Source: Magnetococcales bacterium | Lineage (GTDB): Bacteria > Pseudomonadota > Magnetococcia > Magnetococcales > DC0425bin3 | Reading direction: 5' to 3' | Assembly: GCA_015228935.1 (NCBI GenBank) | Contig: JADGCO010000034.1 | Coordinates: 1 to 42,219 of the forward strand | Length of the DNA: 42,219 bases | Part shown: positions 1 to 42,219 of the stretch, in pieces | How the letters are laid out: every line of letters begins with the position of its first letter | Numbering within the stretch: the stretch's first letter is position 1 | Made by a program: the position numbers and the translations under genes | The notes under the pieces: model-generated | Database searches by the model: none | What the model was told of the DNA's origin: nothing | The model's input: the letters and a program-made list of their open reading frames with translations, nothing else

Positions 1-145
1 ATAAACTATTGAAAGAAATCAGATTTTGCACTACATGTGACGAACATGGGTCAAGCAGTTTCTCGAATATCGCTTTCCGGAAAACACAACCCGTGCCGAG
101 GCCCTGGCGAGTCTGACCTCCATTCTGAACTGGTCGGCAGAAGGG

Positions 146-1840
146 ATGGTCCATTCCGAACTGGCGACCTCCTTTCCCAACCTGACCATTCGGCAAACCG
201 AACGTCTGCGTGCCTGGTGTACGATCTTTCTCGATTATGAACATCAACGCTATGCTGCGGGTGTTGAATTTGATTATGGAGATTGTTCGGTCGGCAATAT
301 TCTTTTTACAGGTTGCTACCTGGCGGATGGAAAAAATTTCAACAGTGCGGCGGATCAATTTTCCCATTTATGCGATGTGCGTCATTGTCGGGTATTGAAT
401 GTAACCGATGGGGCCAACCTTGTCCTGACGGCACTCAAGGATAATGGGGATTTTCTGGCCAATGAAACGAGCATTGTGTCTCTGCAAACGAATGATGTGC
501 CCATCCGGGAACTGTTTTTGCTGGACGATTATCTGCATCCGGACCAGATGCGCATCCTGGACGGTTTGGCACCCGACCAGAAGCGGGAATATTTGCATGA
601 TCTGGCCCGTTTGCCGCAACCCAACCCGGAAGCTTTGGTTGCCATTGCGGCGGCAGATTTGATCATTTATGGACCGGGCACCCAGCACTCCTCCCTCTTT
701 CCCTCCTATCTGACCCGGGGCTTGATGGAAGCCATACGCGACAACACCAAGGCCGAAAAAGTGTTTGTGGCCAACATTCGGCGCGACCATGACATTCCCA
801 ATCAATCGGTCAATCATTTATTGTCTGCATTTCATTATTACATGTCGCGCCACGGCTTGTTGCAGGTGGACCTGAAAAATTTGATTTCCACCTTGTTCAT
901 CCAGAAACATGACCAGGACAACGTCAATCGGGAGTTGGATGCCGATTATGTCAAACCGGGCGACAATTTTGCCGATGTGACCTCCATCCAGGTCCGTGCC
1001 CTGGATTGGGAAACGGACCGTGGGCGTCATTATGGGGGGCAGCTCCTGGATGAACTCATGGCCATTGCCCAGTATCTGGTGGATATCAAAATCAAACCCT
1101 ATCGCCACATGGTATCCATCATCGTGCCCATGCTCGATGAAGAACGCACCATCGGCAAGGTCGTTGCGCAACTGCTGACCCTGGATTTGAGTCGCTTCGG
1201 AGTGGCCAAGGAAATTTTGGTAGTTGATGGTGGTTCCAGGGATCATTCCGTGGCCGTGGTCAAAACCATGAAGAGCGTGCGCCTGTTTTTGCTCTCGCCG
1301 GGACAGTCTGGCCGTGGCGAAGCCCTGCGGTTGGGTCTGGCCAGGGCCAGGGGGGATGTCATTCTGTTCTTTCCCGCCGATCATGAATATTCGGTCAGCG
1401 ATATTCCCTCGGTGGTGGAACCCATCATCAACAATCAATACAAGGCCGTATTTGGCAGTCGGGCCATCAAGTGCCTGAATACAGCCCAACATATTCGCCA
1501 TATCTATGGTAACAATCGGCTTGGTTATTTTTTAAGTCGGTATGGGGGTTATTTGTTAAGTCTCGTTTCGCTGATTTTGACCAACCGTTATGTGACGGAT
1601 CCCTTTACATCGTGCAAGTGTTTCGATGGGGCACTCTTGAAATCCTTGAATTTGGTTTCAAAAGGGGTCAACCTGGAGGGGGAGATTATTGCGAAACTGG
1701 GCAGGCACAAGGAATTCATTCTTGAGGTGCCGGTCAATTATGTGCCCAGGACGAAAAAAGAAGGCAAGAAAAATGGTGTTGTTGAAGGGATCAAGACATT
1801 ATATGCTATTTTTTACCATCATTTTATGACGAAGTCCTGA
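146..1840 (+). CDS. CofD/YvcK-like domain fused to a family 2 glycosyltransferase (5' end uncertain)
   Basis: The N-terminal ~300 residues resemble the CofD/YvcK family (phospholactate transferase or gluconeogenesis-factor fold), with the motifs FDYGDCSVGNILFTG and LNVTDGANLVL. From about residue 322 a GT-A family 2 glycosyltransferase begins: VSIIVPMLDEERTIG, then VVDGGSRD, and an acceptor-side motif FFPADHEY. The GT2 part is most like dolichyl-phosphate-mannose-synthase-type enzymes, which move a sugar from a nucleotide donor to a lipid or polymer carrier. The first ATG is at 146, but family-like sequence (QFLEYRFPENTT) continues in frame up to about position 41, where a TGA at 38-40 blocks it. 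No ATG, GTG or TTG lies between. The N-terminal substrate-binding part of the CofD fold is therefore missing in this frame, which suggests a frameshift, a truncation or an assembly error. Function and substrate are unknown. Confidence 0.75.
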   Translation: MVHSELATSFPNLTIRQTERLRAWCTIFLDYEHQRYAAGVEFDYGDCSVGNILFTGCYLADGKNFNSAADQFSHLCDVRHCRVLNVTDGANLVLTALKDNGDFLANETSIVSLQTNDVPIRELFLLDDYLHPDQMRILDGLAPDQKREYLHDLARLPQPNPEALVAIAAADLIIYGPGTQHSSLFPSYLTRGLMEAIRDNTKAEKVFVANIRRDHDIPNQSVNHLLSAFHYYMSRHGLLQVDLKNLISTLFIQKHDQDNVNRELDADYVKPGDNFADVTSIQVRALDWETDRGRHYGGQLLDELMAIAQYLVDIKIKPYRHMVSIIVPMLDEERTIGKVVAQLLTLDLSRFGVAKEILVVDGGSRDHSVAVVKTMKSVRLFLLSPGQSGRGEALRLGLARARGDVILFFPADHEYSVSDIPSVVEPIINNQYKAVFGSRAIKCLNTAQHIRHIYGNNRLGYFLSRYGGYLLSLVSLILTNRYVTDPFTSCKCFDGALLKSLNLVSKGVNLEGEIIAKLGRHKEFILEVPVNYVPRTKKEGKKNGVVEGIKTLYAIFYHHFMTKS

Positions 1841-1899
1841 ACTGGGTCCATCATGCTCTTTATTTTCATCATTTCATGACAAAGTCCTGAATCGGATCC
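1803..1899. repeat. 50-bp tandem duplication over the 3' end of the CofD-GT2 gene
   Basis: Positions 1803-1849 and 1853-1899 are imperfect copies with a period of 50 bp. Each carries the same local reading (HHFMTKS followed by TGA), so the gene's last codons and stop have been copied just downstream. Several differences suggest the event is not recent. Confidence 0.75.
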
Positions 1900-2030
1900 G
1901 TTTTGACTCGGCAATGTTTCCTTTGTTTGTCTTGAAACTGGTGGGGCGCGTACAGGCATGGAAATGTGGTTGCAATGAATGTGATTTGCAGGTAGAGTTT
2001 TGCGATCTACTCATGTTGGAGCAGGTTGAA

Positions 2031-2588
2031 ATGTTCAACGAACAGAAAACAGCACAGATAGCGGCATTTTTTTTGGGTAAAACCCAGGAGAAGCGTATGC
2101 CTCATCTCAAGCTGACGAAGCTGTTGTATCTTGCCGACCGCGAAGCTGTGCGCGTGCTTGGTCTGTCAATGACCGGGGATCATCTGGTTGCAATGCCATA
2201 TGGCCCGGTCCTGACCAAGACTTTGGATTTGATGCGTGGGTCAATCGAATCAGCACCCGGTGGATGGGATGACTTGATTTCTGGCATAGAAAATTACGAA
2301 GTGTCAGTACGCAAAAAACTCAATGTCCATGAAATGGATAAGTTGAGTCAGGCAGAAATTGACGTGCTTGAGTCTGTTTGGGAACAGTTCGGACAGATGG
2401 ATCAATGGGAAATCAGTGAATGGACGCATCGAAATTGTTCGGAATGGGAAAACCCTCAAGGTTCCTCTTGGCCTATTTCTTATTATAGTGTGGCTCGTGC
2501 CGTCGGTTTTGATGATGAGTCTGCTATCGCAATTGCGGAACGTTTTGATGAACAACAATATATTGATAATTTTTTCTCTGCATTATGA
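2031..2588 (+). CDS. Panacea-domain (DUF4065/SocA-like) protein, probable antitoxin
   Basis: This 185-residue protein has the pattern of the Panacea/DUF4065 family. It has an N-terminal FNEQKTAQIAAFFL helix, the core LKLTKLLYLADREA, the hallmark GDHLVAMPYGPV, and a C-terminal DESAIAIAERFDEQQ region. Family members are mostly antitoxins, including SocA, that neutralise unrelated toxins encoded beside them. The ATG at 2031 is chosen because GGAG at 2018-2021 lies 9 bases before it and the protein then starts at the conserved helix; an in-frame ATG at 1914 has no such site. The stop overlaps the next gene's start as ATGA (2585-2588), typical of coupled toxin-antitoxin pairs. The family call is good; the antitoxin role is inferred from context. 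Confidence 0.8.
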   Translation: MFNEQKTAQIAAFFLGKTQEKRMPHLKLTKLLYLADREAVRVLGLSMTGDHLVAMPYGPVLTKTLDLMRGSIESAPGGWDDLISGIENYEVSVRKKLNVHEMDKLSQAEIDVLESVWEQFGQMDQWEISEWTHRNCSEWENPQGSSWPISYYSVARAVGFDDESAIAIAERFDEQQYIDNFFSAL

Positions 2589-3025
2589 GGTTGTTCATTC
2601 CATTTAAAAAAGCGACAGTTCTTGTTCCTTCTGGACCGAGGAATGACCCGGAGAAAAAACATCTTTTTATTGTTTTAACAGATCCGTTTGATTCTGGATT
2701 TGGAAAAAAATATGTGTTATTAGTTTCTGTTTCGAGCATTAAGAATAAGATCCCATATGATAAGACGTGTATTTTAAACCCTGGTGACCATTCTTTTATT
2801 AAACGTCGAAGTTTTATTTATTATGGACGGTCACGCATTGAAGATGCTATGGAACTAATTGATGGTGTTAAAGATAATAAACTCATTCCCTGTGAGCCGC
2901 TTGAGCAAAATATTTTTTCGTCTGTTTGTGAGGGTGTCTATAATTCTCCGCAAACTCCGCGTGGAATTATCGAATTCTATCGCATGACAATAGAGTCAGT
3001 CTCAGAAGATAATTATTTTTCTTAA
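2585..3025 (+). CDS. Putative toxin partner of the Panacea protein
   Basis: This 146-residue protein is not one I recognise. Its N-terminal half reads like a small beta-barrel (KKATVLVPSGPR, HLFIVLTDP, KYVLLVSVSS, CILNPGDH, SFIYYGRSRI), loosely like MazF/PemK-type or other TA effectors. No catalytic set can be named. It starts inside the stop codon of the Panacea gene, so the two are translationally coupled, and it is clearly more AT-rich than nearby housekeeping genes. Panacea antitoxins are known to pair with many unrelated toxins, so the toxin role here rests on position. It could instead be an accessory protein. Confidence 0.6.
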   Translation: MRLFIPFKKATVLVPSGPRNDPEKKHLFIVLTDPFDSGFGKKYVLLVSVSSIKNKIPYDKTCILNPGDHSFIKRRSFIYYGRSRIEDAMELIDGVKDNKLIPCEPLEQNIFSSVCEGVYNSPQTPRGIIEFYRMTIESVSEDNYFS

Positions 3026-3096
3026 CGAAATTACGTCTATAAATCAAAATACCTTGGTTTAAAAAATAATGAACATGAACTTATTTAGGAAATATC

Positions 3097-4809
3097 ATGC
3101 TAAACGATGTTGTGGCAATTAAAAGTCGTTCTAATAAAATGTTGCTCGCCTTTTGGCTTTGCTTTATCATTCCATTTGTGCAGCTTATTGATGTAGTCTT
3201 GAGTTTTAATGTATTGTCCAAGGGAATTTTCACCGATCAGTATCATGGCGGGGAATTTTTTGCTGCCCTTTCAACAATATTGTATGATAAAACAGGTCTA
3301 TATCCGATTACAATTCATGGTGCGTTGGATTATATTCCAGGGTTGATTGCCGTAAAAATATTTGGTCCGAATAACTATCTTTTCGCAACGGGTATTTTTT
3401 ATAATTTTTTGGATTTTTTATCTAAAATAGCGCTGATTGTTTTGGTGTTTGAACTGATCAAAAAAAAGCCGGTCAGTATCTTGCTGGCTCTAGGGCTGAC
3501 CGTGGCCATCATGAATTTTTCAGGCTACAGAAGTTTATTCCTTGTTCTCGCTATTTATTTATTTTTTCTGATCCAGAATGAATATGGTCTTCGGACACGA
3601 TTGTTTTTGGAAATTTGTTTCGGTCTTGTTTTGGCTTTTGGGGTGTTCTGGTCATTCAACAGGGGCTTGGCAGGTGTTGTATCTTTGGGGGTAGCGGCAG
3701 TATTGCATGCTTACCAGACACGACGTTATTTGGTGTCTATGGGTGTATTTTTTATTTCAATCATTTCCTTTGGATATATTTCTTCATATTTTTCGTTGGA
3801 AAATTATATAGAAAATATTAAAATATTGATCGATCTGGCAGACGGATATGTTTACACCGGAAAAGACTCTGCTGTGTTTTTCAAAATATTGATAGGTGTC
3901 CACTGTTTTTTGGTAGCAATTTTGCTGGTGTGGTCTGTAATTAAAGATAAATTTCAAATAGAACACTTGGCAAATTCCTTGATGATGATCGTATTGTTGT
4001 TGTTTATGTATAAAATAGTTTCAGACAAGGCGGACCGGGTGCATTTTGTCAGTGGTATGTTGGGTCCTGTCATTGCTGGGGCCTATTTTTATTCCAGAAT
4101 TCAAATTGAAAAATATTATATTTTGCAGAAAATTACATCAGGATTGATGCTTGCCTATTTTCTGCTCATGAGTAGATATTCATGGTTTATTCCCTTCATG
4201 GGTAATCACACTGTGGATATTACATTTCCCAGGGAGCTTTCTGTGGCATTAATATTGTTGGGGGTGTTTTCATTTTTTCAAGTATTCAATCGTCTCATGA
4301 ATACATATAAAATATATTGGCTGGCGTTGGGGTCTGTCCTGGTTTTGGGAATGTCGCGATTTATTTTAATATTGTTTGGATTATATAGTGGTCAATATCA
4401 TTGGACAGATCGTTTCAGCACGTTGCCACCCAATGCAGAATCTGTCATGAAAGGGGTGCGTTGGGCATCCGGGGAGTTGCTGGAGAGTGGAACCTCGTGT
4501 CTGTTTGATTTTTCGAGCAATGGAACCATCAATGGTTTGTCGGGTTTGCCTAATTGTACACGATTCAGCACCCTGGTCTATGCGGCCCAGAGCCATGAAA
4601 AAGAAATTATCGCAACCATAAAAAAGAAAAAACCCAAGGCGGTTGTCTATTCTTCAACGCATTGGGCATTCAGAATTAATAATTTGTCAATGCATGTCAA
4701 ATTTCCGGAATTGAATAATTTGTTTCTCAAAGAGTATACCGAAGAAAAATGCCAGCACGGTCTTTGTGTTCGATATTTGACAGAAAGTAACTATTCAGCC
4801 TCCGAATAA
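3097..4809 (+). CDS. Polytopic membrane protein of unknown function
   Basis: This 570-residue protein has at least ten strongly hydrophobic segments, e.g. LLAFWLCFIIPFVQLIDVVL near the N-terminus, ILLALGLTVAIMNF and SVALILLGVFSFFQVF. A hydrophilic domain of ~130 residues follows at the C-terminus. The layout (many helices, then a soluble tail) recalls GT-C or PMT-type glycosyltransferases or O-antigen-type membrane proteins, but I find no diagnostic motif. AGGA at 3087-3090 supports the ATG at 3097. The gene is AT-rich compared with the ribosomal operon, which suggests transfer. Its last seven residues (SNYSASE) and stop codon fall inside the left end of a mobile repeat at 4787, so the native C-terminus has probably been replaced. 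Confidence 0.75.
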   Translation: MLNDVVAIKSRSNKMLLAFWLCFIIPFVQLIDVVLSFNVLSKGIFTDQYHGGEFFAALSTILYDKTGLYPITIHGALDYIPGLIAVKIFGPNNYLFATGIFYNFLDFLSKIALIVLVFELIKKKPVSILLALGLTVAIMNFSGYRSLFLVLAIYLFFLIQNEYGLRTRLFLEICFGLVLAFGVFWSFNRGLAGVVSLGVAAVLHAYQTRRYLVSMGVFFISIISFGYISSYFSLENYIENIKILIDLADGYVYTGKDSAVFFKILIGVHCFLVAILLVWSVIKDKFQIEHLANSLMMIVLLLFMYKIVSDKADRVHFVSGMLGPVIAGAYFYSRIQIEKYYILQKITSGLMLAYFLLMSRYSWFIPFMGNHTVDITFPRELSVALILLGVFSFFQVFNRLMNTYKIYWLALGSVLVLGMSRFILILFGLYSGQYHWTDRFSTLPPNAESVMKGVRWASGELLESGTSCLFDFSSNGTINGLSGLPNCTRFSTLVYAAQSHEKEIIATIKKKKPKAVVYSSTHWAFRINNLSMHVKFPELNNLFLKEYTEEKCQHGLCVRYLTESNYSASE

Positions 4810-5032
4810 TAAACGTTGGAAAAAAAATTTTCATGTCAAATCCCTTTTTGAAAGACTCTGAAAGGCTGTCTGATGACTTGTTAATTTCAAAAAAAGAATG
4901 AAAAACTGGGATGGAGGTCCAGGAGGAAGGGCTGTGCCCTTTCTCCTGGCGGGGTTTGGGGCGGAGCCCCAACAAAGTCTTTCATGTCAAATCCTTTTTT
5001 TGAAAAAATTTTGAAAAACTCTGAATGGTTAC
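4787..5032 (+). mobile_element. MITE-like element, copy 1 (rearranged, 246 bp)
   Basis: The left end GTAACTATTCAG (4787-4798) pairs with the right end CTGAATGGTTAC (5021-5032) as inverted repeats matching at 11 of 12 bases. The inside carries the shared hairpin core (about 4915-4976) with a GGGGCGGAGCCCC palindrome. Flanks GACAGAAA (4779-4786) and GGCAGAAT (5033-5040) match at 6 of 8, consistent with a decayed 8-bp target duplication. It is about 90 bp longer than the other two copies because the segment near 4832-4862 is a partial second copy of its right part. It codes for no transposase. Confidence 0.7.
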
Positions 5033-5049
5033 GGCAGAATTATCGCTGG

Positions 5050-6072
5050 TTACCAGCCGGGATCTGCCAGATAATTGCAGGTTTTGCAAACATCCGGAGG
5101 TTCGCTGGAGTTGTTGAGAAATTTTTTGCGCATGTTGACCAGGACGGGATGATTGTAGATCAGCTCAGGATCTGTACCATACAGATTGCTGTTGGGACCT
5201 TGCAAATTTTCATCGATGCCACAGCAAACGGCCACATCGCCCAGGGAATCACACCCTACCCGTTGCCACAATTGGGCACACAGCTTTTTGATGGATTTGG
5301 TCTGGACGGCCTTGGGCCAGAAGCAAAAACCCGGCAGCACGGACTCGATCTGTCGTTGCAACTCAGGATAGGCCGGATTGGTATCATCAATGATTTCATC
5401 GAGATTTTTATTGAAACCCATGGGACGGTAGAGCAGAAAGCGCGTACTCAGGCAGCCTGCATCACGCACGAAGCGCACCAACTCCAACACTTTTTCCGGA
5501 TGGTTTTCAATTTCGCTGCGCAAAAGAACGTAGCTGGTATGGGTCGGAAAAATTTGATTGATTTCGGCAAGATTGGCTTCCAGTTTTTTTCTGTTCGTGT
5601 CATAGCAGGAGATACTGATGCGTGACACGCCGGCCTGTTTCAAATCGACAATACGTTCGCGTAATTTGATGCCGTTTGTGGTGACATTGACGATGTGGCC
5701 GCGCCTGGAGAGATAGGCGACAATCTGATCCAACTCTTTGGCCAGCAAGGGTTCACCGCCCAGCATATCCACCAGGAGTGCATTGGAAAAAAGGGGATTG
5801 TCAAAGATGACTTTCACTTTTTCCAGGGTTGCATCAGCGGCTTTTCTGTCAACCATGCCGTCTTTTAAAATTTTATTGACCTGACAATAACTGCAATCAA
5901 GATTGCAGCGTTTCGTGACAAATAATTGGGCAACCTGCGGTGTGTAGCGGGCAGTCTTGACGATGGCTTCTCGTTGGGAGATTTTGTATTTTAAATAATT
6001 CCAAACTTTTGGCGTGGTTTTGATGGGTGAAATATTTTTGGCTATCTCATAATAATAGGATAAATTGACCAT
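5050..6072 (-). CDS. Radical SAM protein with SPASM-like C-terminus
   Basis: This 340-residue protein carries the radical SAM cluster motif CNLDCSYC (Cys56, Cys60, Cys63), which binds the 4Fe-4S cluster that cleaves S-adenosylmethionine. It is followed by MLGGEPLL (the GGE motif) and NVTTNGIKL. The C-terminal third holds more cysteines (GCDSLGDVAVCCGIDEN, VCKTCNYL), as in SPASM/twitch domains that bind extra clusters. The ATG at 6072 begins MVNLSYYYEIAK and has AAGGA about 10 bases upstream; longer in-frame starts would run into the hairpin repeat at 6144-6199. The target is unknown. SPASM members often modify peptides or help build cofactors, but no precursor peptide gene is obvious nearby. 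Confidence 0.85.
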   Translation of the reverse strand: MVNLSYYYEIAKNISPIKTTPKVWNYLKYKISQREAIVKTARYTPQVAQLFVTKRCNLDCSYCQVNKILKDGMVDRKAADATLEKVKVIFDNPLFSNALLVDMLGGEPLLAKELDQIVAYLSRRGHIVNVTTNGIKLRERIVDLKQAGVSRISISCYDTNRKKLEANLAEINQIFPTHTSYVLLRSEIENHPEKVLELVRFVRDAGCLSTRFLLYRPMGFNKNLDEIIDDTNPAYPELQRQIESVLPGFCFWPKAVQTKSIKKLCAQLWQRVGCDSLGDVAVCCGIDENLQGPNSNLYGTDPELIYNHPVLVNMRKKFLNNSSEPPDVCKTCNYLADPGW

Positions 6073-6143
6073 AATGATTGTGTCCTTGGTTGCCGGTAGC
6101 ATCCGATTGCAAATTGACAAGCAAATGACAGAATGGACGGAAG

Positions 6144-6199
6144 CCTGGGAGGAAGGGGTGTGCCCTTCCTCCTGGCAGGTTTTGGGGCGAAGCCCCAAC
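6144..6199. repeat. Hairpin-core repeat without MITE ends (copy between radical SAM and fmdB genes)
   Basis: It contains the two stacked palindromes of the larger elements: AGGAAGGG with CCCTTCCT around a short loop, then GGGGCGAAGCCCC. No terminal inverted repeats are seen. It lies between two minus-strand genes and could act as a processing or termination hairpin. Confidence 0.65.
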
Positions 6200-6233
6200 A
6201 GAGACGAGATTCTTTCCAGAAAAGGACAGAGCT

Positions 6234-6461
6234 TCAAAGGCCGCACATACCGCCGCCACAGCCACCGGTGGGGCATGAGGGCATGGGGGCATGGCTTTCC
6301 TGTCCCATTTTTGTTGACCCCAGAACACCGCCGGTAGAAAAAATTTTGCGCAATTTGTCCTGACCACAACCAGGACAGCGGGTGGCGATGGGATCGGACA
6401 TCGCGTGATTGATTTCAAATTTTCCGTTACAGGCGTCACATTTGTAGTCGTAGAGGGGCAT
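6234..6461 (-). CDS. FmdB-family zinc-ribbon protein
   Basis: This 75-residue protein starts MPLYDYKCDACNGKFE and has the second knuckle CPGCGQ, matching the FmdB/CxxC_CxxC_SSSS putative regulatory family. The four cysteines should bind one zinc ion. The C-terminus is glycine- and cysteine-rich (CPTGGCGGGMC), also usual for the family. The ATG at 6461 is preferred over the one at 6467 because GGGAG sits about 8 bases before it. The family's role is poorly defined; FmdB itself was proposed as a regulator of formamidase or amidase genes. Nothing nearby points to that substrate. Confidence 0.85.
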   Translation of the reverse strand: MPLYDYKCDACNGKFEINHAMSDPIATRCPGCGQDKLRKIFSTGGVLGSTKMGQESHAPMPSCPTGGCGGGMCGL

Positions 6462-6547
6462 GTTCATTTCTCCCTGCATGGGAAGCTGACGAAGAGGCTG
6501 TTTGGGAATGTTGGACAAGGTAACCAATTGGAATACGTATATATTTT

Positions 6548-6702
6548 GTAACTATTCAGCATCCCCATATAAAACGTTTGAAAAACTGGGATGGGGGTCC
6601 AGGGGGAAGGGCTGTGCCCTTCCCCCTGGCGGGGTTTGGGGCGGAGCCCCAACAAAGTCTTTTATATCAAATCCTTTTTTTGCAAGGGTTCTGAATAGAT
6701 AC
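6548..6702 (+). mobile_element. MITE-like element, copy 2 (155 bp, with perfect target duplication)
   Basis: The ends GTAACTATTCAG (6548-6559) and CTGAATAGATAC (6691-6702) are inverted repeats matching at 11 of 12. The element is flanked on both sides by the 8-bp direct repeat TATATTTT (6540-6547 and 6703-6710), directly outside the inverted repeats, which is a transposition signature. The inside holds two strong hairpins (GGGGGAAGGG with CCCTTCCCCC, and GGGGCGGAGCCCC). No coding capacity. It sits in the gap between fmdB and the rpsF operon. Confidence 0.8.
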
Positions 6703-6790
6703 TATATTTTAAAAAAGGATTGCAAGAGTGTGACGAAGTTGAGAGAGCCTCATTGCCGGGTAAACGCGGTCTGATGTGCTGAAAGCGAAG

Positions 6791-6817
6791 AGGAGGAAGG
6801 GGCGTGCCCTTCCTCCT
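6791..6817. repeat. 11-bp perfect hairpin downstream of rplI
   Basis: AGGAGGAAGGG (6791-6801) and its exact complement (6807-6817) flank a 5-base loop, 41 bases past the rplI stop. It is the first half of the hairpin core seen in the MITE-like elements. It could end or protect the rpsF operon transcript, but lacks a T-run on the minus strand, so it is not a classic intrinsic terminator. Confidence 0.55.
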
Positions 6818-6858
6818 GGATATTCACCTTGATTACTGCCGACGTATGGCCGGACAAA

Positions 6859-7311
6859 TCAGGCTTTGACGCTGCGATCCACGCGCACGGTCATGGGCAC
6901 GATCACATCGGGATGGAGACGGATCCGGCCTGCGTGTTCGCCCAGGGTACGAATGGGGCTTCCCAGTTCGATCAGGCTGCGCGAGACCTGGATCCCTTTT
7001 TCTTTCAGAAAGGCGGCAATGTCGGCATTGGTGACCGAGCCGAACAGTTTATCGGCGGCTCCTGCCGGGCGTTCCAGGACGAATTGCACCTCGGCAATGC
7101 GCGTGGCGAGTTCTTCGGCCTGTGCCCTGACCTCTTTTTGTCGCGCCTCGAAGGCGGCGCGTTCGGCTTCGAAGCGGGCGATATTGTCCCGTGTGGCGGG
7201 CAGGGCCTTGCCGCTGGGGATCAAAAAGTTGCGTCCGTAGCCATTTTTGACTTTGACGACATCGCCCAGATTGCCGTAGCGGCTGATTTTTTCCAGCAGA
7301 ATGACTTCCAT
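6859..7311 (-). CDS. rplI: 50S ribosomal protein L9
   Basis: This 150-residue protein has the L9 signature MEVILLEKISRYGNLGDVV followed by VKNGYGRNFLIPSGKA, then the long charged connecting helix and a C-terminal domain with HPDVIVPMTV. L9 binds 23S rRNA at the base of the L1 stalk and helps keep the reading frame. Length matches the family (~148). It is the last gene of the rpsF operon, 6 bases after the DUF2232 gene, with a short AAGG site before the ATG. Confidence 0.98.
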   Translation of the reverse strand: MEVILLEKISRYGNLGDVVKVKNGYGRNFLIPSGKALPATRDNIARFEAERAAFEARQKEVRAQAEELATRIAEVQFVLERPAGAADKLFGSVTNADIAAFLKEKGIQVSRSLIELGSPIRTLGEHAGRIRLHPDVIVPMTVRVDRSVKA

Positions 7312-7317
7312 GAACCT

Positions 7318-8289
7318 TCACTCCCCGGAGGAGTTTTTCTCCTCCGTTCCATGCAGATATCGTTTGCGGAAATCGAACCAGTTATCGAGGAGTCCGAGTA
7401 CCGTTACCAACAGAATGACCTGTATCCAGAGCAGGAGGATGACATAAAAAAACCCCTGCATAAAGGTGGACACGCCGTATTTGCGAAAACTCCACTGGAC
7501 CACGGCCAACCCCTGGAACAGGGAGGGAATGGCGAGAAACAGGCCCAGGTTCAGACCCAGAAAGCGTCCATTGCCTGTCGAGAAGATGGCCAGGGTGGTG
7601 CTGATGATGAGCGGCCAGACCAGAAAAAAAGGTGCCCGGAAAGTGGTCAAATCTTCCTGGGCGGTCTGGAAGGGATCCTGGTTGCGCAGCAGCAGTTGGC
7701 GGGTAGCCAGCAGATTGCCGCTCAGGACCAGGAACCAGCCCCCCAACCCCAGGACCGGAAAAATCCGGGCCATGAGGTGGATCATTTGCTGCAACTCTTC
7801 CTTGAAGAGGGCCACATTGCGCGGATTCATGCCCTCGCTTTTGGTGATGGTGTTGAGCAGCAGTTCCCGGGTGGGTTCGATGCGGTGATCGAGCGAACGT
7901 TCCAGGGTGGTCACCATGTCGAAGTTGAGCAGACTGAGGATGGTGAGGACCAGGAACATCAAGACGGCAGCCATGAGAAAGGTCAGGATGAGACCCTGGC
8001 TGACCTTCCATCCCCTGTACAAAAGTCCGGCCAGCAGCAGCGGGATGCCGCAGAGAAACAGGTAGGCGATGCATGAACCCAGGACATTCCCGGTCAGCAG
8101 AGTGGCCAGGAAGAGGGGGATCGAACTGGCGAGCCAGCCGTAGCGTTCCCCCTGGCGCAGGGCGGTCAGGAGCAGGGGGAGCGGCACCAGGAGCTGCAAG
8201 GGTGCCAGCAGCGGCAAAAACAGAGGGCTTAACCAGCAAAAACCGGCCAGCAGTCCAGATCCACCCGGTGTAGCCAGGATCTTGTTCAT
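7318..8289 (-). CDS. DUF2232 (YybS-like) integral membrane protein
   Basis: This 323-residue protein has about eight to nine hydrophobic helices, including LLAGFCWLSPLFLPLLAPLQ at the N-terminus, FLMAAVLMFLVLTILSLL, and VILLLWIQVILLVTVLGLLD at the C-terminus. It fits the DUF2232 family of predicted membrane proteins. A member between rpsR and rplI is a recurring gene order, chiefly in Alphaproteobacteria. The function is not established; an energy-coupling transporter-like or envelope role has been suggested. It starts about 20 bases after the rpsR stop. Confidence 0.85.
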   Translation of the reverse strand: MNKILATPGGSGLLAGFCWLSPLFLPLLAPLQLLVPLPLLLTALRQGERYGWLASSIPLFLATLLTGNVLGSCIAYLFLCGIPLLLAGLLYRGWKVSQGLILTFLMAAVLMFLVLTILSLLNFDMVTTLERSLDHRIEPTRELLLNTITKSEGMNPRNVALFKEELQQMIHLMARIFPVLGLGGWFLVLSGNLLATRQLLLRNQDPFQTAQEDLTTFRAPFFLVWPLIISTTLAIFSTGNGRFLGLNLGLFLAIPSLFQGLAVVQWSFRKYGVSTFMQGFFYVILLLWIQVILLVTVLGLLDNWFDFRKRYLHGTEEKNSSGE

Positions 8290-8308
8290 TCACCAGCATG
8301 AACTCTTG

Positions 8309-8704
8309 TCAGACCAGGAAGGGCAGCAGGGCCAGGTTGCGTGCCCGTTTGATGGCTTTGGCCAGGGCGCGTTGGTGGGGGGCGCAGACCCCGGTGATAC
8401 GGCTGGGAACCATTTTGCCTCTTTCGGTGATGAAGCGGAGCAGGAGCTTCGGGTCTTTGTAGTCGATACGCACGGTTTTATCGGCGCAGAACAGGCAGAC
8501 CTTGCGCCGCCGGAAAAAGGGGCGCCGGAAGCGGCCACCTTCACCACCGGCTCCGGGAGCGCCCCCGGTGCCATTGTTGCCGCCATAGCCGGGCGCACCG
8601 CCGCCACCGCCTCCTGGCCGGGTGGAACGGGGGCGACGACCGGGGGGGGAGCCTGCTCCCCCGTCATGGTTGGAACTGCCATGAAAATCACTCTTTTCCA
8701 TCAT
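8309..8704 (-). CDS. rpsR: 30S ribosomal protein S18 with a glycine-rich N-terminal extension
   Basis: The C-terminal ~75 residues are a canonical S18: KVCLFCADK, then [18 protein letters not shown] and [24 protein letters not shown]18 binds the 30S platform together with S6. The protein is 131 residues because of an N-terminal extension of about 55, very rich in glycine, proline, arginine and serine (e.g. [17 protein letters not shown]). Most S18 proteins lack this or have a much shorter tail. The ATG at 8704 has GGA about 8 bases upstream and overlaps the priB 3' end by 17 bases, indicating coupled translation. Confidence 0.96.
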
Positions 8705-9095
8705 GAGGTATTTCCTTTATTGATTGATTCGCAACAGAATCCTGGACGGTGGCATGGGATGCCTGAGGTCTGGACTCGATACGTTGCGCGATAAGTTCGG
8801 TACGACCCCAGCGGGTTTTTCCTTCACGGATCCAGCGTCGCTGATTCAGCCGGCCTGCCACGCGCAGGTTGGCTCCCGGGGGGAGGTTCCGACACCATTC
8901 TGCCAGGGTTCCGACAGCCAGCACGGCGATACGCACCTCACACCGTTCCAGGGGCAGAAGATCGGTCACTGTGGAGCGATGTTCCAGCTCCAGGGTTGCC
9001 ACCGGCCGTCCTGACGGGGTGAGACGCACTCCGACGGGTTCCAGAAGGACACCTTCCAGGATGGTTTGGTTTTCCGGGGCGACCGGGTCGGGCAT
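8688..9095 (-). CDS. priB: Primosomal replication protein N (PriB-like, single OB fold)
   Basis: This 135-residue protein lies between rpsF and rpsR, the standard place of priB. It has an OB-fold pattern: [29 protein letters not shown], then [12 protein letters not shown] and the terminal strand [11 protein letters not shown]. PriB binds single-stranded DNA and helps PriA restart stalled replication forks. It is longer than the ~104-residue E. coli protein because of a hydrophilic C-terminal tail. The start is 8 bases after the rpsF stop, with AGGG overlapping that stop. Confidence 0.88.
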
Positions 9096-9103
9096 GTGCT
9101 GCC

Positions 9104-9571
9104 CTACCGATCCTCGTCCTGGATGGCATTGCTGGGGATGCCGAGTTCTTCGTCGTCCCCGTCCAGGCCATCGTGATCCATATCCAGATCACGGTCGGCG
9201 AGGTCGCCTTCGATACCATCATCGCGACCTTCGCGGCGTGGATCTTCGTTGCCGGCTGCTGCCAGAGGCGATGCGGACAGGTAGGGTTTGGGAACGCTGA
9301 CATTCTGAAATTTCAGGACGTCTTCATCGATTTTCAGGCGGGATTCGAGTTCTGCCACGAGCTGGCCGCCCCCTTCGAGGACGTGATAAACGTAGAACCC
9401 CTTGGTGTTTTTCTTGATCGGGTAGGCAAGTTGCCGCCGTCCCCAGAGTTCTGTTTTGAGGATTGTGCCCTTCTGGCTGGCGATGATATCACCAACCCGT
9501 TTGTTGACTTGTTCCACCTGTTCCGTGGCCAAGTCCGGGCGCAAGATGTAAATAGATTCGTAAAAAGCCAC
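9104..9571 (-). CDS. rpsF: 30S ribosomal protein S6
   Basis: This 155-residue protein has the S6 core: AFYESIYILRPDL, then LWGRRQLAYPIKKNTKGFYVYH and LKIDEDVLKFQNV. S6 pairs with S18 on the 30S platform. After about residue 105 there is an acidic tail rich in Asp and Glu, the substrate type for RimK-like glutamylation in other bacteria. Two in-frame GTG codons are possible. The one at 9571 is preferred because AGGAGG stands about 5 bases before it, whereas the GTG at 9577 overlaps that site. First gene of the operon, divergent from pgeF. Confidence 0.96.
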   Translation of the reverse strand: MAFYESIYILRPDLATEQVEQVNKRVGDIIASQKGTILKTELWGRRQLAYPIKKNTKGFYVYHVLEGGGQLVAELESRLKIDEDVLKFQNVSVPKPYLSASPLAAAGNEDPRREGRDDGIEGDLADRDLDMDHDGLDGDDEELGIPSNAIQDEDR

Positions 9572-9642
9572 TGGCACCTCCTTTCGGCTGTCATCAAAGC
9601 CCCGGAGGTTGTTTCACTTCCGGAGCAAGGAGTCACATTGAC

Positions 9643-10455
9643 ATGGAAAAAAGCCATATTGACCGATCCGTCGCCAAATTTCCAGGAGATATTCCACCTC
9701 TTTTTCCAAAACATTTACCCGGGCTGTCCGGGGTTCATGTTTTTTTCACCACCCGGCACCCTGGTGTGAGTCAGGGGGGGCATGCCGGTTTCAATCTGGG
9801 GGATCATGTGGGGGATCGACCGGAGCGGGTGGTGGAGAACCGGCGGCGGCTCATGGAATTGTTGGGTGCGCCTGCCCAACGGCTTTGTTTGTTGCGGCAG
9901 GTGCATGGGGATCAGGTGTGTCTGCCGGCGGATGAGCCGCCCGAGGGGGATGCCCTGGTGACGGATGTTCCGGGTTGGGTGTTGGGTATCCTGGTGGCGG
10001 ATTGTGCCCCGGTTCTCCTGGTTGATCCGCTGGCCCGGGTGATTGGGGCGGCCCATGCCGGTTGGCGGGGTGCGGTGGGTGGTGTGGTTCCGGCTTGTAT
10101 GGCGGCCATGGAGCGGCTGGGTGCCCGGCGGCAGCGCATCGTCGCGGTGGTGGGACCGTGCATCGGGCCGACGGCCTTCATGGTGGGCCAGGATGTCTGG
10201 GAACGGTTTTTGCAGGTTCGGGATGACTATCAGGTCCATTTTACTGTGGCGTCTGAAAGCGGACGATTCCTGCTGGATTTGCCGGGTTTCTTAAGACGCC
10301 AAATGTGTGACGAAGGCCTTGTTCGAGACCGGATACATCATGTTGATTTGTGTACCTTCAGCCAGGAAAATTTGTTTTTCAGCCATCGGCGCTCTTCGCA
10401 GTGTGGGGAGGGGCCGTGTGGGCGGCAAATGGGGGGAATTTTTCTGGCACCATGA
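9643..10455 (+). CDS. pgeF: Peptidoglycan editing factor / YfiH-type laccase-domain protein
   Basis: This 270-residue protein belongs to the YfiH/PgeF (Cu-oxidase_4, DUF152) family. Metal-site motifs are visible in order: RQVHGDQV, VADCAPVLL and AAHAGWRG, then GPCIGP. In E. coli, PgeF removes wrongly incorporated serine from cell-wall precursors by clearing UDP-MurNAc-L-Ser; other members have been reported as purine nucleoside phosphorylases. Length is close to the family norm of about 245-260. It is divergent from rpsF with 71 bases between. A lytic transglycosylase follows, so both neighbours act on peptidoglycan. Confidence 0.9.
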   Translation: MEKSHIDRSVAKFPGDIPPLFPKHLPGLSGVHVFFTTRHPGVSQGGHAGFNLGDHVGDRPERVVENRRRLMELLGAPAQRLCLLRQVHGDQVCLPADEPPEGDALVTDVPGWVLGILVADCAPVLLVDPLARVIGAAHAGWRGAVGGVVPACMAAMERLGARRQRIVAVVGPCIGPTAFMVGQDVWERFLQVRDDYQVHFTVASESGRFLLDLPGFLRRQMCDEGLVRDRIHHVDLCTFSQENLFFSHRRSSQCGEGPCGRQMGGIFLAP

Positions 10456-10471
10456 ATTTTTTCTGCTCCAG

Positions 10472-11236
10472 ATGATCTGGATGGTGCTATTGTTCTGGAT
10501 GTTGCTGGTCAATGCGCCCTTTGCCTGGAGCCGGACCCCGAACATTGACCAGTTGATTCAGGAAGTGGCCTATGGGCAGGGGTTGGATCCGGTTTTGTTG
10601 CGGGCGGTGGTGGCTGTGGAGTCGGATTTCAATCCCCGTTCGGTCTCTTCCAAGGGGGCCATGGGATTGATGCAGCTCATGCCCGGTACGGCCCAGGACA
10701 TGGGACTGAGAAATCCTTTCCATCCCGAACAGAATCTGCGCGCCGGTGCCCGTTACCTGAAATTGATGCTGGAGCGCTTTCCCACGCTCCCCATGGCCCT
10801 GGCTGCCTACAATGCCGGTCCGAGCAGCGTCGAAAATCATGGTGGAATACCTCCCTATCCGGAAACCCGGCAATATATTAAAAAGGTTCTTGAATTATAT
10901 TGGAGAAATTCGCACACTCTACCGCAGGACAGGGGACTCCGCGCCGATCCGGACCGTCGTTCATACACGCACCTGACCATGAAAAGAGAGCAGGGACGCA
11001 TGATCCTTTCGGATGGCATTCCGTTGCGTCCCGATGGTCCTTCGCTTGGCTCTGGTATTATCATTCGGCGTTCTGTTCCCGACCAGGCAGAGCGTCCTCC
11101 CATCCATCTGGCCAGCAACAATGATGATTCCCCCATGCGGCGCGATGGCGTTCGGCTGGTCTCTTCGGGTATATATGTGCATCAACGCCTGGATGACGAT
11201 ATTCCTGTCATTCGTCTGGAGCGGTTCAGACGGTGA
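10472..11236 (+). CDS. Secreted lytic transglycosylase (SLT family)
   Basis: The SLT domain is clear. The catalytic glutamate sits in VAVESDFNPRSVSSKGAMG, followed by LMQLMPGTAQDMG, NLRAGARYLKLM and LAAYNAGPSSV. The enzyme cleaves the MurNAc-GlcNAc bond of peptidoglycan, leaving an anhydro end. The ATG at 10472 gives a signal peptide (MIWMVLLFWMLLVNAPFAWS), which fits export to the periplasm. An upstream in-frame ATG at 10307 would overlap pgeF by about 150 bases and hide the signal peptide. The last ~90 residues are low-complexity and hydrophilic with no recognised domain. Total length is 254 residues. Confidence 0.9.
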   Translation: MIWMVLLFWMLLVNAPFAWSRTPNIDQLIQEVAYGQGLDPVLLRAVVAVESDFNPRSVSSKGAMGLMQLMPGTAQDMGLRNPFHPEQNLRAGARYLKLMLERFPTLPMALAAYNAGPSSVENHGGIPPYPETRQYIKKVLELYWRNSHTLPQDRGLRADPDRRSYTHLTMKREQGRMILSDGIPLRPDGPSLGSGIIIRRSVPDQAERPPIHLASNNDDSPMRRDGVRLVSSGIYVHQRLDDDIPVIRLERFRR

Positions 11237-11305
11237 TGGCTGGAGCCTTGGTCCAGGTGGATCTTCCATTTTTTCTTGATGGCTGGAGCCTTGGTCCAGG
11301 TGGGT
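11234..11305. repeat. 43-bp tandem duplication at the 3' end of the transglycosylase gene
   Basis: Two copies of GATGGCTGGAGCCTTGGTCC and its continuation start at 11235 and 11278 (period 43). The first copy overlaps the gene's stop codon. About 26 bases are identical before the copies diverge. Confidence 0.75.
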
Positions 11306-11344
11306 CCTTCATGTTCCCTTGTTGTGGCGTCGGGATTTTAGCGC

Positions 11345-11989
11345 ATGATTCTCTCCACCCTTTCCCCTTCCGTCATTGCCGACCGGTTGCGCCGGGGGGA
11401 GTTTCAGAACTGCGAAGATCCCAATCTGAGAGGTGCCGAGGCGGCGTATTCTCTGTGTCAGGCAGCGGTGCTGGTTCCCCTGATCTTCAACCGGGATCAT
11501 TGGGAGCTGCTGCTTATTCGGCGTACTCAACGGGTTTCCCATCACAAGGGGCAGATTGCCTTTCCGGGTGGCAAGTGGGAACCGGATGATGTCAGTTTTT
11601 TGGCGACTGCCCTGCGCGAAACACGGGAAGAGTTGGGGGTGGATCCGAACAGCATCCAGGTTCTGGGTCCTCTTCCCCAGCGTGTCACCCTTTCGACGGG
11701 TTTTCTGATTCATCCCTTTGTGGGGCAGCTCCAGCCGCCGCTCCTGTTGCAACCCGAAACGCGCGAAGTGGCCCTGGTACTGACCGTACCCCTGGATTTT
11801 TTTCTTGATCCTGCGTACCACGAAATCGCAACCGAGCCAGGATCAGATTTCGTTCAGCACCGCTTTTTTTATGGAGAACACACCATCTGGGGAGCGACAG
11901 CCAGTATTATCCAACGTTTTGTCGAACTGCTCGTCACCCCGGTCACCCCGGTCACCCCGGCTTTATCAACCGATCAACCAGGACGATAA
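11345..11989 (+). CDS. NudL-type Nudix hydrolase, probable CoA pyrophosphatase
   Basis: This 214-residue protein has the CoA-pyrophosphatase form of the Nudix fold: AVLVPLIFN, LLLIRRTQRVSHHKGQIAFPGGK (read in two overlapping parts), and the Nudix box ending TALRETREELGV, whose glutamates bind Mg2+. The family splits coenzyme A into phosphopantetheine and 3',5'-ADP. The VSHHKGQIAFPGG stretch separates it from other Nudix enzymes. The C-terminus ends in a TPVTPVTPA run made by a 9-base repeat (11935-11961), probably a recent slippage product. The next gene begins 8 bases downstream. Confidence 0.88.
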   Translation: MILSTLSPSVIADRLRRGEFQNCEDPNLRGAEAAYSLCQAAVLVPLIFNRDHWELLLIRRTQRVSHHKGQIAFPGGKWEPDDVSFLATALRETREELGVDPNSIQVLGPLPQRVTLSTGFLIHPFVGQLQPPLLLQPETREVALVLTVPLDFFLDPAYHEIATEPGSDFVQHRFFYGEHTIWGATASIIQRFVELLVTPVTPVTPALSTDQPGR

Positions 11990-11997
11990 TACACGCC

Positions 11998-12285
11998 ATG
12001 CGGATTTATTTGTTCATTGTTTTGGCATTGCTGGTGCTTGGGGCATTGATTCATGGTTGCGTTTTGCTGTGGCGGGGGTTTGTGCCGGGTTCTGCAATGG
12101 CTGGCCAGCCGGTTCCCGAATCCTGGTTTCAGGGGCGGTTCGGATTGTGGCTCTTGGCCATGATCCTGTGCCTGCTCGTGTTGCTGGGCATTGATCATGT
12201 CCTGGAGGTTCCGCACGAGCCACCACGCAACTATGAGCCACCTCACATGGAAAACGGCCAGATTGTTCCCGGACGTTTTAATTGA
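11998..12285 (+). CDS. Small two-helix membrane protein, unknown
   Basis: This 95-residue protein has two hydrophobic segments: IYLFIVLALLVLGALIHGCV at the N-terminus and WLLAMILCLLVLLGIDHVL in the middle. A short proline-rich hydrophilic tail follows. I do not recognise the family. It is likely cotranscribed with the Nudix gene (8-base gap, with AGGA upstream of the ATG). Its last codons (NGQIVPGRF) lie in the first copy of a ~57-bp tandem duplication. Confidence 0.6.
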   Translation: MRIYLFIVLALLVLGALIHGCVLLWRGFVPGSAMAGQPVPESWFQGRFGLWLLAMILCLLVLLGIDHVLEVPHEPPRNYEPPHMENGQIVPGRFN

Positions 12286-12362
12286 CCCTGACGTGCCGCC
12301 CGCCATGCAAACGGCCAGATTGTTCCCGGACGTTTTATTGGCCCTGACGTGCCGCCCGCCAT
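12253..12362. repeat. 57-bp tandem duplication spanning two convergent gene ends
   Basis: Copy one is 12253-12306 and copy two 12310-12362, period 57, nearly identical apart from a few changes around the TTTTAATTGA / TTTTATTGG site. Copy one contains the stop of the plus-strand membrane protein (TGA 12283-12285). Copy two contains the stop of the convergent minus-strand gene (TAA at 12335-12337). Confidence 0.85.
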
Positions 12363-12706
12363 CGCTGATGCTGTTCCCGGAACAGATCCTCCATTTTTTC
12401 AATAACTTCCTTGTCAGGGGTTCCCAGGACTTTCTCCATGAGAATTTGTGAGGCTTTTTCCAGCAGGGAAAAGTCGGTCTCGATCATGGGATAGGTTTTT
12501 TTAAGACGTTTCAATGCCTTGACAGCACTTTCTCCCGCCGGGGCAGGTATATCCAGGGGTTCCACGGGCAGGGTCGGTTCCGGCTCCATGTTTTCCCGAC
12601 TTTTTTCCAGCAAAAACTCGGCAAATTGCAGCAAGGTCTTGCGTTCCGGGGCAGCCAGGTGTTGCCAGATGGACACCAGGTGCCGATGGTTTGTTGCGGG
12701 TTCCAT
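12335..12706 (-). CDS. Hypothetical 123-residue hydrophilic protein
   Basis: I do not recognise this protein. It has a short helical N-terminus (LVSIWQHLAAPERKTLLQFA) reminiscent of small DUF2281-like or regulatory proteins, a proline-rich middle (PTLPVEPLDIPAPAG), and a charged helical C-terminus. The ATG at 12706 is chosen over the TTG at 12739 because GGGGA lies 6 bases upstream. It stands alone on the minus strand, convergent with the membrane protein at 11998-12285. The coding call rests on the ribosome-binding site and reasonable composition. Confidence 0.6.
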   Translation of the reverse strand: MEPATNHRHLVSIWQHLAAPERKTLLQFAEFLLEKSRENMEPEPTLPVEPLDIPAPAGESAVKALKRLKKTYPMIETDFSLLEKASQILMEKVLGTPDKEVIEKMEDLFREQHQRWRAARQGQ

Positions 12707-12884
12707 GCCTGTTCCCCTGTGTTTGTTGTTCCCTGCCAACTACAGCCACATGATAAAAAATTGTAAGCCATTTTAATCCGGAATGGCATGCATGTTGTTT
12801 ATCTGGTGGCATGGGCGGTCCGCGTGCCTGGGGTCTGGCCGGTCTGGTCCGTCGCAACCTTTGCCCTTGTGATCGGGTTGTTCC

Positions 12885-13235
12885 ATGAGTGGTTTTGTGG
12901 TCACGATGGATCGTCGTCGCCATCCCCGGCTGATCCTGGAATTGCCGATGCATTTACAATTCCTTGACGGCTTGCTGGTGGATGGGATAACCAGAAACGT
13001 CAGCCTTGATGGCATGTTTCTGGAAACATCGACTTTTTTCTCTTCCGTTATCGTGGGCGAGGAAGGGATTTTTGATATCCAGACGACCACGCGCACATCC
13101 AGTCTTCCCTTCGAGGTGATCCGCACGGATGCAACGGGATTGGGTCTTTTCATCCCACGCGACAATGGGATTTTTGCCTATGCTGTGTCCCTGGAAAGTC
13201 CACGGGAAATTCTCTCCCGCCTGACAGGTTGTTGA
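12885..13235 (+). CDS. PilZ domain protein
   Basis: This 116-residue protein is essentially one PilZ domain. The N-terminal arginine motif is RRRHPRLILELP, and NVSLDGMFLET matches the second c-di-GMP-binding motif (D/NxSxxG). PilZ proteins bind cyclic di-GMP and switch motility, secretion or polysaccharide production. Nothing else is fused to it, so it likely acts through a partner. It stands alone between a divergent unknown gene and the sulfotransferase gene. Confidence 0.85.
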   Translation: MSGFVVTMDRRRHPRLILELPMHLQFLDGLLVDGITRNVSLDGMFLETSTFFSSVIVGEEGIFDIQTTTRTSSLPFEVIRTDATGLGLFIPRDNGIFAYAVSLESPREILSRLTGC

Positions 13236-13305
13236 AACAGGGTATGGTGTCGGATGCGTGATTATTCTTTGTAAACGTTTTCATGATCTTGAAAGATGGT
13301 GACAG

Positions 13306-15072
13306 ATGAGCGATGCGGTGTCTGGGCAGCCGGAGCGGGGGGATCGCCTTCGGCCTGGAGAATGGCCGGAAAGAGTCGTCGCCATCTGTTTTTATGGTCG
13401 AAGCGGTTCGGTCTTCCTGCAAAGCCTGTTGGACAGTCATCCGCGTTTGTTGTCCATACCGGGCAATCTGTACACTTATTTTGATGAATTCTGGGAAGAG
13501 AACAACAGGTTGGAGCGGGAAAAACTGGTTGCTTCCTTTTGTCAATATTACGCTTTCATGTTTGATGGGCGTAACAAGTGCAAGGCAGACAGTTCTGGAG
13601 AATTGGACAGGATGGGGGTCAACGAAGATCAGACTGTCGGCGTTGATCCGCTGGTTTATCTGGATCTGGTTTTCCGGTTTCTGGATATGGGCGGGAAAGT
13701 GACGCGCAAAAAACTGTTCCAGGCTGCCCACCTGGCCTATCACGCCGCCCTGGGACGCGCTCCCATCCAGAATCCGATTATTGTCTTTCAATTACACAAT
13801 CCATCCGGAAAAAGGGCGGAAGGTTTGATCGAGGATTTCCCCGACACCATTTTTCTGCACATGATCCGGGAACCCCTGCAAACCCTGAATTCATTCTTCA
13901 AGCACACTTACGTGCATGAAAAGTATCGACCGAAATTCAAGACGTTTGCGTGGGTCTTGAGTACGATTCTTCTGGGCGGTACGCCGGCCAACAACGAGTA
14001 CAAGGATCGCTCGCGGGCCGTCAGGCTGGAAGATTTGAAAGCCAATCCACGCTCGACCATGGAACGGGTCTGCCAATGGATTGGCATTCCCTGGGATGAC
14101 ATCCTGCTGCAAAGCACCATCAACGGCAAACAGTTCTGGTTTCCGACCACAGAGGGCAAACGACTGCAAGGATTTGAAAAAGACCATTTGCACCAGGACA
14201 ATACGAAATATTTTACCTGGCTTGATCGATTCCGGTTGCATGTCATTCTGGCAGAAAAGCGGCGGCTCTGGGGTTATCCGACCGCACCATGGGCTTCCTG
14301 GAACTGGGTGCGATATCTGGTATTTTTTCTGTTGAGGTTTTCGTTTTTGACCGAACGACTCATGTGGCCCTATATCGATGCGGAAACACTCGATCCCTCG
14401 TTCGTCATTCGACAGATCCTTTGGATTGCCTGGCGGGATTTGTTCACCAAAGACCGCAAGGAAGTGACCCTGTTGGAGTTTTCCCCCAAACCGGGTTTCC
14501 AGCAAGCCTGGGAAAGAATATGCATTCTGATATGCAGCGGGATAGACGTGACCGCTGAAGGGAAGGATCTGGAGGATTCTGAATACCAGTTGCGCCATGC
14601 CCTGCAACGATTTCCACAGAGTCGGGAAATCTACACCTATCTGAGCATTCTCTTGACGCGGCAAAATCGTCCGAAAGAGGCCATGCAGGTTGTCGAAGAG
14701 GGGCTGCGGCACCACAAGGAGAGTTCCGATCTTTTCCTGGGGCGGGGCGATATTCATTTTCAGGAGAAGGAGTTTGCCAAAGCCGAGGCCGATTATCATC
14801 TGGCCCTGAAATACAGCCAGAGCATGAATGTCGAGGCCCTGGTTGGCCTGGGCGACCTTTGTATTCGCACCAATCGTCAGCCGGAAGGGTTGGAATTTTT
14901 GCGTGCCGCCGTCAGGTACGATGTCACCAAGGTACATGCCTGGGCAATGTTGGCCCTGGGGGCCGATCAGATTCAAAATCATGACCTGTGCCACCTCGGC
15001 AAGCGCATGCTGGCTGCCTTGCATCCCGGCCATCCGGCGATTGACTGGTTGAACAAGAAGAAATCGTCATGA
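13306..15072 (+). CDS. Sulfotransferase-like domain fused to TPR repeats
   Basis: The N-terminal ~330 residues look like a PAPS-dependent sulfotransferase. A P-loop-like FYGRSGSVFLQSLLDSHP forms the 5'-phosphosulfate loop, FLHMIREPLQTLNSFF is a 3'-phosphate-type motif, and RLEDLKANPRSTMERVCQW is the typical downstream helix. The C-terminal ~170 residues form tetratricopeptide-like helical repeats (e.g. DLFLGRGDIHFQEKEFAKAE). Such proteins transfer sulfate to glycans or other acceptors; the TPR part probably binds a partner. The stop overlaps the methyltransferase start as ATGA (15069-15072), so the two probably act together. The acceptor is unknown. Confidence 0.8.
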   Translation: MSDAVSGQPERGDRLRPGEWPERVVAICFYGRSGSVFLQSLLDSHPRLLSIPGNLYTYFDEFWEENNRLEREKLVASFCQYYAFMFDGRNKCKADSSGELDRMGVNEDQTVGVDPLVYLDLVFRFLDMGGKVTRKKLFQAAHLAYHAALGRAPIQNPIIVFQLHNPSGKRAEGLIEDFPDTIFLHMIREPLQTLNSFFKHTYVHEKYRPKFKTFAWVLSTILLGGTPANNEYKDRSRAVRLEDLKANPRSTMERVCQWIGIPWDDILLQSTINGKQFWFPTTEGKRLQGFEKDHLHQDNTKYFTWLDRFRLHVILAEKRRLWGYPTAPWASWNWVRYLVFFLLRFSFLTERLMWPYIDAETLDPSFVIRQILWIAWRDLFTKDRKEVTLLEFSPKPGFQQAWERICILICSGIDVTAEGKDLEDSEYQLRHALQRFPQSREIYTYLSILLTRQNRPKEAMQVVEEGLRHHKESSDLFLGRGDIHFQEKEFAKAEADYHLALKYSQSMNVEALVGLGDLCIRTNRQPEGLEFLRAAVRYDVTKVHAWAMLALGADQIQNHDLCHLGKRMLAALHPGHPAIDWLNKKKSS

Positions 15073-16637
15073 CCTCCCCGGACCCGGCATGCAGTTACGA
15101 CGCCATACCCTACCCCGGGTCACCGGTTGCCGAGACCCATCCAGATCATCTGGCGGCGGTGGGGGCACTTTTTGGTTTGGATGTGCCACATCCCGAAAGG
15201 TGTCGTCTTTTGGAGTTGGGCTGCGCCAATGGTGCCAATCTCATTCCCATGGCCTGGCATCTGCCGGAGAGCCGGTTTGTGGGGGTCGATCTGTCGCCGG
15301 TCCAGGTGGCCCGGGGCGATGCCCTGGCCAGGGATCTGGGGTTAAGCAATCTGCACCTGCAAGTTGCCGATATACGCAATCTGCCGGAGTCGATGGGACC
15401 GTTTGATTACATCGTTGCCCATGGCATCTACTCCTGGGTCCCGGAGGAGGTGCAGGAGAAAATTCTCTCCCTCTGCGCGGCGTCACTCTCGCCACAGGGC
15501 GTGGCTTATATCAGCTTCAATACCCTGCCTGGATGGCGTTTGCGCGGCACGGTGCGTGACATTCTTCTCGACCAGACCCGGCATGGCAAAACGCCCCGGG
15601 AACGTCTGACCAAGGCCCTGACCACCCTGGAGTTTTTGCAGGAGGCCTATGCCGCCCTGGACACGCCCCTGACCCAGGCCCTGCTCCAGGAAGTGATCCG
15701 GCTGCGCCAGAGACCGCCTGGACATCTCTTCCATGAATATCTGGAAGAGTACAATACGCCCTGTCTGTTGCGTGATTTTATTGAAAAATCCCGCCAGCAT
15801 GGCCTGGAATACGTGGCGGATTGTGATCTATCCCGCATGTTTCCCCACACCCTGGGCGAGCGGGGCGCGGCACTGTTCCAGAATATGAGCGAGCCACTGG
15901 AGGTGTGGCAACATCTCGATTTTTTGCACAATCGGGCTTTTCGGCAGGCCCTTTTTTGTCGGCAGGGAGTGACCATCTCCCGTGAACCGCTCCTTGAACG
16001 TCTGGAATCGCTTTATTATCATGCCCGGGTTGCCCCGGTGGGTTCCGTGGATCTGCGGCGTGCCAGGCCGGTACCGTTTGCCACGCCCGAGGGGGAACGT
16101 TTTTTTGTGCAACGCCCCATGACCCGGGCGGCCTTGCAGATGCTGGCGGATACCTATCCCCGTTCCTGGAGCTGGCCGGAGCTTGCCCAGGTGGCCTGGC
16201 AACGGATTGCGGCTTTTGGGTTGCATCAGGAGAGTGAGGGGCCGGAGTATTTTGGTGAGCTGGCTGCCTTGCTCCTGCGCGGGGCAGTTGGCATGTCGGT
16301 CAGGGCTTATGGCCAGGCAGCCGATTCCGTGCATCCCCAGGCCACTCCCCTGGCCCTGGCCCAGATTCGTCACCATTGGGACCATCTGGCGACGGTGCGC
16401 CACCAGGTCATGCCGGTAACCGAGTTTACGGCAGCCCTGTTGCCCCTCCTGGATGGGGTGAGCGACGAGGCGCAAATCCGGGATCGTCTGCTTCTCCGCA
16501 TTCTCCAGGAACCTCATCTCCTGGATCCCCATGCTGCCTCGTGGAACGAAAAACGTCTGCTGCGTGCCCTGACGGAAAAGATTGCGGATCATCGATCCCT
16601 TTTTGCCCATCATGGTATACTTGTTGCTGCCGACTGA
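15069..16637 (+). CDS. SAM-dependent methyltransferase with methyltransferase regulatory domain
   Basis: This 522-residue protein has a class I Rossmann methyltransferase at the N-terminus: motif I LLELGCANGANL, the acidic residue in VGVDLSPVQVARG, and motif III-like VADIRNLP. The long C-terminal part (HEYLEEYNTPCLLRDFIEKS, then DLSRMFPHTLG) matches the regulatory region often joined to this group (MethyTransf_Reg type). Substrates of this family are largely unknown. It is translationally coupled to the sulfotransferase-TPR gene through a 4-base overlap, which suggests a shared substrate such as a surface glycan. Confidence 0.85.
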   Translation: MTSPDPACSYDAIPYPGSPVAETHPDHLAAVGALFGLDVPHPERCRLLELGCANGANLIPMAWHLPESRFVGVDLSPVQVARGDALARDLGLSNLHLQVADIRNLPESMGPFDYIVAHGIYSWVPEEVQEKILSLCAASLSPQGVAYISFNTLPGWRLRGTVRDILLDQTRHGKTPRERLTKALTTLEFLQEAYAALDTPLTQALLQEVIRLRQRPPGHLFHEYLEEYNTPCLLRDFIEKSRQHGLEYVADCDLSRMFPHTLGERGAALFQNMSEPLEVWQHLDFLHNRAFRQALFCRQGVTISREPLLERLESLYYHARVAPVGSVDLRRARPVPFATPEGERFFVQRPMTRAALQMLADTYPRSWSWPELAQVAWQRIAAFGLHQESEGPEYFGELAALLLRGAVGMSVRAYGQAADSVHPQATPLALAQIRHHWDHLATVRHQVMPVTEFTAALLPLLDGVSDEAQIRDRLLLRILQEPHLLDPHAASWNEKRLLRALTEKIADHRSLFAHHGILVAAD

Positions 16638-16712
16638 AATGATGACAAGGACCCGACAAATCCATGGCACGGATGCACCTTAAGCCCATGACACAATGAT
16701 CAGGAAGTGGCC

Positions 16713-18752
16713 ATGACGAAGCGAATGGAAGCGAACCCCAATTCATCCCGACTGGGTCTCAGGTACCAGGTGTATGGAATTGTTGGCACCTTGCTGCTGC
16801 TGTTGCTGGTCAACACCTTTCTGGGTCTCGGCAGTGGCGGAAAGAATTCCTCCCGGGATATGGATGTGGTTCGCCTCCTTCAGGACCTGAACCGGGGTGT
16901 GGGACGCCTGGAGAGTTTGCGTCTTCAGCAGTTGCTCATTCTGGAACAGGCTGTCAGCGGCTCCCGGGAAAGTGAACAGCGCGTCTGGTTCCTGGGTGTG
17001 GTCGAAAATGTCAATAAACAGACAGCTGCTCTGCAAACACTCTTGAAAAAATTGCGTACCTTGACCACCAACCCGGATGTGATCAGGGACAACCAACGCC
17101 TTGCCCAACATTTTGTCACCGTGGAAAAAGGGTTGCGGGATCTCTCCGAACGGGGAATACAGGTGCTGGACCGGGTACAGCAGAAAGATTTGGCTTCCGG
17201 TCGCAAGTTGTTGGAGGAGATCAGTCAGAATCATGGAATCAAATCCAAGGATTTGGAGCAGTCTTTCGTTTTCCTCGGATCGTTGGTCAATTTGCAGGTC
17301 GGTTCTCCACCTGCCGGCAGAGACAAAATAATCTGGTTGACTGGGTTGATTGTGATCCTGGCTCTGGTCATGGGGGTGGTTGCGGCCTGGTGGATTGTCT
17401 CCCGCCATGAGCGGGAAGTGCCAATCCATGCCGCCGGCGGCCAAATGCTGCCATTCCGTCCGGAAGAGGTTGCCCGAAAACCCCAGGGGCGGACGACATC
17501 CATGAACGGTTTGACGGATCGGCATCGGGATTTGGTCCAGGAAATCGAGGCCAAACTGATTCATTTGAGTGAGTTGGGCCAACCTCTGCAATCCCTTGCC
17601 AGTGATCTGGCGGCCCATGTGCAGGAGATGACCCATGGAGCCAAAAAGGCGATCTATGACTCCCGCGAAATGCGCACCAACATGTCCACCATCAATGCCT
17701 GGGCCGAAGAGTCCAACGAGCATATGCGCATTATTTCCAAGTCGGCGGAAGAGTCCAGCGCCAACATGCAATCCATCAACAAGGCCTCCGAAGATGCCAA
17801 TACCGCCTTGAAAATGGTCGCCGAATCCTCCGATCAGGCCAGTGTCAGCATGAACTCCGTGCGGGATGCCGCCGAACGGACCAATCGCAATCTGAACGAA
17901 GTGGCCCGTTCCGTGGAGGAGTTGAATCGTTCCCTGATGGAAGTCCGCAAGCAGTGCGAAGCGGCAGACAAGGAGTCCGGTCAGGCCAGTCACAATGCCC
18001 AGAACAATTCCGAGGTGATGTCCAATCTGGCGAAAGCGGCCCAGGAAATCGGCAAGGTGATCGAACTGATCAACGAAATTGCCGACCAGACCAACATGCT
18101 GGCCTTGAATGCCTCCATCGAAGCCGCCGGGGCCGGAGATGCCGGCAAGGGGTTTGCGGTGGTGGCCAATGAAGTCAAGGAATTGGCACGTCAAACCACC
18201 GATGCCATCCGTCTGGTGGGAGACAGTGTGGACGAAATCCAGGAAAAAACCGCCGAAGCCACCAAGGCCGCCCATGAAATGGCGCTCAACATTGAGCGCA
18301 TCAGCCAGTCCAATCGCGAAATCCTTCATACCGTGGACAGCCAGAGCAACAACATCCAGGCCGTGGCTAAATCCATGGAAGCCGTGGCCATGGAAAACAG
18401 CGAAGTCACCCGCCTGGTGGCCGAATCAAGCGGCGGCATCTCCGAAATGAGTCGCAATGTCAACGAAATCTCCGAAGGTATCGCCGAAGTGACCCGCAAT
18501 GTGACCGAGGCCACCGAAGGAATCCACCGCATGGCGACCGGCGTCGGCGAAATCGCCCGCGGCAACATCGAAAATTCACAGAATGTGGGCGATGCGGCCA
18601 GCTCCACCACCGGTGTCATCAGCAGCATGGAGCATGTCAATGCCACTGCGGAAAAGATTGGTGAAATGGGTACCGGCATCAGTACCCTGGCCGAAGGATT
18701 GAACAAAAGCATCCACGAGTTGCACGAAGTGCTGAACGAAATGCGGAGTTGA
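16713..18752 (+). CDS. Methyl-accepting chemotaxis protein
   Basis: This 679-residue protein has one membrane helix near residues 19-40, a helical periplasmic domain to about 205, a second helix at about 206-229 ([20 protein letters not shown]), and a long cytoplasmic coiled coil. The receptor hairpin tip is unmistakable: [20 protein letters not shown] followed by [13 protein letters not shown]. It senses a ligand outside and controls CheA through CheW. A clear HAMP domain is not visible after the second helix, and there is no C-terminal CheR-tethering pentapeptide. The ATG at 16713 has AGGAA a few bases upstream; a GTG at 16707 is an alternative. Confidence 0.95.
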
Positions 18753-18870
18753 ACGCGAGACGTCGCGGAAAATTGCCCGGTTCCAATATGCCGGTATTGC
18801 ATTGTTCGGCGAGATGGGGTAGTAAGTGTGGACCAAACCACCCCTGTAACCGAATGAGGAACCTGAAGGC

Positions 18871-19521
18871 ATGTCACCTGACTTGGCACGCGCACGAAAG
18901 AACATGGTGCAATCCCAGGTGCTTCCCAATCGGGTGACCAATCCCGATTTGTTGGCGCTCCTGGGTTCGATCCCGAGAGAACGGTTTTTCGATGCCGCAT
19001 ATCGGGAATTTGCCTATTCGGATTATCCGATCCCACTGGGTTGGTCCGGGCGTTGCTGTCTGCTTCCTCTCCAAATCGCCTGGTTGATTCAGGCCCTGGA
19101 GTGTGGCAAGGGCGACAAGGTGCTTGTGGTCGGGGCTGGCACCGGCTATGAAGCGGCTCTCCTTGCCGGAATGGGGGCGCAGGTCTGTGCCCTGGAATCC
19201 GATCCGGTCCTGGCCGCCCAGGGTCAGGAGGCTACCGCCGGGACAGAAGTTGCCTGGCGTGTCCAGGAATACCAGTCCGGCTGGCCCGAAGAGGCTCCCT
19301 TCAGGGGTATTCTCTTCTGTGGCGCGGTCCATGAAGTTCCCGCCTCCTGCCGACAACAATTGGCGCGTGATGGCAACCTGGTTGCCATCGTCGGCCCGTC
19401 CCGGGCACCCGTCATGCATGCCAAACGATTCTCGGGAAGTGGTGGCCCAGAGGAATTTCTCTTTGAAACCGTCACGACGTCGCTGCCTGGGCTGGAGTGT
19501 TCCTCCACGTTCCAGATTTGA
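18871..19521 (+). CDS. Protein-L-isoaspartate O-methyltransferase family protein
   Basis: This 216-residue protein has the Pcm family pattern: NMVQSQVLPNRVTNPDLLALL and IPRERFF at the N-terminus, a motif I glycine loop VVGAGTGYEAALLAG, and an acidic CALESDP ending the second strand. True PCMT repairs isoaspartate in aged proteins by methylating it with SAM. This form resembles the divergent group common in Alphaproteobacteria, whose repair activity has not been shown for all members. It is 28 bases upstream of the cytochrome gene and probably cotranscribed with it. Confidence 0.85.
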   Translation: MSPDLARARKNMVQSQVLPNRVTNPDLLALLGSIPRERFFDAAYREFAYSDYPIPLGWSGRCCLLPLQIAWLIQALECGKGDKVLVVGAGTGYEAALLAGMGAQVCALESDPVLAAQGQEATAGTEVAWRVQEYQSGWPEEAPFRGILFCGAVHEVPASCRQQLARDGNLVAIVGPSRAPVMHAKRFSGSGGPEEFLFETVTTSLPGLECSSTFQI

Positions 19522-19549
19522 CGCCTGCCTCTCATTACGGAAACTGACA

Positions 19550-20179
19550 ATGAGCCAATTGCGTTGTTTGCTGGTCGGGTTTGCCGCCTGTTTTCTGGTG
19601 GCTTTTGCCTCGGAGCGTGCCGTTGCCGCAGACGCCTCGCCCACACCAGAACCCGTGCCCGAACAGGAGTATCTCCACTTTGGCAACATGGGTGGCCTCC
19701 TGCCCTCTCTCGATCTGGGTGATATCAAGGACTCTGAATCTCCCGGGGCCAAAGCGTCACTCAAGTATTGTGGTCAATGCCATAACCATCCCGGTCCGGG
19801 CATGCACACCCATGAAGAGTGGAACCAGGTATTTTGGCGGATGATGTGGCGCATGCAGATCATGCGGGCGCAATTCAAGAATTTTCTGGTCCCGCACTAT
19901 GGCGAAAGCCAGATCATGTTTGCCTATTTCGTTGCCAATTCTCTCAAAAGTATCAAGGCGAATGAAGTTCCCATGCAGGAAGCGGGTGCCGTTGACTTCG
20001 TGAAAATCTGCAACCAGTGCCATCAGTTGCCATCCCCGGCCCAACACGAGGTCAAGGATTGGCGCGAGGTGGTGCAACGTATGAAAAACCACATGAAAAG
20101 CATGGGAAGAGTCTATCCCACCCAGGAAGAGTCGGACCGCATCATCGCCTTTTTGAAGTCACAGAGTGGCAAAAAATAA
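19550..20179 (+). CDS. Exported dihaem cytochrome c
   Basis: This 209-residue protein has a signal peptide (MSQLRCLLVGFAACFLVAFA, cleavage after about AVAA) and two haem c sites: CGQCH (Cys74, Cys77, His78) and CNQCH (Cys154, Cys157, His158). Each lies in a similar ~80-residue segment containing DWREVVQRMKNHM or EEWNQVFWRMMWRM, so the protein looks like an internal duplication. It should carry electrons in the periplasm; the partner is unknown. The ATG at 19550 is used because the upstream in-frame extension overlaps the Pcm gene and hides the signal peptide. It converges on the next gene with 6 bases between. Confidence 0.9.
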   Translation: MSQLRCLLVGFAACFLVAFASERAVAADASPTPEPVPEQEYLHFGNMGGLLPSLDLGDIKDSESPGAKASLKYCGQCHNHPGPGMHTHEEWNQVFWRMMWRMQIMRAQFKNFLVPHYGESQIMFAYFVANSLKSIKANEVPMQEAGAVDFVKICNQCHQLPSPAQHEVKDWREVVQRMKNHMKSMGRVYPTQEESDRIIAFLKSQSGKK

Positions 20180-20185
20180 GGTGGA

Positions 20186-21340
20186 TCACCCGGATATCAG
20201 GGTCAGCATCTCCCGGATCCGATTGGTGAAAGTGTGGTTCCTGGCAACGTTTTCCTGTCCGTGTCGGGCGATTTTCTCTCTGGCCAGCGGGTGGTTTTCG
20301 TAGAAACGGATTTTGTCGAGGAGTTCCTCGACCGTGGCGTAAGTCTCCAGATCAATCCCCTCCTGAAATATTTCGGAGAGGGTCGTCTGGCGGTTGGCAA
20401 GCAGGAATCCCCGGGCCGCAAGAACGTTGAACAGGCGGTCACTCAGGCCATCCAGGGCATATATTCTGGTGAGGGAAAGATTGATGCGACTGGCGGCAAA
20501 AACCTTTCCGGAAGTGCGCAAGGGGAGTGCGCCCCGGTAATGGACGTTGGGAAGTTCGGCTTGCTGCCAATCCGGAGGACCGAAAGCCTCCAGATGCGGA
20601 ATGGCCTGGAAAAAATGTCGCCTTTGCTTGAAGGCGGCTTCCTTGGTCAGAAGAAGCGTCAAATCATCTGGTTGCAGACCTGATACCTGAAGAATGTTCC
20701 CTTTTTGTCCATACGCCCTGGCGACCAGCTCCGGCAGAATGTAGCGAAACTCTTTGGAGGCTGCATTCTGTTGTTGGAGAATGGCGTCGCAGGCTGCCAG
20801 CATGTGTTCGAACAGGGGTGTCTGGTCGGGGGATTCCTGGTTGAGTTTCATCCGGGCCAATTCTGCGGAGCGGCGATAATAGTTGTTTTCGCCCATTTCA
20901 ATCGTGCCGACAAAACTGACACCGTAGGGTTGTTCTGCCACCTGAGGAGCGACCGGTTCGATGTTGCAGGCATTGGGAAGGTATTTGGCCTTGACGCCCA
21001 GTGCGGCCAGTTTTTCGGCATCATCGCGATATGTCAGGAATATGAAATCGGTCTTGTTGTACAGGTCTGTTTGAAAGTATTTATTATTAAGGCATTTATC
21101 GACCACCCAATGCAGAACCGGGATGCTTTTTGCCGCCCCGATGCGGGAGACAACGATTGAAAACATCGGGTGATTCAGGATGAAGTCGGGGCGGAAACGG
21201 TCTATGGCCAGTAAAATATTTTCACTGTCTGCAACGGATTCACAATATTCCGTGACCGCATGGATGCCATTGTCGGTACAGGCCTTGCGGAGGTCGTCAT
21301 AATAATCAAACCGACGCAGTTTGATGATCAGGCAGCGCAT
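20186..21340 (-). CDS. CgeB-like glycosyltransferase
   Basis: This 384-residue protein looks like a GT-B glycosyltransferase of the CgeB/Glyco_trans_1_2 group. It has an N-terminal domain with the motif VLHWVVDKCL, a central GVSFVGTIEMGENNYYRRSA, and a C-terminal INLSLTRIYALDGLSDRLFNVLAARG. This last part is the conserved donor-site region, ending in HTFTNRIREMLTLI. Family members add sugars to surface structures, and some modify flagellin. Substrates cannot be told from sequence. Its 5' side is a ~360-base gap full of hairpin repeats. Confidence 0.82.
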   Translation of the reverse strand: MRCLIIKLRRFDYYDDLRKACTDNGIHAVTEYCESVADSENILLAIDRFRPDFILNHPMFSIVVSRIGAAKSIPVLHWVVDKCLNNKYFQTDLYNKTDFIFLTYRDDAEKLAALGVKAKYLPNACNIEPVAPQVAEQPYGVSFVGTIEMGENNYYRRSAELARMKLNQESPDQTPLFEHMLAACDAILQQQNAASKEFRYILPELVARAYGQKGNILQVSGLQPDDLTLLLTKEAAFKQRRHFFQAIPHLEAFGPPDWQQAELPNVHYRGALPLRTSGKVFAASRINLSLTRIYALDGLSDRLFNVLAARGFLLANRQTTLSEIFQEGIDLETYATVEELLDKIRFYENHPLAREKIARHGQENVARNHTFTNRIREMLTLISG

Positions 21341-21408
21341 GGGATCGACTCTGTTTTATTATATACGAGAAACTTGGCCTTGATCATCGTTTCGGCCATT
21401 CTGTAATT

Positions 21409-21488
21409 GGGGTCCAGGGGGCTGGCTCCCTGGCAGGTCCAGGACAGAGTCCTGGCGGGGTATGGGGCGGAGCCCCATGCTGTTTTTT
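21409..21488. repeat. Variant GC-rich hairpin cluster
   Basis: Three successive palindromes occur: CCAGGGGGCTGGCTCCCTGG, CCAGGACAGAGTCCTGG and GGGGCGGAGCCCC, followed by a run of T. The last one and its surroundings match the core of the MITE-like elements. There are no terminal inverted repeats. With the next hairpin it fills most of the gap 21341-21699; I see no gene there. Confidence 0.6.
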
Positions 21489-21553
21489 TACGCCCCCCTT
21501 TTCCCAGGATTTTTTTGCGCTGTTTGCAAAAAAATCCCAGGGGGCGGGCCATG

Positions 21554-21593
21554 GTCTGACTCTTGGCGCGTTGTTCAGCGCCAAGAGTCAGAC
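21554..21593. repeat. Perfect 16-bp inverted repeat
   Basis: GTCTGACTCTTGGCGC (21554-21569) and its exact complement (21578-21593) flank an 8-base loop. No T-run follows on either strand, so it is not a simple intrinsic terminator. Confidence 0.8.
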
Positions 21594-21699
21594 GTATTGC
21601 AGGTTTTTCGAGAAAACACTCACCGTGGCCGAATGGATGATCATGGCCTCTTTTTCAAACTGCCTTTCCTTAAACTGCACTTTTCAAGGGAGCAGCGGT

Positions 21700-22392
21700 T
21701 CAAACCAGGGTCGGCACCGGAAAACCGATTTCACGCAGGGCGACCAGGATGATGCGCACCACCCGTTCGGGTTCGAAAAAGTCCGTATTGATGGTCAGAT
21801 CGTAGTAGGCCCGGGGGTTTGGGTATTTGCTGGCAATTTTTTCGACAAATTTGTCCCGGTCGCGATTTTTTTCAATGATTATTTTTTCGGCTTTGCGTTC
21901 CTTGATTTCGAGGCGTTTGGCCACCCGTTTGGTACACATGTCCAGGGAGCCTTCGATGCGGACCCGGAGGGTGGGTCGATTGGTGGGGATCACAAGGTGT
22001 GCCCCGCGGCCGACAATCACCCCGCCCGAGGAGCTGATGCCCAGGATCACCTTGACCATGTAGCGGAAAAAATTGCTGTTGGCACTTCCCTTGTCCACGA
22101 AAAAGCCCTGGATGATGTCATCCATGGCGGTGGTGGCACGTTCGTCGAGTTGTTCCATGATGTGGGCGTTGCCTTTGGCCTCTTTGACCACGGCCTTGAG
22201 GAGTTCCCGATCATAGAGTTGGACCCCCAGGGTTTCGGCCAACAGATTGGCAATCGCACTGCCGTTGGCACCATACATGCGGGAGATGGTCACCAGGGGT
22301 TTGGCCAGGACCCCGACATCGGTTTTCTGGGGAGGCTGGTATTGATTGGCAGAGAGAATGGAGTGAATCACGTCCATGGTGTCTTTGGCCAT
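21700..22392 (-). CDS. Cytidylate-kinase-like family protein
   Basis: This 230-residue protein matches the cytidylate-kinase-like group (PF13189 type). It has VTISRMYGANGSAIANLLAE at the nucleotide-binding loop, YDRELLKAVVKEA, GGVIVGRGAHLVIP, and the lid-like RVRIEGSLDMCTKRVAKRLEI. It ends with YYDLTINTDFFEPERVV. Real CMP kinases move phosphate from ATP to CMP; this group is related but its substrate is not established. It lies 27 bases downstream of the PIN gene and is probably the last gene of the PPK2-AAA-PIN operon. Confidence 0.85.
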   Translation of the reverse strand: MAKDTMDVIHSILSANQYQPPQKTDVGVLAKPLVTISRMYGANGSAIANLLAETLGVQLYDRELLKAVVKEAKGNAHIMEQLDERATTAMDDIIQGFFVDKGSANSNFFRYMVKVILGISSSGGVIVGRGAHLVIPTNRPTLRVRIEGSLDMCTKRVAKRLEIKERKAEKIIIEKNRDRDKFVEKIASKYPNPRAYYDLTINTDFFEPERVVRIILVALREIGFPVPTLV

Positions 22393-22419
22393 TAGGCGAT
22401 CTCCTCGGAGGGGGGTTGT

Positions 22420-22938
22420 TTATCGGTTGCGACGCCGTGGAATGGATTTATGCAGGGGGGGAGTCGGCTGATGGCTTTTCAATCCCAGGTCGCCGGTCAG
22501 AATTTCCACGGTGCAGCCTGTCTGTGCGTAGTAATCGGCAACATCGACAATTGTGGCGTCTCCCAGGGAAATTCCCTGTGTGGCCATGTCGGGCCAATTG
22601 TCTGCCAATGAGAGCAATGTGTCGCGTTCCCAAAGATTGGTTTGGGCGACAAAGGCCGCCCAGGGGGTGTTTCCCTCGGCTGTGTCGCGAATGTATTTTC
22701 CCAGTTCCCGGGCCAAGCTGTGACGATCCCCTTTGCATTGGCTGATATGGTTGCCCGTTTCGATGATCGTAGCCAGGGGCAGGACGAAAGTCGATCCTTC
22801 TTTTTCTTCACGGGCAATCTGATTTGATATTCTTTTGTGATCCCACACATCTCCTTCAGGGCCACAAGTTTCTTTTCCCGGGACCTGCAACAGGCAGCAG
22901 AAGACGCTGGTATCGAAGATCAATGCCTTATTCGCCAT
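22420..22938 (-). CDS. PIN-like domain nuclease
   Basis: This 172-residue protein has an apparently intact PIN active site: Asp9 in LIFDTSVFCCLL, Glu60 in ATIIETGNH, Asp127 and Asp132 in LGDATIVDVADYY, and Asp150 in ILTGDLGL. PIN nucleases use such acidic residues to hold Mg2+ or Mn2+ and cut RNA; many are toxins (VapC). It is longer than VapC (~130 residues) because of inserts after the first and second acidic residues. The ATG at 22938 lies inside the 3' end of the ATPase gene (11-base overlap), so translation is coupled. No small VapB-like antitoxin gene is present. The ATPase is the likely partner. Confidence 0.82.
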   Translation of the reverse strand: MANKALIFDTSVFCCLLQVPGKETCGPEGDVWDHKRISNQIAREEKEGSTFVLPLATIIETGNHISQCKGDRHSLARELGKYIRDTAEGNTPWAAFVAQTNLWERDTLLSLADNWPDMATQGISLGDATIVDVADYYAQTGCTVEILTGDLGLKSHQPTPPLHKSIPRRRNR

Positions 22939-24145
22939 GGGCTTTGGTTCCACGGGTTCGCAAGGCCTCTTCGATACGACCCGAGGTGGCCAGGCGACCG
23001 ACCGGTCCATAGGCCAGGAGTTTGGCCAATTGGGGTGCCTCTTCCAGCAGGGTCAGGCGGCTTTCTCCGGTATCCGGATCCCGATGCACGACCGTGATGT
23101 AAGGCAACATGTCCGGTCCCATGGCATCGAGCAAGGCCGGATTGTGTGTTGTCACCAGGAGATCCACTCCCCGGTTTTTGCCTTCTTCCTTGAGCATTTG
23201 CACGAGTATTCCGGCCCGGGAAGGGTGCAGGCCTTGATCCACATCTTCAATGACCAGGAGCGAACCGGGAGGACGGGTAAACAGAGCCGTCAGAATGGCC
23301 AACAGCCGCAGGGTGCCATCGGACATACTGCGGGCATCCATGGTTTGAGTTGTCCCATTGCCATCATGCCATTTTTCTTCGCACTTGATGATGAAACAGT
23401 TCAGATCAGGTCCTTCCTGTTCGGCCCAGATGCGATGAATATCACCATCTGGTAAATATTTCAGGTATTTTTTAATTAGTTCATTAAATTTATTCAGGCT
23501 ATCCAAATCCATGGATGCCATAACACTGGCAGTATTTGATGCATCAGGTTGCATGATGTCGGTAATGGTCGAATATTCCCGCATACGAGGGGGGGTTGGG
23601 TTTAGTATGAAAATGTTTTTAAAAACATCTATTAATAATTGATGGTACCCTTTCAAGGGGGTGCGAGAGTTTGTATCCTGACGTATTTTTCTGGCAACAT
23701 GACGGCTTTTTTTATCCAATATATATTCAGCCAACGAACATTCTTGAAAGTTATTATTCATATGAGAATCCAAATATTGACGCACATTATAAAGGGATTT
23801 CAGGTCGCACTTGTTGGCCTGTATACGAGCATCAATGGAATAGACAAAATCGAGTGAAGAATTTTTCTGCGTTTCGTCGGCATCAAAAACGCCAGAAAGA
23901 AAAAAATCGTGATGCCCGCGAGTGACAGCCCACTTGAGGCCGCCGCGCACGGGGGGGAGGTTTTCGGTACCATTCAGGGCCTGGGTCGGGTCAATGCCAG
24001 AGACAACCCTCTGCATGAAGAGCAGGGCATCGACAATGTTGGATTTGCCACTGGCATTCGTGCCGATCAGGACGGTCAAAGGATCGATGTGCAGGGTTGC
24101 GTCGCGAAAGCTTTTCCAATGCCTGAGATGGAGTTCCTTGAGCAT
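22928..24145 (-). CDS. AAA ATPase of the AAA15/AAA21 (OLD-like, ABC-type) group
   Basis: This 405-residue protein has an ABC/SMC-type ATPase core split by a middle region. Walker A is GTNASGKS (residues 28-35), the signature-like motif is MSDGTLRLLAIL, Walker B LLVIEDVDQGLHPS, and the H-loop VTTHNPALL. Proteins of this kind often pair with a nuclease or other effector in phage defence (e.g. OLD, PARIS, RloA-like pairs). No TOPRIM nuclease is fused here; the separate PIN gene could supply that activity. The middle part is AT-richer than the ends. It starts 3 bases after the PPK2 stop. Confidence 0.88.
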   Translation of the reverse strand: MLKELHLRHWKSFRDATLHIDPLTVLIGTNASGKSNIVDALLFMQRVVSGIDPTQALNGTENLPPVRGGLKWAVTRGHHDFFLSGVFDADETQKNSSLDFVYSIDARIQANKCDLKSLYNVRQYLDSHMNNNFQECSLAEYILDKKSRHVARKIRQDTNSRTPLKGYHQLLIDVFKNIFILNPTPPRMREYSTITDIMQPDASNTASVMASMDLDSLNKFNELIKKYLKYLPDGDIHRIWAEQEGPDLNCFIIKCEEKWHDGNGTTQTMDARSMSDGTLRLLAILTALFTRPPGSLLVIEDVDQGLHPSRAGILVQMLKEEGKNRGVDLLVTTHNPALLDAMGPDMLPYITVVHRDPDTGESRLTLLEEAPQLAKLLAYGPVGRLATSGRIEEALRTRGTKAHGE

Positions 24146-24148
24146 GGC

Positions 24149-25000
24149 TCAATCGACACCCGTCTCTTCCTTGACGGTGCGCACGATACGCCGGTCGTAG
24201 TTCAAAAGAGAGCGGACCTTGCCCGGATAGTCGAGCTGGCTCAAAAAATAACGAATACTGTTGATCCTGGCCCGTTTTTTGTCGTCTGACTTGACGATCA
24301 TCCAGGGGGCTTCCGCCGTGGAGGAGTAGAAAAACATATCCTCCTTGGCCTTGGTATAGGCCTGCCATTTGTCCTGGGATTCACGGTCCACCGGACTCAA
24401 TTTCCATTGCTTGAGAGGATCGGTCATGCGGCGGTTGAAGCGGCGTAACTGCTCCTCCTTGCTGACCGAAAAGTAGAATTTATACAGAATGATACCGGAG
24501 GCCACCAGCATGCGTTCGAATTCGGGGACCGAGCGCAAAAATTCCCGCACCTCATCCTTGGAACAAAAACCCATGACCCGTTCGACACCGGAGCGATTGT
24601 ACCAACTGCGGTCAAAGAAACAAATTTCCCCGGCAGACGGCAGATGGGCCACATAGCGCTGGAAATACCACTGGGAGCGTTCCTTGTCACTCGGTTTGTC
24701 CAGTGCGACCACGCGACAGCCACGTGGATTCATGTGTTCGATGAAGCGCTTGATGGTTCCACCCTTGCCGGACGCATCCCGTCCCTCGAAAATGGCCACC
24801 ACCCGCAGACCCTTCTCCTTGACCCAGTTTTGCATCTTGAGCAATTCAATATGCAACGGGGCCATGATCTGTTGATAATCCTGATCGATCATGCGGCGGA
24901 ACTTCGGATGGGCAGCTTCCCGGGAGTGCAGGGCAGTTTCTGCATCGGGCAAGGTATCCGAAAGGGGTTCAATCTGGGCGGGTTGATCATCCATGTGCAT
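24149..25000 (-). CDS. ppk2: Polyphosphate kinase 2 (first copy)
   Basis: This 283-residue protein has the PPK2 pattern. Walker A is GRDASGKGG (from residue 73), MNPRGCRVVALDKPS and WYFQRYVAHLP follow, then the Walker B element FFDRSWYNRSGVERVMGF and the lid region RRFNRRMTDPLKQWKLS. PPK2 enzymes use polyphosphate to phosphorylate nucleotides (NDP to NTP or NMP to NDP, depending on class). The length fits the single-domain form. It is the first gene of the tight PPK2-AAA-PIN-kinase operon. A second PPK2 is at 37551-38573. Confidence 0.95.
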   Translation of the reverse strand: MHMDDQPAQIEPLSDTLPDAETALHSREAAHPKFRRMIDQDYQQIMAPLHIELLKMQNWVKEKGLRVVAIFEGRDASGKGGTIKRFIEHMNPRGCRVVALDKPSDKERSQWYFQRYVAHLPSAGEICFFDRSWYNRSGVERVMGFCSKDEVREFLRSVPEFERMLVASGIILYKFYFSVSKEEQLRRFNRRMTDPLKQWKLSPVDRESQDKWQAYTKAKEDMFFYSSTAEAPWMIVKSDDKKRARINSIRYFLSQLDYPGKVRSLLNYDRRIVRTVKEETGVD

Positions 25001-25101
25001 GCGGTCTGGCTCCGGTTGCGGCTTTTGGTACCTTCATCCCTGGTCCTCCATCATAACCCCACCCAGGTTCCGAGTTCCAGCAAATTGGTTGGGTAGCCTG
25101 C

Positions 25102-25135
25102 AAACAAAAAAGGGATCACCCTCTCAGGTGATCCC
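25102..25135 (-). terminator. Rho-independent terminator (minus strand)
   Basis: On the minus strand a 9-bp perfect stem (25127-25135 pairing with 25112-25120) with a 6-base loop is followed directly by six T. It ends minus-strand transcription coming from the small membrane protein gene, just before the PPK2 operon. The stretch from 25136 to 25325 holds no convincing gene. Confidence 0.85.
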
Positions 25136-25325
25136 GCGTCCGAATTCAAACGATTATTTGTTACAGAATTTCTTGATTTTATTCTACATGCAGCAGAACC
25201 CGGCACATCGTTCATCTGCTCATCAGGATCGTTACCGGATCCGCATCCGGGTCATGATATCCATATCGATAATCCTGCGGCATGGCATCAACCAGTACGG
25301 AACAAGTGGTCCGACCAAGGGTTGA

Positions 25326-25592
25326 TCAATGGGGCTTTTTCTGTTTCCAGAAAAGAATCCGTCCACATGCCTCGCACTTTTTCACGGTCGAAAGAAAATA
25401 AACCACACCGACCGTGGCAAAAATGGGTATCAGGATTCGGCTGGCTGCAATGACCGGTCCCAGACGAACGTCTTCGCGGATGATCTCTCCCGGGTTGATG
25501 ACAACCCCAAAGAGCGTGAACAACATGACAATCACTCCACCTACGAAGATGAGGACCATCGGGTTTTTGATCAGGGGCTTTTCTTCATGCAT
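25326..25592 (-). CDS. Small two-helix membrane protein with a CxxC pair
   Basis: This 88-residue protein has two hydrophobic helices (MVLIFVGGVIVMLFTLFGVV and LIPIFATVGVVYFLST). A short C-terminal tail carries CEACGRILFW, perhaps half a zinc site or a redox pair. The ATG at 25592 has a strong GGAGG site 5 bases upstream; longer in-frame starts lack this. I do not recognise the family. It is flanked by AT-rich non-coding DNA upstream and a terminator about 190 bases downstream. Confidence 0.65.
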   Translation of the reverse strand: MHEEKPLIKNPMVLIFVGGVIVMLFTLFGVVINPGEIIREDVRLGPVIAASRILIPIFATVGVVYFLSTVKKCEACGRILFWKQKKPH

Positions 25593-26180
25593 GGTAACCT
25601 CCAACGGGCAGACGATCTCAGTAACGTCTCCATTATAGGGGTGAACCGTAGTCACGCAAGAAAAATATTTCATAATAAATACAATATATTAACGTAAAAT
25701 GAAAATATTTTATCACTCCATTGATTTCATGTAATTCTCCGGCAAAAAGGGCCGCAACACCCTGTTTTTTTAAAAATTTATCGATACTAAAATAAATTTA
25801 TCCGTAAGTCACTACGAAAAAATCTGTTTTTCTTCCAAAGGATAGCGTGGAGGCTCGAAAAATGGTCAAAAAAGCCCCTGTCACGAACTGTCAGGATCGA
25901 CACGATTTGATGTGTTGATTAATATATTTTAGTGTAGAAAAGGGATGAGGTGGTAAGAGGAAAAATTCGGGAGAGAGGCAATTCGTAGGCTCCTACGTTG
26001 ACCGTGTCTCCTGACCCGGGCTGGCTGATGTGTGGTACCATTTCACGCGGAATAGTGGGCGAAAATTGGATATGGATTGGGGTCGATCCCGGGTGATCGA
26101 ACGTTATCTCTTACGAAATCCACTCCACGAAGCGGACTTCTGGTGGGCCGCAAGGTTCAAGATGCGGCGGAGAGACCGGG
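25593..26180. other. AT-rich intergenic region
   Basis: This 588-base gap separates two divergent genes and is much richer in A and T than its surroundings. It probably holds promoters for both. The only small open frame that stands out is 25862-25918 (plus strand, 18 codons), with GGAGG placed 8 bases before its ATG. I see no RNA gene. Confidence 0.5.
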
Positions 26181-28724
26181 ATGGGTTTGTTGTTGCTGGC
26201 CATGTTGCTGGGAATTTTATTGAACCTGCATGTTCCGGTCGGGGAGGGGGATCTTTGGGCCGTGCGCGGCATGGTTGGGCTGGCAACGTACCTGGCTTGG
26301 CGACAGGCTCCAGACGGATATGCACGCTGGCGGCGGCTGATCCTGGGTCTTGGGCTGGGTCTGGCGGCAGCGGCCTGGGAGGATTGGCAGGCGCTGCATC
26401 CCCACTGGGAGCCTGCGGTGGGCAAGGGAGGCAAGCCCTTTGTCGCCATGGTCGTAGATCGCAATGATCGGGATGATTCGGTGCAACTGCTGTTGGAGGA
26501 TTTTCGTTGGGACCAGGAAGAGGCCAGGAAGCCGGGATCGGAAAACGTTGACTTGCACCAGAAACAGACCGAGGTGTCGGTATCGGAAAACGTTGACCTG
26601 AACAAGAAACAGACCGAGGTGTCGGGAGCGGCAAACGTTGACCTGAACATGAAAAAGACCGAGGTGTCGGGAACGGCAAACGTTGACCTGAACAAGAAAC
26701 AGACCGAGGTGTCGGGAGCGGCAAACGTTGACTGGCACCGGGAACAGACCGAGGTGCCAGGATGGGTCCAATTGACCGTTTATCGGCAGGCCGTTGATCT
26801 CCTTCCGGGGGATCGGATTGCAGGTGTGGCCAGCGTGCGTCCCTGGACGGATTATCGGGTTCCAGGCGTATTCTCCTACGGAGACTTCATGCGCCGGCAG
26901 GGGGTGAAGGCCTCAGGATATACCCTGGAATCTCCCCGGGTGGTGGAACAGACCGGCCAGTGGCGCGTCAACCGTATGCGCCAACGCATTTCCGGATGGG
27001 TGACCGACCACATTCCCCCGCATCAACAAGGATTGGTGGAGGGGATCCTGGTCGGCAAACGGGGCCGCATCACCGAGCAACAGAATGAAACCATGCGCAG
27101 TGCCGGCCTGATTCACCTGGTGGCCATTTCAGGATCGAATCTGGGGCTGGTGGCCGGCTGGATGTTTTTTGGCCTGCGGCGCATCCTGCTCCTGGTGATG
27201 CCCCTGGCACGTCGTTGGGATGTCAAACGGTTTGCCGCCATGGGTGCCCTGCTGTTGACGCTGGGCTATGCAGCCCTGGCCGGGTGGTCGGTGGCTACGC
27301 AAAGGGCAGCCATCATGATTGCCATGTACCTGCTGGCCATGGCGCTGGGCCGGGGCAATCAATCCTGGCGTGCCCTGGGAATGGCCGCCATCCTGATTCT
27401 GTTGTTGCAGCCTCACCAACTGTTTCAGGCCGGGTTTCAACTGTCATTTCTGGCCGTGGCCACCCTGCTGGTGGTGACTGAAAGAAAATATGCCTCGGGC
27501 TGGTGGAACTATCCGGTGACCATGCTGCTCTCGACCGTTGCCATCGGCTGCGTGCTGACGCCGGTCACGGCACACCATTTTCATCAGGCGTCACCCTACG
27601 GCATGCTGGCCAATATTCCGGCCATTCCCTGGGTGGGGGTGGTGGCGGTTCCATTGGGCATGATCGGTTTGCTGTTGTTGCCCGTATCAAATACGGCAGG
27701 CGGTTGGGTATTGACCCTCATGGGCTGGAGTCTGGAGCTGTTTGATCGCTGGGCGGTCTGGATCAGCGATTTGCCGGGGGCCTGGCTGCGCCTGCCAGGC
27801 CCGACCTTGCCGGGCACGGTTCTCATGGTGCTGGCCATGGTGGGCGGAGTCGTGGGGCGGGGTGTCTGGCGACGCCTGGGTTGCCTGGTGTTGCTGGTCG
27901 GAGGCTGGTTCTGGCCCCATCCCGCGCCGCCTCCGGGATCCATGCAGGTGACGGTGCTGGATGTGCAACAGGGACAAAGCGTCCTGTTGCACGCCCCGAC
28001 CGGGGGGTGGTCGGTCATCGATGCCGGCGGTCCGGCGACGGCCCGCTTCAATGTCGGCGAATCCATCATCTCCGCCTACCTCTGGTACCAGGGAGTGCGA
28101 AAACTGGAGCGCCTCGTGTTGAGCCACCCGCAACAGGACCATATGGCCGGAGCCACCCGCCTGTTGCGCAATTTTCCGATTGGCGAACTCTGGTTGGGAT
28201 CGTTTCCCCGGGATGAGAACGAACGGACCGATTATCGACAGATTCTGGCCATGGCTGACCGGCAGGGTGTCACCATCCGTCGCTTTCAGACGGAAGTGAC
28301 GCTGCAAGCGGATGGCCTGGATTTTCGCATTCTGCCACCTTATCCGGGAGGTGGTGCCAGGCAGGATAACGACCACTCCCTGGTTCTGGAAGTGACGCAC
28401 GGCACGCAACGGGTGCTATTCCCGGGTGACATTCAAAAGGCTGGCGAAAAGTGGCTGGTGCGCAATGGCGCATTGGTACCGGTGGCACTGACATTGGCTC
28501 CTCATCACGGCAGTTCCGGCTCCAGTACCCCGGATTTTGTCCAGGGTGTCCATCCTGACCATGTGGTGTTCAGTGTCGGCAGAAACAATCGTTATGGATT
28601 TCCCAAAGAGGATACCCTGCAACGCTGGGCTGCGACCAAAGCCAGAATCTGGCGAACGGATCTGGATGGTACGGTCGTCTTTCGTTCGGATGGTCGCCGC
28701 CTGGAAAAGGTGGATGGGTTATGA
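26181..28724 (+). CDS. comEC: ComEC/Rec2 DNA-uptake channel with an internal repeat
   Basis: This 847-residue protein has the three ComEC parts: an N-terminal membrane and soluble OB-like region, the competence domain (GLVEGILVGKRGRI, AGLIHLVAISGSNLGLV) with many helices, and a C-terminal metallo-beta-lactamase domain from residue ~588. That domain holds DVQQGQSVLLHAP, SHPQQDHMAG, LFPGDIQ and APHHGSSGS. ComEC moves single-stranded DNA across the inner membrane during transformation. Residues ~120-194, in the N-terminal soluble part, are five tandem copies of a 15-residue unit (consensus like NVDLNKKQTEVSG). This is not a normal ComEC feature. The ATG at 26181 has GGAGAG 6 bases upstream. Confidence 0.93.
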   Translation: MGLLLLAMLLGILLNLHVPVGEGDLWAVRGMVGLATYLAWRQAPDGYARWRRLILGLGLGLAAAAWEDWQALHPHWEPAVGKGGKPFVAMVVDRNDRDDSVQLLLEDFRWDQEEARKPGSENVDLHQKQTEVSVSENVDLNKKQTEVSGAANVDLNMKKTEVSGTANVDLNKKQTEVSGAANVDWHREQTEVPGWVQLTVYRQAVDLLPGDRIAGVASVRPWTDYRVPGVFSYGDFMRRQGVKASGYTLESPRVVEQTGQWRVNRMRQRISGWVTDHIPPHQQGLVEGILVGKRGRITEQQNETMRSAGLIHLVAISGSNLGLVAGWMFFGLRRILLLVMPLARRWDVKRFAAMGALLLTLGYAALAGWSVATQRAAIMIAMYLLAMALGRGNQSWRALGMAAILILLLQPHQLFQAGFQLSFLAVATLLVVTERKYASGWWNYPVTMLLSTVAIGCVLTPVTAHHFHQASPYGMLANIPAIPWVGVVAVPLGMIGLLLLPVSNTAGGWVLTLMGWSLELFDRWAVWISDLPGAWLRLPGPTLPGTVLMVLAMVGGVVGRGVWRRLGCLVLLVGGWFWPHPAPPPGSMQVTVLDVQQGQSVLLHAPTGGWSVIDAGGPATARFNVGESIISAYLWYQGVRKLERLVLSHPQQDHMAGATRLLRNFPIGELWLGSFPRDENERTDYRQILAMADRQGVTIRRFQTEVTLQADGLDFRILPPYPGGGARQDNDHSLVLEVTHGTQRVLFPGDIQKAGEKWLVRNGALVPVALTLAPHHGSSGSSTPDFVQGVHPDHVVFSVGRNNRYGFPKEDTLQRWAATKARIWRTDLDGTVVFRSDGRRLEKVDGL
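26536..26760 (+). repeat. Five tandem 45-bp repeats inside comEC
   Basis: The marker AACGTTG recurs at 26544, 26589, 26634, 26679 and 26724, a constant 45-base period. The unit is a multiple of three, so the frame is kept. The outer copies diverge most (DLHQ and DWHRE versus DLNKK). Confidence 0.93.
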
Positions 28725-28760
28725 CGGAAATGTGGGGACCCGCTTGGGTTGCATGGTTGG

Positions 28761-28952
28761 GTTGGCCGGTTATCCGAAATGGCCTTGTCATCTGCGGGGC
28801 TGTCCCTGGGTGAGTTTGCACTCAGGTTCGCCGAGGGAACGGGTCAAGGTGAAAGAGTTGGCCGGTTATCCGGCCCGGATGTTTCATCTGCGGGGATACT
28901 CCCGGGGATCCTTGCACTCAGGTTCGCCGAGGGGACGGGTAAAGGTGAACTG
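28761..28952. repeat. 96-bp tandem duplication over a minus-strand gene's 3' end
   Basis: GTTGGCCGGTTATCC starts at 28761 and again at 28857, and the copies match imperfectly for about 96 bases. The second copy contains the last ~23 codons of the gene at 28884-29327. The first copy, beyond that gene's stop, could still encode a similar tail (RSLGEPECK). Confidence 0.8.
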
Positions 28953-29327
28953 GAGAGGTCTGACCACAAGTTCTCGGGCGGCCTGACCGGCATTGCCGCC
29001 AGCCAGACTGAAGGGCAGCGAGACAGTATAAAAGGCCACCCCTACCACCGATGCCACCAGACCCAGGGGGCGGCAGATCAGGCCATCGATGATCATGTCT
29101 TCTGCCCGCTGGCCAGCCGTGCGGCCATCCCCGGTCCAGGATGCTTCGGGATTGGCCAGAAGATCGTTCGGGGCGGCAAGCAGCAGGAGCAAAAACAGGC
29201 AGCCCAGGACAAGACCCAACCATCTTCTGGGTATGGTTTGCCTGTTCCTCGGGGGCCAATCCACAGGGCGTGTCGCGTGTGCCGTGCGCCGACCCGGGCC
29301 ATATGCCATGTATACCATGTTGATCAA
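28884..29327 (-). CDS. Small membrane-associated protein, unknown
   Basis: This 147-residue protein has one strong hydrophobic segment near the N-terminus (WLGLVLGCLFLLLLLAAP), possibly a signal peptide or anchor. A conserved-looking region follows: ICRPLGLVASVVGVAFYTVSLP and ELVVRPLQFTFTRPLGE. The RPLGLVxxVVG and FTFxRPLG pieces recall a family of short uncharacterised proteobacterial envelope proteins. Which ATG is used is uncertain; several lie in the first 20 residues. It is divergent from the large fusion gene at 29414. Confidence 0.65.
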   Translation of the reverse strand: MINMVYMAYGPGRRTAHATRPVDWPPRNRQTIPRRWLGLVLGCLFLLLLLAAPNDLLANPEASWTGDGRTAGQRAEDMIIDGLICRPLGLVASVVGVAFYTVSLPFSLAGGNAGQAARELVVRPLQFTFTRPLGEPECKDPREYPRR

Positions 29328-29413
29328 CTCCTCCAGAAGAGGTCAGAGTACCCAAATCCGGTTTCCAACCAGAGAGTCCGTGGTAAACTGCCGATTCCAA
29401 CCAAAATGATCTG

Positions 29414-32400
29414 GTGCAATGGCGCTCTCTTGCCGAAAAGATCCTGCAATACCTGCTGCAATCGTGCCATCACGTTGAGCCAAATCTCATGGACTTGCAT
29501 CTCATGGCCATGGTGACATCCCATTTTTCATTGGTTTTCAATCCATACAAGGCCTGGCGGGAGTTTACCCGGGAACAGCGTCTGGTGTCGGGATTGTTTG
29601 TCCTGGCATTTTTGATCGGTGGCCTGCCCAAGGCCTTTACGTCGGCGGCGGTCAATGCCTTTTTCATTCAAACCTACGGTGCCGACTCTCTGCCCTATGT
29701 GTATCTCGGTCTGGCCATCATCACGCCGGCCATCGGTGCGTTTTATCTGCGCTGTGAACGCAACCTGCGCTATGCGACCCTTCTGACAGGCACCCTGTTG
29801 GTGAATGTGGCGGTTCTGGGGACGATATGGCTCGGTTGGCAGCATGGATACCGGTGGGTTGCCTTTGTGGCGGAGGTCTGGGAGAGCGTGGAGTGGGTGC
29901 TGACCAGCCTGGTCTTGTGGGGGTTGGCGGGGCGTCTCCTGGACATGCGACAAAGCAAACGTGCTTTTGGCCTGATCGGGATCGGGGAGCTGTTGGCCAT
30001 CGTGGCGGGTGGGATATTCACGCCGTTTTGGGTCAATCTGTTGGGGACGCCAGGTCTTTTGTTGCTCTCTGCCCTGAGTTGCCTCCTGGGGATCTGGCTG
30101 GTATCGGCCATGTTCAGGCATCTGGTCCCGCATGTGGCTGGCAATGCCGACGAGGGGCAGGAAGAGGAGCCTGTGGGCATCGGTGATGGTCCGGATCGAA
30201 CCTACATTCTGTTCATTCTCGCCCTGAGCGCCATCGGCGTCGTTGCCTATCATTTCATCGATAACGCCTTTTACGACAGTGTGGAAATGCATTTTCCCAC
30301 CGAGGATGCCCTCTCCTCCTACATGGGATCCTACAATGCCACCGTGGCCATGGTGGGACTCCTCTATCGATGGCTGTTCTCGGATTTTGTCTTCAATCGG
30401 CTGGGTATCCGGGTGGCGATTTTATTGCCGGCTCTGGCCCTGCTGGTTGGAAGCCTGGCCGTGGTCACGGCTGGTTGGGCCGTGGGCAACACCGGCTGGC
30501 TGTTCCTGATGATGACCAGTGGCAATAAACTCCTTGAAAATCTAGGCTCCGAAGCCATTCACAAAGGGGTTCTGCTGACGCTTTTTCAGCCCCTTTCACC
30601 CAGGCGACGCACCGGCATTCAGGTGGTGGTGGAATCTGTCGTGGAACCGGTGGCCGGCGGGGTGGCTGGTCTGGTATTGCTCTGGTGCAACAAGGGGCTG
30701 GGCTTTACGGCCCGGGAACTGACGGCCACCTCCCTGCTTGTGATATCGTTGTGGCTCTTTACAGCCTGGCGGTTACACGTTCACTACGTGGCGGCCCTGG
30801 GACGTGCCCTGGAGTGTCAACGTCTTGGCAGCGAGGCTTTTCTGGCCAGGGACGAGGCCAGCCTGGCCTTGTTGCGCCGGGGACTCTTCAGTCCAAAGCT
30901 TTCTTACAGCCTGTATTGCCTGCAATGGCTGGATCGGGAACGTGATCGCCACCTGGAGGAGGATATTCCCCGGCTGCTCGACCATCCGCATGCCGCCATG
31001 CGCAGTGCCACCGCCAGTGTGGTGGAACGCCGCCAACTGGTCGCTTCCTGGGAGGCCGTGCAAACGCGCCTGGCCGTGGAAAAGGATCCCAAGGTGCAGG
31101 GATGTCTCTTGCGCGCCCTGGCTGCCGTGGGTGAGGCGGATGCCATGGAAACGATCACCCCCTATGTGCGTGATCCCAATCCCCAGGTGCAGTGCGATGC
31201 CCTGGTGGCCATGCTCAAGCACTGCGGTATCGAAGGAATTATTGTGGCCGGGGCCGATTTGTTGCAGGCCGCCGCCTCCGCCCATCCCGAACGCCGCCGC
31301 ATGGCGGCCAAGGTGGTGGAAGAGGTCGCCGACAGTCATCTCTATCGAATTTTATTGCGCCTGCTGAACGATCCGGATCTCTCCGTGCGTCATGCCGCCC
31401 TGGAAGCGGCTACCCGACTGGCCTCGGTACCCAGATTGCAAAAAGCCGCCCTGGTGCATCTCCAGAATCGCGACACCACCCGCAAGGCCGAGGTCCTGTT
31501 GGTGGCGGCCGGACCGGGGGTTGTTCCCGATCTGGAACATCTCCTGACAGCGGATCAGAGTCCGGATTGGGTCAAAATGCGGGTCATCGCCATTCTGGGA
31601 CAGATGCCGGTGGCTGCATCCTGGTCCATTCTGGAAACATTTCTTGCCACGGCGACGCCGGATTTGCGGCATGCAACCCTGCGAGCGCTCCGCCTTTTGC
31701 AGCACCGGGTACCCATGGAACGCCAGCCGGACTGGGTGACCTTGTTGCTGCATGAAGTGCGGCAATTTACCGAATGGCTGGCCATCGGCATTGACCTGGA
31801 ACAGGCGGGTTCCATGCAGATGGCCAGGGATGGCATGCAACTGGAAATGGAACGTATCCAGGAACGGATTTTCATTCTGCTGGCCTTTTCATATCCGCAG
31901 GCGGCGTTGCAGGATGTCTGGATGCAATTTGCCAGTGGCAAGCCGGACAAACGGGCCTATGCCATAGAAATCATTGATAATATATTGCCGCAGACCCTCA
32001 AGGGTCCGGTGATACCGGTCCTGGAGGAAAAACCCCCGATTGAGCGGTTGCAAAGTCTGGCCACGTTTCATCCCCAGCGCTGCCTGGGTCTGACGGCCCG
32101 TTTGCCAACCCTGAAAGAGTCCCCTTTGCTCCGAGACAAGCCATGGATCCGTGCCAGTCTGGTTTATGGTGCTGCCACGCTGGGGGGGGAGGTGTTTTTT
32201 CAATTGGCTGCAACGACCCATCTCGACGCGCATCCGGTATTGCGGGAGACCGCAGCCCGGGTCGCCCTGAACTGGCCGGCACCCCACGCCTGCCAAATAC
32301 TATCGACTTTGATTGCGGATTCCGATCCCCGGGTTGCCGATATGGCCCGACGCATGCTTGTCCAGGTGGAGGCCGCCGGAAGCACAACAGGTGCCGCAAG

Positions 32401-32851
32401 CGGGAGAATGCCCATGTCCACGATCGAGAAAATTATTTTTCTCAAACAGATTGCGCTGTTTTCCAGCATTCCGGAAGAGTACCTCATGGATATTGCCAAT
32501 CGGATGGAGGAGGGGGAGTCCCTGCCCGGCGAGGCAATCGTGCGACAGGGAGAGTGGGGCAATGCCCTCTACATCATCGGCAGCGGCCAGGTGCGGGTGA
32601 TCGTCAACGGCAACGAAGTGGCGGTCATGCACGAAGGGGATGTGTTTGGTGAATTGGCCTTGCTGGATCCGGAACCCCGCTCGGCCACGGTCGCAGCCGT
32701 TGGCGACGTGCGTCATTATCGCATCGACGGTCAGGTATTTGACGAAATCATGGCCATTGAACCCTCGGTTGCCCGTAACATCATTCGCATGCTCTGTCGC
32801 CGCCTGCGGGAACTCCATCAGCGCGTAACCCAAAAGGAACCGAAATCATGA
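29414..32851 (+). CDS. Nucleotide-transporter-like membrane domain fused to HEAT repeats and a cNMP-binding domain
   Basis: This 1145-residue protein has three parts. Residues ~55-460 form about ten to twelve membrane helices, like the ATP/ADP-translocase or MFS superfamily (AFLIGGLPKAFTSAAVNAFF, HFIDNAFYDSVEMHFP). Residues ~480-990 are HEAT-like helical repeats (LLRALAAVGEADAMETITP, LLNDPDLSVRHAALEAATRL). Residues ~1005-1135 form a cyclic-nucleotide-binding domain with the phosphate-binding cassette FGELALLDPEPRSATVAA. The order suggests a transporter-derived membrane sensor controlled by cAMP or cGMP, but transport itself is not shown. The start is unsure: ATGs at 29489, 29504 and 29510 are also possible, and none has a clear ribosome-binding site. 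HDOD and MBL genes follow closely. Confidence 0.85.
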   Translation: MQWRSLAEKILQYLLQSCHHVEPNLMDLHLMAMVTSHFSLVFNPYKAWREFTREQRLVSGLFVLAFLIGGLPKAFTSAAVNAFFIQTYGADSLPYVYLGLAIITPAIGAFYLRCERNLRYATLLTGTLLVNVAVLGTIWLGWQHGYRWVAFVAEVWESVEWVLTSLVLWGLAGRLLDMRQSKRAFGLIGIGELLAIVAGGIFTPFWVNLLGTPGLLLLSALSCLLGIWLVSAMFRHLVPHVAGNADEGQEEEPVGIGDGPDRTYILFILALSAIGVVAYHFIDNAFYDSVEMHFPTEDALSSYMGSYNATVAMVGLLYRWLFSDFVFNRLGIRVAILLPALALLVGSLAVVTAGWAVGNTGWLFLMMTSGNKLLENLGSEAIHKGVLLTLFQPLSPRRRTGIQVVVESVVEPVAGGVAGLVLLWCNKGLGFTARELTATSLLVISLWLFTAWRLHVHYVAALGRALECQRLGSEAFLARDEASLALLRRGLFSPKLSYSLYCLQWLDRERDRHLEEDIPRLLDHPHAAMRSATASVVERRQLVASWEAVQTRLAVEKDPKVQGCLLRALAAVGEADAMETITPYVRDPNPQVQCDALVAMLKHCGIEGIIVAGADLLQAAASAHPERRRMAAKVVEEVADSHLYRILLRLLNDPDLSVRHAALEAATRLASVPRLQKAALVHLQNRDTTRKAEVLLVAAGPGVVPDLEHLLTADQSPDWVKMRVIAILGQMPVAASWSILETFLATATPDLRHATLRALRLLQHRVPMERQPDWVTLLLHEVRQFTEWLAIGIDLEQAGSMQMARDGMQLEMERIQERIFILLAFSYPQAALQDVWMQFASGKPDKRAYAIEIIDNILPQTLKGPVIPVLEEKPPIERLQSLATFHPQRCLGLTARLPTLKESPLLRDKPWIRASLVYGAATLGGEVFFQLAATTHLDAHPVLRETAARVALNWPAPHACQILSTLIADSDPRVADMARRMLVQVEAAGSTTGAASGRMPMSTIEKIIFLKQIALFSSIPEEYLMDIANRMEEGESLPGEAIVRQGEWGNALYIIGSGQVRVIVNGNEVAVMHEGDVFGELALLDPEPRSATVAAVGDVRHYRIDGQVFDEIMAIEPSVARNIIRMLCRRLRELHQRVTQKEPKS

Positions 32852-32867
32852 TGGATCGCAGCAGGGG

Positions 32868-33857
32868 ATGTTTTCTGCGAAAACGACAAAAAAGCATTGT
32901 ATTGGGGGGGAGTTGCCGGGTACCTTATCAAAAGAGTCCGTCTTTAACCTCAATGCCCGACCTGTGGTCACCTTGACTGCGGGTTTTGGTCCGGTTGCAC
33001 GCCACATGGGAGAACTGTATCAAAAGCTGATCAAAATGGTGGACAAAATGCCCGCTTTTCCCAAAAGTGTGCATCGTGTCCTGCAATTGACTTCGGATTT
33101 GAACTACAGCCACAAAGAGCTGATCCGGATCATCAATCACGATCCGGTCATGACGCTCAAAATCCTGAAACTGGTCAATTCAGTCTATTTTGGATTTCCG
33201 CGCCAGGTCGCTTCGATCAACCAGGCCGTGGTGTTTCTGGGCATGAACACCATCAAAAATCTGGCCTTGAGCGTGGCCACGCGAGGTATGTTGCCGCAGT
33301 TGGACCACGGCGGATTGCATACCAACCAGTTTTTGCTCCACTCGGTGGGTGTGGGAACCGTGGCCAAACTCCTGGCCCGCAAGCTCGCCGTGCCTGAACC
33401 GGAACTGACCGACTATTTTGTGGCCGGGTTATTGCACGATTTCGGCAAGGTTCTTTTTTCTCAGTTCATGCCGGGAGAGTTTCAGGAGGTTTTGGAGAGA
33501 GCGCGAGTCCAGGGAATTTCCCTGCACCTGGTGGAAAGAGATCTGATTGGTGCAGATCACACGGAAATTGGTTCCCTGCTTGGAGAAAAATGGCATCTTC
33601 CCCCTGACCTGGTGACGGCCATCCGCAGTCATCACGCCGACCCTGCCACGGCACCAGACTCTTGCATGCTCCACTGCGTCCAGGTCGCCAACCGAATCAC
33701 CAAACAGTTGCGCTTTGGCGATGCGGGCAATTCAACTCTTGAACCTCTCTCCCCTGCTGTCCTGAATCGGTTCGGCATGGATGCGGATGCGTTGTTGCAA
33801 TCCCTGGGAAACCTGGATGAAGAGATGAAAAAAGCACAGGTTTTCATCCGTCTATAA
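32868..33857 (+). CDS. HDOD domain protein
   Basis: This 329-residue protein holds an HDOD domain: MPAFPKSVHRVLQLTSD, IINHDPVMTLKILKLVNS, then INQAVVFLGMNTIKNLALSV and GLLHDFGKVLF. HDOD proteins are HD-superfamily relatives, usually without phosphodiesterase activity, that take part in stress and motility signalling. Here an HD pair is retained in LLHDFGK, so activity cannot be excluded. The first ~45 residues are not conserved-looking, and the ATG at 33006 is an alternative start. It lies 16 bases after the transporter-HEAT-cNMP gene and 18 before the MBL gene, so all three are likely one operon. Confidence 0.88.
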   Translation: MFSAKTTKKHCIGGELPGTLSKESVFNLNARPVVTLTAGFGPVARHMGELYQKLIKMVDKMPAFPKSVHRVLQLTSDLNYSHKELIRIINHDPVMTLKILKLVNSVYFGFPRQVASINQAVVFLGMNTIKNLALSVATRGMLPQLDHGGLHTNQFLLHSVGVGTVAKLLARKLAVPEPELTDYFVAGLLHDFGKVLFSQFMPGEFQEVLERARVQGISLHLVERDLIGADHTEIGSLLGEKWHLPPDLVTAIRSHHADPATAPDSCMLHCVQVANRITKQLRFGDAGNSTLEPLSPAVLNRFGMDADALLQSLGNLDEEMKKAQVFIRL

Positions 33858-33875
33858 TCGTTGGGAGAGTGACCT

Positions 33876-34763
33876 TTGAAAATCCGTTTTTGGGGTGTGC
33901 GCGGTTCCATCGCCTGTCCTGGCCCCCAAACCATCAAGTATGGAGGCAATACCACCTGCATCGAAATCCGTACCGACGAAAATGATTTGATCATCCTCGA
34001 TGCCGGAACCGGCATTTTTCCGCTTTCGCACACCTTGTTCGGTGAACTCCCTCTGACCTGTCACATATTCATCACCCACACCCATTGGGATCATATCCAG
34101 GGTCTGCCTTTTTTTATTCCCACCTTCATTCCCGGCAATACGGTCCGTCTGCACGGAGCGTTCGATCCCATCAACAATGGCGATCTCCGGGAGGTTTTGT
34201 CGCGCCAGATGGAGTATTGCTATTTTCCGGTCCGGGAGGCAGAGCTGCAAGCCAACATGCACTATGTCACCTTGCGGGAACGACAAACCATCCAGGTGGG
34301 TTCGGCCAGGGTGACCAATATTTTCATGAACCATCCGGTCCTCAATTTTGGCTATCGGGTCGAATGCCGTGGCAAGTCGGTCTTTTTTACCGGTGACCAT
34401 GAACCCATGACCAATGTCTACGATATTGAAGATGATGGTTTCCCGGAATATCAGACACTCATGGACCAGAAACACCAATCCATCACGGAATTTATTCGGG
34501 GTGTCGATGTCCTGATTGCCGATACAAGCTATACCCCGGAGGAGTACAAAACCAAAAAGGGGTGGGGGCATGGTACCTTCGATACGAGTATTCACCTCGG
34601 GCGGGAAACCGGTGCCAAACACCTCTTTTTTACCCACCACGAACCAACCCGGTCCGATGCCGCCCTCGAAAAGGTGTTTCAGGAAGCCATGGAACGCCAC
34701 CCTAGACAACCCGGTGATCCCGTCTATCACCTGGCCCGGGAAGGGTTGATATTTGAGGTGTAG
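33876..34763 (+). CDS. Metallo-beta-lactamase fold hydrolase
   Basis: This 295-residue protein starts with KIRFWGVRGSIACPGP, the usual N-terminus of this MBL-fold group. The metal site HTHWDHIQG follows, with later ligands in FMNHPV, FFTGDHEP, IADTSY and FFTHHEP. The group hydrolyses phosphodiester or similar bonds with two metal ions; some members resemble phosphodiesterases of the PhnP/RNase Z type. It starts at TTG (33876) with GGGAG 7-8 bases upstream, and no ATG gives this N-terminus. Third gene of the cNMP-HDOD-MBL set; a role in cyclic-nucleotide turnover is possible but only inferred. Confidence 0.88.
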   Translation: MKIRFWGVRGSIACPGPQTIKYGGNTTCIEIRTDENDLIILDAGTGIFPLSHTLFGELPLTCHIFITHTHWDHIQGLPFFIPTFIPGNTVRLHGAFDPINNGDLREVLSRQMEYCYFPVREAELQANMHYVTLRERQTIQVGSARVTNIFMNHPVLNFGYRVECRGKSVFFTGDHEPMTNVYDIEDDGFPEYQTLMDQKHQSITEFIRGVDVLIADTSYTPEEYKTKKGWGHGTFDTSIHLGRETGAKHLFFTHHEPTRSDAALEKVFQEAMERHPRQPGDPVYHLAREGLIFEV

Positions 34764-34768
34764 AAATG

Positions 34769-35542
34769 TCAGGGAAATCGTCCGCTGTGTCCCAAAGCAA
34801 AGCGGGCCATCCATTTTGTCCTGTGTTTGAGAATACTTAAATAAATTTTATCGAAAAAAGTGCCCTTGCCCAGGTTTTTCATATATTTCTTCCCATCCGT
34901 ATGCAGAATGACGGGTTCCTGAAGCAGGTCTCCATAGATCCATCCTTCCCTGTATTGTCTCGTAATGTTTTCTTCTATACCGGAAGAGCGGGCTTTCTTG
35001 ATATTGATCAACGGCATGTATGTCAATCGGGCGTGTTCCCTGTCAAGCAAATGGGGATTGTTTGAAAACTGCGTCGTTTTGCAAAACGGCACGTCTCCAA
35101 CACAGTCCGGCACGGCAGACAAGGTTTCCACGGTGGTAGACTGGTTTGGAAATCGATTGAATCTCACATAGGGAATGGAATTGTTTTGCATCGACTGACA
35201 TATGGTCAACAAGTCATGACGCAACCTGCCCTGGATGAATACCCAATCGTGTTCAAATTGCAACAGGCAGTCTGCATCACTGAGCTGGATACTTTTCAGA
35301 TAGCCGTCCGCCAGTCCCCTGGTATAATAAAATGTGAATGGGTAACTGACAAGAGAGGCAGCAACTTTTTGATAAAATTGCATTCGATTGTGAATGAACG
35401 GGCCGTGATGACAAAAGACTTTTATTGAATTGAAAATATCGAGTCCAACCTGTTCATGCAACGATTCAATCGTATTGAAAAATGGTGTATCATCGATATG
35501 ATTGCTGCAAAAATTTGTAAACAAATTCAGATCAAGTTTCAT
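34769..35542 (-). CDS. Uncharacterised protein, possibly a glycosyltransferase-like enzyme
   Basis: This 257-residue protein has no domain I can name with certainty. It reads like a GT-A type fold: IKVFCHHGP, YYTRGLADGYLKSI, and an acidic LLQFEHDWVF in the place of a DxD motif. A C-terminal basic region (LKHRTKWMARFALGHSG) follows. The gene is AT-rich and convergent with the MBL gene (5-base gap). Its ATG abuts the end of a MITE-like element, so its untranslated leader and any promoter lie within or beyond that element. AAGGG about 13 bases upstream, inside the element, is the only ribosome-site candidate. Confidence 0.6.
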   Translation of the reverse strand: MKLDLNLFTNFCSNHIDDTPFFNTIESLHEQVGLDIFNSIKVFCHHGPFIHNRMQFYQKVAASLVSYPFTFYYTRGLADGYLKSIQLSDADCLLQFEHDWVFIQGRLRHDLLTICQSMQNNSIPYVRFNRFPNQSTTVETLSAVPDCVGDVPFCKTTQFSNNPHLLDREHARLTYMPLINIKKARSSGIEENITRQYREGWIYGDLLQEPVILHTDGKKYMKNLGKGTFFDKIYLSILKHRTKWMARFALGHSGRFP

Positions 35543-35696
35543 GATCTATTCAGAACCCTTGCAAAAAAAAGACTTGATATGAAAGGCTTTGTTGGGGCTT
35601 TGCCCCAAACCCCGCCAGGGGGAAGGGCAGAGCCGCTCCCCCCTGGACCCCCATCCCAGTTTTTCAAACATTTTCAATGGGGGGCTGAATAGATAC
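35542..35696 (-). mobile_element. MITE-like element, copy 3 (155 bp, inverted)
   Basis: Ends ATCTATTCAG (35544-35553) and CTGAATAGATAC (35685-35696) are inverted repeats matching for the inner 10 bases. The core hairpins are those of copy 2 in the opposite orientation, and the length is the same, 155 bp. Flanking target duplication is weak (only TTTCA shared). It lies between pgm and the AT-rich unknown gene and reaches that gene's start codon. Confidence 0.75.
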
Positions 35697-35714
35697 GTTT
35701 TTCATTCCATTTGA

Positions 35715-37430
<1,716 letters not shown>

Positions 37431-37550
37431 TCAGATGTGGTCCGTTTCCCAACCCCTGGTGGGCCATGTCGGCACACATCTTTTGTCCAAAACGGAACGC
37501 GCACCCCCCTTGTCTCGGCAGGTGCGCTTCCTGATTGGACACCATTGGCA

Positions 37551-38573
37551 TCAAGATCGGTTACGAAGCATGTTCTGGTTGATTTCCTCTTCCGAGGCAT
37601 CATAATCCCAAACGAAAGTCTGGTCTGTGATGGGGGGGCGGACGTACCCTTCATTGGTCTTGCGCGGCGGAAGTTTGATGGGCTTGGGGGTCAGATCTTC
37701 GTAGGGAATCATGCGCAACAGATGGCTGATGCAGTTGAGGCGCGACCGTTTTTTGTGATCGGCATCCACCACATACCAGGGGGCTTGTTTGATGTCGGTG
37801 TGGGCGAACATTTCATCCTTGGCCCGGGAATACTCCACCCAACGGTTGCGGGATTCCACGTCCATTTCGCTGAGCTTCCACCGTTTGCGCGGGTCCCGGA
37901 CCCGTTCCTGAAAGCGTTTCTCCTGCACATCATCACTGACTGAAAACCAGTATTTGATCAGGATGATGCCCGATCTGACCAGCATGCGTTCGAATTCAGG
38001 GCAGGAACGGAGAAATTCCCGGTATTCATCTTCCGTACAAAATCCCATGACCCGTTCCACACCGGCGCGGTTGTACCAGCTCCGGTCGAACATGACCATT
38101 TCGCCTTTTGTGGGTAGATGCGGGACATACCTCTGAAAATACCACTGATTTTTTTCCCGGGTGGAAGGCGTACCCAGGGCGACCACCTTGACGATACGTG
38201 GATTGAGCCGCTCCATGATGCGTTTGATGACCCCACCCTTGCCGGCGGCATCGCGTCCCTCGAAGATGACGACAACCTTGAGCTGTTTCTGCCGGATCCA
38301 CTCCTGGAGTTTGACCAGCTCCACCTGGAAAATGGCCATCTGCTTTTCAAAAACCTTGTTGGAAACATCTTTTTGATGTTTCCCCTCCGGTTTTTGATGT
38401 GGCGTCACGTTGCTTTTGTCATCCTCTTTTTTTTCTACGTTTATTTTCTTTTCCTTTTTCTTCATGTTTTCCTTGTTTTTGTTTTTCTTTTTCTTCTTGT
38501 TGCGATCACTATTTTCTTGATGTTTCTCGGTGTCTTCTTCATCGTCAACCATATCAACTGAAATATGTGTCAT
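37551..38573 (-). CDS. ppk2: Polyphosphate kinase 2 (second copy) with a lysine-rich N-terminus
   Basis: The C-terminal ~270 residues are PPK2: GRDAAGKGG (from residue 106), LNPRIVKVVALGTPS, WYFQRYVPHLP, FDRSWYNRAGVERVMGF, and the lid RFQERVRDPRKRWKLS. It is clearly paralogous to the copy at 24149-25000. Residues ~16-70 are an unusual lysine/glutamate-rich, low-complexity arm (e.g. NRNKKKKKNKNK-like) that could bind polyphosphate or other polyanions; this is inference. The ATG at 38573 is chosen because AAGGA stands 7 bases upstream; the longer start at 38618 has none. Confidence 0.94.
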   Translation of the reverse strand: MTHISVDMVDDEEDTEKHQENSDRNKKKKKNKNKENMKKKEKKINVEKKEDDKSNVTPHQKPEGKHQKDVSNKVFEKQMAIFQVELVKLQEWIRQKQLKVVVIFEGRDAAGKGGVIKRIMERLNPRIVKVVALGTPSTREKNQWYFQRYVPHLPTKGEMVMFDRSWYNRAGVERVMGFCTEDEYREFLRSCPEFERMLVRSGIILIKYWFSVSDDVQEKRFQERVRDPRKRWKLSEMDVESRNRWVEYSRAKDEMFAHTDIKQAPWYVVDADHKKRSRLNCISHLLRMIPYEDLTPKPIKLPPRKTNEGYVRPPITDQTFVWDYDASEEEINQNMLRNRS

Positions 38574-39033
38574 AAGATGTTCCTTTTTTGTCTCGTCAAG
38601 CGTCCCGAAGGCAGGCAACAGTCAATTTTTTCTGGCAGAAACGGCTGCCTACCTTGACCTGAGTACCCATTTTCATGGTTCCACTCAACAAACCATTACC
38701 ATTATGGGCAGTTTCTGTCGATGGTTGCAGTTGGTTCTGGGCGAGATGCTGTGAACGGGATCGCCGGGGGGAAAGGGGACCGACGTTCCGGCGGGAGAAA
38801 AGCTTTTGCTTTTCATTCGCTCCGGTCGTGTGTTTGTGTTTGGGCCGATGTGCGAACAAACTGCGGGCCGAATTTAACCAGAATTAGTTGGCAACTCGGA
38901 TTCTTTGTTTTGTGAGCCAGAAATGTGGCAATCTTCGATCGTGTTCTCGGCGGGGGTGTTGTCTGGATTTCGTGAATGTTTCTCAGTTTCGGCTTCACGA
39001 AGGGCGCCTTGAATGGCTTGAACAAATGGATCG
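38574..39033. other. Gap upstream of ppk2, with a possible displaced C-terminal reading frame
   Basis: From 38877 to 39036 the minus strand is open in a frame shifted relative to the gene at 39034-39825. It reads plausibly as protein (TNDPFVQAIQGALREAETEK). The remainder, about 38574-38870, shows no convincing gene and probably carries the ppk2 promoter. Confidence 0.4.
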
Positions 39034-39825
39034 TTAGTTTTTTTCAGCGGCAGGAATAATAGGGTTGATTGCTTCTTCAACAAATGCATGAAGGTTTTCC
39101 GATATTGTATTGTCTCGTTTCTTGCATTGTTCCACGAATTTTTGTGCGACTTGCACCACTTCTTCAATTTCTATTGATAATTGGACTACTATTGGCAGCC
39201 AATCCGGACTTGTGTTGACTTTAACTGAATCAAATTTCCAGGCACTTTTCCATGTGCTGTTGGTAAGACAGGGACGTTCCAGACAATCACCATCAGCAAA
39301 TAAATGATTACGGCAACAATGGGTCACGGGAACCAGTTTACCACCAGTCAGGTTCCCGGACGGTAGTTGTCCGACCAATTGGAACCTGATGGATTTGCTG
39401 TCTGCTATATAACCAAACTCGGTAAAGGTTTTGTAAAAACTTGGATGTATTAAATCTTCAGGAAACACATCCTGTCCTGAATCAGCATGGAATTTAAAAG
39501 CGCGGCTAAGCAAAAAATCCTGATCAAGACAATAATATTTCTGTTTTTCCTCGTTTTTTTCATTTTTAATGTCAGGGCAATAATTTTTATTGCGGTCGAA
39601 CAAATTTTTTGGATGATCAATGGTTAATTTTGGCAATATTTTTGTTCCCGCAATATAAACCCACCCTTCGTCACCTTCGTGTACGCCATTTGTACCAGAA
39701 GTAAGGTAACGATAACAACATCTCATTTGATTTCTATTTTCTATGAGACGCCCCTCTCCGGGTTTGGCAGGATATAGCCTGAATGGTTTAGTAATTTTAG
39801 ACGGAGAGTCTTGAACACGACACAT
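39034..39825 (-). CDS. Unknown protein, apparently frameshifted at its 3' end
   Basis: This 263-residue protein is not one I recognise. It has several scattered cysteines and histidines (MRCCYRY, VTHCCRNHLFADGDCLERPC), which suggest a metal site. A C-terminal helix (VQVAQKFVEQCKKR) follows. The ATG at 39825 has GGAAG 8 bases upstream; a TTG at 39840 is possible. It ends at TAA (39034-39036) just after a run of seven A on the coding strand (39038-39044). Loss of one A would join it to ~57 further codons (to about 38877), making a ~320-residue protein. AT-rich; part of the right-edge accessory segment. Confidence 0.6.
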   Translation of the reverse strand: MCRVQDSPSKITKPFRLYPAKPGEGRLIENRNQMRCCYRYLTSGTNGVHEGDEGWVYIAGTKILPKLTIDHPKNLFDRNKNYCPDIKNEKNEEKQKYYCLDQDFLLSRAFKFHADSGQDVFPEDLIHPSFYKTFTEFGYIADSKSIRFQLVGQLPSGNLTGGKLVPVTHCCRNHLFADGDCLERPCLTNSTWKSAWKFDSVKVNTSPDWLPIVVQLSIEIEEVVQVAQKFVEQCKKRDNTISENLHAFVEEAINPIIPAAEKN

Positions 39826-40075
39826 GGCGGTATCTTCCAATTGTTAAACAGACACAATAAATGCCATTCCAGAGCATTCTAATCCAGACAGATGGGGGTT
39901 AATTTGTTAAAAATATGCAAACACCATAAAAATTAATCATAATCGACAATTCTTGCCTACAAAACATCTCAAAGCGGCCATGCTTTAATAAAATTAAAAA
40001 TTTTTGGTAAAAAACCAAACAGATGGATTATGCGAACGGGAAATCCATTAGACAATCCATTCATATTCATTGATT

Positions 40076-41557
40076 TTATTGGCGAAGATACCTTAAAGAA
40101 TGATATCGCTGGGCTGCATCAGCACGGGACGGTGACACAAAACGCCCCCAGGAGATCATTTCGCTTTCCTGGTTCCAGGGTGGGGAATCCTTTAGTAGAT
40201 CAAGGCGTTGTGTATAATTTTCAGAATTGACTGAATCCTCACTGATGGCCACCTGATCAAGGACCATATGTCCATACTCTTGTTTCAACAAAGAATTATG
40301 GATTCCAGTCAAACACAACTGGCTGAACCCGACACTCTTGAACGACTCCTGTCCCAATTGTCGATTTTCCGACCACTCCATGCCTCGTTGCCGAAGCTGC
40401 CGATTTCGTTGCAGATAATCCACGGCTGTGGACAGAACAGATTCTGAAGAAAGACGGGTACTTTCATCGGCAGTTTCGTCTTTGGCAGAGTGCAACAGAC
40501 TATAAATCCATGCGGGACAAAATTTTTGCCAGTTCCGGGTCGATTGTATGATCGCTTCATGGATCATTTTTTGCGTTTCCGGAGATGGCATGGACATGGA
40601 TGTACCCAAAGCTGCTGACAATTGTTCCTGCGTTTCGCTTGTCAAACCTGCTGCGCCATGGCCATCAATCAGAACCGAGAAGAGTAGCGCCAAGTCGTTG
40701 CGAGAAACTGTTCCCGACTCTCCTTCCTTGATGAAAGCCAGCGTCGGCACTCTCTCTGGTTCCCGTCCAGCTCCCTGAAACAAGGAAGTGCGCTCGGGGT
40801 GTGAATGGCCAACAGCCAATACCATTTGGCTGATCTTGGCGATACACATGCGTCCAATATTCACACGTTTTTTTTCCCCCAGGCAATACTGATAATCAGT
40901 AAAGACGATCTCTGACATTTCTGTCAGATAATTTTTAAAAAGTGCTTTGACGGCACGCACCTGTTGTTGATTGAGACCGACACACGGCCTTCCTTCGACC
41001 TGCAACACGGCAATGGACACTCGCAATAATGAACTGCTGCTGCGTTTGCAAACTTCAATACTGCCCCAAACCGAGACCGTAAATTTTTTTTGTGTCGCGA
41101 TGTGGCGCAGTTCCAAAACATATTGATCAGATCTGACGACACCTTGTTGGGAATAATCTTTCGGGATCTGCTTTTGTCTGTCTGTTTCGTAACCAGAAAA
41201 ATAGTCCAGTTTACTCCCATTTACCAACTGCCACTCCTGGAGTGCCGCTGTGTTGACGACCCCTTCACTGGCCGGAGAAGCATCGTTGTTACACGGCGGG
41301 AAATTGACCCGCTTCGTCAAGGCCCGATCCAGGGGAGTACCGACTGCCCGGCAAAAAAAACGGCTGCGAATGCTCAGCAACTCCTCCGTAAAAGAGAGCA
41401 TGACATTCATGTCGTTCGGCACCAGACCCGAGCAAACCCTTTGCCAGGTCATGACCGGGATATTAAAAAACCCTTCAGAATCGATTGATCCAAGCGTATC
41501 GACTGCGCACGCCAGACCATCATGGCGGTGAGGCATCTCTGAAAGGCGTGAGTTCAT
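40076..41557 (-). CDS. Unknown 493-residue protein
   Basis: I do not recognise a domain. The middle looks structured (HIATQKKFTVSVWGSIEVC, ISQMVLAVGHSHPERTSLFQ, DLALLFSVLIDGHGAAG), and the C-terminal ~130 residues are hydrophilic and helical. No membrane segments or signal peptide. The ATG at 41557 has GGA nearby; a TTG at 41620 is in frame but has no ribosome site. It lies between two other unknown minus-strand genes. The 235-base gap after it (39841-40075) is very AT-rich and empty as far as I can see. Confidence 0.6.
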   Translation of the reverse strand: MNSRLSEMPHRHDGLACAVDTLGSIDSEGFFNIPVMTWQRVCSGLVPNDMNVMLSFTEELLSIRSRFFCRAVGTPLDRALTKRVNFPPCNNDASPASEGVVNTAALQEWQLVNGSKLDYFSGYETDRQKQIPKDYSQQGVVRSDQYVLELRHIATQKKFTVSVWGSIEVCKRSSSSLLRVSIAVLQVEGRPCVGLNQQQVRAVKALFKNYLTEMSEIVFTDYQYCLGEKKRVNIGRMCIAKISQMVLAVGHSHPERTSLFQGAGREPERVPTLAFIKEGESGTVSRNDLALLFSVLIDGHGAAGLTSETQEQLSAALGTSMSMPSPETQKMIHEAIIQSTRNWQKFCPAWIYSLLHSAKDETADESTRLSSESVLSTAVDYLQRNRQLRQRGMEWSENRQLGQESFKSVGFSQLCLTGIHNSLLKQEYGHMVLDQVAISEDSVNSENYTQRLDLLKDSPPWNQESEMISWGRFVSPSRADAAQRYHSLRYLRQ

Positions 41558-41764
41558 TATTTTCCGTTCCGCTCTGGTTGTTAACGGAGATTCGCCCTTT
41601 TCGGTTATTGGCTTTGCCAAGTTATTTCAGCACCGCCATTCCTACAATAATCTAATCGACCGTTAGCCCAAACGCAAGTCACTTTTATAGTAATTTATTC
41701 TTACATAATTACAGTTATATACTTAAAATAGTGCCCAACCTGAAAGAAACACGAACAGACATGC

Positions 41765-42199
41765 TTATGCTTGACTCTTTACTGCCTTGTCCTCAAAACT
41801 TTCCAGATCTTTTTTTACCTCCTCGTCTGGAGATATAAAGCGAAAAGAGATATCCTCCCTCCATTTTTTTGTATCAACATCAATGAAAGGCTCGATGATT
41901 CGGTTGAATGTATCAATCCATGCCTGGCGATGACCCGACACATCATTCGAATTTCCTGTTGAGATTTGTGTGACACCTGCATCGCATAATCCATCCTGAT
42001 CTCCTGGAATCCAGGGCATTCTGGGCAGTTTATAGTTTTCGTTGGACAGATACTTGTCACAAAACTCTTTTGCTTTTTCCAACAGAACAGGCCGGTTCAG
42101 TGATGAATCACCCGATTGATTATTTTTCTTGCCATGAAAATTATTCTGACTGGCATTATGCTCATGTACTGGTTCAGCGTGAATCCGACAAACGACCAT
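41765..42199 (-). CDS. Unknown protein near the window edge, possibly incomplete at its N-terminus
   Basis: At least 144 residues, with no family I recognise. A hydrophilic N-terminal part rich in Asn and Lys is followed by PRMPWIPGDQDGLCDAGVTQ and an acidic C-terminus (DEEVKKDLESFEDK). The frame stays open upstream of the ATG at 42199 to the window end, so a start beyond 42219 is possible. It shares strand and low GC with the two genes at 39034-41557. Confidence 0.5.
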   Translation of the reverse strand: MVVCRIHAEPVHEHNASQNNFHGKKNNQSGDSSLNRPVLLEKAKEFCDKYLSNENYKLPRMPWIPGDQDGLCDAGVTQISTGNSNDVSGHRQAWIDTFNRIIEPFIDVDTKKWREDISFRFISPDEEVKKDLESFEDKAVKSQA

Positions 42200-42219
42200 C
42201 GCGGATAAGCTACTTTTCA

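What the first reader, a model, noticed from the sequence alone, without database searches (positions are those of the whole stretch)
6540..6710. Short non-coding element with terminal inverted repeats and a perfect 8-bp target duplication
The 155-bp unit at 6548-6702 has 12-bp terminal inverted repeats (11 of 12 matching) and an exact TATATTTT repeat directly outside both ends. Copies of similar design occur at 4787-5032 and 35542-35696. Their inside folds into two GC-rich hairpins that also occur alone at 6144, 6791 and 21409. This is a miniature inverted-repeat element family that must be moved by a transposase encoded elsewhere.
Basis: seen in the sequence. Interest (0 to 1): 0.8.

Follow-up and report, generated by a model that had tools for sequence, protein, structure and literature searches.

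The report
Transposase-less IS66-type mini-transposon (MITE) family
The 155-bp segment is a real, non-coding "hitch-hiker" transposon that most likely spread around this bacterial genome using the cutting enzyme of an IS66-type (ISBst12-group) insertion sequence, and elements with the same 12-bp ends but unrelated hairpin-rich insides turn up in many bacterial phyla.

Summary
Confirmed and largely explained. Window 6548-6702 has the stated 12-bp ends (11/12) and an exact 8-bp direct repeat, TATATTTT. The genome holds dozens of copies. Of 53 candidate end pairs, 14 have a perfect and 9 a 7/8 flanking 8-bp repeat; partner shuffling predicts 0.7 together. The corresponding site in three relatives is empty. 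It is therefore a MITE. I add its engine: the ends and the 8-bp duplication are those of single-ORF IS66 (ISBst12-group) insertion sequences, found intact in members of the same order, multi-copy in a same-family genome and as a relic in a same-genus genome. The window's own assembly has no IS66 transposase, so the family is orphaned there, or its IS is missing from the assembly. The interior is a pair of GC-rich hairpins that also exists as a dispersed repeat outside the element, including in a congener with no MITE found. A scan of about 85,000 genomes with only the ends found at least 117 stretches in many phyla. Of 82 testable elements, 42 have an exact 8-bp repeat; interiors form 37 unrelated families, mostly strongly folding. 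A new member of a known kind; the phylum-wide breadth is the more interesting part.

The parts
6540..6547 (.). left copy of 8-bp target duplication TATATTTT
6548..6702 (+). 155-bp MITE, youngest copy in the window
   Evidence: orthologous site empty in three relatives
6548..6559 (+). left terminal inverted repeat GTAACTATTCAG
   Evidence: identical to ends of IS66 single-ORF elements L126 and L130
6599..6629 (+). interior hairpin 1, 14-bp stem with 3-nt loop
6636..6652 (+). interior hairpin 2, TTGGGGC/GCCCCAA
   Evidence: centroid structure; 160 motif matches in the genome
6691..6702 (-). right terminal inverted repeat GTATCTATTCAG (read on minus strand)
6703..6710 (.). right copy of target duplication TATATTTT
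4787..5032 (+). older 246-bp copy with internal rearrangement; flanks GACAGAAA/GGCAGAAT (6/8)
35542..35696 (-). older 155-bp copy, opposite orientation, one decayed end; no element in the relatives' interval next to the conserved right flank
6144..6197 (+). hairpin pair without element ends
6789..6819 (+). hairpin 1 alone, without element ends
21409..21490 (+). related hairpin array followed by a T run (terminator-like), without element ends

Best explanation
The unit is a non-autonomous MITE whose ends are recognised by the transposase of an ISBst12-group (single-ORF) IS66-family insertion sequence. Shown by sequence: the transposon-type ends, the 8-bp target duplication, many dispersed copies, empty orthologous sites, and autonomous elements with the same ends in relatives. 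Inferred: a transposase supplied in trans bound the 12-bp ends (plus some subterminal sequence), moved or copied the 155-bp DNA, and inserted it at staggered cuts 8 bp apart, mostly in intergenic DNA. The interior is a pair of GC-rich hairpins related to a dispersed genus-specific repeat, probably captured between two IS ends when the MITE formed. The family has amplified separately in at least two species of the genus. In the window's genome the transposase is now absent from the assembly, so these copies are probably immobile unless an IS is re-acquired or was missed by the assembly.
For: Copies: the element query matches 57 places in the genome, with full-length copies 84-97% identical. TSDs: 14 of 53 candidate end pairs 8/8 and 9 more 7/8, against 0.32 and 0.38 expected from partner shuffling. 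Empty sites: between the zinc-ribbon and rplI genes the conserved flanks are 40, 52 and 23 bp apart in G003, G002 and G001, but about 400 bp apart in the window; the L012 site also lacks the element in all three. Parent: IS66 loci L126, L129 and L130 have ends GTAACTATTCA(G/C)CACC and 7/8, 8/8 and 8/8 TSDs around one ORF; proteins are PF03050 and NF033517 IS66. The same-family genome G001 has a multi-copy relative 82% identical in protein, and same-genus G003 has a fragment at 72% whose contig carries the end GTAACTATTCACCACCC. IS66 copies of about 2.5 kb in the same set begin GTAAGCG instead, so the MITE ends fit the ISBst12 group. Literature: ISDge4, ISBst12 group, has a single ORF, ends GTGACTACTCAGCA/GTAACTGCTCAGCA and an 8-bp repeat (PMC12898284). 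Elsewhere: MITE and matching IS66 with 8/8 TSDs coexist in Lachnospiraceae GAM79.
Against: No IS66 transposase or remnant in the window's own assembly (best hit E = 0.4; PF03050 none). Outside the ends the MITE shares little with any IS found, so derivation by simple internal deletion is not shown. About half of the candidate end pairs have poor TSDs; some are chance pairings, some old copies. Transposition itself was not observed.
Confidence: 0.92

Rival explanations
1. Ordinary REP-like or terminator hairpins that only look like a transposon because AT-rich flanks resemble each other.
For: The hairpins do occur without ends, and the 21409 array and the G002 copies are followed by T runs, like intrinsic terminators.
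Against: Copies end precisely at the 12-bp ends; 14 exact 8-bp flanking repeats against 0.3 expected; in other phyla exact repeats are found in 42/82 elements at 8 bp but in 0 at 5-6 and 1 each at 7 and 9 bp; orthologous sites are empty.
Confidence: 0.03
2. A MITE mobilised by a different transposase family that also makes 8-bp duplications (for example ISL3, IS256 or ISAs1).
For: The own genome has no IS66 transposase; several families make 8-bp duplications (general knowledge).
Against: The exact end sequence GTAACTATTCA(G/C) plus 8-bp TSD is found on IS66 single-ORF elements in the same order and in two other bacteria. Ends of other IS families in this genome were not surveyed.
Confidence: 0.04
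3. The hairpin pair is native to the MITE, and the lone hairpins elsewhere are decayed MITEs rather than a captured repeat. (This concerns the origin of the interior only and is compatible with the main explanation.)
For: Some lone hairpins lie beside MITE fragments, and truncated MITEs can come to resemble REPs (QMITE2, review PMC10969869).
Against: G002 has 118 hairpin motifs but no exact-end MITE, and its copies lack the ends nearby; G003 has 508 hairpin motifs and about 36 exact-end MITEs. G002 is only 76% complete.
Confidence: 0.3

Closest known systems
ISBst12 group of the IS66 family (for example ISDge4, PMC12898284)
   Same: near-identical ends (GTAACTATTCAG against GTAACTGCTCAGCA/GTGACTACTCAGCA), 8-bp target duplication
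   Different: no transposase gene; 155 bp instead of about 1.7 kb; hairpin interior not found in the IS
Bacterial MITEs with a known parent, for example MITECca01/ISCca4 (IS982) of Cardinium (PMC9769881)
   Same: short, non-coding, multicopy, TIRs shared with a full-length IS
   Different: parent is IS66 (ISBst12 group) and absent from the same assembly; interior carries a separate dispersed hairpin repeat
QMITE2 of Coxiella and Chunjie of Geobacter (review PMC10969869)
   Same: size range, copy number, structured interior (QMITE2), many partial copies
   Different: IS66 is not named anywhere in that review; their end sequences were not compared here
REP/REPIN palindromic repeats
   Same: GC-rich hairpin pairs dispersed between genes
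   Different: bounded by TIRs and 8-bp TSDs here; a REP-associated tyrosine transposase was not searched for

Membership tests
MITE (non-autonomous DNA transposon) | terminal inverted repeats | tested here: met
   12 bp, 11/12
MITE (non-autonomous DNA transposon) | target site duplication of fixed length | tested here: met
   8 bp; 14/53 exact and 9/53 at 7/8 in own genome; G003 copies L324, L326, L330 8/8; only length 8 enriched across phyla
MITE (non-autonomous DNA transposon) | many dispersed copies, no transposase inside | tested here: met
   57 matching places, 131 end motifs; 155 bp is too short for a transposase gene
MITE (non-autonomous DNA transposon) | empty sites in relatives | tested here: met
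   window 6548 and L012 sites in G001, G002, G003; window 35542 region has no element in the relatives beside the conserved flank
IS66 family, ISBst12 group (as the mobilising system) | ends matching those of autonomous members | tested here: met
   L126, L129, L130, L289, L295, L302
IS66 family, ISBst12 group (as the mobilising system) | 8-bp target duplication | tested here: met
   MITE; IS copies L129, L130, L295, L302 8/8
IS66 family, ISBst12 group (as the mobilising system) | single ORF, no tnpA/tnpB (for the parent) | tested here: met
   L130: ORF 1387-3006 fills the 1345-3066 element; L129 likewise; PF03050 and NF033517
IS66 family, ISBst12 group (as the mobilising system) | autonomous partner in the same genome | tested here: not met
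   none in the draft assembly; relic in same genus and multi-copy in same family. Not required to be a MITE, but needed for present mobility
IS66 family, ISBst12 group (as the mobilising system) | transposase acts on these ends | not testable with these tools
   needs a transposition assay
REP/REPIN | RAYT (Y1 transposase) partner and tagged palindrome | not tested
   no RAYT search was made
Intrinsic terminator | stem directly followed by a T run | tested here: not met
   no terminator call inside 6548-6702; one lies at the lone hairpin 6791-6817, minus strand

The most novel reading that the evidence does not exclude
ISBst12-type ends (GTAACTATTCAG, 8-bp duplication) define one large, hitherto unrecognised pan-bacterial class of about 150-bp MITEs that has repeatedly and independently packaged unrelated hairpin-forming intergenic repeats, so that a strongly folding interior is selected, either for transposition by the IS66 transposase or for tolerance between genes.
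Probability: 0.35. Interest if true: 0.65.

Novelty: new member of a known kind. Interest (0 to 1): 0.42.

Why it matters
It assigns a parent to a dispersed bacterial repeat and shows that the same 12-bp IS66/ISBst12 ends carry short non-coding elements in many phyla. IS66-type MITEs were not found in the papers searched here. It also gives a way in which GC-rich hairpin repeats could spread between genes, and offers natural minimal substrates for studying the poorly characterised transposition of the ISBst12 group.

Tried and rejected
A search for a full-length IS in the own genome: two ends with non-hairpin interiors (C146:4267, C1:275434) proved to be solo ends next to ordinary genes. My first pattern missed all copies because its gap limit was 1 bp too short. 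Canonical IS66 was rejected as parent: the 2.5-kb copies have GTAAGCG ends. Gene disruption: spanning frames at L012, L014 and L016 were examined; L012 lies just past a recX-like stop codon (gene name from memory), and none was shown to cut a gene. Rfam: no match in the window. The flank query was pasted by hand and came out at 4316 instead of 6016 bases, so its coordinates were used only to fetch loci; the junctions were re-checked on the real sequences. Literature: nothing on the end sequence.

Full report
Observation. The element at 6548-6702 is as described: ends GTAACTATTCAG and CTGAATAGATAC (11/12 complementary) directly inside TATATTTT on both sides. All five window matches to the 12-mer (up to 2 mismatches; 1.2 expected) are ends of the three claimed elements. 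The copies at 4787-5032 and 35542-35696 are related over most of their length but older: their flanking 8-mers match 6/8 and 5/8.

Genome-wide. The window is a complete contig (C34) of a 4.7-Mb, 197-contig assembly. The 155-bp query matches 57 places, about 30 of them near full length (only 40 of 324 first-look candidates were scored, so this is a lower bound). The end motif occurs 131 times (up to 1 mismatch) against 4 for the reversed control. Among 53 candidate end pairs, a set that still includes some spurious pairings, the flanking 8-mers match 8/8 in 14 and 7/8 in 9; shuffled partners give 0.32 and 0.38. Many contigs break inside the element, as expected for a young repeat. Hairpin-less derivatives of 79 and 68 bp exist (C85:8034-8112, C54:59-126), with flanking 8-mers matching 6/8 and 7/8. 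A second subfamily of 146-148 bp with a different hairpin set is shared with congener G003.

Empty sites. At the window's site, between a zinc-ribbon gene (6300-6461) and rplI (6859-7311), the conserved flanks lie 40, 52 and 23 bp apart in G003, G002 and G001, but about 400 bp apart in the window. The L012 insertion is likewise absent from all three. At 35542 only the right flank aligns, and the relatives show no element beside it.

Engine. PF03050 (IS66) is absent from the own assembly, and a protein search with an IS66 transposase finds nothing credible (E 0.4). In the order, single-ORF IS66 elements have the same ends: L130 (1722 bp, 540-aa ORF, TSD GTCTTTGC 8/8), L129 (1740 bp, 539 aa, TSD GAAGCAGA 8/8), L126 (TSD 7/8). 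Their proteins match PF03050, and L129 and L130 also NF033517. Same-family G001 holds several copies or pieces of a close relative (82% protein identity), and same-genus G003 holds a fragment at 72% with the end GTAACTATTCACCACCC upstream. IS66 copies of 2.5 kb in the same search have GTAAGCG ends instead. ISDge4, assigned to the ISBst12 group, has ends GTGACTACTCAGCA/GTAACTGCTCAGCA and an 8-bp direct repeat (PMC12898284). The MITE therefore belongs with the ISBst12 group. That it is moved by that transposase is an inference from ends and duplication length.

Interior. The RNA fold of the element gives -67 kcal/mol, z = -4.1. The hairpin-2 motif occurs 160 times in the own genome, 508 in G003, 118 in G002 and 0 in G001. 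Exact-end MITEs occur in the own genome and G003 only, out of 48 genomes of the order. G002 copies of the hairpins lack the ends and are often followed by T runs. I favour capture of a pre-existing dispersed hairpin repeat by IS ends; decay of MITEs into lone hairpins is not excluded.

Beyond the order. Of 82 elements with both flanks, 42 have an exact 8-bp repeat and 16 more 7/8; shuffles give 0.63 and 0.42, and exact repeats of 5 and 6 bp number 0 and of 7 and 9 bp one each. Interiors fall into 37 unrelated clusters besides the window's. With the 12-bp ends removed, 64 of 83 fold with z below -3 against 5 of 83 flanking controls; residual complementarity beyond 12 bp may contribute. In 20 such genomes an IS66 domain was found in 11. 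Lachnospiraceae GAM79 carries two intact copies with GTAACTATTCAG ends and 8/8 TSDs in the same genome as its MITE.

Limits. Transposition was not observed. The literature search covers open-licence PMC only; no paper linking MITEs to the ISBst12 group was found, which is not proof of absence.

Verdict. A well-supported MITE family with an identified parent group: a new member of a known kind. The wide recurrence of the same ends around unrelated folding interiors deserves a proper survey.

Noticed in passing
G003 C3:3899-4199 (L327), C3 pair ending at 50960 (L330), C4:36720-37020; own genome C26:38285-38604 (L328): Four tandem pairs of neighbouring MITEs are all separated by exactly 7 bp, one less than the 8-bp duplication, though the paired elements differ in sequence where both were read. 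This may reflect insertion next to an existing end or a feature of the IS66 mechanism.
   Followed up: partly
L144, L150, L153, L164, L185, L191, L219 and others; own genome L091 and L048: In 28 of 84 elements from other genomes a second, inner copy of the end lies near one terminus, in nearly all about 20, 31 or 44 bp in (roughly whole helical turns). The intact IS66 elements examined do not show it.
   Followed up: partly
L156, L161, L174, L149, L182, L210, L217, L171, L194: Several interiors look like palindromic intergenic repeats that I recall as common in distant bacteria (TGTCATTGCGA..., GTAGGTTGGGTTA..., GTCATCCCCGC...); these ends may be one vehicle that spreads them.
   Followed up: no
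window 26473-26762: Tandem 45-bp repeat, about five overlapping register copies, inside the frame of a ComEC-like (Competence) gene.
   Followed up: no
G001 C1, C60, C95, C226: Several contigs of the same-family genome begin inside the same IS66 transposase tail, which suggests a multi-copy, possibly active IS there, although no MITE was found in that genome.
   Followed up: partly
own genome C40:24135-24384 (L018, L067): A 250-bp MITE copy with an 8/8 target duplication carries an internal tandem duplication of its right end.
   Followed up: no

Follow-up and report, generated by a model that had tools for sequence, protein, structure and literature searches.

An NTT-HEAT-cNBD fusion gene upstream of a conserved HDOD-MBL gene pair in a Magnetococcales bacterium

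The present study asks whether three neighbouring genes of a Magnetococcales bacterium, encoding a transporter-like fusion protein, an HDOD protein and an MBL-fold hydrolase, belong to one membrane-bound cyclic-nucleotide signalling unit, as a sequence-only reading had proposed, or are better understood as separate units that happen to adjoin. The window is the whole stretch of DNA that was analysed, 42,219 nucleotides of contig JADGCO010000034.1 (assembly GCA_015228935.1). The features on which the argument turns are as follows.

29510..32851, + strand: NTT-HEAT-cNBD fusion gene, most likely extent (frame open from 29414; orthologue start, Pfam and PDB homology)
29510..30850, + strand: NTT-like membrane domain (residues 33-479 of the 1145-residue reading; homology to PDB 9j3j, hydrophobic peaks)
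30851..32400, + strand: HEAT-repeat region, approximate limits (Pfam HEAT_2 in four stretches, best at 615-686)
32525..32755, + strand: cyclic-nucleotide-binding domain, cNBD (residues 1038-1114; Pfam cNMP_binding)
32648-32689, + strand: phosphate cassette, GELALLDPEPRSAT (residues 1079-1092)
32852..33008, + strand: likely gap between fusion and HDOD genes, 157 bases (HDOD start alignment)
33009..33857, + strand: HDOD gene, likely extent 282 residues (Pfam, start alignment, HDOD-type proteins in the PDB)
33876..34763, + strand: MBL-fold hydrolase gene, 295 residues (Pfam, invariant metal ligands, conserved pairing with HDOD)

Gene layout and start sites

Taken as longest open reading frames, the genes are closely packed, with a GTG-initiated frame of 1145 residues at 29414-32851 (+) followed after 16 bases by an HDOD frame at 32868-33857 (+, 329 residues) and after a further 18 bases by the MBL frame at 33876-34763 (+). 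It was in this form that the locus had been described, as a 1145-residue protein with its two neighbours following within 20 bases each. The large frame is indeed present, but its start most likely lies further in, because the first residue of the orthologue in the same-genus genome G001 (L009, 62% identical) corresponds to M33 of the window protein; the fusion would then start at 29510 and have 1113 residues, the start at 29414 being over-extended. The HDOD start likewise appears to need revision. Homology among HDOD relatives runs mostly from about residue 48 onward (36 loci examined, 35 of which yielded both genes), and in several of them (L078, L081, L082, L088 and L089) a stop codon lies 1-4 codons ahead of the methionine in this region, for which reasons the HDOD gene likely starts at 33009. 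The spacing within 20 bases consequently holds between HDOD and MBL, where the 18-base gap is unchanged by the revision, but likely not between the fusion and HDOD, where 157 bases would replace 16.

Three other observations were made elsewhere in the window. A comEC-like gene (26181-28724) contains at 26533-26756 five in-frame copies of a 45-base unit (89% matches), which give a 15-residue repeat. Downstream of comEC, the translation of an open reading frame at 28537-28986 has a stretch, noticed by eye, in which HLRG and SLHSGSPR motifs each occur twice. On the opposite strand, two adjoining genes at 22420-24145 (-) match PDC-M07B (2.1e-48) and PDC-M07A (3.2e-129) in PADLOC and are a candidate anti-phage defence pair.

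Linkage of the three genes

Of 398 genomes examined across the phylum, 69 carry an orthologue of the MBL gene (E 1e-70 or better), comprising 34 of the 48 Magnetococcales and 35 other genomes, and in 65 of these 69 an HDOD gene lies immediately upstream on the same strand. The arrangement occurs in all 34 Magnetococcales that carry the MBL gene (30 counted from coordinates, plus G007, G043, G045 and G046, the HDOD protein of G007 being only 30% identical) and in 31 of the 35 others (18/19 and 13/16). The four genomes with no HDOD gene upstream are G293, G200, G277 and G176, in the last of which the locus is cut by a contig end. The HDOD-MBL pairing is genuine and conserved, usually found without the transporter fusion, and a search of titles and abstract beginnings, in a collection whose coverage omits most subscription journals, returned no paper on it. 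In two genomes (G016, L022; G017, L018) the HDOD gene has one in-frame stop, which could be an assembly error or a sign of decay.

The fusion behaves differently. None of the 55 loci fetched from the 68 MBL loci outside the window (16 + 20 + 19, with flanks of varying length, covering 20 of the 33 other Magnetococcales loci) contained a match to NTT, HEAT or cNBD at 1e-8. In the same-genus genome G002 the gene ahead of HDOD encodes an MCP rather than the fusion, and G002, G014 and G024 each carry the fusion on a different contig from the pair. In the closest relative, G001, the 384 bases downstream of the fusion lack HDOD sequence and the genome has no MBL match, but this is a weak test of linkage because the contig ends at those 384 bases and the genome is 76% complete. 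The order fusion-HDOD-MBL was seen once, in the window, and as far as seen the fusion stands upstream of the pair in the window's lineage only. A conserved three-gene operon was rejected given that the pair is kept without the fusion and that no match to the fusion's domains was found at the 55 other MBL loci fetched. The earlier proposal that the three genes act as one unit had been tied to conservation of their order, and it is only for HDOD and MBL that such linkage is conserved. Co-transcription of all three genes in the window's own strain is possible, because they share a strand and a scan of the gap between the fusion and HDOD found no terminator-like site on the + strand.

The fusion protein and its relatives

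Pfam and PDB profile matches support the reading of the large protein as transporter-like membrane domain, HEAT array and cNMP-binding domain. The cNMP_binding family (PF00027) was matched at 9.1e-20 (70.9 bits against a cut-off of 27.5), HEAT_2 at 3.5e-16 and TLC (nucleotide transporter, PF03219) with 22.6 bits against a cut-off of 21, while MFS_1 was under its cut-off (29.1 against 33.4); all but one of its 13 hydrophobic peaks lie within the NTT-like part. The cNBD profile matches PKA, PKG and SthK chains in the PDB, and the phosphate cassette is intact, as had been claimed, with E1080 and R1089. When C-termini were compared by eye, the cassette arginine was kept in four of five fusions, the exception being L126. 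PADLOC also matched the C-terminal domain to Pycsar TIR effectors, but only across the cyclic-nucleotide domain, and these matches were not used as evidence. Class III cyclases are matched 10 times in the window's genome.

A single chain with NTT, HEAT and cNBD in that order is the architecture published for bacteria in 2017 (Major, Embley and Williams, PMC5381601). In the part of that paper available, which does not name Magnetococcales, the domain order is identical and no difference in kind from the window protein was found, and by its domains the window fusion is a Magnetococcales member of an already published kind of protein. The same part also describes separate cNBD genes; the window's relatives have a fused cNBD, and G024 adds a separate gene of the sort described. 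In that genome (L126:4648-8258) the fusion ends in a degenerate cNBD, without the cassette arginine as judged by eye, and is followed by a second cNBD gene at L126:7845-8258 that overlaps the fusion's end, which makes this a split or duplicated form. In G002 (L127:7605-9497), genes for a PP2C phosphatase and a class III cyclase-FHA protein lie near the NTT-HEAT-cNBD fusion.

With the window protein as query, the fusion was matched at 1e-20 in at least five of 61 genomes, namely G000 (the window's own), G001, G002, G014 and G024. The match in G002 was through the cyclic-nucleotide domain only, and with a three-row profile both G002 and G024 were matched over their NTT and HEAT regions. At 1e-40 this profile found at least five of 398 genomes, three of them those of its own rows. 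At most 12 candidates per genome were scored in the 61-genome search and two in the 398-genome search, so that absences of the fusion weigh little in these counts. Among the matches scored there was one close orthologue, in the same-genus genome G001.

The membrane domain alone matched the plant plastid ATP/ADP carrier 9j3j in the PDB at E 4.3e-7, and a five-row profile of related membrane domains matched 9j3j at 2.6e-27 and 9j3n at 4.6e-27, with no further PDB match at 0.001; EmrE-like matches (0.0018 and weaker) rank below the NTT match and were set aside. Both the PF03219 score and the 9j3j match place the domain in the TLC/NTT family. Residues K155, E245, E385 and K527 matter in the plant carrier, K155 being linked to ADP binding and K527 to ATP binding, according to the available parts of PMC3306366 and PMC10654386. 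Using an offset of 84 between AtNTT1 and PDB chain numbering, which we inferred and which gives the expected letter at all four positions, these residues map to Y97, E154, D283 and G415 of the window protein. Across the five fusions the K155 position is Y, Y, F, Y and C, in a stretch that aligns weakly (-3.4 bits), and the K527 position is G, G, I, T and Q, with lysine in none of the five at either. The E385 position is acidic throughout (D, D, E, D, D). At E245 the residues are E, A, T, R and A in an uncertain column, E245 aligning with E154 in the window but with other residues in the orthologue. Compared with AtNTT1 (PDB 9j3j; 9j3n) and the carriers of plastids and intracellular bacteria, the window protein has a homologous membrane domain with an acid at the E385 position, but has Y97 for K155, G415 for K527, an uncertain match at E245, and HEAT and cNBD parts fused to it. 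The charge set of the classical carriers is incomplete in the window fusion, with the K155 column weakly aligned, and classical ATP/ADP exchange appears unlikely because both nucleotide-binding lysines are replaced here and in the four related fusions. A literature search on NTT structure found no paper, and an AlphaFold2 model of the NTT domain from a two-row alignment was unusable (mean pLDDT 40.9).

The HDOD and MBL proteins and the possible function of the locus

Both smaller genes proved to be what they had been called. The HDOD protein matches PF08668 at 2.2e-56 (190.9 bits against a cut-off of 22.9) and the HDOD-type proteins 3m1t (2.3e-30) and 3hc1 (1.4e-26) in the PDB. Of the H...HD...D metal site that marks catalytic HD phosphohydrolases, 33 of 36 rows retain H111 and H143 and 32 retain D144, two rows (L115 and L125) having been shortened by ORF extraction, and the presumed last-Asp metal position is N228, with N in 28 of the 36. 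The MBL protein matches Lactamase_B_2 (PF12706) at 2.6e-17 (63.5 bits against a cut-off of 27), and its metal ligands H68, H70, D72, H73, H153, D174 and H254 are complete and invariant in 37 of 37 rows. It has the HxHxDH motif at residues 68-73 (THTHWDH with the preceding threonine), a type of motif general to MBL proteins. Its scores are far below the curated cut-offs both for RNase Z (TIGR02651, 65.3 against 292.95) and for the cyclic-nucleotide-degrading phosphodiesterases (NF041851, 42.1 against 400). A ten-row profile gave nine PDB matches, RNase Z first (1.8e-8), with the cyclic-nucleotide phosphodiesterase 4ojv matched weakly (0.0034). An AlphaFold2 model of the MBL protein alone was unusable (mean pLDDT 32.0).

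Two comparisons bear on what the MBL protein may do. It shares the PF12706 family and the [T/S]HxHxDH motif with the atypical class-II cAMP phosphodiesterases (Rv1339 group), for which that motif is given in the available part of PMC9293780, but has the low NF041851 score noted above, and the group's YhfI (6KNS) is absent from its nine PDB matches. Distant relatives in the same order belong to this MBL subfamily, with 32-38% identity across the matched region, and 12 of 13 have a receiver-like N-terminal part (L159-L169 and L171; 11 by eye, L160 by Pfam), L170 being the one without; the window MBL has no receiver and pairs with HDOD instead. In G293 (L120:4222-9264) the MBL orthologue is oriented divergently to genes for a GAF-HD-GYP protein and a CHASE2-class III cyclase. 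These neighbours and the receiver-bearing paralogues point to a role of the MBL protein in signal transduction.

The explanation that we favour, and consider reasonably probable, is that two separate units stand side by side in the window, an NTT-HEAT-cNBD fusion acting as a gated carrier and a conserved HDOD-MBL signalling pair. In the fusion, a HEAT solenoid in the cytoplasm would lie between a carrier-like membrane domain and a sensor at the C-terminus. cAMP or cGMP made by a class III cyclase of the cell may bind this C-terminal domain, the solenoid would relay the resulting shape change to the membrane domain, and transport of a nucleotide-like or other small anion would be gated in this way. 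Since the lysines that bind ADP and ATP are missing, this cargo is probably something other than exchanged ATP/ADP, though transport could use residues other than the carrier lysines. In the pair, the MBL protein would be an active metallo-hydrolase, perhaps of phosphodiesterase type, and HDOD its regulatory partner, presumably in contact with it. Alternatively, the membrane domain may have lost transport and serve only as a membrane anchor for a HEAT scaffold that senses cyclic nucleotides. The non-lysine residues at the K155 and K527 equivalents in all five fusions and the weak TLC score are consistent with such a loss, but the acid kept at the E385 position in all five, and 64% identity of the membrane domain with its orthologue, which suggests constraint beyond helix hydrophobicity, make it unlikely on balance, albeit a serious contender.

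The remaining possibilities seem less probable. A wider and rather doubtful proposal is that HDOD-MBL constitutes a second-messenger module not described before, present in Magnetococcales and in one or more further families of the phylum. The MBL protein, with its receiver-protein paralogues, would in that case hydrolyse a nucleotide signal that HDOD senses or gates, and in the window's strain the module would have been joined with a cyclic-nucleotide-gated NTT fusion. Ordinary import of ATP/ADP or nucleotides by the fusion, with cAMP tuning the activity, is suggested in the available part of PMC5381601 and would fit the fusion's homology to ATP/ADP carriers, but the absence of the plant carrier's nucleotide-binding lysines makes this improbable. 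Least probable, and in our judgement very unlikely, is a single membrane-bound operon in which the MBL protein degrades the fusion's own ligand. Common strand, close spacing and the lack of a + strand terminator-like site before HDOD would agree with it, as would the fit of THTHWDH to the class-II motif and the cyclase and GAF-HD-GYP genes beside the MBL orthologue of G293; but that same locus has no HDOD match beside MBL, the motif is a general one and the NF041851 score far below its cut-off, no match to the fusion domains was found at the 55 fetched of the 68 other MBL loci, and the one close orthologue that the fusion has among the scored matches shows no HDOD beside it in the 384 bases before its contig ends.

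With the fusion, a published family of putative function gains a representative from Magnetococcales, and the missing nucleotide-binding lysines of this protein make ATP import by such fusions a guess to be tested rather than assumed. With its linkage in 65 of 69 genomes, invariant metal ligands and receiver-linked paralogues, the HDOD-MBL pair would be a better target than the fusion.
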